This document shows positions 1 through 64,000 of a stretch of 64,000 nt of DNA, piece after piece; positions within the stretch are counted from its first letter, which is position 1, and every line of letters starts with the position of its first letter. Location: positions 186,001 to 250,000 of the forward strand of contig NZ_JACJPP010000018.1 of the NCBI RefSeq assembly GCF_014696135.1. The letters are read 5' to 3'. The translations under genes were made by a program, and so were the position numbers. Origin of the DNA: Nodosilinea sp. FACHB-141. GTDB lineage: Bacteria; Cyanobacteriota; Cyanobacteriia; Phormidesmidales; Phormidesmidaceae. The notes beneath the pieces were generated by a model. The model was not told where the DNA came from, did not search any database, and worked only from the letters and a program-made list of their open reading frames with translations.

Positions 1-91
1 AACTGACAAGCCGTCTTCAGAGACTAGCAATAGCAAGCCAAGTGCAATTCATTTAATAAAACAAAATCACTATTTTTAGTTTGGCAAACCC

Positions 92-1144
92 ATGAAGACG
101 ATAAATATTTGCAATTATAAATTGGGTAACACTGCTCAGCCATTTGTAATTGCTGAAATGTCCGGCAACCATAATCAGTCTCTGGCTCGGGCGCTAGAAC
201 TTGTGGATGCGGCAGCTAAGGCAGGGGCACATGGTTTGAAGATCCAAACCTACACTGCTGATACTATGACTCTCGATATCAAAGAGGGTGAGTTCTTTAT
301 TAAAGACCCTAATAGTCTTTGGCAAGGGAATTCACTTTACAGTTTATATCAACAGGCTCATACCCCTTGGGAATGGCACCAGCCCATCTTCGATCGCTGC
401 AAAGAGCTTGGCCTAGTCGGCTTTAGCAGCCCTTTCGATGCCACCGCCGTCGATTTTCTTGAGACTCTCGATGTCCCCTGCTACAAAATAGCCTCGTTTG
501 AAAATACCGACCTGCCGCTGATTCGCAAAGTGGCCAGCACCGGCAAGCCTATGATTATCTCCACTGGGATGGCAACCATCGCCGAACTAGACGAAGCAGT
601 GTGCACTGCTCGTGCTGCCGGATGCCCAGACTTGATCTTGCTCAAATGCACTAGCACCTACCCGGCCAGTCCTGCTAACGCCAACATTATGACTATTCCC
701 CACCTGCGCCAGCTGTTTGATGTACAGGTAGGTCTGTCAGATCACACCATGGGCATTGGCGTTGCTGTTGCCAGTGTTGCCTTGGGGGCCACCCTGATCG
801 AAAAGCACTTCACCCTCAGCCGAGCCGATGGTGGGGTAGACTCAGCCTTTTCTATGGAGCCGGACGAACTGCACCAGCTAGTCATCGAGACTGAGCGGGC
901 CTGGCAGTCGTTGGGCCAGGTCAGCTATGGGGCCACGAAAGATGAAGAAAAATCGGTAAGATTTAGGCGCAGTCTGTATGTGGGGCAACCTATGGAGGCA
1001 GGTGAGGTATTCACCGCCAATAACCTGCGCATCATTCGGCCCGGATTTGGTTTGGCACCCAAATATTTTGATGATTTGATTGGCAAACCCGTCAAAAAAG
1101 CCACTCCAGCAGGCACCCCCGTCACTTGGGATTTGATTTTATAA
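92..1144 (+). CDS. pseI: Pseudaminic acid synthase
   Basis: This enzyme of the NeuB/SpsE family condenses a 6-deoxy-hexosamine with phosphoenolpyruvate to give a nine-carbon nonulosonic acid in the cytoplasm. The N-terminal TIM barrel covers about residues 15-265, with the family pattern AEMSGNHNQS near residue 21, KIQTYTADTMTLD near 50 and GLSDHTMGIG near 215. A C-terminal SAF (antifreeze-like) domain follows from about residue 290, starting at RRSLYV. The wording throughout is closer to PseI than to sialic acid synthase, so the product is probably pseudaminic acid, although a related nonulosonate is possible. The start ATG has no clear ribosome binding site. The other pse genes would have to lie left of the window. 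The next gene follows 18 bp later and is probably cotranscribed. Confidence 0.9.
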   Translation: MKTINICNYKLGNTAQPFVIAEMSGNHNQSLARALELVDAAAKAGAHGLKIQTYTADTMTLDIKEGEFFIKDPNSLWQGNSLYSLYQQAHTPWEWHQPIFDRCKELGLVGFSSPFDATAVDFLETLDVPCYKIASFENTDLPLIRKVASTGKPMIISTGMATIAELDEAVCTARAAGCPDLILLKCTSTYPASPANANIMTIPHLRQLFDVQVGLSDHTMGIGVAVASVALGATLIEKHFTLSRADGGVDSAFSMEPDELHQLVIETERAWQSLGQVSYGATKDEEKSVRFRRSLYVGQPMEAGEVFTANNLRIIRPGFGLAPKYFDDLIGKPVKKATPAGTPVTWDLIL

Positions 1145-1162
1145 ACCAGCGGTTTTATACCT

Positions 1163-2860
1163 ATGGGCTACCCCCCTGACCTAGAGCAGCAGATCAAACG
1201 CATCAACACTTTTGAGGAAAAATACCCTGCCCCAGATGCGCACCAGTGCTACGGCTTGGGTAAATGGCTCAAGCGTCATCTAGCCTTGCGCGAGGGTATT
1301 CCTCTGCACATTCACATGGATCATGGGGTTCGCATCAGCGAGGCCATGACTAATTGCGATCTGTTTGCTACTCAGCCCATCTTTTTCACCAGTGCTGCCC
1401 AGCGGAATGAGTACGTCAAGCAAACTGGCAAGCAGGCCTACGTTAGCGGTTCGCCCTTTGTCGCCTGCCGCATCCTTAACCAAATTAAATCAGACCCAAA
1501 TGCTAGAGGCACCGTCGCTTTTCCCGTCCATTCCACTCACCTAATTGACGTGGTAATCGACTGGGAAAAGTATGCCGACGATTTGCTCAACCTGCCCGCC
1601 GAGTATCAACCCGTCACAGTGTGCCTGTATTGGAAAGATCTGCTGGCTGGGCGGCATACCCCGTTCATCAAGCGGAGCATGACGGTGGTGACCACTGGGC
1701 ATATGGCTGACCCTGACTTCGCCACCACTTTTTATGCCATCCTGCGGCAGCACCGCTACTGTACTAGCAATATGGTGGGGTCTTACACCTTTTACGCCGT
1801 CGAGATGGGGATTCCATTCTTTATTCACGGCATGCCGCCAGTTTTCAACAACCACGGCCACGACCACAACCGCCCAACCGGTACCTACACCGTTGACAAT
1901 CTGGCAGACGATCGCGAGAAGCGCGACTTTTTAGAGTTTCAAAATCTATTTGAGCTGGATATGAATGCGGAGGTGACAATCAGCGAGCGCACTCGTGCCC
2001 TCTGCCTGAGCAAATTAGGCCTCGGCCAAGCCGATAGCAAAGCCACTCTGCGCCGGGTTATCTACCAGGCCTGGGCCAACCATGTGGCCCGGTGGCCCAT
2101 CAATAAAGCCCATGGCGCTGTGAAAAAGCTGCGGCGGTTAGCCCAACCGACAAAATCGCGGCTGAACCAAGCACTCACCGGCAATATTCGTCAGCTCGAA
2201 GGAGTCGATATTCCTGCTAGCAAGATGATTTCGCCGATTATTCGGCAGACCATTAATTCAGGTGTCTACGAGTTTGGCGAGATCAGCCTGCTGAAAAAGT
2301 ATTTAGACAAGCAAGATACAGTGATGGAAATTGGCGGTGGCATTGGCTTCTTGTCGGGCTATTGCGCCAAAAAAGTTGGTTCTGAGCGGGTGTTTACCTA
2401 CGAGGCCAACCCGGTGCTGAAAGAGGCTATTCAAACCTTGCATGCTAAAAATGGGGTTAGCCCAACGGTGGCGATCGCGATGGTAGCCAACACCAACGAC
2501 ACCAGCAAAACCGAAAAGTTCTACGTCACCCCAGACTTTTGGAGTTCGTCACCAATACAACCCACTACTGAAATTGTGGATCGGGTGATCGAAGTGCCAG
2601 TCAAATCTTTTGAGCAAGAGTTGGAAAAAAATCAACCCACTCTGCTGGTGGTCGATATTGAGGGTGGGGAGTATGACCTGTTTGCCCAGGCCACCCTAAA
2701 TACCGTACGCAAGCTCATTGTTGAGGTGCACTATGCGGTGCTGGGGCCAGAAAAAGTAGCGGCCCTTAAAACAACCTTTAGCAGTCTAGGCTTTGAGCTG
2801 GTTGAGGCGATCGCTAACTGTGATGACCAGATCTGGTATTTGCAGCGATCGCCCCTCTAA
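1163..2860 (+). CDS. Two-domain protein: putative sugar (nonulosonate?) transferase fused to FkbM methyltransferase
   Basis: The C-terminal part (about residues 370-565) is an FkbM-type SAM-dependent methyltransferase: the SAM loop MEIGGGIGF lies at about 388-396 and VVDIEGGEYDL near 512. The N-terminal 330 residues are a different domain that I cannot assign to a named family. It contains AFPVHSTH near 119, CLYWKD near 154 and SNMVGSYTFYAVEMGIPFF near 202. A His motif followed by a Ser/Gly motif in the second half is the layout seen in GT-B sialyl- and Kdo-type transferases. Because it sits 18 bp behind pseudaminic acid synthase, I infer that this half transfers a nonulosonic acid and that the C-terminal half O-methylates the glycan. 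The methyltransferase call is firm; the transferase call is an inference. Confidence 0.6.
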   Translation: MGYPPDLEQQIKRINTFEEKYPAPDAHQCYGLGKWLKRHLALREGIPLHIHMDHGVRISEAMTNCDLFATQPIFFTSAAQRNEYVKQTGKQAYVSGSPFVACRILNQIKSDPNARGTVAFPVHSTHLIDVVIDWEKYADDLLNLPAEYQPVTVCLYWKDLLAGRHTPFIKRSMTVVTTGHMADPDFATTFYAILRQHRYCTSNMVGSYTFYAVEMGIPFFIHGMPPVFNNHGHDHNRPTGTYTVDNLADDREKRDFLEFQNLFELDMNAEVTISERTRALCLSKLGLGQADSKATLRRVIYQAWANHVARWPINKAHGAVKKLRRLAQPTKSRLNQALTGNIRQLEGVDIPASKMISPIIRQTINSGVYEFGEISLLKKYLDKQDTVMEIGGGIGFLSGYCAKKVGSERVFTYEANPVLKEAIQTLHAKNGVSPTVAIAMVANTNDTSKTEKFYVTPDFWSSSPIQPTTEIVDRVIEVPVKSFEQELEKNQPTLLVVDIEGGEYDLFAQATLNTVRKLIVEVHYAVLGPEKVAALKTTFSSLGFELVEAIANCDDQIWYLQRSPL

Positions 2861-2863
2861 ACG

Positions 2864-2925
2864 TTCACTATAGTGAAGCAGATTTCAGGCTGATGCTAAG
2901 CTAAAATTCTAAGCACTTAGCATCA
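2864..2925. terminator. Palindrome plus hairpin downstream of the fusion gene
   Basis: Just after the stop codon is a perfect 14-bp palindrome (2864-2877). It is followed by a hairpin with 10-bp arms at 2891-2900 and 2916-2925, then an AT-rich stretch with several T residues. This resembles an intrinsic terminator that would end the pseI transcript before the AT-rich gene at 3006. Confidence 0.5.
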
Positions 2926-3005
2926 AATTTTATTTATCTAAATCAAAAACTAAAGCCTATCAGGTCAGAATAGTTTGCAAGGTAAGCTTTCACTCTGCTC
3001 CAAGG

Positions 3006-3611
3006 GTGCTCATCATGGATACAGCTCCTACTCAAAGGCTAGAACTACTTTACAGAGAGTATGTGAGATTAAATGACAAAGCAGAAGATTTCATAAAAAG
3101 CACCTACGAAAACTTTAAGTTACTGGGTGTGGTAGGCGCAGTCATAATTATTTGGAAACCCATTTCGGAGATCATTCTACCTGCAATTCCAAGGCTTGAG
3201 TCTAGCCTATTTTTATTTCTAGGCTTTTTAAGCTTGCTTACAATCTTAGGATTGGTGGCATTCACAAATCTAATTAAGCAGTCTTATTCATGGTATTTTG
3301 TCCACAACTTACAGGCTTATGAATTAGAAATAAAAAAAGAGCTGAAAGAACTGGAAGGTTCTCAAATCTTTAATTTCAACATAGGCAAAGAAGAACCAAG
3401 ATTTATCATAGCCTCGTATCGATTGGCTTTTAGATCCTTTCTCTTTTCAACGGCTGCGTTCGTTACGCTAATACCGTTCGCAATTCTTTGCTGTTCGAGT
3501 ATTTTGTACGCAATACTTTATTTTTTAGTGTCGGTTCTAGGATTTCTAATCTATTTGCAAATTTCCAGAAGAGTTTTGAGGCAATACTCTAACAGTAATT
3601 TTCTTTGGTGA
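3006..3611 (+). CDS. Hypothetical AT-rich membrane protein
   Basis: I do not recognise a family. The protein starts with GTG at 3006, or with ATG at 3015, giving 201 or 198 residues. An N-terminal amphipathic helix is followed by hydrophobic segments at about residues 39-60, 65-88, 140-162 and 165-185, with a charged helical stretch near 105-120. This suggests four membrane passes and a cytoplasmic middle domain. Base composition is clearly more AT-rich than the flanking polysaccharide genes, and codon use differs, which points to recent acquisition. It has its own short intergenic regions on both sides and is not obviously part of the glycosyltransferase operon. Confidence 0.6.
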   Translation: MLIMDTAPTQRLELLYREYVRLNDKAEDFIKSTYENFKLLGVVGAVIIIWKPISEIILPAIPRLESSLFLFLGFLSLLTILGLVAFTNLIKQSYSWYFVHNLQAYELEIKKELKELEGSQIFNFNIGKEEPRFIIASYRLAFRSFLFSTAAFVTLIPFAILCCSSILYAILYFLVSVLGFLIYLQISRRVLRQYSNSNFLW

Positions 3612-3686
3612 GCACAGCAACTCGCGAAGACGATAGATTCAATCAGTTTTGAAGAGTGTTTTTAAGCTTTACGGGTAACTTCGACC

Positions 3687-4721
3687 ATGATTTCGGTCAT
3701 CATTCCCACCCTTAACCGTGCAGACAGCCTAGCTCTGGCGCTTGAGTCAATGACTCGGCAGCAAGCTCCAGGTAATGACTTTGAGGTTTTGGTGGTGGAC
3801 AATGGCTCTACCGACCACACCAAGGCAGTTGTCCAAGCCTTTGCGGATGAGCTGGCCTGGGCGCATCTGCGCTACATTTTTGAGCCTGAGCCGGGGCTGC
3901 TGTCGGGGCGACACCGGGGTGCCCAGGAGGCCCAGGGCGACATCCTCTCGTTTTTAGATGATGATGTAGAGCTTGACCCAGGCTGGCTAGCGGCTATCCA
4001 AAATGCCTTCACCGATGCGACTGTGCATCTAGTAGGCGGGCGCAACCTACCGCACTATGAGAGCGAACCGCCCCCCTGGCTCCAGTATTTTTGGCAAAAA
4101 TGTCCTGGTGGGCAGCTCTGCACCGAGCTAAGCATACTTGACCTGGGCAACCAAAGCCACCTGATCGACGCCAACTATGTCTGGGGGTTGAACTTCTCAA
4201 TCCGCAAGGGCACGTTGTTCGAGCTAGGCGGCTTCCATCCCGACTGCATTCCCAAACGGTTGCAGCACCTCCAGGGCGATGGCGAAACGGGGCTAACCCG
4301 TCAGGCCAACCAACAGGGCTACAAAGCTATTTACGAACCGTTGGCCCTGCTGCACCACGTGGTGCCCGCCGCCCGCCTGACGCCTGAGTACTTTGAGTCG
4401 CGCTACTTTTATCAAGGGGTGTGCGATTCGTACACGGCTATTCGCGATCGCTATCGCAGCCAAGATGCCGGAGCAGACGCCATTGGCAAAGCCCAACGGT
4501 TAAATTACTACGTTGGCAAGATCAAAGGAAGATTGGCCAGTTTGGCTAAGGGCAGCGCCGAGTACAGAGCCATTCGGCGGCGCTGCAAGGTTGCCTATAC
4601 CGCTGGGTTTGCGTTTCATCAACAGCAAGTAGCTCAGCACCCAGCTCTTTTAGAGTGGGTCATAAAAGAGGATTACTGGGATTATCAGCTGCCCAACATC
4701 GTTGTTGCATCCCTCAGCTGA
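3687..4721 (+). CDS. Family 2 glycosyltransferase
   Basis: A GT-A fold inverting glycosyltransferase that would add a sugar from a nucleotide donor to a surface glycan at the cytoplasmic face. The Rossmann start SVIIPTLNRADSL is at residue 3. VVDNGSTDHT near 35 is the nucleotide-binding motif, and SFLDDDVELD near 94 carries the metal-binding Asp triplet. A later segment rich in Trp and Tyr (about 130-200) is the acceptor side. No membrane segment is evident. The donor and acceptor cannot be read from sequence. It stands alone, with 75 bp before and about 190 bp after it, but belongs by content to the polysaccharide region. Confidence 0.85.
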   Translation: MISVIIPTLNRADSLALALESMTRQQAPGNDFEVLVVDNGSTDHTKAVVQAFADELAWAHLRYIFEPEPGLLSGRHRGAQEAQGDILSFLDDDVELDPGWLAAIQNAFTDATVHLVGGRNLPHYESEPPPWLQYFWQKCPGGQLCTELSILDLGNQSHLIDANYVWGLNFSIRKGTLFELGGFHPDCIPKRLQHLQGDGETGLTRQANQQGYKAIYEPLALLHHVVPAARLTPEYFESRYFYQGVCDSYTAIRDRYRSQDAGADAIGKAQRLNYYVGKIKGRLASLAKGSAEYRAIRRRCKVAYTAGFAFHQQQVAQHPALLEWVIKEDYWDYQLPNIVVASLS

Positions 4722-4910
4722 GGCGTTTAGTAGCAAGTGCGCCCAAGATCCTGTCGAAAAGCCGCCTTGGGTCGAGGGGTAGCCCCATCTGTTGATTTAA
4801 TTAAACAGGCTACGCGATCGCAGCCATCCTGGGCAGACTAAAAGCAGCAGGCCGCCTTGCCCTTCCGCAGGCGCTGCTCCTTCTATCCTTTACCCAAAGG
4901 CGCTGCCCCC

Positions 4911-5381
4911 ATGCCATCCTCCTCCACCGTCACTGCCGCCCAGCTCTCCCCCGTTCAGCAAATTGTTCACAATAGCGAAATGCTGGCGCTGATTCTCTCC
5001 CATCGCTTTGCGGAGCCGGGTATTCACTTCTTTACCCCCAACGAGCTATCGCAGCAGCTCGCCTACATGAAATACGACGCCGGCAAAACCATTCCGGCCC
5101 ACGTCCACAACCCCGTACACCGCGACGTGTTTCACACCCAGGAAGTGCTGTTCATCAAGAAGGGAAAGCTGCGGGTTGACTTCTATAGCCAGGAGCAGGA
5201 GTACCTAGAGAGCCGCGTGCTGGAAGGCGGCGATGTGATCCTACTGGTGACGGGTGGCCATGGTTTTGAAGTGCTGGAAGACCTAGAGATGGTCGAGGTC
5301 AAGCAAGGCCCCTACATGGGCGATCAGGACAAAACCCGCTTCTCTGGGATATCGTCTAGCCAGGCCACTATTGCAGGCTAG
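4911..5381 (+). CDS. Cupin-domain protein of the sugar-biosynthesis type
   Basis: A 156-residue single-domain cupin. Motif 1 is seen as HVHNPVHRDVFHTQEVLFIKKG and motif 2 as GGDVILLVTGGHGFEVL, with several His residues able to bind a metal or shape a sugar pocket. The frame is open from TTG at 4857, but the preceding 18 codons look non-coding, so ATG at 4911 is preferred. The stop is 8 bp before the DegT aminotransferase. In nucleotide-sugar clusters such cupins often act next to DegT enzymes, so a role as a sugar isomerase, epimerase or binding protein is plausible; the exact activity cannot be assigned. Confidence 0.75.
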   Translation: MPSSSTVTAAQLSPVQQIVHNSEMLALILSHRFAEPGIHFFTPNELSQQLAYMKYDAGKTIPAHVHNPVHRDVFHTQEVLFIKKGKLRVDFYSQEQEYLESRVLEGGDVILLVTGGHGFEVLEDLEMVEVKQGPYMGDQDKTRFSGISSSQATIAG

Positions 5382-5389
5382 GCAACACC

Positions 5390-6505
5390 ATGGCGTTTAT
5401 TCCTGTCAACGAGCCCGCCCTCAACGGCAACGAAAAAAAGTATCTGCTGGAATGCCTAGAGACGGGCTGGATTTCGTCGGAAGGCCCCTTTGTCGATCGC
5501 TTTGAGGCAGAGTTTGCCCAGCGGGTAGGTCGCCAGCACGGCGTCGCGGTGGCCAACGGCTCTGCCGCCCTCGACGTGGCGGTAGCTGCCCTAGGACTAG
5601 GGCCCGGGGATGAGGTGATTTTGCCTACGTTTACGATTATTTCCTGCGCGGCGGCGATCGTCCGTGCCGGAGCCAAGCCAGTCGTTGTCGATGTCGACCC
5701 CATTACCTGGAATATGGATGTGGGTCAGCTCGAGGCCTGCATTACTCCCCGAACCCGAGCGATTATGGTGGTGCACATCTACGGGCTGCCCGTGGATATG
5801 GAGCCGCTGCTGGCGATCGCCCAGCGCCACCACCTAGCCATCATTGAAGACGCTGCCGAGATGCACGGTCAGACCTACCGGGGGCAGCCCTGTGGCAGCT
5901 TTGGCGACATCAGCACCTTTAGCTTTTACGCCAACAAGCACATCACCACGGGCGAAGGCGGCATGGTGCTCACCGACGATGCGGAGCTGGCGGAACGCTG
6001 CCGCTCCCTGCGCAACCTCTGTTTTCAGCCCCAGCAGCGCTTTGTCCACGAAGAGCTGGGCTGGAACTTTCGCCTAGGCAACCTGCAAGCGGCTCTGGGA
6101 GTGGCTCAATTAGAGCAGCTCGACGGCTTTATTGCCCGCAAACGCGCGATTGGGCAGCGCTACACCGAAGGATTAGTCGGTGTGCAGGGGCTGCAACTGC
6201 CGCTGGCCGCCACCGACTACGCCGAGAATGTTTACTGGGTCTACGGCCTGGTGCTCGACGACGGGGTGCCATTCGATGCGATCGAGGCCATGCAGCGCCT
6301 CAAGGCCAAGGGCGTTGGCACGCGGCCCTTTTTCTGGCCCATGCACGAGCAGCCCGTGTTCCGTAAAATGGGGCTGTTTGAGGGCGAAAAGCACCCCGTG
6401 GCTGAGCGCATCGCCCGGCGCGGCTTTTACCTGCCCAGCGGCCTAGCCCTCACTGACGGACAGATTGATCAAGTAATTACCACTGTGCGAGAGGTGATGG
6501 CGTGA
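5390..6505 (+). CDS. DegT/DnrJ/EryC1/StrS-family PLP aminotransferase
   Basis: A fold-type I PLP enzyme that converts a keto group of a nucleotide-activated sugar to an amino group. The sequence reads like perosamine-synthase members: NEPALNGNEKKYL at the start, ANGSAALDVA near 55, EDAAEMHGQTY near 153, and FSFYANKHITTGEGG with the Schiff-base Lys at residue 183. Length (371) is normal for the family. It starts 8 bp after the cupin and overlaps the next gene by 4 bp (GTGA), so the three genes form a translationally coupled unit. The product is probably a 4-amino-4-deoxyhexose, but the substrate is not provable from sequence. Confidence 0.88.
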   Translation: MAFIPVNEPALNGNEKKYLLECLETGWISSEGPFVDRFEAEFAQRVGRQHGVAVANGSAALDVAVAALGLGPGDEVILPTFTIISCAAAIVRAGAKPVVVDVDPITWNMDVGQLEACITPRTRAIMVVHIYGLPVDMEPLLAIAQRHHLAIIEDAAEMHGQTYRGQPCGSFGDISTFSFYANKHITTGEGGMVLTDDAELAERCRSLRNLCFQPQQRFVHEELGWNFRLGNLQAALGVAQLEQLDGFIARKRAIGQRYTEGLVGVQGLQLPLAATDYAENVYWVYGLVLDDGVPFDAIEAMQRLKAKGVGTRPFFWPMHEQPVFRKMGLFEGEKHPVAERIARRGFYLPSGLALTDGQIDQVITTVREVMA

Positions 6506-7272
6506 GTGTATTTAATGCCTATGCTCAGTACTACGACCTGCTGTACCAGGACAAAGACTACGCCCAAGAGGCCGACTTTATTCATCAACTGCTCAAAACC
6601 CACGCCCCTGCGGCTCAGCATTTGCTAGAGCTGGGCAGCGGCACCGGTCGCCATGCCGAATGTCTAGCGGAACGGGGCTATCAGGTCACCGGGGTCGAGC
6701 GCAGTGAAGAGATGCTGGCTCGCTGTGGTGAACGGCAGGCCGAGCAGGCTAGCAAGATCGCCCAGCAGCTCAAATTCCTTCAGGGCGATCTGCGGAAGGT
6801 GAGGCTAGAGCAAACCTTTGACTGCGTGCTGTCGTTGTTTCACGTAATTAGCTACCAGACCAGCAACGCCGATTTGGCGGCGGCCTTTGCCACCGTAACC
6901 CAGCACCTTAAGCCGGGGGGCGTGTTTGTTTTTGACGTATGGTACGGGCCTGCGGTGCTGCACGACCAGCCCCAAGTGCGGGTCAAGCGCCTGCAAAATG
7001 AGAACCTGGCCATTACCCGCATAGCCGAGCCGGTGCTACACCCCAATGACAACGTGGTGGATGTGAACTATCACGTTCTGCTACAGCAGTTGGGCACCGA
7101 CACCTGGAAAGAGCTGCGCGAGCTGCACCGCATGCGCTATCTGTTTAAGCCCGAGCTGGAGCTACTGCTTCACCAAGCGGGGATGGATCTGGTAACCTGT
7201 GGCGAATGGATGAGCGATCGCCCCGCCAGTCTAGACACCTGGGGCGTCTACTTTGTCGCTGTGAAGTTATGA
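6502..7272 (+). CDS. Class I SAM-dependent methyltransferase
   Basis: A 256-residue methyltransferase with motif I LELGSGTGRHAECL near residue 42, an acidic end of strand 2 at GVERSEEML, and motif II/III segments LQGDLRKV and FDCVLSLFHVISY. The start is GTG inside the stop of the DegT gene (4-bp overlap), and the stop overlaps the start of the following glycosyltransferase (ATGA). That coupling suggests it modifies the same amino sugar, for example by N- or O-methylation. The methyl acceptor is unknown. The Rossmann core is complete, so the enzyme is probably active. Confidence 0.85.
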   Translation: MSVFNAYAQYYDLLYQDKDYAQEADFIHQLLKTHAPAAQHLLELGSGTGRHAECLAERGYQVTGVERSEEMLARCGERQAEQASKIAQQLKFLQGDLRKVRLEQTFDCVLSLFHVISYQTSNADLAAAFATVTQHLKPGGVFVFDVWYGPAVLHDQPQVRVKRLQNENLAITRIAEPVLHPNDNVVDVNYHVLLQQLGTDTWKELRELHRMRYLFKPELELLLHQAGMDLVTCGEWMSDRPASLDTWGVYFVAVKL

Positions 7273-8525
7273 AGGTCGCTATCCCAGTTTCTGCCGCATT
7301 TCCGTCAGCCGGCGGTGGTTACACCTTTGAGTCAGAAATTGTGGCAGCGCTGATCGACCTAGCCTCAGAAATACACCACCAGGTCACGATTTTTAGCGGG
7401 GCCAAAGGCGACGGGCAGGAGACACCACACCCCAATCTCACTATCCTTCACCCGCCCAGCCAGTTGATGGCGGGAGCTATTCCTGCTGTGCTACGGCAGG
7501 GGATGAGTCTGGCCCACGCTAGCGGCAGTCCCAAGCTGGCCAACCAAGCCGATAAAGTTCAGGCCGCCTTTGTGCGACGCTTTATTCTGCAAAACCGCTT
7601 TGACTTCGCCTGGGTACTGGCCCCCGCCGCGCTGATCCAGTGCCCTAGACAAATTCCCTATGCCCTAACTCTATGGGATTTACAGCACCGTCTTCAGCCC
7701 TACTTTCCCGAGGTGAGCCAGGGGCGCGAGTGGGGCAAGCGCGAGCGGTTCTACCGGGCGAACCTGCCTCGAGCAACCTATGTGGTCACCGGCACTGAGC
7801 GAGGCAAGGCTGAGATCGAGCGCTTTTACCAAATCGCACCGGAGCGAATTCAGGTGATTCCATTCCCGACGCCGAGGTTGGGGGATGCCATTGCTAATCA
7901 CGCCTCCACAAAAGAAGAATTCCTAGCCCAGCACCGTCTACCCAGTCAATACTTCTTCTATCCGGCCCAGTTTTGGCCCCACAAAAATCACTACAATCTG
8001 CTCAAGGCATTCAAAACCTTAGTTAGCGAGCACAAAGATGTTGCCCTGGTGTTGACTGGCTCAGACAAGGGCAACGCGAGCTATGTCAAGCAGCTAATTC
8101 ACGATTTAGATCTCGTTGCCAAGGTTCACATCCTAGGGTTTGTCTCAAAGGAAGAACTAGCTAATCTCTACAAGTACGCCCTGGCGCTGGTGTTTCCCAC
8201 CCATTTTGGGCCAGATAATCTGCCACCGCTGGAGGCTTTTTCCCTAGGCTGTCCGGTGATTGCATCCCAGGTGCCAGGGGCGGCAGAACAGTTGGGTGAT
8301 GCGGCCCTGCTGGTCGATCAGCGCGATGCGGCCCAGATGGCATGGGCGATGAAATCTGTTTGCGGAGACGAAGCCCTGCGCCACAACCTGATTCAAAAGG
8401 GCTTGACGAGGGCGAAAAGTTGGCAACCCCAAGACTATGCGAGGCGGCTAATCGCGCTTTTGGATGAGTTTGAGAGCATTCGCTACTGCTGGCCCAACAG
8501 CACTAGCCACCCTAGCAATACCTAG
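7269..8525 (+). CDS. Family 4 (GT-B) glycosyltransferase
   Basis: A 418-residue retaining glycosyltransferase. The N-terminal half opens with VAIPVSAAFPSAGGGYTFE, the usual glycine-rich acceptor-side loop. The C-terminal half has FYPAQFWPHKNHYNLLKAF, LTGSDKGN, ILGFVSKEEL and the EX7E-like donor site GPDNLPPLEAFSLGCPVIAS. The frame is open from 7206, but ATG at 7269 overlaps the previous stop by 4 bp and begins the conserved fold, so I use it. It is most likely cotranscribed with the cupin, aminotransferase and methyltransferase genes. Confidence 0.85.
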   Translation: MKVAIPVSAAFPSAGGGYTFESEIVAALIDLASEIHHQVTIFSGAKGDGQETPHPNLTILHPPSQLMAGAIPAVLRQGMSLAHASGSPKLANQADKVQAAFVRRFILQNRFDFAWVLAPAALIQCPRQIPYALTLWDLQHRLQPYFPEVSQGREWGKRERFYRANLPRATYVVTGTERGKAEIERFYQIAPERIQVIPFPTPRLGDAIANHASTKEEFLAQHRLPSQYFFYPAQFWPHKNHYNLLKAFKTLVSEHKDVALVLTGSDKGNASYVKQLIHDLDLVAKVHILGFVSKEELANLYKYALALVFPTHFGPDNLPPLEAFSLGCPVIASQVPGAAEQLGDAALLVDQRDAAQMAWAMKSVCGDEALRHNLIQKGLTRAKSWQPQDYARRLIALLDEFESIRYCWPNSTSHPSNT

Positions 8526-8532
8526 TTTTCTT

Positions 8533-9438
8533 ATGGATAATAAGGCCTATATTTTAATTCCGGTGCACAACCGTAGGGCGACTACTCTAAGCTGTTTGCA
8601 GGATCTTGATCGCAACGGCGACCTGACACGCCATAGGGTAGTGGTGATCGACGACGGCTCTACCGACGGCACTGGGGCAGCCATTCAAGCCAGTTTCCCC
8701 ACCATAACCGTGCTAACAGGCGACGGTCACCTATGGTGGACGGGGGCAATTCGCCTGGGGATGGAGTATGCGATCGCCCAAGGAGCACAGTATTTAGTCT
8801 GGCTCAACGACGATTGCCGCTTGGCCCCCAACGCCCTGGATGGGTTTGTGCAGTTTTGCCATAACCATCCCAAAACTATTGTTGGTGCCCAAGGGTTTGA
8901 GCAGAATGACCGCGATCGCCTCTCCTTTGGCGGCAAACGCAAGACCTGGCAGGGCTACCGCTTTCTCACTCTGCCTCCCGATAAAACGGCACCCTGCGAC
9001 CTGCTCAGTGGCAACCTAGTCTGCATGCCCAGAGCCGTGGTCGATGCGATTGGCTATCCCGATGTGGCAGCGAGCCCCCACTACGGCGGTGACTCGCTGT
9101 ACCTGCTGCGCGCCCAAAACGCCGGATTTCGGCTGTTTGTCGATAGTCACTATCCAGTATTCAATCAGGCCGCCGAGGCACGGCTCTGCCCCGCCGACTG
9201 GCTAATGGCCCCCGGCGACCCTTGGCAGCTATTGCGGCTGGCCTTTAACCCTTACTCAGGGTTGAGCTGGCGGGTGTGGTGGCGGCTCAACTGGTTAGCC
9301 TACGGCCCCTGGGGTGTGGTGATGTTCCTCAAAAAATATCTCTCCGTTCTCCCTATTACCCTGCTGCGGCTACTGCCCGTTGCCACCCGCCAGCGACTCT
9401 TTCGGCCGGGACAAGTTTCCTCCAATCAGCCCATCTGA
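8533..9438 (+). CDS. Family 2 glycosyltransferase (rhamnosyltransferase-like)
   Basis: A GT-A glycosyltransferase of 301 residues. It begins ILIPVHNRRATTLSC, has VVVIDDGSTDGT near residue 38 and the metal-binding WLNDDCRLAP near 90, followed by GGDSLYLLRAQNAG on the acceptor side. The arrangement resembles GT2 enzymes that add rhamnose or similar deoxy sugars. The track reading frame opens at 8464, inside the previous gene, but ATG at 8533 starts the domain and lies 7 bp after the previous stop. A hydrophobic stretch near residues 255-290 may be a membrane-association segment. Confidence 0.83.
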   Translation: MDNKAYILIPVHNRRATTLSCLQDLDRNGDLTRHRVVVIDDGSTDGTGAAIQASFPTITVLTGDGHLWWTGAIRLGMEYAIAQGAQYLVWLNDDCRLAPNALDGFVQFCHNHPKTIVGAQGFEQNDRDRLSFGGKRKTWQGYRFLTLPPDKTAPCDLLSGNLVCMPRAVVDAIGYPDVAASPHYGGDSLYLLRAQNAGFRLFVDSHYPVFNQAAEARLCPADWLMAPGDPWQLLRLAFNPYSGLSWRVWWRLNWLAYGPWGVVMFLKKYLSVLPITLLRLLPVATRQRLFRPGQVSSNQPI

Positions 9439-9448
9439 GGGACGAGCA

Positions 9449-10369
9449 ATGGTTAATTCACCAACCCTGAGTGTTGTCATCACCTGCTACTGCGAAGGCG
9501 ACCTACTGCTGGAGGCGGTGGAGAGCGTGCGTCAGCAGACTCAGCCGCCTCTGGAGATCGTGATTGTCAATGACGCTTCGCCGAGCGATCGCACCAACCA
9601 GATCTGTCGCCAGCTAGAGACTGAGCCCGATATTACCCTGGTTTGGCAGACCGTCAACGGCGGCCCCTCAGTGGCACGCAACGCTGGATTCGCCGCCGCC
9701 CAAGGAGAGGTGTTGGTGCCCCTTGATGCCGATGACCTGCTGCCCCCCGACGCTCTAAGTCACATTCAGCAGGCGTTTTTGGATTATCCCAATGCCGGGT
9801 TTATCTACGGCAGCTACCTGTGTCAGCGACACCCTGGCGACACCCGCGTGGTCAAAGCAGCACCGATTTCGCTGAACTCTCTGCTACGGGCCAGACGATT
9901 TTCGCTCAGCACCAACTGGACGCTGATTGGCACTGCTCCGCTACGCAAGTCGCTGTGGGAGGCGGTGGGTCACAGCGACCCAGATCTGGGTGCCGAAGAC
10001 CTGCACGACCTAGAGTTTTGGGTACGAGCCATGGCCTTACCCTGTGGTTATTACAGCACCCCAGAGGTGATTTACATCTGGCGTAAATACTTAGGCAGCA
10101 ACAGCCGCAAGGTCAACCCCATGTCGTGGTATCGCGTTGCTCAAAAGCACTTTGAGGTCTATCGCCAAAACGGGTTGGAATACCGAGCTCATGAACTGCT
10201 GCTGTTAGGCAGTAAGTGGAGTAATCAAGCGAAGGAAATTCGTCACCATCGTCGTGCTTTGCTAACCTGTGTTGCTCGCGGCAATTTTCAGCTCTCGTCG
10301 CTGATGGCTTTGGCAATACCCGCTGCTTTATTTCAGCCCATGGCTCAGCTGGCAAAACGATTTCGTTAA
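9449..10369 (+). CDS. Family 2 glycosyltransferase
   Basis: A 306-residue GT-A glycosyltransferase. SVVITCYCEGDLLLEAVESV opens the Rossmann domain, VIVNDASPSD follows, and VPLDADDLLPPDA carries the metal-binding DXD. The ED segment GAEDLHDLEFWVRA is the expected catalytic-base region. I use ATG at 9449, preceded by GAGGGACGAGCA, rather than the open frame from 9380, which overlaps the previous gene by 59 bp. It is the last gene of the first polysaccharide block. The frame after its stop stays open for almost 50 codons (see next entry). Confidence 0.83.
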   Translation: MVNSPTLSVVITCYCEGDLLLEAVESVRQQTQPPLEIVIVNDASPSDRTNQICRQLETEPDITLVWQTVNGGPSVARNAGFAAAQGEVLVPLDADDLLPPDALSHIQQAFLDYPNAGFIYGSYLCQRHPGDTRVVKAAPISLNSLLRARRFSLSTNWTLIGTAPLRKSLWEAVGHSDPDLGAEDLHDLEFWVRAMALPCGYYSTPEVIYIWRKYLGSNSRKVNPMSWYRVAQKHFEVYRQNGLEYRAHELLLLGSKWSNQAKEIRHHRRALLTCVARGNFQLSSLMALAIPAALFQPMAQLAKRFR

Positions 10370-10516
10370 TACCAAATCCGTGAAATAGCGCTACAGACTG
10401 TGGGTCCTCTGCAAGGCTCAGAGTGGGACGGACAGAGAGTCTATGTCCCTAAAGTGGCGGTGCCTGTCAATGTGCAGAGCAATGTGTATACCCCCGCCGA
10501 ACGCCTGCGGCAGTAG
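10370..10516 (+). other. Protein-like remnant in the intergenic region
   Basis: Directly after the stop of the glycosyltransferase the same frame stays open for 48 codons up to TAG at 10514-10516. Its translation (ending NVYTPAERLRQ, with SEWDGQRVYVPKVA before it) has the composition of a real globular protein, not of random DNA. There is no start codon with a ribosome binding site. It may be a remnant of a deleted gene. I recognise no family. The rest of the gap, to 10701, shows only the leader of the following gene. Confidence 0.25.
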
Positions 10517-10701
10517 TAACTGTCTAGGAAAGGGAACCTGTGGGCCAGAGACGGTGTCTATCTAGCCTGGCTTGGTCAGGGCGCAAGCGCTGGTTTTTGA
10601 AAGCTGTCTCGCCTGTTTCTGGCCGTGCTACCCTGGCCGAGAACCCGCTGCTAGGGCTAGCTCTAGTACGGCTTTCCCCTTTTCCTGGAGATGTCATTGT
10701 T

Positions 10702-11190
10702 ATGAAACATCCATCAGCCCTTGGGGTTTCCTTGTTGATCTTAGTGGCGGTTACCGCAGCGGTGGGGCCTTCCTCGGCTAACGGTAATCAGTCGTTTGGG
10801 GTCTCCCATCAAGCTCTCAGCGCCATCTTGTCTAGGGCCAGCGCAAAGGATGTTATGGATTCATACCAACGACAAACCAACACGATTAGTCTAGATCGCG
10901 CCAATTTAGATGAGCCCCATCTGCTTTCGGTGAGCATACCGACGGGTTCGTCCCTCCAAGGTTATATCGAAATTGACGGTCACACTCGGGTACCTCTAGG
11001 TGCCAATTCAGAATTTATCGACGTCAGCCCCTATCTGAGCGAGGCGATTACCCGTGTCACCATTGTGGGCAGCTACTCGCCTCCCTCAGCCTCAGTGGCG
11101 ATCGCCTTCAATGGCCCCAATACAGTGGTGCAGCAGCAGACTGGCGGCACTGGCCGTATCAACTACCAGCTAAATTTGCTGGTGCAGTAA
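10702..11190 (+). CDS. Small exported protein of unknown function
   Basis: A 162-residue protein. ATG at 10702 is chosen because it starts a typical signal peptide: MKHPS, then a hydrophobic core of about 16 residues, then a likely cleavage near SSANG. CTGGAG lies upstream as a ribosome binding site. The frame is open from 10540 but that part is not protein-like. The mature part is Ser/Thr/Asn-rich with alternating beta-type patterns (IEIDGHTRVPLG, TRVTIVGSY, VAIAFNGP) and no Cys, suggesting a small periplasmic or secreted beta protein. I recognise no family. Confidence 0.6.
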   Translation: MKHPSALGVSLLILVAVTAAVGPSSANGNQSFGVSHQALSAILSRASAKDVMDSYQRQTNTISLDRANLDEPHLLSVSIPTGSSLQGYIEIDGHTRVPLGANSEFIDVSPYLSEAITRVTIVGSYSPPSASVAIAFNGPNTVVQQQTGGTGRINYQLNLLVQ

Positions 11191-11229
11191 GTGCGGTCAA
11201 TATTGTGGGACGGCTGGTCTGGTAGAACT

Positions 11230-13542
11230 CTACTCCAGCGCGGCGGTAGGATGCTGTCGCGTCGCTAGGTAGGCTCGGTAGCCTTGGTGCGGGCTCCAGG
11301 TGATGGCGCCGTCGCGCTCGGTGCAGAAAACTTGAATGCCGCGATCGCGTAACAGCTGCTCAGTGGTCTCGTCAATGCGGGGGGCAGAGGCGATCGCCAC
11401 CTGCGCCCCAATGGCAGCAATCACCTCTGCCGTTAGGGCTTCCCCATGCCACCACAGCACCTCGCTTTGCAGCCCTGGGTGCGCCGCCACCCAAGGCATT
11501 TGCTGCTCGGTGGATAGCTTGGGCAACAACAGCCAGTTTTGCCGATTCAGCAGATCTAACCGCAGCCCTCGAGCACCATCCTGCAAATACTGCACTCGCT
11601 GACGGCTTACTGGCTGCATCTGGCCTGCGATCAGCGGATGAAACTGGTTAACTGCAGGAGCCTCTGCCAAAGCTGAACTGGCTCCATAGAAATTGCGAAT
11701 TGGGGTTTTGTCGGCAATGGTGCGCCAGTTGTCGCTGTCACTATCGTCGCCGTGAATGGCGCTGGTGAGCTGGTTGATGCCCGCCTGTCGCAGAAAGGGC
11801 AGCACGGTGTAGAAGGCGGTGTCGTCAGTGCCGCTGTTGATCATCAATGGGGAACGCCCATCCTGCACCACCATTACCGCGTCATTGCCCGCCGCTAGCA
11901 CCGTCACTTGAGAAAGCGTTGCCCCTCGGTAGAGCAGCGGCCCCAGGGCCACCACCACAATCAGCAGGGCGACCAGTCCCCGCCGCCGCACCGCACCCCA
12001 ACCCCAAATCCAGAAGAGCCCATAGAGGCCAACCATCTGCACCAGCGAAATGTGGCCTGTCGCCAGAGCACTGCCGGGTAGACCCACCTCCCACTTCACC
12101 AGGGCAATGAGAATTTGGGTCGGTAGCCACAGGGGCCAGGCTAGCAGGCTCCCCAGCCAAGGCCAGGCCGCTGCCGCTAGCCCGCTGGCCATACCGCCCA
12201 AGCTGATGACCATCACCAGGGGCGTGGTCACGATATTCAACAAAATGCTGTAGGTGGTGAGGGTGTTGAAATAGAACAACGAGAGGGGGATGGTCCACAG
12301 GTAGGCGGCTAGGGGCACCGCTGCCACTGCTGCCAGCGTGGTCGGCAGCCACTCCAGCTTTTCTGTAATTGGCGTCACCGCCACCATCAGCCCCAAGGTG
12401 GCCATGACGCTGAGCTGAAAGCCAATGTCGTCGATCCATGTTGGGTTAAACAGCAGCAGCAGGGTGACCGCCAACAGCAGACAGCCCAGAGGTTTGATGC
12501 TGCGCTCTAGGGCAAGGCCCGCTAGCACCCCAGCCCCCATAACCGCCGCCCGCATGACGCTGGGCTGTACGCCGGTCAACAGCACAAACACCACCAGCGC
12601 TGTTCCCCCAGCAATTACCTTGGTCGTCACCGGGTAGGGCAGCCGGGAGGCGATCGCTCGATGTCCCACAATCGCCAGCACCACCCCCAAGATTAGCGAC
12701 ACCTGAAACCCGCTGGCCGCTAGAACATGCGCCATGCCAGCTTGCATAAAAGCATCTTGAATGTCGTAGGGCACATTCACCGCCTGGCGGCCCAAGGCCA
12801 TAGCGCTGACTAAAGGCCCGACCGGACTGCCCAGCCGGTCGGCTTGGGCGCGGGCGATGCGCTGCCGCAGTCGCCACAGAGCCCATCGGGGCGGCGACTG
12901 ACCCTGGTCAGGCAGAATGCGATCGCCCGCAAACCCGGCAAAACAGCGCTGGCTGACTAGATACTGTCGAAAGTTAAACGCGTTGGGGTTTTTAGGCAGG
13001 GCCGGTTCGTAGAGATTGCCCTGTATCTGCACCCGCTGCCCTGGAAACAAGCCTTCACTTCGCTCCACCGGCACGGTGACGTAGAGCTTGCCTCGAACCA
13101 GGCTGGGAATACCAAGGGGATTGTTTTCGGCATCCAACCGACGCACTTGGTTGGTGGCCAGCCAAAACTGCCCTCGACCACTGCGGGTCACGCGAGGAAG
13201 GGTTTGCACCTCGCCCCAGACGATCTGCTGTGCTCCAGCCGCCTCGCCCTGACTCAGCAGGGAACTGATATCGAGAGAGCCAGGGACTGGGTAGCGTAGG
13301 CCGTAGTTGAGGGTAGCTAGAAGGGCGATCGCTCCCGCCCCCAGCCACATAGCCGCCGTCGGCCCTCGCCGCCAGCGACGGGGCAGCACCAGTGCCGCCA
13401 AACTCGCTGCCGCGATCGCCCCGATACCGGCAACAGCCACCCCAACCCAAAGGTTCAATCCTAAATGACGCACCCAAAGACTGACCCAGAGTAGGCCAAC
13501 GCAGTATGCGCTAGCCCACAGCAACCCCGCAATTCCGCCCAT
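11230..13542 (-). CDS. comEC: ComEC/Rec2-family DNA uptake channel
   Basis: A 770-residue polytopic inner-membrane protein of the competence family, which passes single-stranded DNA into the cytoplasm during natural transformation. The N-terminal part has membrane segments, then the DUF4131/OB-like periplasmic domain (about 110-215, with LPKNPNAFNFRQYLVSQ). The ComEC channel core follows at about 240-520, including the signature ALGRQAVNVP and MAHVLAASGFQVSLI. The C-terminal region (about 560-770) aligns in position with the metallo-beta-lactamase-like domain, but the HXHXDH motif is not there: the place reads AIHGDDSDSDN. Nuclease activity of that domain is therefore doubtful. It stands alone, on the strand opposite its neighbours. 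Confidence 0.88.
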   Translation of the reverse strand: MGGIAGLLWASAYCVGLLWVSLWVRHLGLNLWVGVAVAGIGAIAAASLAALVLPRRWRRGPTAAMWLGAGAIALLATLNYGLRYPVPGSLDISSLLSQGEAAGAQQIVWGEVQTLPRVTRSGRGQFWLATNQVRRLDAENNPLGIPSLVRGKLYVTVPVERSEGLFPGQRVQIQGNLYEPALPKNPNAFNFRQYLVSQRCFAGFAGDRILPDQGQSPPRWALWRLRQRIARAQADRLGSPVGPLVSAMALGRQAVNVPYDIQDAFMQAGMAHVLAASGFQVSLILGVVLAIVGHRAIASRLPYPVTTKVIAGGTALVVFVLLTGVQPSVMRAAVMGAGVLAGLALERSIKPLGCLLLAVTLLLLFNPTWIDDIGFQLSVMATLGLMVAVTPITEKLEWLPTTLAAVAAVPLAAYLWTIPLSLFYFNTLTTYSILLNIVTTPLVMVISLGGMASGLAAAAWPWLGSLLAWPLWLPTQILIALVKWEVGLPGSALATGHISLVQMVGLYGLFWIWGWGAVRRRGLVALLIVVVALGPLLYRGATLSQVTVLAAGNDAVMVVQDGRSPLMINSGTDDTAFYTVLPFLRQAGINQLTSAIHGDDSDSDNWRTIADKTPIRNFYGASSALAEAPAVNQFHPLIAGQMQPVSRQRVQYLQDGARGLRLDLLNRQNWLLLPKLSTEQQMPWVAAHPGLQSEVLWWHGEALTAEVIAAIGAQVAIASAPRIDETTEQLLRDRGIQVFCTERDGAITWSPHQGYRAYLATRQHPTAALE

Positions 13543-13680
13543 AGAAATTTCTCTGCACTCTGCACCTGGCTATTACCTTTAGAAATCCCGAACCCCAACT
13601 CTGACTCACAGCTCCACAAGCACTGCCACCGGCTAAATCTGGCTTTGCTCTTGAGCCATAGGAAGTCCCGTAGTTTGCTT

Positions 13681-13713
13681 TTCTCAATTTTTAGTTGCCA
13701 ACTTTTGAGAAAT
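13681..13713. repeat. Short inverted repeat upstream of the SPOR gene
   Basis: Arms of about 7 bp (TTCTCAA and TTGAGAA) flank a loop of roughly 17 bases in the 211-bp divergent region between comEC and the SPOR gene. It may be an operator or simply a leader hairpin. Nothing else in this region stands out. Confidence 0.3.
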
Positions 13714-13753
13714 CAGTAGTATTAATCAGTGCTACGTCGCTACATCCAGGGAG

Positions 13754-15184
13754 ATGAGAACCATGACGCAATTGCCCTCTGGTCTATCCACCAGACCCGA
13801 GACTTTTGCCCCCGCCAGCGAGTCGAACCTTCGCCTGCAGCGGGCGGTAGAAAGTCTCAACCTCAACCTGGATGACGAGTTGCACCGCTACCGACAAGCG
13901 CGATCGGGTCAGGTTACTCCCACCCCGGCTCGCCTACAGCTGCGGACTCAGCGCAAGCCCATCGACCTGATCACTGTCAAATCCACAGCGGCGGCAGCAA
14001 CGGCGGCAGCCGCCGCTCCACCCCCACCCCCCAACGCCCGTCTGCAAGAGATTTTGGGGCAGTCATCAACACCTAGCGTGCAGGCGTACCCGCCGCAGGC
14101 CACTGTCAACCAAGTGCGCATGAGCCACGGCGGCACCCTAACCACCTATCGCCCGTCCCCAGAAGACTATCTAGAAAGTACTGAAGCGCTGTTGGGCAGC
14201 CTGCCCAACGCCGGCCAACAGCACCGCGAACCAGCATACGTGCCCTCTTTTGGGCGCCAGCTAGCCACCCCGCTAGGAGTCGGTGCTCTGCTGCTACTGC
14301 TAGTAACCAGCGCTGGGTTTGGCTACCTGGTCACGTCACCTCAGGCCATACAGCACCTGACTGACAATGCCATCACCCGCCGCCTTAAGGGCGACCCCAT
14401 CCCAGCGGATAGTAATGCCGACTCCGTAGCCTTAGACGGCCTAGAAAGTCAGGCCGAATCAGGCTTCAAGCCCCTCGGTCCAGATCTGTCAGAAAAAGAG
14501 TTTGCCTCCCTCGATCTGAACAACATCAGTACCCTACCCTCCGCCGATTCGCCCAAGTCACCCGCCGCTGCAGCCGCGTCAGGAACTACTTCACCCACGA
14601 TGGTCGGGGGGCAGCCCTTGCCTATCAGCGGCCAGCGCCCTGGTGAGCCAAGAACCACAGGCCCTCGCCCTGGCGTGCTTACCCCTGCGGGGGGTAGTGG
14701 TGGGGTGCTGCGAGCCGAAATTGTGACCGCTCCTAGAGCCGCAGTCAGCGCTCCTAGAGCCGCAGTCAGCCCTAGGTCGGTCGCAACCGCTGCCCCGGCG
14801 CGATCGGCCCCGGCCCCAACCACCGCGCCTGCTGCTGCTCGGGTAGCACCCCCTGCCGCCAGTGCTCAGCCACCACGGCCCCTAGCCGCAAACCGAGCCC
14901 CAGCAGCGCCCCCGGCCCCGATAGCCCCGCCTGCTGTAGCACCGCCGGCCCCCATTACCCAGGCTCCACCCCAGGCGGCAGCTCCTAGCTACTACGTGGT
15001 GACCGACTACAACGGCGCCCAGTCGCTAGAGTCAGCCCGCAGTGCGGTGGGTGATGCCTACGTACGCAATTTCTCCAACGGCACCCGCATTCAGATGGGT
15101 GCATTTTCTCAGCCGTCATCGGCCCAAAATCTCGTAAATGAGCTCCAGGGGCAGGGGATTCCGGCCCAGGTAATTTCGCCTTAG
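13754..15184 (+). CDS. SPOR-domain membrane protein with Ala/Pro-rich linker
   Basis: A 476-residue single-pass protein. The cytoplasmic part (1-170) contains a poly-Ala/Pro tract at 79-93. One membrane helix lies at about 174-193 (TPLGVGALLLLLVTSAGFGY). A long Ala/Pro/Thr-rich linker follows (about 265-405), then a C-terminal SPOR domain (about 412-476, YYVVTDYNG to QVISP). SPOR domains bind denuded glycan strands of septal peptidoglycan, so a cell-division or cell-wall role is likely. The linker carries a perfect 21-bp tandem duplication (14729-14770) that encodes APRAAVS twice. ATG at 13754 or 13763 can start it; GGGAG lies upstream. Confidence 0.8.
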   Translation: MRTMTQLPSGLSTRPETFAPASESNLRLQRAVESLNLNLDDELHRYRQARSGQVTPTPARLQLRTQRKPIDLITVKSTAAAATAAAAAPPPPPNARLQEILGQSSTPSVQAYPPQATVNQVRMSHGGTLTTYRPSPEDYLESTEALLGSLPNAGQQHREPAYVPSFGRQLATPLGVGALLLLLVTSAGFGYLVTSPQAIQHLTDNAITRRLKGDPIPADSNADSVALDGLESQAESGFKPLGPDLSEKEFASLDLNNISTLPSADSPKSPAAAAASGTTSPTMVGGQPLPISGQRPGEPRTTGPRPGVLTPAGGSGGVLRAEIVTAPRAAVSAPRAAVSPRSVATAAPARSAPAPTTAPAAARVAPPAASAQPPRPLAANRAPAAPPAPIAPPAVAPPAPITQAPPQAAAPSYYVVTDYNGAQSLESARSAVGDAYVRNFSNGTRIQMGAFSQPSSAQNLVNELQGQGIPAQVISP

Positions 15185-15194
15185 GGGGTTAGAG

Positions 15195-15324
15195 GAGATA
15201 AGGGGGATGGGGAGGTGAGGGGGATGAGGAAGTAGGCGGATTATAAAATTTTAGAGTTTAGGGACGTTTAAAGTCTTTGCCGCTGTCCTTCTAACCTGCC
15301 TCACCTCCCCATCTTCCTTATCTC
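15195..15324. repeat. Long inverted repeat between SPOR gene and pspA
   Basis: Two 26-bp arms (15195-15220 and 15299-15324) match at 24 of 26 positions when one is reverse-complemented. They are separated by about 78 bases. The purine-rich arm lies 10 bp after the SPOR stop. It could fold as a transcript terminator for the SPOR gene or be a non-autonomous palindromic repeat; there is no T run. Confidence 0.55.
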
Positions 15325-15381
15325 ACCACCCTTCTACCCGCCTGTTATGCTGAAGCAAATCACCGTTGTGGGAGAGACTCG

Positions 15382-16077
15382 ATGGGGTTGTTTGATCGGG
15401 TATGGCGAGTTCTGCGGGCTAATCTAGGTAGCGCCGTCAACCAAGCCGAAGACCCCGAAAAGGTGTTGGAACAGGCGATGGCCGATATGCAGGCCAATCT
15501 GATTCAGCTGCGCCAGGCGGTAGCCCAGGCGATCGCCACCCAAAAGCGCACCGAGCGCCAGAGTTCCCAAGCCAAATCGACCGCTCAGGAGTGGTACAAC
15601 CGCGCCGAGCTAGCCATTCAAAAGGGTGAAGAAGACTTAGCCCGCCAGGCCCTCACCCGTCGCCAAACCTACCTGCAATCGGCCCAGGCTATGGACGCCC
15701 AGCTCAACCAGCAGCGCGACGTGGTCAACGGTCTCAAGGACAACATGCGGCGGCTAGAGGCCAAAATCTCTGACGCCCGCACGAAGAAAGACCTGTATAT
15801 CGCTCGCGCCCGCTCTGCCGAAGCTTCCCAGCGCATTCAAGACATGCTGGGGCAGACGGGCACGGGTGGCTCGATCGCTGCCTTTGAGCGGATGGAGGAG
15901 CGGGTGATGGAGCTAGAAGCTAAGTCTGAAGCCCTCGAAGAACTCAGCGGCGACCCCCTAGAACGCCAGTTTGCTGCCCTTGAAGGTGGGTCGACCACAG
16001 TGGATAACGAGCTAGCGGCGATGAAAAACCGTTTGGCAGGCCAGGGGGGCACCCCAGGTTTACCGCCAGCACCTTAG
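15382..16077 (+). CDS. PspA/IM30 (Vipp1) family membrane-remodelling protein
   Basis: A 231-residue, nearly all-helical protein of the ESCRT-III-like PspA/Vipp1 family. It starts MGLFDRVWRVLRANLGSAV, the amphipathic helix that binds membranes, followed by EDPEKVLEQAMADMQANL and long Ala/Gln/Arg-rich coiled coil to about residue 195. It ends in a Gly/Pro-rich tail (GGTPGLPPAP) rather than a clear Vipp1 helix 7. Cyanobacteria usually have both PspA and Vipp1; the short tail favours PspA, but I cannot settle which paralogue this is. It supports membrane integrity under stress. Single gene, with an inverted repeat upstream. Confidence 0.85.
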   Translation: MGLFDRVWRVLRANLGSAVNQAEDPEKVLEQAMADMQANLIQLRQAVAQAIATQKRTERQSSQAKSTAQEWYNRAELAIQKGEEDLARQALTRRQTYLQSAQAMDAQLNQQRDVVNGLKDNMRRLEAKISDARTKKDLYIARARSAEASQRIQDMLGQTGTGGSIAAFERMEERVMELEAKSEALEELSGDPLERQFAALEGGSTTVDNELAAMKNRLAGQGGTPGLPPAP

Positions 16078-16275
16078 ACCATGCTGGTCAGGCATCACAG
16101 CTCAAAATCTTAGGGATTGACCTGAACTGAGAAAGCACTTCTTCGGCTTCTGCTCTCTACGAATTTTGTTCATCCAGCAGACGGTCAGCAATTACGGCTG
16201 GCTGAATGTTCTTCAAAACACTGTTTGCGCTTTGGACTGTCTCTACAATGCGGCCCAAGGCGCTTTTTTACCCCC

Positions 16276-17444
16276 ATGTCTACCACCACCGAACCCTCCC
16301 TTGTTCACGAAGGCAGCGTCAACGAGGACTATCCCCTCGAACCGGTTCCCCAGGCAGCTCGCCGGTCATTTGTTTCTCTGGCGGCCATTTTAGTAGGCTT
16401 TACGCTGTACTCTGGCACTCTGTTTGCCGGCGGGTTGATTGGTCCTTCATTTCGATTTTGGCCCGACCCGGTGCTGAGTCGATTTTATTTTGGGTTTCAC
16501 GCAAATTGGCTGGTACGCCTGGAGATCGGCGCTCATGGCGCAGTTGTTCAACAGCCTGGCCGGGGTATCAGAGTCTTGGAACTGGCTAATCATCTTGTTT
16601 TTTACCTACGCCTTTTGCTCCACGGCCTATTTTGGCTATACGGCGATGGACTGGCTGAGCCGGGTGGCGGTGCCGGCTATGGTGCTGCTAATGGCCATGA
16701 GTCTGTCGGTGGCTTCGCGGGATGTCGGTGGCTTTGCGGGCTTGCAGGATCTGGCGATCGCAGATCCCCTAACCCCTAGGGGCGGCCATCACCATCATTG
16801 TCGGCACGTTTGTCTCCGGAGGCACCCAGGCCACCAACTGGAGTCGATTTTCTAAAAATGGGAAGGTCGGCTTTGTGGCCACGCTGATCGCGTTCTTTTT
16901 GGGCAATGGTCTGCTGATTTTTTCGGGAGCGTTTTGTGCCAAGGTCTACGGCGAGCCCGACATCGTCAAAGTGATGGCCCAGCAAGGATTGGTGGTAGGC
17001 GGTCTGATTCTCTTTTTGCTGAATATGTGGACCACCCAGGACAATACTATTTACGCCTTCTCCATCGCCGGGTCGAATATGTTTCGCTCCAGCCGCCGCA
17101 CTCTGTTTGTGTTGGGAGGCGCAACGCTCGCGCTGTTCATGGCTTGGGGCGGCATTTACGAAGGGCTGGTACAGTATCTAATCTTGTTGGGCACATTCAT
17201 TCCGCCTATCGGCGGCATCATTATGGCCGACTACTGGGTCAACCGTCGAGGCCAGTTTCCATCGCTAGATGAACGTCAGTCCGCGTTTAACTGGGCGGGG
17301 GTGATTGCCTACCTAGGGTCTTCTGCGATCGCCCACCTTACCGGCCAAATTGGCTGGGGCATTGTTCCTATTAATGGCGTTGTGTCAGCCCTGGCAATCT
17401 ACGTTGTGCTGAGTCGGGTGCTGCCGTCATTGCGATCTGCATAA
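16276..17444 (+). pseudogene. Broken cytosine permease-type (NCS1/CodB) transporter
   Basis: Three reading frames together spell a CodB-like nucleobase:cation symporter. Frame 1 (ATG 16276 to about 16470) gives the N-terminus with PVPQAARRSF and FAGGLIGPSF. Frame 2 (about 16478-16777) continues with LGFTQIGWYAW and TAMDWLSRVAVPAM. Frame 3 (about 16785-17444) gives GTFVSGGTQATNW through NMWTTQDNTIYAF and PPIGGIIMADYWVNRRG. At the first junction about 45 residues expected from CodB are missing, so this is a real internal deletion plus frameshift. The second junction, in a run of C and G near 16780, is a simple frameshift. The transporter cannot be functional as read. Confidence 0.8.
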
Positions 17445-17558
17445 GCAATTGTCGCGGAAGTGTCTACGGTCATAGGGCTGTTCCTCTGGATAGAGATATT
17501 AGACGCAGCCAAGTGACTATGCTGGGAGCTTAGCATTGTCGTCACGGTAACAATTGCG

Positions 17559-18881
17559 ATGCCTACCCCGACTGAAGTTTCGGATTCTGATGGAGAGCCT
17601 CCGCCTGTGTGGTTGTGGTGGTTAGCGGTAGGGCTATTGCTGCTGGTGCTAGTGGTGGTCAGCTATGGGTATCTCAGGGGCAGCTTTCGCCAAGCCTCAA
17701 CCTGCACGATCGATAACGTACCCAGCTTAGATGACCCCTGTTTTGCCCTCTGTCTAGAAGGGTTGGCCAACTCTGCGGACACTACCGGGCGCCTGGTTGG
17801 TTTTTGGAGTGAAATAGACGATGTCTATGCCGCTCGCGATACCGCCATGGCCAGTGCCGAGCAGCTAATTCAATACGAAACCTACTTTATGACGCCGGGA
17901 CGCCGGGCCGATGCCTTTGCTGAGGTGGTGGCCGATCGCGCCATGGCCGGGGTGACGGTGCAACTCCTGCTCGACCACCAGGGCACCAAGGCGATGCCCG
18001 AAAAATACTGGCGGCGGCTGAGAAACGTCGGGGTTGAAATTCAGTTCTTTCGGCCCCTCGACTGGCGCGCGCCCCTGGAATACAACTCGCGATCGCACCG
18101 CAAACTGCTGATTATCGACGGCTGCCGGGTATTTATTGGTGGGGCCGGCGTATCGGACTTTTGGGATGGAGTCGCCTTTGATCACGATGATGGCCCCTGG
18201 CTCGACTTTGAAGTAGCCTACGAAGGCGAAGTGGTAAGCCTGCTCCAGGGCAAATTTTTGCAAAACTGGTCCTGTGCTGGGGGGTGTATCGACCTCAAGC
18301 AAGGTCTACATTCGGTACAAAAGCATGGGTCTACACCGCTTTACATTACCGACAACACCTCCAGTCTCAACGAATCTTCCATGCGGCTGCTGATGCAGCT
18401 CCACATTCTGGCGGCAAAAGAGCGATTGTGGATTGGCAGCCCCTACCTGGTGCCCGATGATGACACTACCCAAGCCTTAATCTGCGCCTGCAAAAAAGGT
18501 GTGGACGTTCGCATTCTCACCATGGGAGCCTCTACCGACAAAAAAATGGTGCACATGGCCAGCCGCGGCCTGTATGGCCCTCTGCTTGAAGCCGGCGTCA
18601 AAATTTGTGAGTATCAGCCCAGCATGATGCACGCTAAGTTTGTGCTGGTGGATGATGGTTGGGTAAGTACTGGCAGCGCTAACTTTGACCCCCGCAGCTA
18701 TTTTCATAACGACGAGCTGAATATCTCAGGTGCCTATCCCGAGCTGGCCCGCAAAGTCGAGCAATTTTTTATTGATGCCATGGCCAACAGCTACTGCATC
18801 ACCCACACCGATTGGCAAAACCGCTCCACCTCCGAAAAGATCAAGGGCCAAATGGCGCTGCTGTTTAGGCAATTGCTTTAA
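17559..18881 (+). CDS. Phospholipase D-family protein, cardiolipin synthase-like
   Basis: A 440-residue membrane-anchored enzyme with one N-terminal helix (about residues 17-40) and two PLD half-sites. The first is HRKLLIIDG near residue 180 with VFIGGAGVSD after it; the second is HAKFVLVDDGWVSTGSANFDPRS near 354. Both HKD triads are intact. This architecture matches ClsA/B-type cardiolipin synthases, which join two phosphatidylglycerol molecules or transfer a phosphatidyl group in the membrane; a phospholipase D role is the alternative. The lumenal or cytosolic placement of the catalytic part cannot be told. It is a single gene about 115 bp after the broken permease. Confidence 0.8.
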   Translation: MPTPTEVSDSDGEPPPVWLWWLAVGLLLLVLVVVSYGYLRGSFRQASTCTIDNVPSLDDPCFALCLEGLANSADTTGRLVGFWSEIDDVYAARDTAMASAEQLIQYETYFMTPGRRADAFAEVVADRAMAGVTVQLLLDHQGTKAMPEKYWRRLRNVGVEIQFFRPLDWRAPLEYNSRSHRKLLIIDGCRVFIGGAGVSDFWDGVAFDHDDGPWLDFEVAYEGEVVSLLQGKFLQNWSCAGGCIDLKQGLHSVQKHGSTPLYITDNTSSLNESSMRLLMQLHILAAKERLWIGSPYLVPDDDTTQALICACKKGVDVRILTMGASTDKKMVHMASRGLYGPLLEAGVKICEYQPSMMHAKFVLVDDGWVSTGSANFDPRSYFHNDELNISGAYPELARKVEQFFIDAMANSYCITHTDWQNRSTSEKIKGQMALLFRQLL

Positions 18882-19056
18882 GGCTTGGGCGATCGCGATT
18901 GTCGGTCTCTCCGAACCAGCCGCAGAGGCTGGCTCCAAAACTCAGAATATTCCAGGCAAGCGGCTGTAGTATTTTGTAGCATGAGTTGTAAGCGTTACAG
19001 CATAGAGCTGTGGCGGGTGCAAATTCAACTCTAGTCACTCCTTTAAGCTCCTTTAA

Positions 19057-19527
19057 ATGATTCGCCCCACTGTTGCCGCTGACGCCAGCAATTTGATATC
19101 CCTAGCTGGCGCGACCGGCCTGTTTGAGCCCCACCAGCTCAAGGAATTGAGCACCCTGTTGGCCAACTCCTTTGACGACACCACCGCTAGCAAGGCATTT
19201 TGGCTAACCGACGACGATAGTGGGCCGGTGGGGATGGCCTATTGTGAGCTAGAACGCATGACCGATCAGACCTGGAATCTACAGCTGATTGCTATTCACC
19301 CTAGCCGCCAAGGGCAAGGGCGGGGGACAGCGCTACTACGCCACACTGAGCAAACGCTCGTGGCACGGGGTGGGCGCATGCTGATAGTCGAAACCTCCGG
19401 TTCCGCTGACTTTGAGCGCGTACGAACGTTTTACGCTAACTGCGGCTATCAAGAGGAAGGGCGGATCCGCGACTTCTACGGGACGGGCTACGACAAAGTG
19501 GCGTTTCGAAAAGTTTTAGAGGTGTGA
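19057..19527 (+). CDS. GNAT-family N-acetyltransferase
   Basis: A 156-residue acetyl-CoA-dependent acetyltransferase. Motif A is seen as LQLIAIHPSRQGQGRGTALL (about residues 81-100), with the pyrophosphate-binding loop QGQGRG. The C-terminal motif B runs FERVRTFYANCGYQEEGRIRDFYGTGYDKVAF. The beginning MIRPTVAADASNLISLA is typical of the fold. The substrate is unknown. It converges tail to tail with ilvE, 11 bp apart. Confidence 0.85.
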   Translation: MIRPTVAADASNLISLAGATGLFEPHQLKELSTLLANSFDDTTASKAFWLTDDDSGPVGMAYCELERMTDQTWNLQLIAIHPSRQGQGRGTALLRHTEQTLVARGGRMLIVETSGSADFERVRTFYANCGYQEEGRIRDFYGTGYDKVAFRKVLEV

Positions 19528-19538
19528 GTTGGGGAAAT

Positions 19539-20453
19539 CTACCCCAAATCGATCGCAAATATCCAGTCTTTATACTCGTCATCGCGCCCTTCGGTGATGG
19601 CAGTGAGCTTTTCGCGCAGGCGATCGGTGATGGGGCGATTAGTGGGCAGGTTGTATGACTCTACCTTACGCACTGGGGTGATTTTGGCGGCCGTGCCGCT
19701 GAGAAAGACCTCATCGGCAATCAGCAGCTCTGACTTATCGACCGGGCGCTCGACTACCTCAATGCCCAAATTGCGGGCCACCGTGAGAATGCTGTCGCGG
19801 GTAATGCCTTCGAGAATATCCTGCTCGTAGCCAGGGGTGATCAGCTTGCCATGGCGCACGATAAACACGTTCATGCCCGAGGCTTCGCTGACTTTGCCCT
19901 GGGCATTCATCAAAATCGATTCGTCAAAGCCCGACTCAACGGCCTCGGTTTTGGCCAGCGATGAGGTGATGTAGGCCCCGCTAATTTTGCCGCGCAGAGG
20001 TAGGCTGCGGTCTTCTTGCCGATACCAGGAGCTAATCCGGCAGGTGACGCCTTCAGGCGAGAGATAGTCGCCCAGTTCTAGCCCATAGACGAAAAAGCTT
20101 TTCTCGACGTTGTGCAGCCGGGGCGAAATGCCCAGGTCTGAGGTGTAGACAAAGGGACGAATGTAGAACGATTTGTCGGGGCTGTTTTTGCGGACGAAAT
20201 CTTCAATCACCGCCTGAATTTTGTCGGCGGGCAGGTCGTAGTTGAGCAGCCGGGCGCTGGTGCTAAGGCGCTGGCAATGGCGATCGAGGCGAAAGAGCAA
20301 AATGCGTCCGCTGCCCGTCGGGTCGGGAATGCCGCGCAGCCCGCCAAAGGCCCCGGTGCCGTAGTGCAGGGCGTGGGTGGCAATGGAAAGCTTGGCGTCG
20401 CTAAAGTCGCAAAACTGGCCTTCAAAGTAAGCGACGGGTAAAAAGTTGTGCAT
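19539..20453 (-). CDS. ilvE: Branched-chain amino acid aminotransferase
   Basis: A class IV PLP aminotransferase of 304 residues that carries out the last step of Leu, Ile and Val synthesis, with glutamate as amino donor. The opening MHNFLPVAYFEGQF, then LSIATHALHYGTGAFGGLRG, is the usual cyanobacterial IlvE start, which is why I take ATG at 20453 over the GTG at 20504. The catalytic Lys lies in ITSSLAKTEA, and the PLP phosphate-binding segments FIVRHGKLITPG and FLSGTAAKITPV follow. Cytoplasmic. Transcribed alone; the 306-bp gap upstream (20454-20759) shows no recognisable element. Confidence 0.9.
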   Translation of the reverse strand: MHNFLPVAYFEGQFCDFSDAKLSIATHALHYGTGAFGGLRGIPDPTGSGRILLFRLDRHCQRLSTSARLLNYDLPADKIQAVIEDFVRKNSPDKSFYIRPFVYTSDLGISPRLHNVEKSFFVYGLELGDYLSPEGVTCRISSWYRQEDRSLPLRGKISGAYITSSLAKTEAVESGFDESILMNAQGKVSEASGMNVFIVRHGKLITPGYEQDILEGITRDSILTVARNLGIEVVERPVDKSELLIADEVFLSGTAAKITPVRKVESYNLPTNRPITDRLREKLTAITEGRDDEYKDWIFAIDLG

Positions 20454-20759
20454 GGCTACGGCTGGGCAAAATTCGGCATCTTTACCAGAATAGACCCAAT
20501 CCACAGCCTATTAAACTAGCGCGCAGCGACTTGCCACGACGAAAGCGGGACTGGCAATGCCTTAAATCGAGCGTCTACACCGCTCTAGGTGGAGAAAGGG
20601 TAGCTCGCTGGTAGGCACAACTCACGAGGCTGTAAGCGGCGACGGCAGGGCACCTCATCTCAGTGCGAAGAATTATTGAGGTATCATGCCTTACAACAGG
20701 TTCCCTGGGCATCTTGGGAGGGAACCCATCCAGGCCGCGCGATCGCGCCTTTAGCTGCT

Positions 20760-21227
20760 ATGAATAATGCCCTGCTTGCCTCTGTCCGTGAAGCCGACGG
20801 TCGCTACCTGAGTGATGTTGAGTTGCGCCCCTTCGAGCAAATGATGGAGGCCTTTCAAACCCGGGTGAATCTTTACAACCACGTTAGAGACCACAGCAAA
20901 GATATAGTGCTCAACACCCTGCGGCGGCTCATGCAAACCCCTCACCGCCAGGTCGTACAAGAGCACGCCCAGCAGTGCCAGCGCGATATGACCTATACCC
21001 TGGAGTACGTTGCCAAGGGTGTTTTGCTCCACGACGAAGATGGCTTCATGGAAGAATATCTGGTGTGGATGCAAAATATTATCCGCGCCTTCCATCGTCA
21101 GACGGCCTGTGTGGTGGCCTACCGTCTGCTCAAAGAAGAAGTACGCACTACGCTCCCCAGCGACCAGAGCAATCTCATGATGATGTATCTCGACAAGCTC
21201 ACTGAGGCGCTCGAGAGCGGCATTTAG
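20760..21227 (+). CDS. Orphan phycobiliprotein-domain protein
   Basis: A 155-residue all-helical protein with the phycobilisome (globin-like) domain layout. HAQQCQRDMTYTLEYVAKG at about residues 69-87 corresponds to the chromophore segment of phycobiliproteins, keeping Cys (73), Arg (75) and Asp (76), the residues that attach and coordinate the bilin at Cys-84. The downstream helix (MEEYLVWMQNIIRAFH) also fits. It is not apcA/B/D/F or cpcA/B by wording and has no phycobilisome gene beside it. It might carry a bilin, or act in bilin or phycobilisome handling. The frame opens at 20676, but ATG at 20760 begins the domain. Confidence 0.65.
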   Translation: MNNALLASVREADGRYLSDVELRPFEQMMEAFQTRVNLYNHVRDHSKDIVLNTLRRLMQTPHRQVVQEHAQQCQRDMTYTLEYVAKGVLLHDEDGFMEEYLVWMQNIIRAFHRQTACVVAYRLLKEEVRTTLPSDQSNLMMMYLDKLTEALESGI

Positions 21228-21440
21228 CGCAATGGTCAAAGACCAGTCCGAGAGGCTTTGGCACTGTCTCTCCAAAGGAGAATTGCATTCCCTGGGCAAT
21301 TACATACCCACTGATCTGCAAAGGGATCCGCTACCGCCCCAGTAACAATTCCTTGCTAGAAATCATTTGACTGCCCAGGCGCCTGGTTTGAAATTAGACT
21401 AGGGTCAATCTCGTTTATTGATTTCTTGCAGAGCACTTCT

Positions 21441-21626
21441 ATGGGAAAGTCTCGCCTTAGCCCCCGTCAGCGGTCCTACGAAGCCGACCTGATCAACCGC
21501 CTGTCGGACAACCAGCAGCTCAATCAGGCCCAGCAGCGGATCAGCGGTCTCAGCGATAAGGACCGCAACCTAGTGTCTGAGCGCCTCAGCGGTCGCACCC
21601 GAGGACGTTTGCAGCAGAACTACTAG
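21441..21626 (+). CDS. Small basic conserved-type cyanobacterial protein
   Basis: A 61-residue, highly polar protein rich in Arg, Gln and Ser (MGKSRLSPRQRSYEADLINRL, then DNQQLNQAQQRISGL and SERLSGRTRGRLQQNY). It is predicted helical, without membrane segment or Cys. ATG at 21441 is chosen over the upstream start at 21426. Codon use fits its neighbours and the reading frame is clean, so it is probably a real gene. Function unknown. Confidence 0.55.
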   Translation: MGKSRLSPRQRSYEADLINRLSDNQQLNQAQQRISGLSDKDRNLVSERLSGRTRGRLQQNY

Positions 21627-21783
21627 CCCATCGCCAAATTTCTATGGCCTCAACTGTTGGACCTGGGGAAGTCGGGCGGTGGGTTTTGTCTTGGCAGCTA
21701 GGGCTGCCATAGGCAGGGCGATCGCGCAGTGTCCCCAAAGAAGAATCGCGCCCCCACCCTGGCTCGACAGGGGCAGTTCTTAT

Positions 21784-22020
21784 CTATAGCTTGACGTGGC
21801 TACCGTCGCAGAAAGGCGCGTTTTGCGTGTACTTGCAGGCGCACAGCGCCACCTGCTTTTTCTCCTCCAGGGTAAATTTCATTGGCGTGAATTCGGTACC
21901 TTTGTGGGCACCGTTGCAGAAGGGTTGATTTGCTGACTGGCCGCAGGTGCACCAGTAGTAGTCGCCCGCCTCCAACTCCATCACTACGGGCTTAGTATCG
22001 GCAATTACAGGCTCAGCCAT
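21784..22020 (-). CDS. CDGSH iron-sulfur domain protein, dual motif
   Basis: A 78-residue protein with two CDGSH-type [2Fe-2S] motifs: CTCGQSANQPFCNGAH (about residues 34-49) and CACKYTQNAPFCDGSH (about 59-75). Each has the 3 Cys/1 His ligand set. It belongs to the soluble MitoNEET-like class with tandem motifs, as in miner2/CISD3-like proteins, and would serve in electron or Fe-S cluster transfer in the cytoplasm. It lies downstream of the pirin gene on the same strand with an 83-bp gap that contains a strong hairpin. Confidence 0.85.
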   Translation of the reverse strand: MAEPVIADTKPVVMELEAGDYYWCTCGQSANQPFCNGAHKGTEFTPMKFTLEEKKQVALCACKYTQNAPFCDGSHVKL

Positions 22021-22062
22021 CGGTCTTTCCTCTCGTTAAGATCAGGTTTCGTTGCGGATATT

Positions 22063-22097
22063 CTGCGGCGGCAGAGGAAGTTTTCTCTGCCGCCGCA
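22063..22097. terminator. 12-bp perfect hairpin between pirin and CDGSH genes
   Basis: The arms 22063-22074 and 22086-22097 pair perfectly over 12 GC-rich bases with an 11-base loop. The hairpin lies just past the pirin stop codon (minus strand) and before the CDGSH start. It has no T run on the minus strand, so it may attenuate or stabilise the pirin transcript instead of ending it. Confidence 0.5.
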
Positions 22098-22103
22098 AGT
22101 TTG

Positions 22104-22808
22104 TTAGGCGGCCATATCAAATAGCAGCACCTCGGCCTCATCGGCAGCCCCAGTCAAGCTCAGGGTGTCGAGGTCGCTGACAGCAGCCCCATCTCCGGCG
22201 GTGAGGTCATGGCCGTTAAGGTTGACTGCGCCACGGGCTACCTGCACCCAGGCCACTCGGCCCGGAGCCAGGGTATGTGCCACTGCATCGCCATCGCTCA
22301 ACGTGGTGGCGTAGAGACTGACATCCTGGTGAATGGTGACGGAACCATCACGGCCATCGCGAGAACCGACCAGGCGCAACTGACCTTGTTTGGCTTCCGG
22401 TGCGATCGAGATTTGCTCGTAGCCGGGGTCAATGCCCTCAGTCTCCGGCAAAATCCAGATTTGCAGAAAGTGCACCGGGTTGGTGTCTGAAGCGTTGAAC
22501 TCGCTGTGGCGAATGCCCGTGCCTGCCGACATCCGCTGCACATCCCCAGGGCGAATAACGGAGCCAGTGCCAAGGCTATCTTTGTGCTCCAGTGCGCCAT
22601 CCAAAACGTAGGTAATGATTTCCATGTCGCGGTGGCCGTGGGTGCCAAAGCCCTGGCTGGGCGTCACCTTGTCTTCGTTGATCACCCGCAGGCTGGCAAA
22701 GCCCATGTGCTTAAGGTCGTAGTAGTTGCCGAAGGAGAAGGTGTGGTGAGAATCGAGCCAGCCAAAGTTGGCGGCACCACGTTCATTAGCAGGACGAACC
22801 TTAATCAT
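22104..22808 (-). CDS. Pirin family protein (bicupin)
   Basis: A 234-residue bicupin. The pirin motifs are plain: FSFGNYYDLKHMGFASLRVINEDKV, then the metal-binding GFGTHGHRDMEIITYVLDG and LEHKDS with the remaining ligands, and GDVQRMSAGTGIRHSEFN. Pirins are iron-binding proteins, some with quercetinase activity, others regulators. I take ATG at 22808 because a strong AGGAGG lies 8 bases upstream; the longer start at 22817 would sit within that site. It is divergent from a LysR regulator, which probably controls it. Confidence 0.9.
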   Translation of the reverse strand: MIKVRPANERGAANFGWLDSHHTFSFGNYYDLKHMGFASLRVINEDKVTPSQGFGTHGHRDMEIITYVLDGALEHKDSLGTGSVIRPGDVQRMSAGTGIRHSEFNASDTNPVHFLQIWILPETEGIDPGYEQISIAPEAKQGQLRLVGSRDGRDGSVTIHQDVSLYATTLSDGDAVAHTLAPGRVAWVQVARGAVNLNGHDLTAGDGAAVSDLDTLSLTGAADEAEVLLFDMAA

Positions 22809-22883
22809 TAGAGACACCTCCTATTAGCGTCAATGGATTGGAAACATCCGAATAAATTAAAGATATACTGAATCCAATTAAAG

Positions 22884-22930
22884 GACAATACTCAATATTA
22901 AAGACGCATTGTCGCTTGAATTAGGACAAT
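22884..22930. promoter_or_regulatory. LysR-type operator candidate
   Basis: In the 188-bp space between pirin and the LysR gene, ATTGTC (22908-22913) and GACAAT (22925-22930) form a perfect 6-bp inverted repeat with an 11-base spacer, which fits the T-N11-A rule for LysR boxes. A third GACAAT half-site lies at 22884-22889. The site is placed to act on both divergent promoters. Which inducer is sensed cannot be seen. Confidence 0.65.
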
Positions 22931-22996
22931 AATTGGCGGCCACGCTCTAGTCAACGCCAACTTCCCCACCTCCCCTATTCCCCTCCCCTCCGCAAA

Positions 22997-23875
22997 ATGG
23001 ACAAACTCGAAAGCATGCGCGCTTTTACCCAAGTTGTTGAATCAGGCGGTTTCGCTGCCGCTGCTCGCAAAATGGATCTGTCGCGATCGCAGGTCAACAA
23101 GTTGGTGATCAATCTGGAAGAGCATCTGCAAACCCAGCTCTTGCAGCGCACTACCCGCAAGGTCTCCCCCACCGATGCTGGCCGGGCCTACTACGATCGC
23201 TGCCTCGCCATCCTCACCGACCTCGAAGAAGCCGAGCTGGCCCTCACTCGTCTGCACCAAGAGCCGCGCGGCAGCCTGCGCATCAACGCCCCAATGACCT
23301 TTGGCACACTGCACCTAGCTCCCCTACTGGTGGAGTTTATGGCCCAGTACCCTGACCTCTACGTAGAGCTGGTGCTCAACGATCGCCGCATCGACCCGAT
23401 TGAAGAAGGCTTTGACATCACCATTCGCATTGCTGCCCAGCCGCCTAGCCCTGGGTTGATCGCTCACATCCTGGCTCCCTGCCCGCTGGTGGTGTGCGCG
23501 GCACCCGACTATCTACAGCAGCGCGGCACCCCGGCTCATCCAGACGATCTCAAACAGCACGACTGTCTACACTACGGCCACCGCGCCCAAGACAACAGCT
23601 GGACTCTGGTAGGGGATGAGCCGCATACGGTCACGATCAGTGGACCGCTGTGCTGCAACAACGGCGAGGTGCTGCGAGCCGCTGCCCTGGAGGGCTTAGG
23701 CATCGTCATGCTGCCCGATTTCATCGTGGAGAAGGATTTAAAGGTAGAACGCTTGCGACCCATCCTTGCCGACTATCCGCCTCCGCCAATCAATATCTAT
23801 GCGCTGTACCCAGTGAATCGCCACCTATCAGCGAAGGTGACTCGGCTAGTGGAGTTTTTGGCGGAGAAAATTTAG
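22997..23875 (+). CDS. LysR-family transcriptional regulator
   Basis: A 292-residue LTTR. The N-terminal winged helix-turn-helix is MDKLESMRAFTQVVESGGFAAAARKMDLSRSQVNKLV, and a linker helix precedes a periplasmic-binding-protein-like sensor domain (about 90-290). The HTH contains Ser-Arg-Ser in place of the common Pro-Ser-Ala, and the overall style is that of the proteobacterial-type 'DsdC/PtxR' LTTRs next to pirin genes. It is divergent from pirin with a LysR box between them, so autoregulation and control of pirin are likely. Confidence 0.88.
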   Translation: MDKLESMRAFTQVVESGGFAAAARKMDLSRSQVNKLVINLEEHLQTQLLQRTTRKVSPTDAGRAYYDRCLAILTDLEEAELALTRLHQEPRGSLRINAPMTFGTLHLAPLLVEFMAQYPDLYVELVLNDRRIDPIEEGFDITIRIAAQPPSPGLIAHILAPCPLVVCAAPDYLQQRGTPAHPDDLKQHDCLHYGHRAQDNSWTLVGDEPHTVTISGPLCCNNGEVLRAAALEGLGIVMLPDFIVEKDLKVERLRPILADYPPPPINIYALYPVNRHLSAKVTRLVEFLAEKI

Positions 23876-23991
23876 GGGGCTCGTCAAACTCGGCTGTATA
23901 AGTATGGTGCAGCCTAAAGAATCATTACCATCTCCAGGATTTTGGCTGAAGGGGTTGAAGTAATAGTTATCTAGACAGTTGAGGTGAAGTG

Positions 23992-24507
23992 ATGTTAGCC
24001 TCTCAGCGGCATTGGCTCAAACGCTTCGGAGCAGGTGCTTTTTTGAGTTTAATAGTTAGCGGTGCGGGGCTATTTTTGGCTTCAGGCGTAGAGCCTGCCA
24101 TGGCCCTTACAAATGAAGAAATAGCCGCGCGGGTGGCAAATTTTCGCCAGTCGAACGAACGCTGGTTTCAGATAGATTTGTCGAGCCAGCGGCTGACGGC
24201 TTGGGAGGGGGGTACTCCGGTCTATGCCGTCATTGTCTCGACGGGAAAGCGCTCAACGCCCACGGTGACGGGAGTGTTTGAAGTTCAGGCAATGCATCGA
24301 ACGACTAGAATGCGGGGTGCAGATTATGACGTGCCCGATGTGCCGTGGACGATGTATTTTCACCGGGGCTACGCCATTCATGGGGCTTACTGGCACCACA
24401 ATTTTGGTACGCCCGTAAGCCATGGCTGTGTGAACGTTGCGGTTGACCATGCCCAGTGGTTGTACAACTGGGCGGACCTGGGGACACCCGTGGTTGTGCA
24501 ACATTGA
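23992..24507 (+). CDS. L,D-transpeptidase (YkuD domain)
   Basis: A 171-residue exported enzyme that forms 3-3 cross-links or attaches proteins in peptidoglycan. It has an N-terminal signal peptide or anchor (about residues 12-40, ending near AMA). The YkuD catalytic site is [20 protein letters not shown], with His and Cys both present in the SHGC motif. ATG at 23992 follows GAGGTGAAGTG; GTG at 23989 is possible. The protein is short, with only the catalytic domain and no LysM or PG-binding module. Periplasmic by inference. Confidence 0.87.
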
Positions 24508-24783
24508 ACTGCTAGCCCAGGAAAGCATCACGCAGTTTTTACGGTGTCTGTACTGGGTGAATGCCCGCCCCCTTGCCTACCGGACGCAGTGGTGAATATA
24601 CCAGCGTCATGATCCTCCGCCTCTTTGTGAGTGGGGAGTGATTTTAGAGGAAAGTTGAGGTAGGCGATCGCGTTTGTCCAGTCGGCCCCGGCACCACATA
24701 CGATTAATCTATTGATTTGCTCTAGCCCAAGAACTGGGTTAGAGGCAAACGTGCCTAGTCTTACATCGCTAGAGGCCATGGGT

Positions 24784-25011
24784 ATGAAACAGATTCAGCA
24801 ATTCACAGCACTAATTGAACGAGACGATGATGCCTATGTGTCGCTATGTCCAGAGCTAGACATTGCTAGCCAGGGCGACACCGTTGAAGAAGCTAGAACC
24901 AATTTGATTGAAGCGATCGAGCTATTTTTTGAGGTTGCTGATCCGTCTGAAATTGCGTCGCGTCTCAAGTCTGAGGTCTTTATTACTCGGCTGGAGGTCA
25001 GCATTGGGTAA
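24784..25011 (+). CDS. hicB: HicB-family antitoxin
   Basis: A 75-residue HicB-type protein: FTALIERDDDAYVSLCPELDIASQGDTVEEARTNLIEAIELFFE, the degenerate RNase H-like fold of the antitoxin. No C-terminal DNA-binding helix-turn-helix is present, so it is of the short class. ATG at 24784 is used rather than 24712. Its end overlaps the start of the toxin gene by 8 bp. It would neutralise HicA by direct binding. Confidence 0.8.
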   Translation: MKQIQQFTALIERDDDAYVSLCPELDIASQGDTVEEARTNLIEAIELFFEVADPSEIASRLKSEVFITRLEVSIG

Positions 25012-25225
25012 GCTTAGAACCCTCTCTGGCAAGGAGGTCTGCAAAATTCTAGAACAGCAGGGCTTCACTCAGGTGCGTCAAAAGGGCAGTCATGTTGTCA
25101 TGCAAAAGCGCACCGAAGAGACAACTATCACTGTTCCTGTACCTGACCATAAGCAGCTCAAAACAGGAACCCTGTTGTCAATTATTCGACAATCGCAGCT
25201 AGCACGCTCTCTTTTCGAAAGTTAG
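25004..25225 (+). CDS. hicA: HicA-family mRNA interferase toxin
   Basis: A 73-residue HicA protein: LRTLSGKEVCKILEQQGFTQVRQKGSHVVMQKR, with the conserved active His in GSHVVM, then VPVPDHKQLKTGTLLSIIRQSQL. The dsRBD-like fold cleaves mRNA. The likely start is TTG at 25004, with GGAGGT at 24992-24997 seven bases upstream, overlapping the end of hicB. The order antitoxin then toxin is the reverse of classical hicAB but common in cyanobacteria. The toxin looks intact. Confidence 0.8.
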   Translation: MGKLRTLSGKEVCKILEQQGFTQVRQKGSHVVMQKRTEETTITVPVPDHKQLKTGTLLSIIRQSQLARSLFES

Positions 25226-25251
25226 CTCTCGGCTCGCCCACCGCACTGACC

Positions 25252-25338
25252 CTACTTGGCGCGGCTAAAGGCGATCGCTGCTGCAATAATTAAGCTGAGT
25301 AATGCCAAAGGTACCCAGAGGTCATTTGCCATCATCAT
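25252..25338 (-). CDS. Possible 28-residue membrane peptide
   Basis: A short minus-strand frame in the 148-bp gap between hicA and the large fusion gene translates to a peptide beginning MMMANDLWVPLALLSLIIAA and ending IAFSRAK. One clean hydrophobic helix flanked by an acidic N-terminus and a basic C-terminus is what small membrane peptides look like. I recognise no family and there is no clear ribosome binding site. It may be chance. Confidence 0.3.
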   Translation of the reverse strand: MMMANDLWVPLALLSLIIAAAIAFSRAK

Positions 25339-25343
25339 GGGGG

Positions 25344-25356
25344 CTACACCGTGTAG
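25344..25356. promoter_or_regulatory. 13-bp palindrome just upstream of the sensor/AAA+/Fe-S fusion gene
   Basis: CTACAC and GTGTAG meet around a single central base 18 bp before the ATG at 25374. A dyad of this kind close to the start suits an operator. The gene's own N-terminal domain resembles a Crp-type effector module, but that module has no DNA-binding domain, so the binder would be another protein. Confidence 0.35.
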
Positions 25357-25373
25357 AGCGTGGGTGAACTGCC

Positions 25374-27890
25374 ATGACTGTATCCGACCGGGTGATCTTT
25401 TTGCAGGAACGCACACCCCTCAGCGTGCTGCCCGAGCCTACTTTAGAGCCCCTCGCCCAAGCACTCCAGACCATCACCCTCACCGCCGGAGAGACCGTCG
25501 TTGAAGCGGACCAACCACCCCAGGGTCTCTACATTCTCTGGGAGGGCAAGCTCGGCACCGAGGCCACCCTCGGCGGTGCCAGCTTCTTGCCTGGCGCGGT
25601 GTTGAACTTGGAACCGCTGCTACTGGACCAGCCCGTTGAGCGAACCATTCAAACCCTCTGCGACAGCACCCTCTGGTTTATCGATCGCGACCAGTTTCAG
25701 GCCCTAGTGCAGCAGTACCCCGACATCTTGCAAACCTTTACCCGGCAGCTGGTGGATGTAGTCAAGCGGCTGTCGTCTGAGGCTGAGCTAGAGCAAGAGC
25801 GCCAGGCTATCCTGCGCCCCTACCTGGTGGCCAAGGCCCGACGGGGGGTGATTGGCCGCAGCCGCTACGCCACTCGGCTGCGGGCTCAGCTGCGCGAAGC
25901 GGCGGGCGATCGCAAATCGGTGCTCATCTTTGGCGAGCCGGGGCTAGAGAAAGACAACCTGGCAGCGCTGATTCACTTTGGCTCTAAGCAGCGGCAGCTG
26001 CCAATTATCAAGGTCAACTGCGGCCAGCTCCAGGCCAACGGGGCCGATCTGTTTGGCCGGGCGGGGGGGCGCATGGGGCTATTGGCGGCTCTGGGCCCAG
26101 GCACCCTGGTGCTCAACAACCCCAGAGAACTGGGGGCTGAGCTAGCGGAGGCGATCGCCGAGCTCATAGAGACCGGCCAATATCGCCCCGTCAGCCGCGA
26201 TGGCGAAATTGTCCCACCGGTCACCGCCGAAGCCCGCATTATTTTGCTGGCGGAACAAGCCGTGCCAGTTTTGGACGATGTGGTCGGCGAAACCATCAAG
26301 GTGCCCCCTCTACGGGTGCGCAAGGCTGACATCGAAGATTGGGTCAACTACTACCTATCACTGATCAGCCGCCGACGCAGCACCGGGCGGCTGACACTCA
26401 CCCCGGAGGCCGTCCGCCGCCTTCAGTCCTACGACTTCCCCGACAATCTGCGCGAGCTAGGGAATCTAGTGGAGCGGGCGGCGGCTCAGCTCTCGGGCGG
26501 CGGTCTGATCACCGAAGAGATCATCTGGCCCGCCCAGAGCAAAAAGAAACAGCTGCGGCTCAACCTGCTTAACCGCTACCCCGATCTGCGGCGGTTCTTG
26601 CGCAGCCCCTGGTGGCCCGATCGCATCAACTACGGCATTACCCTTACCCTGTTTGCCGTCGTCATCGCCGTACTCTGGTTTGGCCCTCAGCAGCGCCACG
26701 AGAATGTAGCCTTAACCGTGTTTTGGGCCTGGTGGTGGCCCCTGGTGCTGCTGAGCTTCCCCTTTGTGGGGCGGCTGTGGTGCGCCGTGTGCCCCTTTAT
26801 GATTTACGGCGAAGTCACCCAATGGATTTCACAAAAGCTGTTCCCCGGCAGGCTCAAACGCTGGCCCCGCGAGGCGGCCGAGCACTGGGGGGGCTGGTTT
26901 CTCTTTAGCCTATTCACCCTCATTCTGGTGTGGGAAGAGGTGTGGCACCTAGAGGATGCGGCCTACCTTTCTGCCTGCCTACTGCTGCTGATTACCGCCG
27001 GGGCGATGATCTTCTCGGCCCTGTTTGAACGGCGGTTTTGGTGCCGCTATCTGTGCCCCATCGGTGGCATGAACGGCATGTTCGCCAAACTCTCGATGAC
27101 TGAGCTGCGGGCACAGCAGGGCACCTGCTCGGCAGAGTGCACCACCTACCAGTGCTACAAGGGCGGTCCCCAAAAAGGGGAAGGCCAAGAAACCAACGGC
27201 TGCCCCCTCTACTCGCACCCGGCCCAGCTCGAAGACAACCGCGACTGCGTACTCTGCATGACCTGCCTCAAGGCCTGCCCCCACCGCTCGGTCGAGCTAA
27301 ACCTGCGGCCCCCCGGCATTGAGCTGTGGACGACGCACCGACCCCGCGCGTCTGAGGTGGCGTTGATGTTTCTGCTGCTGGGGGCGGTGTACCTGCATCG
27401 CCTGCCCGAGCTACAGACCCAGTTGGGTATTCAGCTGCCGATCGACACTGTCATTGGGCACAGCCTGGTGGCCTTTGGCGTGCTGGCGCTGCCCGCCCTG
27501 CTACCCCTCAGCGTCGAAGGCGCACACTGGCTCTGGCGCAAAACCCAGGGGCTGCCCCGGCGACCGGCGGTGAGGCTGGCCTACGGCTATCTACCCCTGG
27601 TGTGGGCAGCCAACCTGGCCCACTATCTGCGCCTAGGTCTAGGGGAAGGTGGGCGCATTTTGCCCGTGTCTTTAGCCACCTTTGGCGCCTCGGGGGTCAA
27701 TCTGCCGGTTTGGGTGGCCCACCCCGCAGTGGTAGCTTTTCTCCAGGGCGTAACGCTCCTGTTGGGCATGGCGCTGTCGGTTTGGCTGACAGTCAAAATC
27801 TGTCGCCAGTCTGGCCCCCAGCGGTGGATTCAGCACACCTGCACCGGGCTACTAGGGCTAAGCCTATGGTGGCTAATTCCAGGATTTTAA
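25374..27890 (+). CDS. Three-part fusion: cyclic-nucleotide-binding-like domain, degenerate sigma-54-activator AAA+ domain, NosR/NapH-type Fe-S membrane protein
   Basis: Residues about 10-135 form a cNMP-binding-like beta roll. About 155-385 match the AAA+ domain of sigma-54 activators (IGRSRYATRL, VKVNCGQL-like, VPPLRVRKADIEDW, FPDNLRELGNLVERA), but the Walker A site reads GEPGLEKD instead of GXXGTGKE, Walker B reads LVLNNP instead of LFLDEI, and the GAFTGA loop is missing. Residues about 415-838 are a multi-pass NosR/NapH-like protein with WCAVCP (C470, C473), WCRYLCP (C557, C561) and the ferredoxin motif CVLCMTCLKACP (C625-C635), with extra Cys at 585, 589, 594 and 610. The protein could couple signal binding to membrane electron transfer; the AAA+ part cannot act as an ATPase in the usual way. 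Cyanobacteria generally lack sigma-54, so it is probably not a transcription activator. Confidence 0.82.
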   Translation: MTVSDRVIFLQERTPLSVLPEPTLEPLAQALQTITLTAGETVVEADQPPQGLYILWEGKLGTEATLGGASFLPGAVLNLEPLLLDQPVERTIQTLCDSTLWFIDRDQFQALVQQYPDILQTFTRQLVDVVKRLSSEAELEQERQAILRPYLVAKARRGVIGRSRYATRLRAQLREAAGDRKSVLIFGEPGLEKDNLAALIHFGSKQRQLPIIKVNCGQLQANGADLFGRAGGRMGLLAALGPGTLVLNNPRELGAELAEAIAELIETGQYRPVSRDGEIVPPVTAEARIILLAEQAVPVLDDVVGETIKVPPLRVRKADIEDWVNYYLSLISRRRSTGRLTLTPEAVRRLQSYDFPDNLRELGNLVERAAAQLSGGGLITEEIIWPAQSKKKQLRLNLLNRYPDLRRFLRSPWWPDRINYGITLTLFAVVIAVLWFGPQQRHENVALTVFWAWWWPLVLLSFPFVGRLWCAVCPFMIYGEVTQWISQKLFPGRLKRWPREAAEHWGGWFLFSLFTLILVWEEVWHLEDAAYLSACLLLLITAGAMIFSALFERRFWCRYLCPIGGMNGMFAKLSMTELRAQQGTCSAECTTYQCYKGGPQKGEGQETNGCPLYSHPAQLEDNRDCVLCMTCLKACPHRSVELNLRPPGIELWTTHRPRASEVALMFLLLGAVYLHRLPELQTQLGIQLPIDTVIGHSLVAFGVLALPALLPLSVEGAHWLWRKTQGLPRRPAVRLAYGYLPLVWAANLAHYLRLGLGEGGRILPVSLATFGASGVNLPVWVAHPAVVAFLQGVTLLLGMALSVWLTVKICRQSGPQRWIQHTCTGLLGLSLWWLIPGF

Positions 27891-28019
27891 GTAGATTAAG
27901 TTAGGGCTGTAGCCCCGGTCGAGTTGGTCGCACCCGCCATGTAAAGTTCAGTGTAGAATCCCTTCTAGGTAGTGCCACCCACAGTCACCCCCTGGTCAAG
28001 CCTGGTAGGGTACTGCTAA

Positions 28020-28058
28020 CTCAGCACACGCATCTATAAACCTCAGCACACGCTCTAT
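28020..28058. repeat. Direct repeat pair upstream of the coiled-coil gene
   Basis: CTCAGCACACGC followed by TCTATA occurs twice, at about 28020-28037 and 28042-28058, one helical turn pair apart (22 bases from start to start). The second copy leads into CTATAGCG. It lies about 75-110 bp before the coiled-coil gene and may be a regulator-binding pair or promoter duplication. Confidence 0.35.
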
Positions 28059-28131
28059 AGCGCTCGTCCGTCTGTCGGTCGGTCCCTCCAGGTCGTCACC
28101 TTGCCCCGAGTTCCTCTTCATCGGTTTCGCC

Positions 28132-28989
28132 ATGTTCCAGGAAAGTTCGCTGGACTTCAAGCTGGTTCAGCGCGTCTGTTTGTTGCAGCAGGCCCTTGAC
28201 CAAGCTAAAGAGTCTATAGAAGAGATGCAGGAGCAGGTGGAGAACCACCAGATGCTCCAGGCCCACCTTGCCCAGACCGAAGAATATTCAAACGTTCAGC
28301 AAAAAATTATTGTCAACCTTAAGCAGCAGCTGGATGCCAAAGACGAGTGGCAACATCAGGTGTTTGAACAGCTGTTGGTGGGGGTTAAAGGGCTAGTAGT
28401 TGATCAGCAGCTTGAGCTAGAGCGGCTGCGGGTGCGCATTCACCAGGGCCAAGCCGAGGTACAAGACTACCTGGTGCGGCTGAAGAACTATTACCAGAGT
28501 TTGGCCATGGGCCGCGCCCCCGGCCAAGACCTAGATTTGAACTCTGAGGTGATGATCGCGCGATCGCTCACGGTCAGCTTGAGCAGCCAGCTCCAGGCGG
28601 CCCAGCAGCACGTTCAGCACCTCGACAACACCCTCACCCGCCATCAGGTAACCCTGGCCCGCATGCAGGCCTACGCCAAAGGCGATAGTCAGAGCATGGG
28701 CGAGCCCATCGAACCGTCTAGCGACCCCCTCGCCTTACCCCCAACAGCCGAGGCATTGGACGACGACCCCATTGCCCTCAAAACCATAGTTGAAGCCCAG
28801 CGGCAGAAAATTGCCGAGCTGAATAACCAGCTCGGCCAGCAGTTTCACCAGCAAACCAGCCTCAAGTACCGCTGCCAAGAGATCGCCGCCGAACGCGACG
28901 GCCTGAGGCAGCAAGCCACCGCCCTCAAACTGGAAAACGAAGCGCTACAGGAACAGCTCTGGCACCAGAATTTGGATAGCGTGGGGTGA
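28132..28989 (+). CDS. Coiled-coil protein of unknown function
   Basis: A 285-residue soluble protein that is almost completely helical. Heptad patterns are clear at about residues 10-70 (ALDQAKESIEEMQEQVENHQML), 75-125 and 215-285, with a Pro/Asp-rich break near 187-210. No Cys-based motif, signal peptide or membrane segment. The type, a cytoplasmic Gln-rich coiled coil beside recN, is common in cyanobacteria, but I cannot name a family. It converges with recN 57 bp downstream. Confidence 0.7.
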   Translation: MFQESSLDFKLVQRVCLLQQALDQAKESIEEMQEQVENHQMLQAHLAQTEEYSNVQQKIIVNLKQQLDAKDEWQHQVFEQLLVGVKGLVVDQQLELERLRVRIHQGQAEVQDYLVRLKNYYQSLAMGRAPGQDLDLNSEVMIARSLTVSLSSQLQAAQQHVQHLDNTLTRHQVTLARMQAYAKGDSQSMGEPIEPSSDPLALPPTAEALDDDPIALKTIVEAQRQKIAELNNQLGQQFHQQTSLKYRCQEIAAERDGLRQQATALKLENEALQEQLWHQNLDSVG

Positions 28990-29046
28990 ACAGGGTATAA
29001 GGGTGCAGGGTTTTGGGTGTAGGGTCTACGTTACCCCTGCTGGCGG

Positions 29047-30777
29047 CTACAGTTTTTCGCGGATGCTATCGGCCTGAGACAACAGCGCCTCAGCAAAGGA
29101 GAGGGATTGCTGGTGCGACTCGCCCCCGGCTAGCTGGGCCAGCTCTTCGCGGCGATCGCTCAGCGACAGCGGCAGCACCCGCACCACCGTGCGCTCTGCC
29201 TCCCCCGCTTTGGCTCCCTTGGCCAAGGCAGCTTCCACCACCTGCTTACCGACTCGAAAGTGGGCATCGGCCAGGGCCGCCACCATGGGCTGGTGGGTGA
29301 CGCAGAGCACCTGGTGCTGGCGACCGAGTTGGTAGAGTTTTTCGGCGATCGCCTGGGCCACCCGGCCTGACACCCCCACATCGATTTCGTCAAAGACCAG
29401 CGTGCCCACTGGGTCTACCTGGGAAAAGCAGGCCTTCAGCGCCAGCAGAAAGCGGCTCATCTCACCGCCCGAGGCGGTCTCGGCCAGGGGTTGCAGGGGT
29501 TCGCCTGGGTTGGGGCTAAACAAAAACCGAATGCCGTCGGCCCCATTGGCGGTGGCGGTGATGGGCTTGAGCTCGACTTCGAACTGCACTCGATCCATGG
29601 CCAGGGGTTTGAGTTCGTCGACTAGGCGGGTCTCTAGCTTCTGGGCTACGCCCTGGCGCAGCTGGGTCAGTTTGGCGCAGGCCTCTGTCAAGGCGGTCTG
29701 GGTCTTCTCGACCTCGGCCTCCAAAGCTTCGATGGATTGGCCTTCGCCCGAAAGTTCGGCCAGCGCTTGGTTGACCTCGTCGCGGTAGGCGACCAGCTCG
29801 GGCAGGGTGCGGCTAAAGCGGCGGCACAGGGCCTTGAGCTGGCGCATGCGTTCTTCCACTTCTTCGAGCCGATCGGGGTCGGCCTCGACGCTGGCTCCGT
29901 AGGCGTTGATGGCGCGCCCGGCTTCTTCGATTTGGGTGAGGGCTTCGCTGACCATGCCCAATATCGAGGTAATGGCTGGGTCGTAGCGCTCCATGTCAAT
30001 CAAGATGGCCTCGGCTTTGCCCAGCAGGTCGGCGCAGGCGCTCTCCCCGGCATCGCTTTCGTAGAGAATTTGGTAGGCGGCGTAGCTGTTTTGCTGCAGG
30101 TCAACGCTGTGGTTGAGGCGATCGTGCTCTTGGGCGAGGTTTTCGAGTTCTTGGGGGTCGTCGAGCTGGGCTTGCTCTAGGTCTTGGCGGTGCATGCGCA
30201 GCAGATCGAGCTGGTCGCGGCGCTGCTGGTCGGCCTTGCGGCGAGTGTCTAGGCGTTTTTTGGCTTGGGCGGCTGCGTCGTAGGCGGTGGCGACTCGCTG
30301 GCGCTGGGTCACCAGGGGGGCACCGCCAAAGCCATCGAGCCACTCTCGCTGGCGATCGCCCGAGCCCAGCAGCACGGTTTGCCCTTGGGCGGTGATTTCG
30401 ACCAGCTTTTGCCGCAGCCCCTCGAGCTGGGGCCGGGTGGCGGGGCTGCCGTTGAGAAATGAGCGGCTGCGCAGGGTTTTGCCCAGGGTCAGCTCGCGCC
30501 GCAGCACGAGGGCACCGTCGGCGGCGGGGAATTCCTGTTCGGCTAGCCAGGTGTGGATTTCTTTGGGGACATCAAAGGAGGCTTCTACTAGAGCCTTTTG
30601 GCTGCCCGATCGCACTAGTCGCTGGTTGGCCTTGCCCCCCAGTGCGGCATCGATGGCGTCGAGAATGATCGATTTGCCCGCTCCGGTTTCGCCCGTGAGC
30701 ACGTTTAGCCCGGCCTCGAGCCGCAGATCGAGATGATCGATCAGGGCAAAGTTCTCGATGTGCAGGGCGGTTAGCAT
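29047..30777 (-). CDS. recN: DNA repair protein RecN
   Basis: A 576-residue SMC-like ATPase that acts early in repair of double-strand breaks. The N-terminal half carries MLTALHIENFALIDHLDLRL and Walker A GETGAGKS near residue 30. A long coiled coil (about 155-365) follows. The C-terminal half has the signature ASGGEMSRFLLALK, Walker B TLVFDEIDVGVSG and the D-loop. The length matches the family. Cytoplasmic, nucleoid-associated. It is a single gene on the minus strand; the 386-bp region upstream holds REP palindromes. Confidence 0.93.
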   Translation of the reverse strand: MLTALHIENFALIDHLDLRLEAGLNVLTGETGAGKSIILDAIDAALGGKANQRLVRSGSQKALVEASFDVPKEIHTWLAEQEFPAADGALVLRRELTLGKTLRSRSFLNGSPATRPQLEGLRQKLVEITAQGQTVLLGSGDRQREWLDGFGGAPLVTQRQRVATAYDAAAQAKKRLDTRRKADQQRRDQLDLLRMHRQDLEQAQLDDPQELENLAQEHDRLNHSVDLQQNSYAAYQILYESDAGESACADLLGKAEAILIDMERYDPAITSILGMVSEALTQIEEAGRAINAYGASVEADPDRLEEVEERMRQLKALCRRFSRTLPELVAYRDEVNQALAELSGEGQSIEALEAEVEKTQTALTEACAKLTQLRQGVAQKLETRLVDELKPLAMDRVQFEVELKPITATANGADGIRFLFSPNPGEPLQPLAETASGGEMSRFLLALKACFSQVDPVGTLVFDEIDVGVSGRVAQAIAEKLYQLGRQHQVLCVTHQPMVAALADAHFRVGKQVVEAALAKGAKAGEAERTVVRVLPLSLSDRREELAQLAGGESHQQSLSFAEALLSQADSIREKL

Positions 30778-30900
30778 AGGGTCGTTAGCATAGGGGCAAT
30801 GAGCTAGTACTCACGTATTTTAATTGGAACCACTGTCGATACGCCTCTGAATGTGGGGAAGTAGGGTGGCTGCTGCTTAGATTGAGGCTTTCGTCATATC

Positions 30901-30930
30901 GTAGGGTGCATTCGCGTAGCAATGCACCAT
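30901..30930. repeat. REP palindrome, GTAG-headed
   Basis: A 30-bp element headed GTAG with 8-bp arms GGTGCATT and AATGCACC. It matches the two copies that bracket the RAYT gene (33388-33417 and 34115-34144) at 28 of 30 positions. The 5' GTAG foot is the hallmark of REPs recognised by RAYT transposases. Confidence 0.7.
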
Positions 30931-30970
30931 AGAGAGGCAGAGTTAGAAGGAGTAGCTCAATATTATGAGT

Positions 30971-31040
30971 GATGCATTGCGGCCCGAAGGCAGAATCTGT
31001 GAGGCTTTGCGCGGATTTGTAGGCCGGGAATGCACCCTAC
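30971..31040. repeat. REP-like pair with GGCC stem, CTAC-ended
   Basis: GATGCATTGCGGCC at 30971-30984 and its near-complement GGCCGGGAATGCACC at 31022-31036, then CTAC, form an imperfect palindrome of 70 bp. It uses the same TGCATT/AATGCA core as the REP at 30901, read from the other strand, and looks like a REPIN-type pair. The rest of the gap 30778-31163 has no gene. Confidence 0.5.
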
Positions 31041-31163
31041 GCGTGGAGCACCCGCCGTTCGTTCTTAATAGCTGCCTTACGAGTGGAGCCCAATATGGTT
31101 ACAGCAGGACTATTTGAAAGGAATTGAGATATTACTTAAGTACTGCTTCTTAGAGCTGATGCA

Positions 31164-33299
31164 ATGACGGGAATCGAAATCGCTACCACGACTGCCATTA
31201 CTGCTGCTGCTTCTGGATTAACCAAAATTGCGATTGATGTTTTTAGAGATACCAGTGGTGGTTTTCTTGAGCATCTGAGGGGTGGCATGGATGAACGAAC
31301 TCGGACGTTCATTTTTCAAGCACTGCAAAAATACGTTGAGAGTTATCGGTATCGCCAATGCCAATTGAAGGTTTTAGGAATGCGTCAGCCGGTCGATCTA
31401 GAGGAGGTATACACATCGGTTCGATTGCTGAATACCCAAGACATCAAGGAGTTAGAGTCCATTGAGGCGCTAGAAAAAGCCTACCGAGAGCAAGGGCGAC
31501 GGGCATCGAGTGACTCCGAGAAAAAAGCAAAGCCTGGAATCGAGCTGGCTCGGGAAAAACAGTATTTGATGGTATTAGGCAGTCCAGGCGCAGGAAAATC
31601 GACCTTCTTACGGAAAATAGGTTTGGAAGCACTCAAAGGGAATAAAGGCGATTTGAGACATCGCTGCATTCCAGTTTTTATAGAACTCAAGCGATTAACT
31701 GAGTCAACTATCGACATTAAAAAGCTGATTGTGCAGGAATTTCAAACCTGTAGCTTCCCTAAAGCAGAAGAATTTACCAACCGTGCCCTCAAACAGGGAC
31801 GACTGCTTATTCTATTTGATGGCTTAGACGAAGTACCGACGGATAATCTCAACAACGCAATTCGCACAATTCAAGACTTTGTAGATCAATACAAAGCCAA
31901 CCGCTTCATTGCCTCCTGCCGCACTGCTGCCTATCGTACCAGTTTTAGGCAGTTTACTGATGTGGCTATGGCCAACTTTGATAACGCTCAGATGGAGCAG
32001 TTTATTACTAACTGGTTTAGCAACCCAGAAGACAAGCGAACTAACAAAGCCCAGACTTGCTGGGAGGTACTAGAACAACCCGAAAACCAAGCAGCCAAAG
32101 AGCTAGCCCAAACCCCTTTGTTGCTAACATTTCTGTGTTTGGTCTATGGACGGGCGCAGCGTTTCCCCGAAAACCGAGCCCAGCTCTATGGCAAAGCCCT
32201 GAGAATTTTACTAGAGGAGTGGGCTGCTGAGAAAGCCATTATGCAACGTGATATTTATGATGGGTTAAGCACAGAATTAGAAGAAGTAATGCTCGCTGAG
32301 ATTGCTTGCAAAGCGTTTATAAAAGATCAATTCTTCTTTAGTCGTCGAGAACTTGTAGCTGGAATCAAAACCTTTCTAGCCAGCAACTTAAATGCACCAC
32401 AACATTTGGATGGCGAGGCAGTATTAAATGCTATAGCCATTCAGCAGGGAGTTTTTATAGAACGAGCGGATGATGCTTATACGTTTTCTCATCTAACCCT
32501 GCAAGAATATCTGGTAGCTCAATATATAGTTGATCATCAGCGCACCTTGGAGCTTGTTACTAAGCACATGTTTGATAATCGATGGCGCGAGGTGTTTTTA
32601 CTTGTGCCAGGCTTAATGCGTGGTGGATCGAATGACTTACTCCTTCAAATTGAAGCGGAGGCATCAGCTCAACTCAATATTCCAGAGCTTCAAGCTTTCC
32701 TAGATTGGTCTAAACAGGCAACAGACGGTTCATCGGGAAGATTTAAGCCAGCAGCAAAGCGGGTTTTGGCAATTTACATTGCCCTTGCCCTTGCCCTTGC
32801 TCATTCCCAGTCCGACAGTAATTTCGGTATCGCTATTACCCATTCCCAACTCGATGCTGCTCGCAACTTAGCACGAGCACTTGATCCTCAGCTTGCCCAA
32901 TCCTATGCGCTTAATCGTGCTCGAGATCTTTACCGTGCAAAGGCTCTTGCACCCGATTTGACCATTGATCTTGCCTTGTCCCTAGATAAACTTAAAATCT
33001 TCAAATTTGCAAACTTTACAGACTTGATAGCAAAAGTCTCTGCTTCTGAATCTGACTCTAAGGATGAAAGCCAGTCTCACAAGATATTCGGTGAACCAGT
33101 AAATTGTATCTTAAAAATTTGGTGGGATACACTTCAAATCGATCCTACTTCACTCATACTCAAGGACAAAGAATTGAGAGCCTTAGAGAATTATTTTTAC
33201 GCCAATGAATTAATGGTGAAGTGTAAAGAAGCCGCTGTGCGGGTGACGCCAGAACTTTGGGCAGAGATTGAAGAACGAATGGTAACAGTAAGGGAATAA
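31164..33299 (+). CDS. NACHT-domain NTPase (NLR-like)
   Basis: A 711-residue STAND ATPase. An N-terminal helical region (1-130) precedes the NACHT module: Walker A GSPGAGKST at residues 139-147, Walker B LLILFDGLDEV at 214-224 with the DGLDE hallmark, sensor SCRTAAYR at 251-258, and a winged-helix segment ending YTFSHLTLQEYLVAQYI near 435. The C-terminal part (about 540-620) contains Ala/Leu/Asp/Arg-rich helical repeats (ALALALAHSQ, ARNLARALDPQLAQS) without a known effector domain. All NTP-binding residues are present. Bacterial NACHT proteins of this form are known or suspected anti-phage sensors; that role is inferred here. The gene is AT-richer than its neighbours and sits among REP elements, which supports acquisition. 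Confidence 0.85.
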   Translation: MTGIEIATTTAITAAASGLTKIAIDVFRDTSGGFLEHLRGGMDERTRTFIFQALQKYVESYRYRQCQLKVLGMRQPVDLEEVYTSVRLLNTQDIKELESIEALEKAYREQGRRASSDSEKKAKPGIELAREKQYLMVLGSPGAGKSTFLRKIGLEALKGNKGDLRHRCIPVFIELKRLTESTIDIKKLIVQEFQTCSFPKAEEFTNRALKQGRLLILFDGLDEVPTDNLNNAIRTIQDFVDQYKANRFIASCRTAAYRTSFRQFTDVAMANFDNAQMEQFITNWFSNPEDKRTNKAQTCWEVLEQPENQAAKELAQTPLLLTFLCLVYGRAQRFPENRAQLYGKALRILLEEWAAEKAIMQRDIYDGLSTELEEVMLAEIACKAFIKDQFFFSRRELVAGIKTFLASNLNAPQHLDGEAVLNAIAIQQGVFIERADDAYTFSHLTLQEYLVAQYIVDHQRTLELVTKHMFDNRWREVFLLVPGLMRGGSNDLLLQIEAEASAQLNIPELQAFLDWSKQATDGSSGRFKPAAKRVLAIYIALALALAHSQSDSNFGIAITHSQLDAARNLARALDPQLAQSYALNRARDLYRAKALAPDLTIDLALSLDKLKIFKFANFTDLIAKVSASESDSKDESQSHKIFGEPVNCILKIWWDTLQIDPTSLILKDKELRALENYFYANELMVKCKEAAVRVTPELWAEIEERMVTVRE

Positions 33300-33387
33300 T
33301 ATTAATCGCGATAGGTTAAATCAACTCAAGCTAGAGTAAGGAGTTTTCATATAAATAATAGTTAACTTGCCACCAGTACGATCGCCC

Positions 33388-33417
33388 GTAGGGTGCATTC
33401 GCGCAGCAATGCACCAC
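33388..33417 (+). repeat. REP palindrome, left end of the RAYT unit
   Basis: A 30-bp GTAG-headed REP that is the exact reverse complement of 34115-34144. Together the two bracket the RAYT gene as perfect terminal inverted repeats of a 757-bp unit. The arms within each copy are GGTGCATT and AATGCACC around an 8-base loop. Confidence 0.75.
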
Positions 33418-33447
33418 TCCTCAGGCAACACCGAACACCCATCATCT

Positions 33448-33933
33448 CTATTCCCACGAATATCGATGCACACTCGAATACGCCCAATCCCTTGGGCTCT
33501 TCACCAACCCATGCTTTACAGGATTGAAATGAACGTACTCACAATGGTTAACAAAATCTCGCTCATCCCGAATAGCATGCTCCCAATAGCGCCGCTGCCA
33601 TAAATTCCCCTCCCTCCGCCGTTCCCCTGATGCGCTTTTCTCCAACGGCAGCGCCAGATCCTTGGCGCAGGCTTTCGTCACCATGAGCTTGATCAATCGC
33701 CAGCGTTTGGCATAGTCGGCATCGGTTTCTGGCAGCGTCAAAATGCAGTGAAAATGATCAGGCAACAGCACAAAGGCGTCGATCGCGAAGGGGTGTTTTC
33801 GGCGTACGGCAATGATGGCTTCTCGCAGGGCTTGTCGGCCAAGCTCAGTGCAAAGCCAGGGGTGGCGCTGATAGGTAACGTGAGTAAAAAAATAGCTACC
33901 GCCAGATCGGTATAGGCGTCGGTAATTGGGCAT
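33448..33933 (-). CDS. RAYT: REP-associated tyrosine transposase
   Basis: A 161-residue Y1/HUH single-strand transposase of the TnpA_REP type. YRRLYRSGGSYFFTHVTYQR opens the fold, the HUH motif is LPDHFHCILTLP, and the C-terminal segment has NLWQRRYWEHAIRDERDF and the RAYT-type ending YVHFNPVKHGLVKSPRDWAYSS. The nucleophilic Tyr is most likely in the RRYWEH helix region. ATG at 33933 is preferred over the upstream frame to 34029. RAYTs move or maintain REP elements; this one sits between two inverted copies of its probable substrate. Confidence 0.85.
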   Translation of the reverse strand: MPNYRRLYRSGGSYFFTHVTYQRHPWLCTELGRQALREAIIAVRRKHPFAIDAFVLLPDHFHCILTLPETDADYAKRWRLIKLMVTKACAKDLALPLEKSASGERRREGNLWQRRYWEHAIRDERDFVNHCEYVHFNPVKHGLVKSPRDWAYSSVHRYSWE

Positions 33934-34114
33934 TAACGTGAGGCGAAGAATTTTGCTTAGGGTGCCCGCGTTGTGGTCGGGATCTTGGGCGGGGGCGGGT
34001 TGTGTATTACTTCGGAGGCGATGTCGCACCTCAGCGCAATGGGCATTATCGGAGGCGATCGCACCAAATTTGGGCGGTTTTGTCTGCGGGGGAGATTGGT
34101 GGGTGGCGGGAGTG

Positions 34115-34144
34115 GTGGTGCATTGCTGCGCGAATGCACCCTAC
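34115..34144 (-). repeat. REP palindrome, right end of the RAYT unit
   Basis: Exact reverse complement of 33388-33417, so the GTAG foot lies on the minus strand at its right end. It lies 180 bp upstream of the RAYT start, within a 668-bp gap (33934-34601) that has no convincing gene. Confidence 0.75.
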
Positions 34145-34204
34145 TCAATAAAAAATCAGGTCTTTGGGCAAAGTTTGATTTATCTTACGATCGCATAGGT
34201 AAAA

Positions 34205-34225
34205 GGTGGGCGATGCCCACCCTAC
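34205..34225 (-). repeat. Second REP type, GTAG-headed
   Basis: GGTGGGCGATGCCCACC is an 8-bp-arm palindrome followed by CTAC, so on the minus strand it too starts with GTAG. It differs in sequence from the 30-bp REP but keeps the same foot, suggesting a second REP class recognised by the same or a related RAYT. Confidence 0.5.
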
Positions 34226-34266
34226 AGGTTGATACCCAGGCAGAGCATGAGCACCAGCCACGCGAA

Positions 34267-34392
34267 GCAATCGCGCCCTAGTAACAAACAATCGCATCCC
34301 AGTGATTAACAATTGCGCTCCGGTAACAAGCAATCGCGCCCCAGCAACAAACAATCGCACCCTGATAACAGGCAATCGCACCTTGGTAACAG
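34267..34392. repeat. 21-bp minisatellite, six units
   Basis: Six consecutive units in exact 21-bp register (34267, 34288, 34309, 34330, 34351, 34372) share the core RCAATCGCRCCCYRGTAACAR. Because 21 is divisible by three, every frame stays open and translates to heptapeptide repeats (minus strand RLLVTGA-like). No ribosome binding site or domain supports a gene, so I treat it as a tandem DNA repeat, probably variable in copy number. It is not CRISPR: there are no spacers. Confidence 0.75.
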
Positions 34393-34601
34393 CTAAGTAC
34401 AGGGGTGGTTATGCTTCACCATCATCGCCACTTCATTCAGCGGCGCCTGTCCATATCTATTCCATAAAGCTGCCCCGTTTTTTCCGGGTCGGCGATCGCA
34501 GCGGGCACATTGCCCTGAGCGACAGGCAAGCCTCCCCAGCCCTACCGCCACCCCCATGCTTTAACCACCCTTTTGTATTGCCATCAAGGAGCACTACACC
34601 C

Positions 34602-34961
34602 ATGCCCAGCACCGATACCACCCGCCGTTTGCGGCCCGACTATCTCGACCAGGATGTCATTTCCCTGCGCGGTGCGCGCACCATCGCCGGCTACACCTCC
34701 GCCCACCCCGAGACCACCATCGAAGGGCTCCAAAGCAGCTACGCCGAGATGATTGCCGCCCAGGATGAAGAGACTGCGATCATGGTGCGTGCCAAAGCTG
34801 CTGCCGACAGAGCCCGCCAGGCCGAGTGGCAGTTCCACCAAAACGTCTTGGCCATGAAAGAACTGGTGCGGGGGGTCTACGGCTCCGACAGCAACGAGGC
34901 CCAGGCCATCGGCTACAAGAAAAAGTCTGAGCGCAAGCGCCCTCGGCGATCGGCTGCGTAG
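34602..34961 (+). CDS. Hypothetical 119-residue soluble protein
   Basis: A hydrophilic protein beginning MPSTDTTRRLRPDYLDQDV. The middle (about residues 30-90) is Ala/Glu-rich and helical, and the tail is strongly basic (KKKSERKRPRRSAA), so nucleic-acid binding is possible. AAGGAGC lies 10 bases before ATG 34602, whereas the open frame runs back into the minisatellite to 34302; the short version is preferred. I recognise no family. It stands alone between repeat elements. Confidence 0.55.
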   Translation: MPSTDTTRRLRPDYLDQDVISLRGARTIAGYTSAHPETTIEGLQSSYAEMIAAQDEETAIMVRAKAAADRARQAEWQFHQNVLAMKELVRGVYGSDSNEAQAIGYKKKSERKRPRRSAA

Positions 34962-35052
34962 TCATTTAGTCATTTATTTTGGTTCAAACTGCTGCCCCTC
35001 AAATCCTTTGAGATTTGGGGGGCATGCCATTGGGTGCGTCCCACGTCTGTGG

Positions 35053-35187
35053 CCCACTCTACGGGAAGCAAGCTACACCCTAAATCCCTCTCCCAGAGCG
35101 GGAGAGGGACTTTGAATCTGGCCCCCTTCTCCCGTTTTGGGAGAAGGGGTTGGGGGATGTAGAGCTTGCTCTTCTCGAAGAGTGGGC
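35053..35187. repeat. Nested palindromic element
   Basis: Outer imperfect inverted arms (about 35053-35080 and 35154-35187, with CCCACTCT and AGCAAGCT paired to AGCTTGCT and AGAGTGGG) enclose two strong hairpins. The first has 9-bp arms at 35086-35094 and 35100-35108; the second has 10-bp arms within 35123-35149. The whole 135-bp unit looks like a non-autonomous mobile element or MITE. The rest of the 426-bp gap (34962-35387) shows only the leader of the next gene. Confidence 0.55.
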
Positions 35188-35387
35188 AAACTGCAAAACC
35201 GGCCAACCGTGGGTGAGAGCCCACAAGCTCCCCCCATTGACACAAGCCGATCGGAGGAAGTAGGGAGGTCACCACTCAGGATTCGGAGACTAAGCCGTTA
35301 CAATAGTTAACGGGAGCGATTCAGGCGATCGCCTCAGCCTCCCCGACTATCAATCCCTCGGTTTTCAATCCTCTCTCTGAGCGCGCT

Positions 35388-37424
35388 ATGGCTTTAAATA
35401 CCACCCAGGATTCGGCTCAGCACTACGGTGAGTCTGTCGATATCATCGACGCTGAAGCCATTACGGTAACCGGAGAGGTGATGACCGAGCCGACCGTGGT
35501 TGCTATACCTGAGCCCGTCCTGGCTGCGCCCCGACCTCGCACCCTGGCTACCAAAGCCCAAGACCCCTTCGAGTCATTTGGCTATGACCCAGCGGCGATC
35601 GCCACCCACTACCGTCGCCGCCCGTTTCAAGTTTGGGCGCGGTTTGTCGGCATTTTCTTGCCGCTGATCAGCTTCTTTGCCCAGCTCTGGCTCGATGCCC
35701 GCGCCGGTCGCAGCGCCGAAAACGAGATTAAGCGGGCGGCCCAGCTGCGCACCATGCTCACCAATCTGGGTCCCGCCTACATCAAAATTGGCCAGGCCCT
35801 CTCTACTCGGCCCGACCTGGTGCCGCCGCTCTTTCTCGAAGAGCTGACCAAACTGCAAGACCAGATTCCACCCTTTCCCAACGTCACCGCCTACCGCTTT
35901 ATCGAAGAAGAGCTAGGCGCACCCCCCAGCCAGATCTACGCCGAGATTTCTGAAAACCCGATCGCGGCGGCTTCCTTAGGCCAAGTCTACAAAGGCAAAC
36001 TGCACAGCGGCGAAGACGTCGCGATCAAGGTGCAGCGCCCCGGCCTAGCTCGAAACATTGCCCTCGATCTGCACATTCTGCGCGGGCTGGCCCGTTTCGC
36101 CACCAACCGCATCAGCCAGATCCGCAGCGACCTGGTGGCCATCCTAGATGAATTTGGCGAGCGCATCTTCGAGGAAATGGACTACACCCACGAGGGTGAA
36201 AACGCCCAACGCTTTGCCAGCCTCTACAACCACATTCCCGATATCTACGTGCCCCACATCTACCCCCAGTACACCGCTCGCCGGGTGTTGACCATGGAGT
36301 GGATTGAGGGCACCAAGCTCACCAACGTCGACAAGCTAGACAGCCTAGGCATCGACGCCACCCACTTAATTGATGTGGGGGTGCAGTGCTCGCTGCGGCA
36401 GCTGCTAGAGCACGGCTTCTTTCACGCCGACCCCCACCCCGGCAACCTGCTGGCCATGGCCGATGGCAAGCTGGCCTACCTCGACTTTGGCATGATGAGC
36501 GAGGTCAAGCCCTACCAGCGCTACGGCTTGATTGAGGCGGTGGTGCACATGGTCAACCGCGACTTTGAGGGGCTAGCCAACGACTACGTCAAACTAGAGT
36601 TTCTCACCCCCGACACCGACCTAACGCCGATCATTCCGGCCCTGGCCAACGTGTTTAGCAACGCCCTGGGGGCCAGCGTCGCCGAGCTGAACTTTAAGAG
36701 CATCACCGACGAATTTTCGGCGCTGATGTACGAGTACCCGTTCCGCGTGCCGGCCTACTACGCGCTGATCATTCGATCGCTGGTGACCCTAGAGGGCATC
36801 GCTATCAATGTTGACCCCGAGTTTAAGGTGCTCAGCAAGGCCTACCCCTATGTGGCCAAGCGGCTGCTCACCGACCAATCGCCAGAGCTACGGGCCTCTC
36901 TACAAGATCTGCTGTTCAAGGATGGCAGCTTCCGCTGGAACCGGCTGGAAAACCTGCTGCGCAACGCCCGCAGCAGCGACGACTATGACATGGATCGGCT
37001 GATCGACCAGACGCTAGAGTTTTTGTTCTCAGACCGGGGCTCGTTCTTGCGCGATCGCATCGTCGGCGAACTGGTCAACAGCCTCGACAACTTTGGCCAA
37101 AGCACCGTACAAAACTTGACAACCGCCGTACAGCGCCGCTTTGGCCTCAAGAAGGATTTGCCGCCTGCGGCCGCCGCTGCCCCCAACGACCTCGACAACC
37201 TGCGTCGCATTCTTGACATTCTCAAAGACACTCCCGGCTTTGATGCCGCCCAAGTAGCAACCCGGATTCCGACGCTGTTGTTTAAGCCCGAGACCCAGGC
37301 GATGGGTCAGCAGGTAGTGGCCAAGCTGGCTCAGCGCGGCCTGGCTCGGCTGATTCGCAACCTGTTGCTAGAAGGAGAGCCTGTGGCCCAGCCCCAGCTC
37401 ACCCCCTCGCGCGTCGGGGGCTAG
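35388..37424 (+). CDS. ABC1/UbiB/AarF-family atypical kinase
   Basis: A 678-residue protein of the UbiB-like family. The KXGQ motif is YIKIGQALSTRPDLVP (Lys 133, Gln 136), the Ala-rich nucleotide loop is IAAASLGQVYKGKL, then VAIKVQRPG with the conserved Lys, the catalytic HADPHPGNLL and the metal-binding YLDFGMMSE. The first 75 residues are a low-complexity extension and one short hydrophobic segment lies at about 86-103. Family members support prenylquinone (plastoquinone, tocopherol) metabolism, so a thylakoid or plasma membrane role is likely. Confidence 0.9.
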   Translation: MALNTTQDSAQHYGESVDIIDAEAITVTGEVMTEPTVVAIPEPVLAAPRPRTLATKAQDPFESFGYDPAAIATHYRRRPFQVWARFVGIFLPLISFFAQLWLDARAGRSAENEIKRAAQLRTMLTNLGPAYIKIGQALSTRPDLVPPLFLEELTKLQDQIPPFPNVTAYRFIEEELGAPPSQIYAEISENPIAAASLGQVYKGKLHSGEDVAIKVQRPGLARNIALDLHILRGLARFATNRISQIRSDLVAILDEFGERIFEEMDYTHEGENAQRFASLYNHIPDIYVPHIYPQYTARRVLTMEWIEGTKLTNVDKLDSLGIDATHLIDVGVQCSLRQLLEHGFFHADPHPGNLLAMADGKLAYLDFGMMSEVKPYQRYGLIEAVVHMVNRDFEGLANDYVKLEFLTPDTDLTPIIPALANVFSNALGASVAELNFKSITDEFSALMYEYPFRVPAYYALIIRSLVTLEGIAINVDPEFKVLSKAYPYVAKRLLTDQSPELRASLQDLLFKDGSFRWNRLENLLRNARSSDDYDMDRLIDQTLEFLFSDRGSFLRDRIVGELVNSLDNFGQSTVQNLTTAVQRRFGLKKDLPPAAAAAPNDLDNLRRILDILKDTPGFDAAQVATRIPTLLFKPETQAMGQQVVAKLAQRGLARLIRNLLLEGEPVAQPQLTPSRVGG

Positions 37425-37437
37425 GCAAACCCTGGTC

Positions 37438-37474
37438 AATCCCCTGCCGTTGCAAACATCTTTGGCAGGGGATT
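37438..37474. terminator. Bidirectional intrinsic terminator candidate
   Basis: Arms of 11 bp (37438-37448 and 37464-37474) form a near-perfect hairpin around a 15-base loop, followed by CCCTTT. It lies between convergent genes, 14 bp past the ABC1 stop and 20 bp before the PAP2 stop, so it can serve both. Confidence 0.7.
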
Positions 37475-37494
37475 CCCTTTAGCAGCGACAAACT

Positions 37495-38199
37495 TCAGTT
37501 CAACCAGGGTGGCGTCGAGAGCTTGAATCGTAGGAGAGCAATGCACCCGCTAATCCACAAAAAGCCAATACCATAGCCCGCCAGCACATCGGTTGGCCAG
37601 TGCACCCCCAGGTAAAGACGACTCAGGCCAATGCCGCCGATTAAAAAGACCGCTCCTGCGTAAATTATTAGTTTTTGCCTAGGGAAGCGTCGCGCTAGCA
37701 GGTAGGCCGAAAAGCCATAAAGCACCATCGACCCCAGGGCGTGGCCGCTGGGAAAGCTGTAGGTGGTCTCAGTAATGATTTGGGGCCAAAGCGCAGGTCG
37801 ATCCTTGCTAAACAGCAGTTTCAGCCCTGTGCTTAACACTGCCCCGCCTACGCAGTTAATGGCAAAGGCGATCGCAACCGACCGGTGGCGACGCCACCAA
37901 AGTCCGCTAAACCCTATGCAGGTCAAAGGCACTACCGTGCTGGGGTCGCCTAGGCGCGTAAACGTCAGCATCACCCGGTCTAGAGTCGGTGTGGCAAATT
38001 GATTTATCCACAGCAGAACCGACTCGTCAAAGAAAAAGGCTTCTCGCTCTAGCACTTCTTCGGCCAGGTTGGCCAGCCCCAGCAGAATCAGCAGGCAAGT
38101 CCCTAGCCAAAGCATCCCAACGGCAGCGATAAACGACATCAGCCGCGGATGGATATGCTGCATCCAGGTTTGGGCCAGCCGTTTTAGGATCTGCTGCAT
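37495..38199 (-). CDS. PAP2-superfamily phosphatase
   Basis: A 234-residue integral membrane phosphatase with all three PAP2 signatures: K-X6-RP (KLLFSKDRP near residue 131), PSGH (SFPSGHALGS near 148) and SR-X5-H-X3-D (SRLYLGVHWPTD near 197). About six membrane segments are present. Likely substrates are phosphatidic acid or undecaprenyl pyrophosphate. The catalytic face is on the periplasmic or lumenal side in known members. Confidence 0.87.
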   Translation of the reverse strand: MQQILKRLAQTWMQHIHPRLMSFIAAVGMLWLGTCLLILLGLANLAEEVLEREAFFFDESVLLWINQFATPTLDRVMLTFTRLGDPSTVVPLTCIGFSGLWWRRHRSVAIAFAINCVGGAVLSTGLKLLFSKDRPALWPQIITETTYSFPSGHALGSMVLYGFSAYLLARRFPRQKLIIYAGAVFLIGGIGLSRLYLGVHWPTDVLAGYGIGFLWISGCIALLRFKLSTPPWLN

Positions 38200-38296
38200 C
38201 GGGCCACCTCACCACAGGACTGCCACCAGAATGCCATGCAGTCCGCTTGTGTTGGCTGCCCCTCACCCCAGGTAATAGCTCATCAATTTCTGCATC

Positions 38297-38361
38297 AGGG
38301 GTCAGGTGCCTTACTAATCCATGACGGTTATATGTCATGGACTAGAAGGCACCTGACCCCT
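38297..38361. repeat. Perfect-end palindromic element (MITE/REP type)
   Basis: A 65-bp inverted repeat. AGGGGTCAGGTGCCTT at the left is matched by AAGGCACCTGACCCCT at the right, with inner arms TCCATGAC and GTCATGGA, around a GGTTATAT loop. Elements with a GGGGTCAGG foot are known companions of Y1 transposases in many genomes. It lies in the 325-bp gap 38200-38524; I see no gene there. Confidence 0.65.
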
Positions 38362-38524
38362 TTGGGGTTGAGAGGTAACTTGTTGAGCATTTGGAGCGGG
38401 TTGATTGGGAACGTTAGGCGTCGCTTACGTAAACGGAACCTTATGCCTTGAGAAGATTCAAAGAATGCAACCACGACGCCGCACCCGTGTTTGGCGTCGT
38501 GGCAAGCTATGTCGCCTCAGTTCC

Positions 38525-39649
38525 CTAAAAGGCGTAACGGACGGTGCAGTAGGGCATCTCCTGGTGCAGTAGCTCCTGAAACTGCTCGACGAGACTACCC
38601 TTCAGCCCTCGTTTGTAGCGCACGTTCTTGCCGCCGGTCTGCGAAAACTTGGTCTCTTGCAAGTCGGGTTGCCACAGCAGGTCTTCGCCCTTGGGATGCC
38701 AACCCATGTTGACATCGTGGAGGCGATCGTTGTGGGTTAAAAAGATCACCTCGCACTGGAGCTGCTGCTTGGCGCGATCGCTGAGGGTGTCGTCGAGTTG
38801 ACGAAAGAGATCGGTGTAGTCGTCGAGCCAGCCCTCGTAGTAAACAACAGGCGCAAAGTTGAGGTGCACCTCATACCCAGCTTCGACAAAGTCGTTAATA
38901 GCGTTGATGCGGTCTGAAATAGGCGACGTTCGCACATCGATGATTTGGGCCTTAGCGGCAGGCATGAGGCTAAACCGAATTCGGGTCTTGCCCTGGGGGT
39001 CGTAGCTCAACAGCTGTCGATTTACGCACTTGGTGGCAAAGGTTGCCTTGCTGTTGGGAATGCGGCGAAACAGGGTGATGATGTCCTTCACGTTGTCGCA
39101 GATGGCCGCATCGACCGAACAATCGCTGTTCTCACCAATCTCGTAGACCCAATACTGAGGGTCAACCTGGTTGGGTTCTAGCTTGTCGCCCTGGCGCTTA
39201 GCGTGGCGCTCTAGGTAGCCCAACACTCGCTCGATATTGACGAAGACGGTAATCGGGTTAGCGAAACCTTTGCGTCGGGCCACATAGCAGTAGGAGCAGG
39301 CCATGGCACAGCCGTTGGCGTGGGAAGGAGCCACAAAATCTGAAGAACGGCTGTTAGGACGAGCCTGAAGAGACTTCTTCACCCCCAGCACTAGTACGGT
39401 GCGCTTGATACGAGTCCAGTCATCTACCGAGCCTTCGTTGCCGTGCAGGTCGGGAATGTTCCAGTGGGACGGTACCTCGATCAGCGAGGCGTTGGAATGC
39501 TGGGACAAAATCTCTTGACCGCGGGCGTACTGAAAAGCATCGGGCTCGTGATAAATCTCCTGGATGTTAAGCAGTCGCTCTAGGTGAATCTGAGGGGCCA
39601 GTCGCTGCTCGTCGCGGGTTGCTGGGCGGGCGATGGGAGTTGAGGTCAA
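38525..39649 (-). CDS. Spore-photoproduct-lyase-like radical SAM protein
   Basis: A 374-residue radical SAM enzyme. The [4Fe-4S] motif CAMACSYC (C114, C118, C121) fits CX3CX2C, preceded by FVAPSHANG as in the SPL family. DFEAGYEVHLNFAPVVYYEGW lies in the barrel. In Bacillus, SPL repairs the spore photoproduct thymine dimer; in cyanobacteria the substrate is unknown. It is divergently placed from a UV endonuclease gene 268 bp away, supporting a role in UV-damage repair. The longer open frame has been kept because MTSTPIARPA starts the ORF with a good composition. Confidence 0.85.
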   Translation of the reverse strand: MTSTPIARPATRDEQRLAPQIHLERLLNIQEIYHEPDAFQYARGQEILSQHSNASLIEVPSHWNIPDLHGNEGSVDDWTRIKRTVLVLGVKKSLQARPNSRSSDFVAPSHANGCAMACSYCYVARRKGFANPITVFVNIERVLGYLERHAKRQGDKLEPNQVDPQYWVYEIGENSDCSVDAAICDNVKDIITLFRRIPNSKATFATKCVNRQLLSYDPQGKTRIRFSLMPAAKAQIIDVRTSPISDRINAINDFVEAGYEVHLNFAPVVYYEGWLDDYTDLFRQLDDTLSDRAKQQLQCEVIFLTHNDRLHDVNMGWHPKGEDLLWQPDLQETKFSQTGGKNVRYKRGLKGSLVEQFQELLHQEMPYCTVRYAF

Positions 39650-39744
39650 AGTGCAGAAATCCTTAGCGGGTGATGTCTACAGTGCTTGCGCATCTGCTTT
39701 TACCGTAGCGAGTCGATGTGACGGAGGAAACCAGTTGACTGGGG

Positions 39745-39810
39745 TAACTGCCGCCCGTTGCAGGGCGGGTTTCTACCGTCGGAAGATACTCCTCAAAGGG
39801 TGAGGAAATC
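39745..39810. other. Possible structured element between the divergent UV-repair genes
   Basis: Two small hairpins follow each other: CCGCCC/GGGCGG at 39751-39768 and CCTCA/TGAGG at 39791-39805. The intervening sequence is typical of a short folded RNA or of a relic of an IS200/IS605-type end. There is no transposase or TnpB gene nearby. Only weakly supported. Confidence 0.25.
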
Positions 39811-39917
39811 CATGCCCGCTAGAGGATTGCTCCGCTGAATCTGCTTGTCATAGTAAAAAAGCTGATCAATTCTCTCTTGCCCACACCCGCAAGCGCAGTT
39901 CCAGCGCCCCCAGCCTC

Positions 39918-40835
39918 ATGCCTTCTCAAACCCCCGCCCAATCGATCCTCGATACCCCAAATCTTGGGCTGGTCTGCATCACGACCTCGCCCGAGGTGCG
40001 CTTTAAGACCATGACCCGCAAGCGGCTGTTGCAGCTAGATGAAGAGGCGCAGGAGCAGGCAGTGCGATCGCTCTACAGCGAGAACCTGAGACGGCTCAAC
40101 CTGGCGATCGCATTTTGCCAGGCCAACCAGATTCAGCTCTACCGCTTGATATCAAACATTTTTCCGTTTTCGGATACCCCCCTGGGCACGAGAATTTTGG
40201 AGGAGTTCGCCGAAGCTCTGCGGCAGCTGGGCGATCGCGCCCAGGCCGCCAACATTCGCCTGGTGCTGCACCCCGATCAGTTTGTGGTGCTCAACTCCGA
40301 CAACCCCACGGTGATCGAAAACAGCATCACTATCCTGACGGCCCACGCCCGCTGGTTTGACCTGATGGGTCTACCGCAATCCCCCTGGGCGTTGATGAAT
40401 ATCCACGGCGGCAAGGGCGATCGCCACGATCGCCTCATCCAGGTAATCCGCGAGCTGCCGACGCCGATTCGCTCTCGCCTCACCCTAGAGAACGACGAGC
40501 ACACCTACAGCGCCGCCGCCATCCTAGACATTTGTCGAGCGACGCAGATTCCGATGGTGTTTGACGCTCACCACCACCTGATCCACGAACGCCTCGACAG
40601 CTACGACCATCCCAGCGTCGAGCAGATGCTGACGGCGGCTCGCACCACCTGGCCCGACCCAGCCTGGCAGCTGGTGCATATTTCCAACGGGTCTAGCGCC
40701 CTCCATGACCCTCGCCACAGCGACTTGATCACCGCCATGCCCAGCTCCTTCCGTCAGGCTCCCTGGATTGAGGTGGAAGCCAAGCACAAGGAGCTGGCGA
40801 TCGCCCATCTGCGCCAGACTTGGTTGTCGGCTTGA
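39918..40835 (+). CDS. uvsE: UV damage endonuclease UvsE/UvdE
   Basis: A 305-residue TIM-barrel endonuclease that nicks 5' of UV photoproducts and opens an alternative excision pathway. The signature LYRLISNIFPFSDTPLG lies near residue 75, RLVLHPDQFVVLNSDNP near 113, NIHGGKGDR near 160, LTLENDEHTYS near 185 and VFDAHHHLIHE near 213, all carrying the metal ligands. The family length is normal. Its divergent arrangement with the SPL-like gene suggests a common UV-response function. Confidence 0.9.
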   Translation: MPSQTPAQSILDTPNLGLVCITTSPEVRFKTMTRKRLLQLDEEAQEQAVRSLYSENLRRLNLAIAFCQANQIQLYRLISNIFPFSDTPLGTRILEEFAEALRQLGDRAQAANIRLVLHPDQFVVLNSDNPTVIENSITILTAHARWFDLMGLPQSPWALMNIHGGKGDRHDRLIQVIRELPTPIRSRLTLENDEHTYSAAAILDICRATQIPMVFDAHHHLIHERLDSYDHPSVEQMLTAARTTWPDPAWQLVHISNGSSALHDPRHSDLITAMPSSFRQAPWIEVEAKHKELAIAHLRQTWLSA

Positions 40836-40861
40836 GGCGACGCGAAAGGCTAAGAGGGTAT

Positions 40862-40915
40862 AGGGTTCAGGGTTTAAGGCTCAAGGCCGACCTTACACCT
40901 TAAACCCTGAACCTT
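40862..40915. repeat. Inverted repeat downstream of uvsE
   Basis: Arms of 18 bp (40862-40879 and 40898-40915) match at 17 of 18 positions around an 18-base spacer. It lies 27 bp past the uvsE stop and could act as a terminator hairpin, though it lacks a T run. The GGGTTCAGGGTTTAAGG wording is a familiar interspersed palindrome type in cyanobacteria. Confidence 0.55.
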
Positions 40916-41027
40916 GAACCTCCGCCCCCGGCCTGTTAGAGCTTGTCACAATCAGCCCAGGCAAGCCCTGGATTTCAGTATCCTTAAGGTAAGGCAAACT
41001 AAATCGACACCCTGGGGAAACTGCTAG

Positions 41028-41495
41028 ATGAATCGTCGTGGGTTGATTACCAGACTATTGGCCGTGGGGATGGTGGTTGCGATCGCCCTCTTTGGCCCGT
41101 TGACCGCCCCAGCTCAAGCGGCGACGGAGCTGACGGTTTACCGCAGCCCCACCTGCAACTGCTGCGGCCACTGGGTCGACCACATGCAAGCCGCCGGGTT
41201 TGCCGTGGAGGATGTAGTGACAGACGACATGGATGCGATCAAGGATCAGTACGGTGTGCCAGAGGCGCTGGCATCCTGCCATACGGCTCTAGTTAAAGGC
41301 TACGTCATCGAAGGTCATGTGCCCGCGTCGGATGTGCAGCGGTTGCTGAGTGAGCGCCCCGCAATTCTGGGAATTGCCGCACCGGGGATGCCAATGGGTT
41401 CGCCGGGAATGGAAACGGGCGATCGTGTTGACCCCTACACTGTGGTCTCCTTCTCCGCGAATGGCGACACTGCCACCTTTGCCGAACACCTGTGA
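41028..41495 (+). CDS. DUF411-family exported metal-binding protein
   Basis: A 155-residue protein with a signal peptide (residues 1-32, core LLAVGMVVAIALFGPL, cut near AQA-A). The mature part is DUF411: VYRSPTCNCCGHWVDHM with Cys at 43, 45 and 46, then DDMDAIKDQYGVP, SCHTALVKGYVIEGHVPASDV and GIAAPGMPMGSPGME. These Cys, His and Met residues suggest copper binding in the periplasm. The gene stands alone. Confidence 0.85.
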   Translation: MNRRGLITRLLAVGMVVAIALFGPLTAPAQAATELTVYRSPTCNCCGHWVDHMQAAGFAVEDVVTDDMDAIKDQYGVPEALASCHTALVKGYVIEGHVPASDVQRLLSERPAILGIAAPGMPMGSPGMETGDRVDPYTVVSFSANGDTATFAEHL

Positions 41496-41535
41496 GCATC
41501 GCCACCTACCCTGCTGTAGGTCACGCCGTCACGCT

Positions 41536-42144
41536 ATGACCTACTACCGCAGTCAGCCCGAAGCCTTTTCTGCTGCCTACCTGCACAACCTGCGGGGCGC
41601 AATTCAGTCGTGCCGCTACTTTGCAACCAACAACCTCAACCGCGATTTTGTCGCCACCAAAGGGTTCTCGGTAGTGTTTAAGCAAGCGGGTCGAGCCGAG
41701 GTCGATCGCCAGTTTCCCTTTTTTAAGCCCTACCTCGACCAGGCGCTGCTGCCCAGCTGCAACGCATTTTATTTGAATCCGCTGATGTTGAAACAGGGGT
41801 CGCGGGTTGACCCCCATATTGACCGATCGCTGCGATCGTACTGCAAAACTATCGAGCCCCCCGAGCAGGTCAGCGTGCTCTACGTGCAGGTGCCCGCCGA
41901 CCTGACCAGTGGCGAACTGGTGTTGCAGCGAGGGCGGCAGCGGGTGGCCCAGATTCGGCCCCAAACCGGCCTGCTGCTGCACTTCCAGGGCGATCTGACT
42001 CACTCGGTCAACGCTATGGCCAGCGCGGGCAGTCGCCTCAGCCTGGTGTGCGAACAGTACTGTCTCGATGCCGAGGCTCTGTGGGATATCCCTGAATTTC
42101 TGATCGAATCTAGAGCCTCTGCCCCCGCTAAAACCCGGCGGTAG
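41536..42144 (+). CDS. 2-oxoglutarate/Fe(II) oxygenase-like protein
   Basis: A 202-residue double-stranded beta-helix protein. HXD is seen in VDPHIDRSLR (about residue 94), the distal His in GDLTHSVNAM and the 2OG-binding Arg in GSRLSLVCEQY, which gives a complete HXD...H...R set. The frame extends back to 41350 inside the previous gene, but ATG at 41536, 38 bp after it, begins the fold. The substrate is unknown; such enzymes hydroxylate amino acids or proteins in the cytoplasm. Confidence 0.75.
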   Translation: MTYYRSQPEAFSAAYLHNLRGAIQSCRYFATNNLNRDFVATKGFSVVFKQAGRAEVDRQFPFFKPYLDQALLPSCNAFYLNPLMLKQGSRVDPHIDRSLRSYCKTIEPPEQVSVLYVQVPADLTSGELVLQRGRQRVAQIRPQTGLLLHFQGDLTHSVNAMASAGSRLSLVCEQYCLDAEALWDIPEFLIESRASAPAKTRR

Positions 42145-42201
42145 GGCAATTGCAGCATTTATAGGTACAAATTTAGTATTCTTTAATCAAAGGTACTAGA
42201 G

Positions 42202-42218
42202 GGCGCTTTTCAAGCGCC
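42202..42218. terminator. Short hairpin downstream of the oxygenase gene
   Basis: GGCGCTT and AAGCGCC form a 7-bp stem around TTC, followed by TT. It is a weak terminator candidate 57 bp after the oxygenase stop. Apart from it the gap 42145-42459 (315 bp) is fairly AT-rich with no clear gene. Confidence 0.35.
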
Positions 42219-42459
42219 TTGCTGTAGCTTTGGGCATCTACCGATCCCCCTTGCCTTTTTAAGAGGGCAGTAAAAGCCCCTTTCTTAAGGGAAATGAAGT
42301 GAAAGCTTCACTTTCGCTATTAGAAATAGAGCTTTTCAAAAGTCCTCTCAAATCTCTGTCCCAGGCAGTGAAGTGTCTGCTGAAAGGATCTAAAACGTCA
42401 TCATTTGAGCACGTCAAACACTTCTTTTTTTCGTTCTTTAATCTTCATTCTTTAGCTGT

Positions 42460-42708
42460 ATGAGTTTAATTCAAGAAATCTTTCTCGAAACCGACTGGGA
42501 AGAGGTTGAGCAAGCCCAGGCCGCCTGCGACCTGCGGGCCGCCCAGCTCAAAGCGGAGGGCCATACCTGCACCTGCACCACGCTCTACCGCATTACCGAC
42601 GGGCGGCGGGTGTTTTTGCTGGAGGCGCAGCACCCCGATTCGCTAGAGCCAGAGAACAAACCCTCGCGACGCAGACTGCCCGCCCGGCGATCGGCCCCAA
42701 GAGGATGA
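42460..42708 (+). CDS. Small hypothetical protein with basic tail
   Basis: An 82-residue protein starting MSLIQEIFLETDWEEVEQA, with an acidic N-terminal helix, a CTCTTLYRITDGRRVFLLEA beta segment and an Arg-rich tail (PSRRRLPARRSAPRG). Two Cys lie three residues apart with His nearby (GHTCTC). No known family. The reading frame and codon use suit a real gene. It converges with the flavoprotein gene 25 bp downstream. Confidence 0.55.
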   Translation: MSLIQEIFLETDWEEVEQAQAACDLRAAQLKAEGHTCTCTTLYRITDGRRVFLLEAQHPDSLEPENKPSRRRLPARRSAPRG

Positions 42709-42733
42709 GTCGGGGGGCCATCGTGTGCCCCTA

Positions 42734-44350
42734 CTACTGAGGAGATTGCCCCTTCACCAAGCTTAGGGCGACGGCCTCTGCCACCCGAATGCCGTCAATG
42801 CCAGCGGACAGAATGCCCCCAGCATAGCCGGCTCCTTCGCCTGCGGGGTATAGCCCAGCGGTATTGAGGCTTTGAAACTGCTCATTGCGCTTGATGCGAA
42901 TGGGCGATGAGGTGCGGGTTTCGATGCCAGTGAGCACAGCGTCATCCATGGCGAACCCGTGGATTTTGTGGTCGAAGGCCGGGATGGCCTCACGAATAGC
43001 GGCGATCGCATAGTCCGGCAAACTGCTGCTCAGATCCCCCAACTTCACCCCCGGCTTGTAGGACGGCTGCACCTCGCCAAAGGCGGTCGAGGGCCGGCTG
43101 GCCAAAAAATCCCCCACCAGCTGGCCGGGAGCTTCGTAGGTGCCGCCACCCAGCTCAAAGGCAAATTCCTCCAAACGCCGCTGGAGCGCAATGCCCGCCA
43201 GCGGCCCCTCGGGGTAATCGACCTCGGGGGTGATGCCCACCACGATCGCACTGTTGGCGTTTGACTCATCCCGCGCATATTCGCTCATGCCGTTGGTCAC
43301 CAGGCGGCCCGGTTCTGAGGCTGCCGCCACCACCTTGCCGCCGGGGCACATGCAAAAGCTGTAAACCGATCGCCCGTTTTCGCAGTGGTGCACCAGCTTG
43401 TAGTCAGCGGAGCCCAGGCGGGGGTGCCCGGCCTGGTCGCCCAACCGGCAGCGATCGATCAGCAACTGGGGGTGCTCAATGCGAAAGCCAATGGAAAAGG
43501 GCTTGGCCTCGATGTAAACCCCCCGCTCGTAGAGCATGTGAAAGGTGTCGCGGGCGCTATGGCCCACGGCCAACACCACGTGGTCGCTGGCTAGGTAGTC
43601 GCCATTGTCGAGCCGCACACCGCGCACCTGGCCCTGGTCGATGTCAATGTCGGCGACGCGGGTCTGAAAGCGAATCTCGCCGCCGAGAGACTCAATCATG
43701 GCGCGCATATTCTGCACGATTTTGACCAGGCGGTAGGTGCCGATGTGGGGCTTATTGATATAGAGAATTTCGGGAGAAGCACCGGCATTCACCAGCTCGG
43801 TGAGCACCTTGCGGCCGTAGTGGTGGGGGTCGCTGACCTGGCTGTAGAGCTTGCCATCGGAGAACGTGCCCGCGCCGCCTTCGCCAAACTGCGCGTTTGA
43901 CTCAGGGTTGAGGGCCTTTTTGAGCCAAAAGCCGAAGGTGTCAACGCTGCGATCGCGCACCGACTTGCCCCGCTCGAGAATAATGGGCCGAAACCCCATC
44001 TGCGCCAGCATCAGCCCCGCAAACATGCCGCAGGGCCCCATGCCAATCACAATGGGGCGATTCTGAAATTCCTCGGGAGCTTGGGCCACCGGGCGATAGG
44101 TCAGATCGGGCGTCACGGTCACCGTGGCGTCTTTCTTAAACCGCTTGAGCAGGGCCTTTTCCTGCGGCGTCTCCACATCGACGATGTAGACCAGAGCAAT
44201 GTTGCCCTTTTTGCGGGCGTCGTAGCTGCGTTTGAAGATGGTGAAGCTGGTCAAATCCGCCGCTGTCAGATGCAGCTTTTTAAGAATGGCCTCCTCAAGG
44301 GCGGCTTCGGGGTGATCGAGGGGCAGTTTAATTTGGCTGAGGCGTAGCAT
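42734..44350 (-). CDS. FAD-dependent dehydrogenase (COG2509 type)
   Basis: A 538-residue flavoprotein. An N-terminal extension (about 1-85, RSYDARKKGNIALVYIVDV) precedes the dinucleotide fold IGMGPCGMFAGLMLAQMGFRPIILERG near residue 100. VLAVGHSARDTFHMLYERG near 260 and the final PAGEGAGYAGGILSAGIDGI complete the FAD site. It also carries the CMCPGGKVVAAASE motif typical of these uncharacterised proteins. Redox partner and substrate are unknown. Cytoplasmic. Confidence 0.87.
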   Translation of the reverse strand: MLRLSQIKLPLDHPEAALEEAILKKLHLTAADLTSFTIFKRSYDARKKGNIALVYIVDVETPQEKALLKRFKKDATVTVTPDLTYRPVAQAPEEFQNRPIVIGMGPCGMFAGLMLAQMGFRPIILERGKSVRDRSVDTFGFWLKKALNPESNAQFGEGGAGTFSDGKLYSQVSDPHHYGRKVLTELVNAGASPEILYINKPHIGTYRLVKIVQNMRAMIESLGGEIRFQTRVADIDIDQGQVRGVRLDNGDYLASDHVVLAVGHSARDTFHMLYERGVYIEAKPFSIGFRIEHPQLLIDRCRLGDQAGHPRLGSADYKLVHHCENGRSVYSFCMCPGGKVVAAASEPGRLVTNGMSEYARDESNANSAIVVGITPEVDYPEGPLAGIALQRRLEEFAFELGGGTYEAPGQLVGDFLASRPSTAFGEVQPSYKPGVKLGDLSSSLPDYAIAAIREAIPAFDHKIHGFAMDDAVLTGIETRTSSPIRIKRNEQFQSLNTAGLYPAGEGAGYAGGILSAGIDGIRVAEAVALSLVKGQSPQ

Positions 44351-44519
44351 ACGAAATAGTGGGGCAAAGTCCCAGTGAGGCGCAGAGGATCATCATGCCA
44401 CATTGGTCTGGGGTCTTACCATTCTGGGCGATCGCCCGTCAGGAATCGCCGCCCTAACCACTGTAGCTGGGGATATCAGCTCAGCGATCGAGCCGATGTT
44501 AACCAAGGAGAGACCGAGA

Positions 44520-45017
44520 ATGAAACTAAATCTAGCCGGGGCGCTGTTGGGCAGCCTGCCGATCTGTCTGCTGAGCGGCACGGCGGCCTTGGCCAACACA
44601 ATGGACCTGAGCGTGCTGCCCCTGCTCAGTAGCCCACAGGCCCGCTGTCCTGAGGGGCTGACGGCCCATGAAACCCTCCGCCCCTACGCTGAGGGTAGCT
44701 TTTCGACCGAGGGTATGGTCAAGCTGCGCGACATTGCCACCGACATTAGACTGTCCCAGTCAGATCAGTTTAGCGCCACTTGGGTGGGCACCCTCAAGCC
44801 CGAATACCGCAATTGTCAAGCCTCGGGCGGCATGGTCAGCGTCGATGACGCCGCCTACGAGGGCAACTCCTACATCCGCATTCAGCTGATCAACGGTCAG
44901 GTCAAGGCCATTCTCGACATGACGGGGATGCGCGACCCCAACGGGTTTACCACGGTCATTCTGTTTAAGGGTCTGCGGGATGGCAATCCTCGCTGGACCT
45001 GGGGCGGCAGCGACTAG
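44520..45017 (+). CDS. Exported protein of unknown function
   Basis: A 165-residue protein with a clear signal peptide (MKLNLAGALLGSLPICLLSG, cut near ALA-N). The mature part has two Cys and repeated beta patterns (FSATWVGTLKPEYRNCQA, YIRIQLINGQVKAILDMTG). AAGGAG lies 11 bases before ATG 44520; the frame upstream to 44403 is not protein-like. The type is common in cyanobacterial periplasms but I recognise no family. Divergent from the flavoprotein gene. Confidence 0.65.
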   Translation: MKLNLAGALLGSLPICLLSGTAALANTMDLSVLPLLSSPQARCPEGLTAHETLRPYAEGSFSTEGMVKLRDIATDIRLSQSDQFSATWVGTLKPEYRNCQASGGMVSVDDAAYEGNSYIRIQLINGQVKAILDMTGMRDPNGFTTVILFKGLRDGNPRWTWGGSD

Positions 45018-45062
45018 ACACATTCATGCTTAATAACGGCCTCGGTAACGGTTATGAAGATT

Positions 45063-45078
45063 GCTTTGGGCGCAAAGC
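45063..45078. terminator. Hairpin after the exported-protein gene
   Basis: GCTTTG and CAAAGC pair around GGCG, and a second outer pair, TTGC with GCAA, encloses them; ATTTTA follows. It lies between the convergent exported-protein gene and cheB-like gene and is a modest terminator candidate. Confidence 0.4.
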
Positions 45079-45128
45079 CTAGCAATTTTACAGCAGCCCA
45101 CCTGAAGCCGAACCTAAAAGCATGGGAG

Positions 45129-46136
45129 CTATTTCGTCTCATCATCGCGATCGCCTTCGTGGGTCGCTTTTAACATGGCGCGAATCCGCTCAATGTGAAT
45201 CTGAGAATCTTGCACCCGCTGCAAGATTGAAGAAGAGTTGCCCTGCTTCTGACCCATGGTGGCAATCAAGTTCTGACGCTCTTCAAACATCCGCAGAGCC
45301 ACCCACAGCGTTTCTTCAATCTTGGCCGTTTGCTGGGCTAGCAGCACCGCCGAGGTAAACGCGTGGCCTGTATGACAGCGATACCTGAGAAGATCGCCTT
45401 CCGCCATTTGCCACAGCACCCCACCACAATCGGGACAGTTGAACGGCACCTGCTCGCCCAGCGCCTCGACCGAAGGCAAATCACTTAAAACGCGCTGGGC
45501 AATTTCCGCCTCGATCACGATGTCTTTGGGGGGCTGCTGGCGATCGGGCAGGTTTCGGCGCACCAGCTCCGACAGCAGCGTTCCCATGTCAGCGATGGGC
45601 AAGCAGTAGTCAACTCCCACATTGGTGATCACCGACTGGGGCATGTCTGGATAGGACGCATCCAGCGGATCTTGAGCGATGCAGACGCCGCCACATCGCT
45701 TGATCGCCATCATGCCGCTAGTGCCATCGTCCAGGTATCCGGTCAGAATAATACCAATGACGCGATTGCCGTAGGCCACTGCCGCGGAGCGAAATAAGGG
45801 GTCAATGGCCGGCCGGTAGCGGTTTTCGCGTGCTCCCTTGGTGACCAAAATTTTTTCTTCTACGAGCAAAATATGTTGATCGGGGGGTGCCAGATAGATG
45901 TGACCACTTTGGAAGGGTTGCTCGTCGTGGGCCTGTTCGCAGGTTAGCCCACCACTCTCACTCAGGGCTCTGACTAGCACGTCTCCCTTGATGTCTGCAC
46001 TCATGTGGTTGACCACGAAGACAGCAGCCGGGAAATCTTTTGGCAGCTGCGCGGTCAGCTTCATTAAGGCATGCATGCCCCCAGCAGACGCGCCAACAGC
46101 AACAATCATTGGTGGTTGGGTTTGATTCATTTTCAC
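45129..46136 (-). CDS. Stand-alone CheB methylesterase with C-terminal zinc-ribbon-like region
   Basis: A 335-residue protein whose first 190 residues are a CheB catalytic domain: IVAVGASAGGMHALMKL with the active Ser, VVNHMSADIKG with the active His, and GIILTGYLDDGTSGM with the active Asp. The usual receiver domain is missing. The C-terminal part (about 225-335) carries CPDCGGVLWQ and YRCHTGHAFT, a Cys2-Cys/His cluster like a zinc ribbon, then a helix. No CheR or methyl-accepting protein lies nearby. It might demethylate a sensor or act in another signalling module. Confidence 0.85.
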   Translation of the reverse strand: MKMNQTQPPMIVAVGASAGGMHALMKLTAQLPKDFPAAVFVVNHMSADIKGDVLVRALSESGGLTCEQAHDEQPFQSGHIYLAPPDQHILLVEEKILVTKGARENRYRPAIDPLFRSAAVAYGNRVIGIILTGYLDDGTSGMMAIKRCGGVCIAQDPLDASYPDMPQSVITNVGVDYCLPIADMGTLLSELVRRNLPDRQQPPKDIVIEAEIAQRVLSDLPSVEALGEQVPFNCPDCGGVLWQMAEGDLLRYRCHTGHAFTSAVLLAQQTAKIEETLWVALRMFEERQNLIATMGQKQGNSSSILQRVQDSQIHIERIRAMLKATHEGDRDDETK

Positions 46137-46286
46137 CCTCGTGCTTGTGGGTTTAGCGCATCCGTCTGCTTACCAACTTAAATGGTTCAAGCCCAAGCAA
46201 GGGGAAAATCTACCGCAGGTTGCACTTAGCCCTTGAGTCTAGCTCCTAGAGTAGAAGGGCAGTTTATACCTTGGCCTTGACAACCT

Positions 46287-47534
46287 GTGGATATTTACAT
46301 TCTCGATCTACTGGTTATAGGGTTGTTGCTGCTTACAGTAACTTTGGGTTCAGGCTGGATTGGCCGATTGCCCCTGTCTTACGCACTAATTTATCTAATT
46401 GTGGGGATTGGTTTAAGTCCCTACGGCGTTAACCTCGTGCAAACGCGACCCGACGCCGCCCTTTTAGAACGGCTGACCGAGTTTGTAGTGTTGATCTCTC
46501 TCTTTAGCTGCGGCTTGAAAATGAATCGGCCGCTAAAGACCTGGGCGTGGAATTCAACGATTCGGCTGATCGGCTTTTTGATGCCGATTTCGATCTTTGC
46601 GATCGCCGCCATCGGCCACTTTTTTCTCAAGCTGGAATGGGGCGTAGGCATATTGCTAGGGGGAATTTTGGCTCCCACCGACCCGGTCTTGGCCTCTGAG
46701 GTGCAGCTCACCAACCCCCAAGACCAGGACGAGCTGCGCTTTGGACTAACCTCCGAGGGCGGACTCAACGACGCGCTAGCCTTTCCCTTTGTCTATTTTG
46801 GGCTGCACTGGATAAAAGACGACAACTGGCAGAGCTGGTTTGGGCGCTGGGTAGCTGTCGATCTGCTGTGGGCGATCGCCGCCGGCCTGCTGGTTGGTAT
46901 TGGGGTAGCTAAGGGGATCTGCTGGCTAGAGCGACATCTCGCCAAAAGAAATAGTGTCGATGAGGTAATGGAAGATTTTGTTGGCCTCAGCACCATCTTG
47001 CTCGCCTATTCAGTAGCCGAGCTAGTTCACGGCTACGGCTTTTTAGCCGTTTTTGTCGCTGGAGTGGCTATGTACCACCATCGCCTAAGCGATGAGCGAT
47101 CGCTCTCCCGCCTCAAGTTTATGGAACGGCTCGAAAAGCTAACCGAAATTGGCACTATTTTGCTGCTGGGGTCGCTGCTGCGCGTTGAGCCCATGCTAAA
47201 GTTTGCGGTTCCGGGCCTCATCATAGCGGGCTTGCTGATCCTTGTGATTCGCCCCCTAGGAGCCTGGGTGAGCACCATTGGCTCTCCGGTTCACCCGGCC
47301 ACGCGCTTGCTGTTTGGCTGGTTTGGCATTCGCGGCGTGGGCTCGCTGTACTATCTCACCTACTGTCTGGGTCAGGGTTTGCAGGACGAAGCCGGCGAGA
47401 TGATTGCCTGGCTGACGATCATTACAGTCACCATTTCGGTAACGCTGCACGGCGTCACCTCGACTCCATTGATGCAGTGGTACGAGCATTACATTGGGGG
47501 CCGCAACGACATCGAGAAGGAGCTGCCCCAGTAA
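46287..47534 (+). CDS. Na+/H+ antiporter (CPA1/NhaP type)
   Basis: A 415-residue protein with about 12 membrane helices. LGGILAPTDPVLASEV near residue 131 is the ion-binding TDP segment, and SEGGLNDALAFPFVYF near 155 has the ND pair typical of CPA1 antiporters. GTG at 46287 is the only suitable start. The family exchanges Na+ or K+ for H+ across the plasma or thylakoid membrane, supporting pH and salt balance. A single gene, with a 150-bp divergent space to the cheB-like gene. Confidence 0.87.
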   Translation: MDIYILDLLVIGLLLLTVTLGSGWIGRLPLSYALIYLIVGIGLSPYGVNLVQTRPDAALLERLTEFVVLISLFSCGLKMNRPLKTWAWNSTIRLIGFLMPISIFAIAAIGHFFLKLEWGVGILLGGILAPTDPVLASEVQLTNPQDQDELRFGLTSEGGLNDALAFPFVYFGLHWIKDDNWQSWFGRWVAVDLLWAIAAGLLVGIGVAKGICWLERHLAKRNSVDEVMEDFVGLSTILLAYSVAELVHGYGFLAVFVAGVAMYHHRLSDERSLSRLKFMERLEKLTEIGTILLLGSLLRVEPMLKFAVPGLIIAGLLILVIRPLGAWVSTIGSPVHPATRLLFGWFGIRGVGSLYYLTYCLGQGLQDEAGEMIAWLTIITVTISVTLHGVTSTPLMQWYEHYIGGRNDIEKELPQ

Positions 47535-47622
47535 TTACAGCGGCCAATATCGCCCCAGGCGTGCCGAGGCTGCCTAGGACAATCCTGTCATTTCTATCGC
47601 TGAGTGGCGCTTGGAGCAGCGA

Positions 47623-47817
47623 CTAGGGCAGTTTTTGCAGATCTTGCTGAAGCTGCTCCGCCTGTTGCTCTACAACTTCAGCAGCTTCGTTGGCCTTCTC
47701 AATATTTTTTGTAGGAAGCGGGGTCTCGCTAGTCTCAGCGGGCTTGTTTTGATGAAACATCAGCATGCCTACTACCCCAAGCCCTACCAATAGCCCGACT
47801 AAAGAGAGTCCACGCAT
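47623..47817 (-). CDS. Small single-pass membrane protein
   Basis: A 64-residue protein. ATG at 47817 gives MRGLSLVGLLVGLGVVGMLM, a clean membrane helix or lipid-like anchor, followed by a Lys/Glu/Gln-rich coiled segment (KANEAAEVVEQQAEQLQQDL). The open frame reaches 47862 but ATG 47817 is better. Convergent with the antiporter gene. Function unknown. Confidence 0.5.
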   Translation of the reverse strand: MRGLSLVGLLVGLGVVGMLMFHQNKPAETSETPLPTKNIEKANEAAEVVEQQAEQLQQDLQKLP

Positions 47818-48032
47818 GGTTTTACCTGTCCCTAATAAGCCGTAGCCCTGAGCCAAAGTCACTGCCCCGATTCTGCCAAGGCAGCTTTGGGTTTAAGCGC
47901 AATGGTCATCGCTATACTATCGGCAGTTCAATACTCCTAAAGTACCCACGAGGCGACACGATTGAGGCAGAGCTAGCCCTGGGTTGGCGGTGTTGGGCTG
48001 CGATCGCGCCGCCATGCCTGTAAGATTTTGCC

Positions 48033-48554
48033 ATGACGACCTTTGTAGCCCTCGATTTTGAAACCGCCGATCGCTACCGCGACAGCGCCTGCGCTATTGG
48101 CTTAGTTCGAGTTGAGCAGGGGCAGGTGGTAGATAAGGTTCACTACCTGATTCGGCCTCCGCGGCGGCTGTTTGAGTTCACCCACATCCATGGCATTACC
48201 TGGCGGCAGGTGGCCAATGAACCCGATTTTGCCGAGCTGTGGCCCGACATCGCGGCGATGTTGACAGGGGCCGACTTCTTTGTGGCCCACAATGCGTCCT
48301 TCGATCGCAGCGTGCTCTACGCCTGCTGCAAGGCCTACGGTATTTTGCCCCCGGTGCCCGACTTTGTCTGTACGGTCAAGCTGGCCCGCCAAGCTTGGAA
48401 TCTTCGCCCCACCAAGCTGCCCAACGTGTGCGACTACCTGGGCATTCCCCTCAACCACCACGATGCACTGTCGGATGCGGAGGCTTGCGCGAAAATTGCG
48501 ATGCTGATTCCGACCCAGTTTGTGGCCTCAGCGTCTGGAGCTAGCGCGGGCTAG
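48033..48554 (+). CDS. DnaQ-like 3'-5' exonuclease
   Basis: A 173-residue DEDDh exonuclease. Exo I is FVALDFETADRYRDSA (residue 4), Exo II is FFVAHNASFDRSVLYAC near 86, and Exo III is LNHHDALSDAEACAKI near 145. All four acidic residues and the His are present. The protein has no additional domain, so it is a stand-alone proofreading or RNA/DNA-trimming nuclease rather than DnaQ of the polymerase. The last codons (ASASGASAG) lie inside a perfect palindrome, see next entry. Confidence 0.87.
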   Translation: MTTFVALDFETADRYRDSACAIGLVRVEQGQVVDKVHYLIRPPRRLFEFTHIHGITWRQVANEPDFAELWPDIAAMLTGADFFVAHNASFDRSVLYACCKAYGILPPVPDFVCTVKLARQAWNLRPTKLPNVCDYLGIPLNHHDALSDAEACAKIAMLIPTQFVASASGASAG

Positions 48555-48570
48555 CTCCAGACGCTGAGGC
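48525..48570. terminator. 21-bp perfect palindrome spanning the exonuclease stop codon
   Basis: Left arm 48525-48545 and right arm 48550-48570 are exact reverse complements around GCGG. The stop codon TAG at 48552-48554 lies inside the right arm, so the hairpin includes coding sequence for the C-terminus. No T run follows. Another palindrome follows at 48608-48645. Confidence 0.65.
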
Positions 48571-48607
48571 TAACCGACTTAGGAAGATTGGCTGTACGTA
48601 AGCGATC

Positions 48608-48645
48608 GCAGGGACGGACGCTTTAGTAAAGCAGTACGTCCCTGC
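48608..48645. repeat. Second palindrome after the exonuclease gene
   Basis: GCAGGGACG (48608-48616) and CGTCCCTGC (48637-48645) flank an inner hairpin GCTTTAGTAAAGC. It lies between the exonuclease stop and the convergent DUF2993 stop and may be the shared terminator or a REP-type repeat. Confidence 0.5.
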
Positions 48646-48674
48646 TGCGAGTCCACCCAGCAAAACCGCCTATG

Positions 48675-49418
48675 CTATTTTCCCCCAGGAAATTTCTCTA
48701 TATAGGCCTGCATCTGTAGGGCGATCTTCCCTTGCTGAACGTCCAAGCTTTGCAGCTGGAGCGTCATGCCGCTGAGGGTAAAATTGTGCAGGTCGAGCAA
48801 GTCTTTGGCGGCCGCCAGCAGGCTCTGAGTCAGAGGTTCTGAGGTGTTTTCTGGCTCAATTTGAACATCGTTCAGCACCACCTCGTGCCCCTGAGGCCCC
48901 ATGGCTGGGGTAGCGCGAAAGGCCACCTGCTGCCGCTCGCCGGTTTCATCTAGCACGACGCTAGCAGCGATCGCCACCTGACCATTCCCCGGCAGAGAAA
49001 AGTCAATCTGCTCAGCGCTAAGCCGCACCGGACGGCCATCTAGGGTGACATCCAAAGACTTCAGTTTTTGCTGAATATAGTCAGAATTGCAGGCCCGCTC
49101 AATATCGACCTCGGTCAGCTCAACCGCAGCGCTGGCATTGGTGGGGCGAGTTAGCTCAATATTGCCAAAAGCCGCCTTGAGGGGGTCAATGGAGATACCA
49201 TCGGTTTTGACCGAAAGCTGCTCGGTCCGCAGCTCGTTTTTGATCACTAGACCGCGCCCTTCAATATTGGCCGACTCTAGCTCTCCCTGCATCAGTGCGA
49301 TCGGGTTGGTGCGTATTTCGGCATCTAGGTCGTCTGCGGCATCAAGTTGGGTAGACAGCCCCACCTCGAATGCTTTGCTCAGGGCCTGCTCACCCAAATC
49401 TGAATTGCCTTTAGCCAT
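48675..49418 (-). CDS. DUF2993 (LmeA-like) lipid-binding family protein
   Basis: A 247-residue protein without a signal peptide. The N-terminus GEQALSKAFEVGLSTQLDAADDL and the beta-rich middle (IEGRGLVIKNELRTEQLSVKT, DVTLDGRPVRLSAEQIDFSLPG) match the DUF2993 type, which includes mycobacterial LmeA, a mannolipid-binding protein. It ends in PGGK. Role in cyanobacteria is unknown. A single gene on the minus strand. Confidence 0.75.
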   Translation of the reverse strand: MAKGNSDLGEQALSKAFEVGLSTQLDAADDLDAEIRTNPIALMQGELESANIEGRGLVIKNELRTEQLSVKTDGISIDPLKAAFGNIELTRPTNASAAVELTEVDIERACNSDYIQQKLKSLDVTLDGRPVRLSAEQIDFSLPGNGQVAIAASVVLDETGERQQVAFRATPAMGPQGHEVVLNDVQIEPENTSEPLTQSLLAAAKDLLDLHNFTLSGMTLQLQSLDVQQGKIALQMQAYIEKFPGGK

Positions 49419-49539
49419 CTTCGTTGTCCTTCTATAGGGTTGAAGGCATAGTCTAGACGGCTTCTTAAATGTTTACGCTCTGCCAAGATGCGTGTTTTAT
49501 GGCTAGCAATAGTCTGCTTAGGGAGGATAAATATTTTGC

Positions 49540-50181
49540 CTAAATCACCCCTTTAGAACTGGGAATTAGGTGCGCTCGGCGGGGGTCTACCTCGGTGGCC
49601 ATGCGCATGGCCCGAGCAAAGGCCTTGAATGTGGCCTCAATAATATGGTGCGAGTTGATGCCATCAAGCTGGCGAATGTGCAGGGTCATTTGGCTGTGGT
49701 TGACCACCGCCACAAAAAACTCTCGCACCAGCTGGGTATCGTAGGTACCCACCCGCTGAGTTGGAATCTCCAGCCCATAGCTGAGGTGGGGCCGACCCGA
49801 GAAGTCCAGCGCTACCTGCACCAGCGATTCGTCGAGCGGCGCGACAAAGTGGCCAAAGCGGGTAATGCCCTTGCGATCGCCCAGAGCCTGGTGCAGCGCC
49901 ATGCCTAAGGTAATGCCTACATCCTCATTGGTGTGGTGGTCGTCGATCTCAATATCGCCCGTAGCCCGCACCTCCAGATCAATCAGCCCGTGGGACGAAA
50001 TCTGGTGCAGCATGTGGTCGAGAAAGGGGATGCCTGTCTTGGCCTCACACTGCCCAGTGCCATCCAAATTGAGGCTCACCTGCACGTCGGTTTCCCCGGT
50101 GGTGCGGCTCACGCTGGCGCTGCGGCTAGGGTAAGCCAGACCAGAAGCAGGAACGGAAATTGGACGGTCTTGGGTTTGCAT
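49540..50181 (-). CDS. hisB: Imidazoleglycerol-phosphate dehydratase
   Basis: A 213-residue enzyme of histidine synthesis that removes water from imidazoleglycerol phosphate. The metal-binding repeats are [16 protein letters not shown] near residue 51 and [15 protein letters not shown] near 78, and the second half repeats the pattern as [13 protein letters not shown] and [18 protein letters not shown]. All manganese-binding His and Glu are in place. An 18-residue extension precedes the domain. Cytoplasmic, alone, not in a his operon. Confidence 0.93.
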
Positions 50182-50281
50182 TGCAGGTTGGTGACAGATA
50201 ATGTCTCATTTTACCGAAGTCTGTATCTACTAACAGGCTCTAACTGTCGAGGACAGACAATGGCCATGTGCCTCGGCACTA

Positions 50282-51385
50282 CTAGCTTTCTAGAGCTGCC
50301 AAAATTTGCTTACGGGTAATGTCACCTGTCACCTTAGCCGCACCTAAGCCGTTTGGCATGACAAAGCGAACCTGGCCATCCTCCACTTTCTTGTCGCCCT
50401 GCAGCAGCGAGAGAATGTCTTCGGAGGCCAGCTGGGCCGGAATCTGGGTGGGTAGCCCCGTTTTTTCAATCAGTTTCAGCTGTCGCGTTTCCTCAGCGGT
50501 GGTCCAGTAGTCGAGGGCGGTGGCGATCTTACCGACCGCCACCATGCCGATCGCTACCGCCTCCCCGTGGTTGACGCCGCGATAGTTCATCAAGCTTTCG
50601 ACCGCATGGCCGATGGTGTGCCCGTAGTTCAGAATTGCCCGCAGCCCCGCCTCTTTTTCGTCTTGGGAGACCACATCGGCTTTGGCCTGGCACGATCGCG
50701 TCAGAATGGTGTGCAGCAGCTCATCCCCCAGATAGCGGTACTGGTCGAGGCGGGGGGTGGCCTCCAGCATTTCAAACAGGTCTCGATCCCAAATCACGCC
50801 GTACTTGATCACCTCTGCCATGCCTGCCCGAAATTCGCGCACGGGTAAGGTTTTCAGCACCGTAGGGTCGATCAGCACTAGGCGCGGCTGATGGAACGCC
50901 CCAATCAAGTTTTTGCCGCGGGGATGGTTGACGCCGGTTTTGCCCCCGATCGAGGCGTCTACCATGGCCAGCAGCGAGGTGGGCACCTGCACCACATTCA
51001 CCCCCCGCAGCCAGGTGGCGGCGGCAAAACCCGTCATATCGCCCACCACACCGCCCCCCAGGGCGACCATTGCCGACTTACGCTCTAGGTGAAAGTCAAG
51101 GGCCGCGTCGTAGATTTTTTGTAGGGAGCTAGGGGTTTTGTAGCGTTCCCCAGCGGGCAGCAGACAGGTTTCAACTGCATAGCCCGCCTGGGTGAGAGAG
51201 GCTAGAGTGCGATCGCCGTACCGCTTAAAAATTGCCGGATTCGACACCAGCAATAGCTTTTGCCCCGGCTTCACCAGCGGTGAGCCGCCACCTCCCAGCC
51301 AGGTGCCCAAATGGTCTATACCCCCAGCGGCCACCACCACATCGTAGGGCTGACTTGGCAAGGGGACGGGGATGACGGACTTCAT
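50282..51385 (-). CDS. aroB: 3-dehydroquinate synthase
   Basis: A 367-residue enzyme of the shikimate pathway that cyclises DAHP to 3-dehydroquinate with NAD. The NAD/phosphate motif [22 protein letters not shown] lies near residue 105. [22 protein letters not shown] is the catalytic segment, [14 protein letters not shown] contains metal-binding His, and [10 protein letters not shown] follows. Normal family length. Cytoplasmic. The gap of about 170 bp upstream contains a purine-rich stem (51441-51450 with 51475-51484) and the petL leader. Confidence 0.95.
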
Positions 51386-51523
51386 AGGGATGGTCAGGGG
51401 GAGGAGGTGCTTTAAAACTTTAGCGCCTGGGGGTTACGGGGTGAGGGAGTGACGGGGTAATGGATTGTCTCAATTACTCCCTCACTCCCCCACTGCCCCA
51501 CGCTCCCCCCCGCCGTGGTTCAA

Positions 51524-51529
51524 TATAGA
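51524..51529 (+). promoter_or_regulatory. Possible -10 box of petL
   Basis: TATAGA lies 28 bp before the PetL start and a GGAGA ribosome binding site follows. No good -35 hexamer is visible at the right distance, so this is a tentative promoter. Confidence 0.3.
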
Positions 51530-51556
51530 GTCGTAACCGTTGTGGAGAAAGAAGTT

Positions 51557-51652
51557 ATGGGTGGTGTAGTCGCCTATGTACTGTTTTTGTCGGTCATGGT
51601 AGGTACAGCTATTGGACTGTACCTTGGTCTCCGGCTCGTGAAGCTGATTTAG
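51557..51652 (+). CDS. petL: Cytochrome b6f complex subunit PetL-like (31 residues)
   Basis: A 31-residue peptide starting MGGVVAYVLFLSVMVGTAIG and ending LRLVKLI. This is the layout of PetL: one membrane helix with a Gly-Val-Xaa-Ala-Tyr opening and a short basic end of the form GLRxxKLI. PetL stabilises the b6f dimer in the thylakoid membrane. The ATG at 51557 follows GGAGA about 10 bases upstream, with TATAGA at 51524-51529 as a possible -10 box. Its 3' end overlaps the tail of the convergent O-antigen ligase gene by 44 bp. The identification rests on short sequence, but the match in length and pattern is good. Confidence 0.75.
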   Translation: MGGVVAYVLFLSVMVGTAIGLYLGLRLVKLI

Positions 51653-52901
51653 CGCTCAACGTTAGGTACGCCATGGCCTGAATGCAGCCTAATAGCAGCC
51701 ATCCCAAAATATTGATGCGGCCGTCGTAAAAGGCTAGGTCAAAGATGGCAAAGGCTGCAGTACCGCCAAAACCGGTAAGGTAGCCCGCCAAAAGGGCCAT
51801 GGCATCGGGGGATAGCGGAACCGCAACCAGAGTAAAGGTACCGCGCCCCAAGACCCATCCCACTATTCCCGTAAACCCTAAAGTAACTGGAATGCCGGCC
51901 TCGGCGGCGAGCATCAGCCACAGGTTGTGGGCGTGGGGCAAGAAGTCGCCGGCCACCGGAAAGTCGGCCGGGTCGTAGAGCTGCTTAAACGTACCCAGGC
52001 CCGTGCCAAACCAGGGGTGATGCGGAATCATGTCGAGGGCTAAGCCCCAGACGCTAAAGCGGAGCGAAACGGTGGCAAAAGCCTCAGGCAGGCTGCGCCC
52101 ACCCACGCCCCAGATCAAGGCGCTGGCGGTGAGTAGAGCGATCGCCCCTAGCCCTGCCCAAAAAATATAGCGGTAGGGCCGTAGCAAGCCGCCAAACAGC
52201 AGCAGCTGAATGCCCGCGATCAGTAACCCGTTGCGAGAGCCCGAGCAGTAAATGCCCACCAGCACCAAGGCGGTAGCAGCGCAAATCCAAACGCTTTTAG
52301 CTCTCAGCTCAGGGCGATTGAGGTAGTAGGCACAGAGCCCTAGTCCCAGACCAAACACAATCACCATATAGTTGGCCAAGGCGTTGGGGTGGCCAAACAT
52401 CGCGCTGGCGCGATGGCCGTAGTTGGTTTGCTGATAGAGCCAGGCCAGGCCAGGATGGCTTCCCCAGCGCACCAGACCGCCGGGCGATCGCAGGTAAAAC
52501 TCCGCGATCGCCGTCAGATTAACCGGTACAGTCGCTACCAGCAGCGCCACGGCCCAGTTGTGCAGCGTCGCCCAGGGCTGGCGAAACTGGGGCACAGCGA
52601 TGGCGATCGCCCCGTAGAGCACGAAGAATGGCACAAAATTTAGCGCCTGCAGGGCCGACTCTCCTGGCGCCTGGGAAAGCGCCACGCTGACCCCAAGCCC
52701 TAGAGCCAACCAGAGCCAGCCCTGGGTGTAGAGCAATCGCCCAATCGCCCGCCAGCTTTGGTACAGGCTCACCAGCAAAAACCAGACTAACCCCGCGATC
52801 GCTCCATAGACGATGTAGGGCAACGCTACCAAACTGGCTAAAACCAACCGCGCCGAGGCTGGGCTACCAACCCCAAACCCTTTCACCCTAGTAGGCTCCA
52901 T
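51609..52901 (-). CDS. O-antigen ligase/polymerase-family membrane protein
   Basis: A 430-residue protein with about ten to twelve membrane helices and a large loop carrying the Wzy/WaaL-type pattern: GSRNGLLIAGIQLLLFGG, then HPWFGTGLGTFKQLY and HAHNLWLMLAAEAGIP, the motif that in known ligases holds the catalytic His. It would polymerise or attach a lipid-linked glycan at the periplasmic face. ATG at 52901 is used; TTG at 52907 is possible. It overlaps the upstream gene by 14 bp, so the two are coupled. Confidence 0.82.
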   Translation of the reverse strand: MEPTRVKGFGVGSPASARLVLASLVALPYIVYGAIAGLVWFLLVSLYQSWRAIGRLLYTQGWLWLALGLGVSVALSQAPGESALQALNFVPFFVLYGAIAIAVPQFRQPWATLHNWAVALLVATVPVNLTAIAEFYLRSPGGLVRWGSHPGLAWLYQQTNYGHRASAMFGHPNALANYMVIVFGLGLGLCAYYLNRPELRAKSVWICAATALVLVGIYCSGSRNGLLIAGIQLLLFGGLLRPYRYIFWAGLGAIALLTASALIWGVGGRSLPEAFATVSLRFSVWGLALDMIPHHPWFGTGLGTFKQLYDPADFPVAGDFLPHAHNLWLMLAAEAGIPVTLGFTGIVGWVLGRGTFTLVAVPLSPDAMALLAGYLTGFGGTAAFAIFDLAFYDGRINILGWLLLGCIQAMAYLTLSAKSASRAGDQGTVQ

Positions 52902-54348
52902 CGCCAATCACAACCACCCACACTGTTCTCAGCAAAATATAGATGTCTAGCCAGACCGACCAGTTTCTCACGTAGTAGGCATCCAGGTTGACCCGCTCGT
53001 CGTAGGACACATTGTTGCGCCCTGACACCTGCCACAGCCCCGTTAGGCCCGGCAGCACTTTAGTGTAGAGGCTGTACTTGTCGGCGTAGCGAACGATCTC
53101 CTCCTTAACAATAGGTCGCGGCCCCACTAGGCTCATCTCTCCTCGCAGCACATTCCACAGCTGGGGCAACTCATCTAGACTGGTGCGACGCAGAAAACGA
53201 CCCACGCGGGTAATGCGTGGGTCGTAGCGCAGCTTATGGTCGCGCTCCCACTGCTCCCGCAGAAGCGGGTTTTCGGTCAGGTAGCGCTCCAATACCAGCC
53301 CAGCATTGGGCACCATGGAGCGAAATTTCCAGGCGACAAAAGTCGTGTTGTTTTGCCCCAAACGGGGCTGACCATAAAACACTGGCCCCGGCGAATCGAG
53401 CTTAACTAGAACCGCAATCACCACCAGTATCGGCAGCAGGCAAAGCCCTATCACCAGGGTCAGCACCAAATCTAGAAGGGTTTTGAGCAGACGGGGCCCC
53501 GGTAGCAGCAGCTGCTGCCGAATTTCTAGACCCAAAATACCGCCCAAGTCTTTAGAACTAACCCACAGGCTGGCAACCCCAAATAGGTCAGGAATCATCA
53601 ACAGGTGCGGGAAGGTGCGGCCATACAGCTCCAGCACCCGCAGCAGCTTTTCTCGCTGCATTCCAGGCATCGCCACAATAGCGTAGTGTATATCGTGACG
53701 AAGGGCCAAATGCGGTGCGGCCGACAGCGGCCCAACAATGGGCACCTCACACAAACTGCCCTCATGCACCCGACTGTCATCCAGAACGGCTACAGGCTTC
53801 AGGCCAAAAGCGGGCTGATTCTTTAAGGTTTGAATCACTAGCTCGCCAGTACGCCCACCACCCAAGATCAGAACTTGATACCCCCACCAGGGGTAGCGAG
53901 CAAATAAATGCTTTACCAGCAAACGCCCGGTCAGCACTGTTAGCAACGACAGCAGCCAAGCCAGCAAAAACACCCCGCGCGAGTAAGTCTCGCCTTCACG
54001 GGTTAAAAAGAGCCCCGCCCCCAGCACTAGATAAGTAAAGGTGGTGGATAGACAAATACGCCGCAGCTCGTCGACGGGGCTCAAGCCCACCGCTGGGTAG
54101 AGCCCAGCCACAGCGTAGGCCAGCAAAAACACGCCCAAAATTGGCCATAGCTGCCCGTAAAGACCGGGCGAATACTGCCCGTCGAAAGCCAGCCGCAAAT
54201 AAACCCCAGCGCCGCCAGCCAGGGCCAGAGCTAGTAAATCGGACAGACTGAGGAGGGCAACCATCGGCAAGGAGCGGGTTGACATCCTCAAGGACAACAT
54301 TACTGGATGAACCGTGCGCTCAAGAGGAAACATAAATTTCCCCAACAC
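52888..54348 (-). CDS. Polyprenyl-phosphate glycosyl-1-phosphate transferase (WbaP-like)
   Basis: A 486-residue membrane enzyme that starts polysaccharide repeat-unit synthesis by loading a sugar phosphate onto undecaprenyl phosphate. It has N-terminal membrane helices (four to five, about residues 30-150), a soluble Rossmann-like nucleotide-binding region ([17 protein letters not shown] near 168), a further helix (about 300-330) and the C-terminal PGT catalytic domain: [60 protein letters not shown], and [14 protein letters not shown]. All catalytic Asp/Glu motifs are present. It lies in one operon with the ligase and a GT4 gene. Confidence 0.9.
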
Positions 54349-54364
54349 TCCTGAAACACCGACA

Positions 54365-55513
54365 CTACTCTAATTCATTGCCCTGCCGAAATTTCAGCCA
54401 TTTATCTGCCATATAGGTGGTTAATTCCTGGCGAAATCTTGACTCGGAAAAAGTTTCGGCATGGTGGCGAATGGCTTCAGCTTCAAACTCGACTCCGTGT
54501 TGGGCAAAATGCTGCACGGCCTGCACTAGGTGATCCACCGTTTGCTGGCTAAACAGTAGCCCAGTTTTCCCCGGCTGGACGGTTTCGACACAGCCGCCCT
54601 GACCGTAGGCAATCACGGGTGCCCCCGCCGCTTGGGCTTCGACTACGGTGATGCCAAAGTCTTCTTCCGCCGGAAAAATAAACCCTCGACAACGCGCCAT
54701 ATGATCTGACACCACCGCGTCCGCAGGGTTCCGCAAAAAGGTGATATTCGGTTTGGCCGATCGCTGTAGCTCGGCCAGAGCTGGCCCGTCGCCAATCACC
54801 ACCAGGGGCAACCCGAGGCGGTTAAACGCCTCCACGGTGAGATCGACTCGCTTGTAGGGCACGCAGCGCGACACCGTGAGATAAAAGTCATCGCGGGGCT
54901 GCTGCCAGCAGAAGCGATCGACTGCCACCGGCGGGTAGATCACGGTGGCGGGGCGGCGGTAGGTTTTCCAAATGCGGCGAGCTACGTAGCGGGAGTTAGC
55001 CACAAAGCAGTCGACTCGGTGGGCAGCGGCGAGATCCCACAGGCGCAGGTAATGCAAAATCAAGCGGGTGAGGGCGCTTTTGGCACCTCGGGTGAGCCCC
55101 GCCTGCTGGAGGTACTGGTGCTGCAAATCCCACGCGTAGCGAACGGGTGTGTGTACATAGCTGACGTGGAGCTGGTGGGGACGAGTGAGCACTCCCTTGG
55201 CCACGGCGTGGTTACTGGAGAGCACTAGGTCATAGTCTGAGAGGTCAAACTGCTCCACCGCCAAGGGCATCAGCGGCAGATATTGACGAAAGTGCCGCCG
55301 CGCCCCGGGTAGGTTTTGCAGAAAGGAGGTCTCAACCCGAGTCCCTGGTGGGATTAGAGATACCGCCTCGGGTTCTAAGAACTGCACCAAGCTAAAGACA
55401 TCCGCCCGAGGGCACACCGCCAACATTTGCTCGACGACTTTTTCTGATCCCGCCCAGCTGACGAGCCACTCGTGCACGATCGCGACGGTGGCAGGTAAAG
55501 ATTCAGAAGTCAT
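54365..55513 (-). CDS. Family 4 glycosyltransferase
   Basis: A 382-residue GT-B retaining transferase. The opening VAIVHEWLVSWAGSEKVVEQML is the typical GT4 acceptor side. The donor side has VSRCVPYKRVDLTVEAF, IGDGPALAEL, FIFPAEEDFGITVVEAQAAGAPVIAYGQGG with the EX7E pair, and GKTGLLF. This wording resembles mannosyltransferases of exopolysaccharide gene sets. It starts the operon; the WbaP-like gene begins 16 bp further on. The donor sugar is not provable. Confidence 0.88.
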   Translation of the reverse strand: MTSESLPATVAIVHEWLVSWAGSEKVVEQMLAVCPRADVFSLVQFLEPEAVSLIPPGTRVETSFLQNLPGARRHFRQYLPLMPLAVEQFDLSDYDLVLSSNHAVAKGVLTRPHQLHVSYVHTPVRYAWDLQHQYLQQAGLTRGAKSALTRLILHYLRLWDLAAAHRVDCFVANSRYVARRIWKTYRRPATVIYPPVAVDRFCWQQPRDDFYLTVSRCVPYKRVDLTVEAFNRLGLPLVVIGDGPALAELQRSAKPNITFLRNPADAVVSDHMARCRGFIFPAEEDFGITVVEAQAAGAPVIAYGQGGCVETVQPGKTGLLFSQQTVDHLVQAVQHFAQHGVEFEAEAIRHHAETFSESRFRQELTTYMADKWLKFRQGNELE

Positions 55514-55759
55514 TTAACCTGGGGGTAAGGGAAGCAGTCGAAAGGTTGCTTGGGGGCGATCGCAGCGCTCTATCAGCCATGGCCGATGCACTAACAGTTC
55601 CATGGTTCCAGGCTGAGTTGGGTGGCGGCTCTGCGCTCCAATCTTATCAGCGCACTTCTCTCTGGGATGGGTTACTCAATTAAATTGCGGTAAGGAGTGA
55701 TGGGGCAGGAAGTGATGGAGTGATGGTTTTATCAAAGTTACTTCCCCAATCCCCGCGCC

Positions 55760-56539
55760 CTACTTACAGGTCGCGCTCCCCTCAATCCCTGTGTAATTTA
55801 GACTCACCTGAGAACCGCTACGGGGGTTACCCCCCGAGAGATCGGTCAGCGCCACAGGATAACTGCCGCCAGCGGGCGGACTGGCGCTGCCCTGGTATAG
55901 GGGCTGTCCGTCGTTGCTGCTGCCCTGGCGGTTGAGGGTAGCATCGAAGGTGTTTTTAGTTTCTAGGTTGACGAAGCGCACTAGGTGAAAGCCGCTGGCG
56001 TCGTAGAAGGCAGTGAAAGCCATACCTTCCATTACGCCCTCGCAGGTGTTGCTCTCGTCAGCCTGCTGGGATAGAGGGGTAGCTCGTCCAGCAGTGTTGA
56101 TAAAATCGCCGCGAATCCAGCCCTCGGCCCCAGACTTGTCAAATTTGACGAAGTACCAGGTGCCGTCGCTGCCCTCGGTCGATCGCAGCAGCTCGACCGG
56201 GTCGCCCACCAGGCCGTAGCCCTTGGCCGTGGAGTCGGCGGAAGGCTGCGAGCGCAGATTGATCTGCGCCTCGGGCTGATCCGCGATCAGCTGCGCCGCT
56301 TGGGGTGGGTTCATCGCTGTCCCTATTCCACCCACCCCAGGTTCCGGCGGGTTGGGCGTAGGACGGGGGGCGGGGGTAGTGCCCGGGGTCGAAGCGGCAG
56401 GGTCGCTCACCACCGACGGCTCCTCATCAATGGGAAGCACCTCGACCGCCGCATCGTTATCGCGCCACCAGCAGCCAGGCACCGTCAAACTCAGCACGCC
56501 GCAGAGTCCCCACGTCATCCACCGCTTGCCCCAGGCCAT
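55760..56539 (-). CDS. SH3-domain lipoprotein
   Basis: A 259-residue exported protein with a lipobox: the signal GLCGVLSLTVPGC ends in LTVPGC, so Cys is likely lipidated. A Pro/Thr/Ala-rich linker (about 40-80) follows, then a bacterial SH3 domain (about 88-150, INLRSQPSADSTAKGYGLVGDPVELL, GTWYFVKFDKSGAEGWIRGDF), then a C-terminal beta domain with two Cys. The start ATG 56539 has GGAGGG at a good distance. SH3b domains often bind peptidoglycan. Role unknown. Confidence 0.75.
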   Translation of the reverse strand: MAWGKRWMTWGLCGVLSLTVPGCWWRDNDAAVEVLPIDEEPSVVSDPAASTPGTTPAPRPTPNPPEPGVGGIGTAMNPPQAAQLIADQPEAQINLRSQPSADSTAKGYGLVGDPVELLRSTEGSDGTWYFVKFDKSGAEGWIRGDFINTAGRATPLSQQADESNTCEGVMEGMAFTAFYDASGFHLVRFVNLETKNTFDATLNRQGSSNDGQPLYQGSASPPAGGSYPVALTDLSGGNPRSGSQVSLNYTGIEGSATCK

Positions 56540-56664
56540 AACCACTCCCTCCAGGAAATCAGAGATATAGCATAGCGCCTGCCCCCAGAGCGGTTGACGT
56601 TTAGCTGTGAGAGTTCCGATTCTGCAACAATCCTTACCCCTAACTCCCTAACCCCCTACTCCTA

Positions 56665-57351
56665 TCACCTACCAAAACCCACTACCGCCCCCTCCGCCAC
56701 CACGTAGGCCATCTCCCCCGCCGCCAGAGCAATGTCATAGCCGCCGGTAAACTCGCCAAAGGAGGGCAGCGTCAGCCGGCTCTGCCGAGGCTGCCAGTGA
56801 AAGCAGGGTAGGCGCAGGCGATCGCACCCCATGCTCAAGCGAAAACAGGGGTGAATGTGCCCGCAGATATTCAGCCGGTTTGGGTCCAGGTCGGGCTCGT
56901 GGCTAAACAAGACGCCCCCGACCTCCACTGCTTCCACAAAGCATTCCACTGAGAGCTGGGTCAGGATGTCTTCCAGGGGGCGATCGTGGTTGCCGAGAAT
57001 GAGATGAGCACTCACCTGGGTGCGGTGCAAAAACTTCAGCCAGGCGTCAATTACCTCATCGTCCATGCCCACACGCCCGTGGAAGAGGTCGCCCAAAATC
57101 CACAGTGAATTGGGCCTGTGCTGGGCGCATAGGGCCTCAAGTCGCCCAAGGGTGCCATGGTTGACCTGGCTAGGCACGGGCAGCCCGTAATGCTGAAACG
57201 TTTCTGCCTTGCCCAGGTGCACATCTGACACCAGCAGCGCCCCCAGCGTCTCGACGTAAACCGCCCACTCCGGCAGGAGCAGCAGCTGGGTTTGACCGAC
57301 AGTAAGCGTTTCTACAGCAGCTTGGGGTGGCATCAACAACAGGATAGACAC
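56665..57351 (-). CDS. PdeM-like metallophosphoesterase (LigD-associated type)
   Basis: A 228-residue calcineurin-like phosphoesterase. LLVSDVHLGKAETF near residue 39 carries the first metal site, then LWILGDLFHGR, LILGNHDRPLE and ICGHIHPCF, so all metal-binding motifs are complete. The layout equals that of ligase-associated phosphoesterases of the PdeM family, linked to DNA damage repair, but no ligase gene lies here. It is separated from opcA by 84 bp and could share its transcript. Confidence 0.8.
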   Translation of the reverse strand: MSILLLMPPQAAVETLTVGQTQLLLLPEWAVYVETLGALLVSDVHLGKAETFQHYGLPVPSQVNHGTLGRLEALCAQHRPNSLWILGDLFHGRVGMDDEVIDAWLKFLHRTQVSAHLILGNHDRPLEDILTQLSVECFVEAVEVGGVLFSHEPDLDPNRLNICGHIHPCFRLSMGCDRLRLPCFHWQPRQSRLTLPSFGEFTGGYDIALAAGEMAYVVAEGAVVGFGR

Positions 57352-57435
57352 TGCTTGCCACTGTAGAAGATCTACAGAGTCTCTGCCCTTTCGACTGCGT
57401 GGGCCAAAAATGGCTCAGGAACCTGTATCGGAGGC

Positions 57436-58764
57436 CTAAAGCAGATGCATGATCTTCGCCACCATCGCCAAGCTTTCCTCGTAAAGCACGTCCTCTCCCC
57501 AGCGCTGAAGCTGCTGGCCCAGCATAAAGTCAGCCTTTTGGTCAGACAGGGCGGTCACCTGCTCTACCTGACAGGCTTGGGCACCGCCACCGGCCTCCAT
57601 GCGCATACAGCCCGAGGTCTCAGAGCACAAAATAGTGCAGCAGTTGGCATTCTTATCGGTGGATAACAGCCGCAGCCCAGTGAGGTCGCCAATGACTTCT
57701 CCCAAATCGGCCACCGGAATGCCCGCCAGCTCAGCCTCAATGGCCAAGTCGTTGGGTCCTTTAAAGTGAATCTTTTTGATGTTGTAGATGCCACCTTCTT
57801 CGACATAGCCGATGGGATGCCAGCCCAGACGGCTGGCAAACCAGCCTAGGTAGAGCAGCGCCTGCGCCGCGTTGCCCTGCTCATAGTCGATGCTGATGCG
57901 GTCTACATCAAGCAGCGATTCACGTCGCTCGGGAGGGTCAAAGGCAGCGGCGGTCAACTCTTGCCAGGGGGCCAGCCGGTGCCAGTTGAGGTCGGCAATG
58001 TAGGTGCCCGACTCAATCAGCTCCTGCATTTTGTGCAGCTCGGCCTCGGCATCGCTAAAGTAGCTGGAGTCGACAATAATGCAGTTGCTTTCCCGAGCTA
58101 GGTTTTGAAAAATTAACTGCTCTGGGCTGGGAGTAGCCTTCCACCAGACAAACTTGGGCAGCTCTGGCAGGGTCAGCGACGCCACCAAATCGCTCACCCG
58201 CTCTAGGGCAGCCTTGGTGCCCCGCAGATTGATGTACTCGCAGCAAATCAGGTTGCCCGTGCTTTTCTTTTGTACTGGGCAATATACCGACACCTGGGCC
58301 GTTACCCCCGTATCTTCCCCAAAGGTGGGGCAGAGGCTAATGATGCGGCAGGGGTTGTGGGCCGAAATCGACTCGCTGAGGCTAAACCCCCGCTGATCAA
58401 GGTTGGGGTAAAGCTTTTGGGCTGCCGAAAGCTGGGCGTATTCTTGGCGCACTCGAGCCAGGGTGGGGGGGTCAACACGGCCGGTCACCCGCAGGTCGTA
58501 GGCAATCTGGGCATGGCGAATGGCATCGCGGGTTTGGGGGCCGTGGTTGCCGTCAATGTAGCCCGTGTAGTGCCCCAGGGCCGCCAAGATTTGCTGCACC
58601 TCTTCAGGCTCGTAGATCACCATGGTGAAGGTGGTGGCCCGAGTGGCCATCGGGGTAGCAGCCCCAGTATCTTGCTGGTGCCAGATCTTGTGCAGCTCTG
58701 ACTCGATCTCGTCGAGGGAAATGTCTTTAGGTTTTTGAAGGGCAACGACAGGAGTAGTAGTCAT
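57436..58764 (-). CDS. opcA: Glucose-6-phosphate dehydrogenase assembly protein OpcA
   Basis: A 442-residue allosteric activator of Zwf that supports the oxidative pentose phosphate pathway, mainly in darkness. Residues about 50-110 are a peptidoglycan-binding-1-like fold (VQQILAALGHYTGYIDGNHGPQTRDAI), and the main OpcA domain fills about 140-442, including CRIISLCPTF, CCEYINLRGT and FVWWKATPSP. Several Cys (as in CPVQKKSTGNLICC) are candidates for thioredoxin control. It lies 70 bp downstream of zwf on the same strand. Confidence 0.93.
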   Translation of the reverse strand: MTTTPVVALQKPKDISLDEIESELHKIWHQQDTGAATPMATRATTFTMVIYEPEEVQQILAALGHYTGYIDGNHGPQTRDAIRHAQIAYDLRVTGRVDPPTLARVRQEYAQLSAAQKLYPNLDQRGFSLSESISAHNPCRIISLCPTFGEDTGVTAQVSVYCPVQKKSTGNLICCEYINLRGTKAALERVSDLVASLTLPELPKFVWWKATPSPEQLIFQNLARESNCIIVDSSYFSDAEAELHKMQELIESGTYIADLNWHRLAPWQELTAAAFDPPERRESLLDVDRISIDYEQGNAAQALLYLGWFASRLGWHPIGYVEEGGIYNIKKIHFKGPNDLAIEAELAGIPVADLGEVIGDLTGLRLLSTDKNANCCTILCSETSGCMRMEAGGGAQACQVEQVTALSDQKADFMLGQQLQRWGEDVLYEESLAMVAKIMHLL

Positions 58765-58834
58765 AGTGCGGTGAATAAGGGGGCAGTGGTGTATAAGACT
58801 TGAGAAATTAGGCTCAGCTAGGGGCGATCGCCGT

Positions 58835-60364
58835 CTACAGCCGTCGCCAGCGCCGCCCGTCTTTGTTCAGCAAAAACTCGGCCTCAACCGGTCCCCAGGT
58901 GCCCGCCTCATACATCGGGATTGCTTTTGGATCGGCGGGGGCGTCCCAGGCTTCGAGCAGGGGGGTCAGCAACCGCCACGAGGCCTCGACCTCGTCGCCG
59001 CGGGTAAATAGGGTTTGGTCGGCCAGCATGCAGTCAACGATCAGGCGAGCGTAGGCGTCGGTATTGGCCTGGCCAAAGGCGGCATCGTAGCGGAAGTCCA
59101 TATCCACCGATCGCGTCCGCAGGGAGTTGCCGGGGGTTTTTACCTCAAACCGCATGGAGATGCCCTCATCGGGCTGAATCCGCAGAGCCAGCACGTTGTG
59201 GTTCATCTGCTGGGCGGCCGACTGAAACATCAGGTGGGGCACTTCCTTAAAGTGGATGGAAATTTCGCTGACCTTCTTAGGCATGCGCTTGCCGGTGCGC
59301 ATGTAAAAGGGCACCCCTTTCCAGCGCCAGTTGTCGATCTCTAGCTTGATGGCACTAAAGGTCTGCACCGTCGACTGAGGGCTGGCACCCTCCTCTTCAC
59401 GGTAGCCCGGCACCGCTTGACCCTTCATCCAGCCGCCTGAATACTGGCCACGTACTGCCGCCTGGCTGATATCGTCGATGTCGCTGAGGCGGGTAGCCTG
59501 AAGCACCTTGGTCTTCTCGTTGCGAATGCTGTCGGCGTCGAGGGAGTTGGGAGGCTCCATGGCAGTGAGGCAAAACAGCTGCATCAGGTGGTTTTGCACC
59601 ATGTCGCGCAGTGCCCCAGCGGTTTCGTAGTAGCCCGCCCGGCCCTCTAGGCCCACAGTTTCAGCCACGGTAATCTGCACGTGGTCCACAAACTGCCGGT
59701 TCCACAGCGGTTCAAAGATGGCGTTGGCAAAGCGAAACACCATCAGGTTTTGAACGGTTTCTTTGCCCAGGTAGTGGTCGATGCGGTAGATCTGGCGCTC
59801 GTTGCACACGCTCTGCACCACCCGGTTGAGCACCCGCGCCGAGGAGAGGTCTTTGCCAAAGGGCTTTTCGATGATCAGCCGCTGCTTATCAGGGTCTTCG
59901 AGCATGCCCGCTGCGCCCAGCTGCTCGGTCGCTTCGCCAAAAAAGCGTGGCGCCACCGAGAGGTAGAACACCCGATTGCCTTGGGTACCTCGCTCCTGGT
60001 CGAGCTCAGCCAAGAATTTTTTGAGAGACTGGTAAAACTCAGGGTCGTCAATGTCGCCGGGGCAGTAAAACAGCCCCCGGGCAAAGTCGTTCCAAATGGC
60101 CTCAAAGCCGAGGCCGTTGCCAAATTCTTCGACCCCTTCGCGCAGGTGCTCGCGAAAGAATTCGTGGCTCCACTCGCGGCGGGCGACACCTACGATCGTC
60201 AGCTCGGGGGGCAGCCGCCGCTCGCGCCGCATCTGGTAGATGGCGGGCACAATTTTGCGCTGGGTGAGGTCGCCCGAGGCCCCAAAGATGACCAAAATCT
60301 GCGGCTCAGGAATCCGGTCTTGTTGGAGACCACTGCGCAGGGGATTTTCAAGTAAGGACACCAT
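58835..60364 (-). CDS. zwf: Glucose-6-phosphate 1-dehydrogenase
   Basis: A 509-residue enzyme that oxidises glucose-6-phosphate with NADP. The Rossmann opening [23 protein letters not shown] lies near residue 24, [16 protein letters not shown] near 168, and the active-site segment [22 protein letters not shown] near 193. The C-terminal part contains [19 protein letters not shown]. Normal family length. Regulated in cyanobacteria by OpcA and redox. Upstream, the 345-bp gap to fbp is AT-rich with several possible -10 hexamers (for example TATAGT around 60498-60503) but none is convincing. Confidence 0.95.
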
Positions 60365-60709
60365 AAGCGTGGGGAGTAAACGTTAGTAACGACGCACTGA
60401 CAAGGCTGGTAATGGCTGGATTGGCGATCGCGGCAGCCACCTACAAATAACAGAAATCGAAATCTATATTGACAGCAGATTTTACAAATCTAGTGAGACT
60501 ATAGACGGTCTTAACTAACCCCTGAAGAAAGGTATTAAATAAAACCAATCTGCGGTTTAGGCCGTAGCCCAGGCTACCGGTTTAGCTTTACCTAACCAGT
60601 TTAAATGGGGTTTAACGGGCTGGGGCGATTCTCATCCAGAGAGGCTTTCCTTCGGAACGCTTCACAAACGCCAACGCCCAAGTGAGCAGTCCCCCGCCCT
60701 GCCCCAGAT

Positions 60710-61765
60710 TTAATTGGCCAGCAGGGTGCTTTGGCGGCGGCTGTGGTCTTGAATGAAGGACTCCACCAGAGCCACGTCGTCGCGGCTGCCCACTACAAAG
60801 GGCGTGCGCTGGTGAATTTCGCCGGGTACCACCCCCATAATGTCTGTGGTGCCAGTGCTGGCCCGGCCACCGGCCTGCTCAATCAAAAAGGCTAGGGGGG
60901 CCGTCTCGTAGAGCAGCCGCAGCTTGCCCTCGGGCTTTTTGGTGGTGCCAGGGTAGAGAAACACGCCCCCCTGGGTCAAAATGCGGTGGAAATCAGCCAC
61001 CAGGGCCCCAGTGTAGCGGGCTGAATAACCGTCGTGACGGTGCACATAGCGGGTAAAGTCGCGAATGGCCTCTTCCCACTGCCAAAAGTTGCCCTCGTTG
61101 ACGCTGTAGGTGGGGCCATGGGCCGGCACCTGAATGTTTTCAGTGGCCAAAATAAATTCGCCCAGGCTGGGGTCGAGCACAAAGGCATGCACCCCATGGC
61201 CAATGGAATACACCAGCACGGTGCTGGGGCCGTAGAGAATGTAGCCCGCCGCCAGTTGCTGGCGACCGTCTTGCAGCAAATCAGAGCCGCTCTGGTCGAG
61301 GTCGTCACCCTGTTGACGGCGAATCGAAAAAATAGAGCCGACGTTGAGGTTGATGTCGACGTTGGATGACCCGTCGATGGGGTCGTAGAGCAGGGTGTAG
61401 CGGCCAATCGGGCAGTTTTCAGGAATGTAGTAGGGCTGATCCATCTCTTCGGAAGCGAGGCGGCAAACCAGACCGCTCTGCTTAAAGACCGAGATAAACA
61501 CGTCGTTGGCGTAGATATCCATCTTTTTGACGGCTTCGCCCTGAATGTTGGTGTCGCCCGTAAAGCCCAGGGCCGTCGCCATCAGCCCGGCGCGGCTCAG
61601 GTGGCGGGCGATGATCTTACCGGCCAGAGCAATGCGGTTCATCAGGGCGCTGAGGTCTTGGGCCTCGGGGCCAAAGCTGTGGAGCTGCTCAAGCACGTGG
61701 CGGGAGAGGGTGGTGCAGTCGCGATCGAGGGCAAAGGCGGAGTCGGCGGGTTGGTAGTCGGCCAT
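60710..61765 (-). CDS. fbp: Fructose-1,6-bisphosphatase class 1
   Basis: A 351-residue FBPase. The metal-binding [22 protein letters not shown] is near residue 123, [21 protein letters not shown] near 68, ASEEMDQP near 104, and [27 protein letters not shown] near 246, with GRASTG at the end. It dephosphorylates fructose-1,6-bisphosphate in gluconeogenesis and the Calvin cycle. GAAAGGA precedes ATG 61765. It is first in the fbp, zwf, opcA order common in cyanobacteria, here without a tal gene. Confidence 0.95.
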
Positions 61766-62029
61766 CGTAGGATTCCTTTCGGTGGGATAGGGCTGTGGCG
61801 TCTAGCGAGGGCGACAATCCCCTAGTGTTGTGTCTACAGGCTTTCTCCATGGTAAGAAGGCAGACTGCGATCGATGGCCAACCTTTAGAGACACTTTAGA
61901 AATGGGACAACGCTGAGCACCAAAATTGGCCTCAGACCCAGGACTATTTCAAGATTGGTAACAGTGCGATCGGGCAAATCCGATCTGTCTGGAGTGGCGA
62001 AATGTTTCTCGCATTCCTAGGCAGAGTAC

Positions 62030-62941
62030 TTAGGAATTTTTTCTCTCAGCGGGCAATTCAGCCTGGCTCAACCAGCCTAGCACCAGTGGATTGACCAGCT
62101 CGGGGGCTTCGTCTTGGGGACAGTGGCCCACGCCTGGCAGTTCTTCCATCGCTTGAACTGTCGGATAGTTCGCTAGGCCCCGACCCATAGCTACCGGCTC
62201 CCAAGGATCGTCTTGGCCCCAGATAATCCACACCGGGCACTGAAGCTGGGGCAGCAGATCTTCGGGCAGCGGGCCTTGGGAGTAGCGCACAAAGGCCAGA
62301 AACACGTCGGCAGCTCCCTCGGTGAGGGCGGGACCAAGAATGGCCTCAACCAGCTCGTCGGTAATGGCCTCAGGGCGGTGGTAGGCCTGCCCCAGCAAAT
62401 TGCGAATCACCTTGCGCTGGGCAATACGGGAGAAAAAGAAGCGGCCGACCTGGGAATAGCCCAGCAGTTGCTGCACTATAGGAGTACTAAGGCGCTGGTG
62501 CCAGGGAATTTCGGCCCGCCGCCGCTCGTGCAGCAGGCGAATAGAGCAGTTGAGCATCACTATGCCCTTGACCCACTCAGATTCATCCACAGCGGCCTGG
62601 AGCGCCACGATGCAGCCGATGGAGTTGGCCACCAGGTAGGCAGGTTGACCAATCACCTCGCGGCAAAAGTCCAGAATTTGCTGGCCCCAGGTCTCGAAGG
62701 TGTAGGGCAAGGGTTGATTGGGAGTGGGTTTGTCAGAAAAGCCAAAACCAATTAGATCGATCGCATAGGCTTGAAAGCTTTCGCCATAGACCGGCAGGTT
62801 TTTACGCCAGTGATCGCTCGATGCCCCAAACCCGTGAATGCACAGCACCGGGGCACCCGTACCACCAATGTGCTGGTAGCGAATGGAAAACCCCTGCCAT
62901 TGCCAGGTTTTAACGTCGGGAATCGCCAGGGTAGTGGTCAC
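62030..62941 (-). CDS. Alpha/beta hydrolase
   Basis: A 303-residue alpha/beta hydrolase. The oxyanion-side segment VLCIHGFGASSDHWRKNL lies near residue 33, the nucleophile elbow is VANSIGCIVA (Ser 107), the acid is in WGQDDPWEP and the catalytic His in GVGHCPQDEAPELV. The overall wording resembles plant and cyanobacterial pheophytinase- or MenH-like hydrolases. The substrate is unknown. Cytoplasmic. Confidence 0.85.
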   Translation of the reverse strand: MTTTLAIPDVKTWQWQGFSIRYQHIGGTGAPVLCIHGFGASSDHWRKNLPVYGESFQAYAIDLIGFGFSDKPTPNQPLPYTFETWGQQILDFCREVIGQPAYLVANSIGCIVALQAAVDESEWVKGIVMLNCSIRLLHERRRAEIPWHQRLSTPIVQQLLGYSQVGRFFFSRIAQRKVIRNLLGQAYHRPEAITDELVEAILGPALTEGAADVFLAFVRYSQGPLPEDLLPQLQCPVWIIWGQDDPWEPVAMGRGLANYPTVQAMEELPGVGHCPQDEAPELVNPLVLGWLSQAELPAERKNS

Positions 62942-63012
62942 AGCAGTAGCTCTCGAAAAAGGCAGCTTAATACTCCTTTACAATAGCGAAAAGGTTGGAG
63001 GTTCGACCAGGG

Positions 63013-63246
63013 CTAGGAGCGGGCCGACTCGTGGATAACGGCGATCGCCCACAGACAGCCCAGCAAAACGAGCGATCGCGCCAACACCTGTTCTAGAAAG
63101 AACACGATGGCCGCAGCTACGAAGGATAAGTCGAGCACCAGGGCGATAACGTAAGCAATGGTGCAGCCCGCTAGCCCAAATAGGAAATACTTGATCAGGC
63201 TGAAGGTGAGGCTGAGCACGTGATGGGGGCGACGGGGGCGTTGCAT
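63013..63246 (-). CDS. Small two-pass membrane protein
   Basis: A 77-residue protein. ATG at 63246 starts MQRPRRPHHVLSLTFSLIKY; the frame to 63300 is not protein-like. Two hydrophobic helices (about residues 14-36 and 40-65) and a basic N-terminus suggest a membrane hairpin, with the layout of DUF565-like cyanobacterial proteins, though I am not certain of the family. Function unknown. Confidence 0.55.
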   Translation of the reverse strand: MQRPRRPHHVLSLTFSLIKYFLFGLAGCTIAYVIALVLDLSFVAAAIVFFLEQVLARSLVLLGCLWAIAVIHESARS

Positions 63247-63498
63247 GGTAAGGTCCTCTAGGCTAAGGGCATGGCGATCGGTAGCACAGTTACTAACCAA
63301 TGGTTGTGATCATTAGGTGTGGTTTGGGGCCAGGATGTGACGGGATAGAGAAGTGGATGGGCACAAAAAGCAGTGAGTAGTAGGCCAAAGCAACGTGATC
63401 CCAGTCACAGCGCGCAATTCAGGGCTGCTGAGCCAGGGCTTAAAATTGGTAGGGATTAGCTCAACCTCAGTGGCAGTTAGCCAGGTGGACAACTTTCT

Positions 63499-63879
63499 AT
63501 GCCTCCATTGACCGACGATACTCTGTGGGCCATTCTCAACGATGAGCTGGATGACGACACCGTGAACCGTCTGGTGTGGCGCAGCCTGGGCTACCAAGAA
63601 ATTTCTGATGGCTGGGATAGCTCGGCGGTAGAGCCAGCTTGGGCCGAGAAATACCCAGAGCCGCCAAACTTTATCGAGAGCCGCCCAGCAACGGTGCAAC
63701 TAACTCGGTCGATTCCGCCGGAGTACAAGCAGCTGCTTAAGGAAGAATTGGGGTTCAAGGGGTATAGCATCGACCAGCTAGTGCCTCGACTGACGCGGCG
63801 GGCAACGATGGTGAGCTGGCTGCTCAGCTACCGCCAGCAGCAGGCCACAGACGGCTTCGCTGCTAAAGACAATGCCTGA
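63499..63879 (+). CDS. DUF1823 family protein
   Basis: A 126-residue soluble protein. The wording LTDDTLWAILNDELDDDTVNRLVWRSLGY, then YPEPPNFIESRPATVQLTRSIPPEYKQLLKEELGFKGY and RRATMVSWLLSY, matches DUF1823, a family found in cyanobacteria and plastids. No function is known. A single gene near the right edge, divergent from the small membrane protein. Confidence 0.82.
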   Translation: MPPLTDDTLWAILNDELDDDTVNRLVWRSLGYQEISDGWDSSAVEPAWAEKYPEPPNFIESRPATVQLTRSIPPEYKQLLKEELGFKGYSIDQLVPRLTRRATMVSWLLSYRQQQATDGFAAKDNA

Positions 63880-63947
63880 ACGGTTTCGCTCAGCTATCAA
63901 CGGTTCAGCCACCGATCGCTCAAAATTAACAGCCCAAAATTAGAAAA

Positions 63948-63969
63948 GGATGCGGTTAAACCCGCATCC
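63948..63969. terminator. Hairpin downstream of the DUF1823 gene
   Basis: GGATGCGG and CCGCATCC form an 8-bp stem around a 6-base loop, after AGAAAA and followed by TCGCTC. A second hairpin (CCACGG/CCGTGG, 63981-64000) ends the window. Both may terminate the DUF1823 transcript or a gene beyond the edge. Confidence 0.4.
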
Positions 63970-64000
63970 TCGCTCTCAACCCACGGCGCTCTCTCCGTGG

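Follow-up and report, generated by a model that had tools for sequence, protein, structure and literature searches.

The 64,000-nucleotide stretch of Nodosilinea sp. FACHB-141 DNA analysed here (the window) hosts an open reading frame in which a CRP-like domain, an AAA+ domain of the sigma-54-activator type and a membrane Fe-S module are adjoined. The locus raises the question of whether such a fusion is genuine and, if so, what the motor of a gene activator may do in a membrane protein.

A single gene, widespread in cyanobacteria

The frame spans positions 25374-27890 of the forward strand and encodes 838 amino acids. The open frame, Pfam and NCBIfam profiles, relatives and an AlphaFold2 model (mean pLDDT 81) describe a CRP-like domain, a pseudo-AAA+ domain and a NapH-type Fe-S membrane module; the protein is a type A member of what is called here the slr1529 family. 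It is a single real gene, as indicated by the open frame and by single-frame relatives, 54-99% identical, found across the order. Matches have been identified in 59 of the 63 genomes of the order, and in 44 of these, the window's own included, they are near full length in one frame. Because of these relatives the fusion is not an artefact; mis-assembly of separate genes, a danger raised in an earlier note on this DNA, was looked for and is ruled out, as is a fusion of neighbouring genes. The three-part organization claimed in the same note was recovered by profile searches, in which cNMP_binding, Sigma54_activat, AAA_lid_14 and Fer4_5 all exceeded the Pfam cut-offs. The architecture, supposed to exist possibly elsewhere in cyanobacteria, is widespread, the family being present in 201 of the 291 sampled genomes of the class. 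Among 72,556 plasmids, 38 records match; two cover 80% of the query, both cyanobacterial, and the others match the AAA+ side only or the Fe-S side only. Contigs were scanned with patterns derived from the window protein, by which distant fusions could be missed, and the best 80 of 124 loci were considered. A literature search, with subscription papers mostly outside its reach, retrieved no paper on the association of CRP-like, pseudo-AAA+ and NapH-type parts and no functional description, in agreement with the early impression that the function is undescribed.

Family members fall into three types. Type B is a paralogue about 40% identical to the window type (A), and B and C each form one group in a quick tree (SH-aLRT 100 each). 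Rooting by Deinococcus and Natrinema sequences had a support of 38 and very long branches, and the tree was used only for the unity of B and that of C. The counts given below refer to 145 representatives less than 90% identical (116 of them A or C), drawn from a 183-row alignment in which the window protein occurs up to three times. At a 95% level in the 116 A/C representatives, near-invariant positions number 105 of 265 in the Fe-S module, 43 of 236 in the AAA+ domain, 19 of 178 in the C-terminal part and 5 of 135 in the CRP-like part. A model of type B was poor (mean pLDDT 57.8) and was left out of the analysis.

The AAA+ module

The sigma-54-activator-type core (Sigma54_activat, PF00158; 1.5e-10, above cut-off) covers residues 160-278 (25851-26207), and is followed by the lid domain (AAA_lid_14, PF25601; 1.4e-11, above cut-off) at residues 314-387 (26313-26534). 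In a fold search spanning residues 154-389 of the model, the best PDB matches were FleQ, DmpR, NtrC1 and PspF entries, with Z of 22-25 over 221-229 residues; the match lists were filled by the AAA+ domain, so that the membrane and CRP-like parts were barely probed. Six weaker PF00158 matches are found elsewhere in the window genome.

The earlier note had regarded the AAA+ domain as dead, with Walker A, Walker B and the GAFTGA loop all lost. The alignment of the collected homologues upholds this view for two of the three motifs, since the losses of the Walker B Glu and of GAFTGA are conserved in every representative holding the region. In the degenerate Walker B, GTLVLNNP (residues 243-250; 26100-26123), Asn-Asn stands in place of Asp-Glu. 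The Glu is replaced in all 139 representatives holding the position, by Asn in 129 and by other residues in 10; the Asp is replaced in all 98 type A representatives, whereas 15 of 28 B and 9 of 13 C retain it. The GAFTGA loop is missing at residues 226-235 (LFGRAGGRMG; 26049-26078): none of the 145 representatives has residues in the AFTGA columns, and 135 have residues on either side of the site. The column of PspF R162, the first arginine finger, is likewise empty in 145 of 145, and that of R168 contains no conserved Arg.

Walker A, by contrast with what had been claimed, is modified and conserved. In the P-loop GEPGLEKDN (residues 187-195; 25932-25958) only the Gly preceding the Lys has changed, in types A and C usually to Glu (Glu 86, Gly 15, other 10; n=111). 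The Lys occurs in every one of the 139 representatives in which this region is present. In types A and C it is followed by Asp in all 111 such representatives, among which K193 and D194 of the window protein are invariant. The surroundings are the most densely conserved patch of the domain: when all 18-residue windows were scanned in the 116 A/C representatives, 12 near-invariant positions were counted at residues 187-204, and 8 in the best window elsewhere in the AAA+ region. In type B the P-loop is near-canonical, as [AG]x4GK[ST] is found in 26 of 28 members, with Ala in place of the first Gly in 16 of 28. Homologues with intact motifs were looked for: GAFTGA is intact in no representative, but type B has an intact or almost intact Walker A, as do 15 of the 111 A/C representatives. 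On the quick tree the Gly/non-Gly state of the P-loop changed at least six times. As regards nucleotide binding, the Gly usually required for contact with phosphate is Glu in most A members, and type B mostly lacks the sensor II Arg, gone in 27 of 29. In one genus a tandem pair of AAA+ domains is found in a protein of 1121 aa (two genomes read; a third has a like frame), a form newly described here.

No partner for a sigma-54 activator

Cyanobacteria had been said generally to lack sigma-54, and this is the case. A search of the window genome with PF04552 gave no match, and across the phylum the profile exceeds its cut-off in only 2 of 386 genomes, with 62 bits over 127 profile positions in one (G187) and 23.1 bits against 22.8 in the other (G284); nine more genomes have matches below cut-off. 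No C-terminal DNA-binding domain or helix-turn-helix was matched in Pfam up to an E of 1, the C-terminus being a membrane-type module. A sigma-54-dependent activator is ruled out, as GAFTGA, the Walker B Glu and sigma-54 in the genome are all missing. The AAA+ core and lid fold are in common with the bacterial enhancer-binding proteins NtrC1, FleQ, PspF and NifA, at about 20-30% identity, but the window protein lacks GAFTGA, the Walker B Glu, the R162-type finger and a DNA-binding domain. What had been noticed at the locus is supported in this respect: a sigma-54-activator AAA+ fold resides in a membrane Fe-S protein, devoid of the essentials of such activators. The window AAA+ domain was also matched, by sequence and by fold, by VpsR, a relative of enhancer-binding proteins that works without sigma-54. 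VpsR is, however, a soluble DNA-binding regulator, and the window protein is a membrane Fe-S fusion.

The CRP-like domain

The CRP-like domain (PF00027, cNMP_binding; 1.5e-11, 44.6 bits against a cut-off of 27.5) is located at residues 35-115 (25476-25718), and a sequence search of PDB related it to the regulator Cmr (1.7e-5). At position 79, which we take to be that of the Glu of the phosphate-binding cassette, no Glu is found in the 90 type A and 27 type B members holding the position. At about position 90, presumably that of the cassette Arg, Arg is found in 8 of 91 A and 0 of 27 B, in a column whose placement depends on the alignment. None of the 20 type C members has the domain. Sensing of a cNMP-type ligand, as proposed earlier, finds no echo in these data, and binding of cAMP or cGMP by the domain is doubtful.

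The AAA+ region accompanies the Fe-S module more consistently than the sensor domain does, because 173 of the 178 members with a complete Fe-S module keep it, and the CRP-like part is missing in 34, in at least 26 apparently by real loss, mostly in type C. The five exceptions for AAA+ are split frames or contig-end cuts, and no intact member without the AAA+ region was found. The suggestion that the AAA+ fold serves as a scaffold or regulatory linker is plausible.

The membrane Fe-S module

The NapH-type module, the best-conserved part of the protein, covers residues 396-660 (26559-27353). Fer4_5 matches in two stretches (6e-8, above the Pfam cut-off), and the NCBIfam NapH/MauN profile matches residues 464-642 at 1e-16 with 61 bits, against a cut-off of 213; the protein is therefore a relative and not a NapH. 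Twelve cysteines are conserved in 142-144 of the 145 representatives. They make up a CX2CP motif (C470, C473; 26781-26795), a CX3CP motif (C557, C561; 27042-27059), a set of four conserved Cys of unusual spacing, CX3CX4CX15CP (C585, C589, C594, C610; 27126-27206), and a ferredoxin-type motif, CX2CX2CX3CP (C625, C628, C631, C635; 27246-27281), which includes the one canonical CX2CX2CX3C (625-636) and is matched by Pfam Fer4 below cut-off. Both four-Cys motifs are presumed [4Fe-4S] sites. Nine helices are predicted, a count resting on the model because a plain hydropathy scan gives only about six strong membrane segments; 24 Lys/Arg are found in the loops on the Fe-S side and only 2 in the opposite loops, which would place the clusters in the cytosol. 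The loop at 581-630 is modelled at low confidence (pLDDT under 50).

E. coli NapH likewise has 12 Cys, arranged in a pair of Cys-Pro motifs and a pair of four-Cys motifs. Compared to the NapH/NosR/PceC type, as aligned with E. coli NapH, the window protein differs in the CX2CP that comes first, in the CX3CX4CX15CP cluster and in an extra C-terminal helical block (residues 661-838; 27354-27887), absent in E. coli NapH. The FMN_bind partner of that type is missing too, no FMN_bind protein being found in the window genome; extracytosolic flavinylation is reported to be strikingly underrepresented in Cyanobacteria (PMC8238504). Another counterpart is the stand-alone 4Fe-4S protein WP_027463891.1 of a Deinococcus ficus plasmid, 31% identical over residues 403-818 of the window protein. 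The two have in common the CX2CP motif, a CYKG motif and the C-terminal block, but the Deinococcus protein is devoid of CRP-like and AAA+ parts, and its immediate upstream neighbour codes for a protein that Pfam and NCBIfam do not match.

Gene neighbourhoods

Neighbourhoods were compared at 182 loci, with mean flanks of 6.7 kb for A, 9.1 kb for B and 11.8 kb for C. In 23 of 35 type B loci cysK follows downstream on the same strand at a distance of at most 1 kb; anywhere within 6 kb it is found at 2 of the 127 A loci and at none of the 20 C loci. Of 16 sulfur/low-oxygen markers, at least one occurs at 30 of the 35 B loci, at 3 of the 127 A loci and at 4 of the 20 C loci, and five B loci have none; this linkage is descriptive only, because the markers were picked from B loci, the flanks are unequal in length and the loci are related. 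Type A has no shared partner, the commonest neighbour family being found in 14 of 66 named loci, and the neighbours of type C differ from locus to locus. The best reading of these patterns is that type A, hosted in the window, is the widespread form, and type B probably a specialised copy residing in sulfide/low-oxygen gene islands beside cysteine synthase. The near-canonical P-loop of type B and its linkage to cysK are new observations.

The Synechocystis member

The family member of Synechocystis is most likely slr1529, of type A, as judged from gene order in S. salina (L113). There the ORFs that follow the family member on its own strand look, by eye, like ScpA and Ffh, with other-strand ORFs in between. 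Since slr1531 is Ffh (PMC12475003), this order fits slr1529-1530-1531. The gene slr0593, also considered, was dropped, as gene order indicates slr1529. In the available portions of the literature slr1529 ('ntrX', 'nitrogen assimilation regulatory protein') is treated as a transcriptional or nitrogen regulator, with no mention of the membrane Fe-S half. According to PMC5318462, four regulator mutants showed altered growth in BG11, and the slr1529 knockout is not one of them; it does belong to the six whose metabolites changed most significantly at 72 h. For the transcript, a ratio of 0.29 is reported at high copper and, when iron is withdrawn, a temporary decrease with a log2 of -1.17 at 12 h (PMC4182526, PMC3516471); in each case the gene stands in a list with many others.

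A proposed role and its alternatives

The anatomy of the protein is solid; its function is what we infer. The reading preferred here, to which an even chance is given, is that of an Fe-S electron carrier in the membrane, controlled by a pseudo-AAA+ module in the cytosol, and not of a transcription factor. As a protein of the NapH/NosR kind it would probably take electrons from, or give them to, the plastoquinone pool via the pair of CP-motif helices together with a pair of [4Fe-4S] clusters on the cytosolic side. The module derived from sigma-54 activators, on the same side, would neither hydrolyse ATP nor contact RNA polymerase any more; it may sense nucleotide or charge state through the retained P-loop, or oligomerise, or both, and may thereby gate or dock electron transfer. 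A more specific proposal, possible but rather unlikely, is that AAA+ has turned into a nucleotide/charge-sensing gate, in which the P-loop Glu (GEPGLEKDN) would replace the bound phosphate in the common form and the sulfide-island paralogue would still bind nucleotide. The family would then be an undescribed class of pseudo-ATPase-controlled redox protein, hosted by most cyanobacteria.

The Fe-S clusters could also serve as a sensor and not as a wire, reporting the redox state of the membrane to a regulator or enzyme bound by the pseudo-AAA+/CRP-like part, with no net electron transfer. The descent of the cytosolic part from regulators, the stress-type genes around type B and the altered metabolites of the slr1529 mutant, for which no growth change is reported (PMC5318462), are all consistent with this alternative, which has a minor though appreciable probability; yet the membrane module is better conserved than the regulatory part, the CRP-like domain is missing in all type C members, and type A has no conserved regulator neighbour. 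A transcription activator, as annotated, is most improbable, even one independent of sigma-54 like VpsR: the AAA+ fold of that family and the database name speak for it, but there is neither a helix-turn-helix match nor GAFTGA, the C-terminus is of membrane type and the genome has no sigma-54.

NosR and CcoG have maturation and metal-reductase roles, and a similar factor would supply the electrons with which another enzyme has its metal or sulfur site assembled. The NapH-type cysteine layout and the shifts of the slr1529 transcript at high copper and under iron deprivation (PMC4182526, PMC3516471) would fit; such a role is nevertheless unlikely, as no conserved type A neighbour indicated a metalloenzyme in a general neighbour tally, and both expression changes belong to long lists. 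The weakest form of the scaffold view, in which AAA+ is left over as a structural element or spacer that neither binds a ligand nor regulates anything, accounts for the loss of the Walker B Glu, GAFTGA and the R162-type finger in every representative holding the region. It is very unlikely, given the invariant Lys in the most conserved patch of the domain, the lack of intact members without AAA+ and the doubling of AAA+ in one genus.

Implications

That the family is catalogued among nitrogen or transcription regulators is apparently due to the AAA+ domain. The 'nitrogen regulator' label is probably wrong, because the protein is a predicted membrane Fe-S protein with a borrowed, disabled activator motor. 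If the reading as regulated electron carrier is true, slr1529, the probable member in the model strain Synechocystis, for which a knockout is already published (PMC5318462), would represent an additional, so far unknown component of photosynthetic or respiratory electron flow. The type B paralogue would be a concrete lead on the handling of sulfide and low oxygen in cyanobacteria, and the family as a whole would clearly exemplify how the motor of a gene activator can be put to use outside transcription.

Domain organization

The ORF at 25374-27890 (+ strand) encodes a protein of 838 amino acids. Its most N-terminal part is a CRP-like domain (residues 35-115), detected by Pfam and backed by a PDB sequence match. 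Pfam also identifies the core (residues 160-278) and the lid (residues 314-387) of a sigma-54-activator-type AAA+ domain and, in the Fe-S part that lies C-terminal to the lid, two stretches of Fer4_5. Residues 464-642 match the NapH/MauN family with a score below the curated cut-off of the family. The AlphaFold2 model (47 aligned sequences) has a mean pLDDT of 81, the lowest values being found in the Fe-S loop 581-638 and in the hinge 387-393. In fold searches the AAA+ part aligns with FleQ, DmpR, NtrC1 and PspF (Z 22-25 over 221-229 residues). Nine membrane helices are readable from the model; loops of this nine-helix arrangement carry 24 Lys/Arg residues on the Fe-S side and 2 on the opposite side, and the N-terminal module sits on the same side as the Fe-S loops. 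Since a hydropathy scan reveals only about six strong membrane segments, the topology is to be regarded as a predicted one.

Distribution and types

The CRP-like/AAA+/Fe-S fusion is a single, widespread gene. Family matches were found in 59 of the 63 genomes of the order, 44 being near full length and in a single frame. Nodosilinea sp. FACHB-131 (97%) is the closest named genome among the best 80 of 124 loci. At 1e-50 or better, matches occur in 201/291 genomes of the class sample, and in 180/261 of those of good quality. The 90 class genomes without a match at this threshold include, among those listed, f20 family genomes of 1.7-1.9 Mb and the family f9.

Three forms of the protein are distinguishable: type A, found in the window, type B, a paralogue about 40% identical, and type C, the form of family f20 (judged from genome sizes, probably the picocyanobacteria), in which the CRP-like domain is missing in 20/20 cases. 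In the unrooted tree of the membrane module, B and C each occupy one side of a branch (SH-aLRT 100). The type B profile is matched at 1e-100 or better in 101/386 phylum genomes, all belonging to the class of the window, a figure not restricted to B because the profile also picks up the other types; matches above 1000 bits are found in 10/386.

Among the 178 members whose Fe-S module is complete, the CRP-like part is missing in 34. Nineteen of these are type C, seven others show no trace of it in the retrieved DNA (L116, L190-L194, L205), two lie at contig ends (L107, L123), and six still carry the CRP-like part in a cut or neighbouring piece. The AAA+ region is kept in 173/178, and is split or cut off in the other five.

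Conservation of the AAA+ and CRP-like domains

Residues of the AAA+ part were counted in 145 representatives sharing less than 90% identity. All 139 representatives holding the position have exchanged the Walker B Glu for another residue, which is Asn in 98/98 type A, 28/28 type B and 3/13 type C proteins. The AFTGA columns are empty in 145/145, 135 of which have residues on both flanks, and the R162-type finger column is similarly empty in 145/145. The losses of Walker B and of GAFTGA claimed in the earlier note are therefore real, and conserved. The loss of Walker A, also claimed, is wrong as stated: the P-loop Lys is kept in 139/139, and 12 of the domain's 43 near-invariant positions fall within residues 187-204, no window outside this stretch containing more than 8. 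Types A and C have the P-loop motif GEPGL[E]KDN, in which the Lys is preceded by Glu in 86/111, by Gly in 15/111, and by Asn, Gln or Asp in 10/111; the following Asp is found in 111/111. The type B P-loop fits [AG]x4GK[ST] in 26/28, the first position being Ala in 16. Judged from these residues, the AAA+ part is disabled yet not decayed.

In the CRP-like domain, none of the 90 A and 27 B representatives with a residue at the position of the canonical phosphate-binding Glu has this Glu; the phosphate-binding Arg is not conserved either.

The Fe-S membrane module

The Fe-S module is the best-conserved part of the protein. Twelve cysteines, conserved in 142-144 of the 145 representatives, are arranged as CX2CP, CX3CP, CX3CX4CX15CP and CX2CX2CX3CP. 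In contrast, E. coli NapH features CX3CP twice and CX2CX2CX3C twice. A stand-alone protein encoded by a Deinococcus ficus plasmid shares with the family CX2CP, a CYKG motif and a C-terminal helical block, but its second motif is CX3C, lacking the Pro. A relative of the module thus exists alone elsewhere. The gene is overlapped by an upstream ORF of 308 aa (L139:5027-5950) with no Pfam or NCBIfam match, possibly encoding a partner protein. No FMN_bind match was found in the window genome, which fits the description of extracytosolic flavinylation as underrepresented in Cyanobacteria (PMC8238504).

Gene neighbourhoods

Type A loci have no conserved neighbour. In the window, a HicA toxin-like ORF (PF07927, 3.1e-19) and its HicB-like partner, a weak match scoring below the cut-off, lie directly upstream of the gene (24712-25225). 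Further along, a NACHT-domain protein (31164-33299; Pfam NACHT 3.6e-16, PADLOC PDC-S60 5e-14) adjoins an IS200/Y1-type transposase-like ORF on the opposite strand (33448-34029); the two may represent a defence gene and an adjacent mobile element.

Type B is followed within 1 kb by cysK, on the same strand, in 23/35 loci, at times with a small or opposite ORF in between; cysK lies within 6 kb on either side in 2/127 A and 0/20 C loci. Other neighbours at the 35 B loci are rhodanese (10), a PetC-type Rieske protein (7), a 2-nitropropane-dioxygenase/FabK-like protein (6), DUF3122 (5), and metallo-beta-lactamase, TauE, ArsR, ArsE-like thioredoxin and psbA (4 each). Annotated records feature the same mix. 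At least one of 16 such markers is present at 30/35 B, 3/127 A and 4/20 C loci, and at least two at 19/35, 0/127 and 2/20, respectively; as the choice of markers was made on B loci and related sequences do not count as independent, these counts describe type B and do not test it. The usual roles of the neighbouring gene families suggest a putative link of type B to sulfide or low oxygen.

In one genome of family f29 (G346, L198:5312-9520) a psbA copy is found directly upstream of type B, and cysK less than 1 kb downstream, placing a photosystem II gene inside a putative sulfide/low-oxygen island. At L208:1609-5396 type B adjoins HdrA- and HdrB-like subunits (scores below curated cut-offs), and the layout is similar at L201.

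Functional implications

Less likely than the electron-transfer reading given below are a redox sensor, a maturation or metal-reductase factor, an AAA+ part that is a mere structural relic and, least likely, a transcription activator. Activation through sigma-54 is ruled out in practice, as sigma-54 has no match in the window genome and exceeds the cut-off in 2/386 phylum genomes only. One of these two, in a genome of family f7 (G187:C1:411956-412339), is a partial match to the sigma-54 DNA-binding domain (62 bits), which is unexpected for cyanobacteria and could be contamination or a remnant.

A mere relic is hard to square with the doubled AAA+ domain of genus g167, which, confined to one genus, counts as one event. 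In its three genomes (G458, G464, G471) the family match falls within frames of 1134-1137 codons. The protein of two of these (L213:643-4008 and L214:846-4211), 1121 aa long, consists of a CRP-like domain, two tandem AAA+ domains and the Fe-S module. The P-loops are GEAGVGKVN and GEPGLGKDN, the Walker B sites LVLDH and LLLNN; the first copy has accordingly a GxxGxGK P-loop, and Asp-His ends its Walker B site.

In Synechocystis salina (L113) the next ORFs on the same strand as the family member encode proteins that, by their sequence, resemble ScpA and Ffh. Given this gene order, and Ffh being slr1531 (PMC12475003), slr1529 is the probable member in PCC 6803; it carries the name 'nitrogen assimilation regulatory protein' (PMC3516471, PMC4182526). 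The slr1529 knockout is not among the four mutants reported with altered growth in BG11, and is one of the six whose metabolites changed most significantly at 72 h (PMC5318462). This phenotype is compatible with a dispensable function in redox or regulation, and does not choose between the rival explanations.

Each part of the protein is of an already known kind; searches of an open-access library turned up no description of the fusion, of its conserved disabling pattern or of the sulfide-island paralogue. Family relationships and conservation would point to electron transfer, a quinone link, Fe-S clusters and gating. Most likely, the window protein transfers electrons at the membrane, under the control of a pseudo-AAA+ module in the cytosol.
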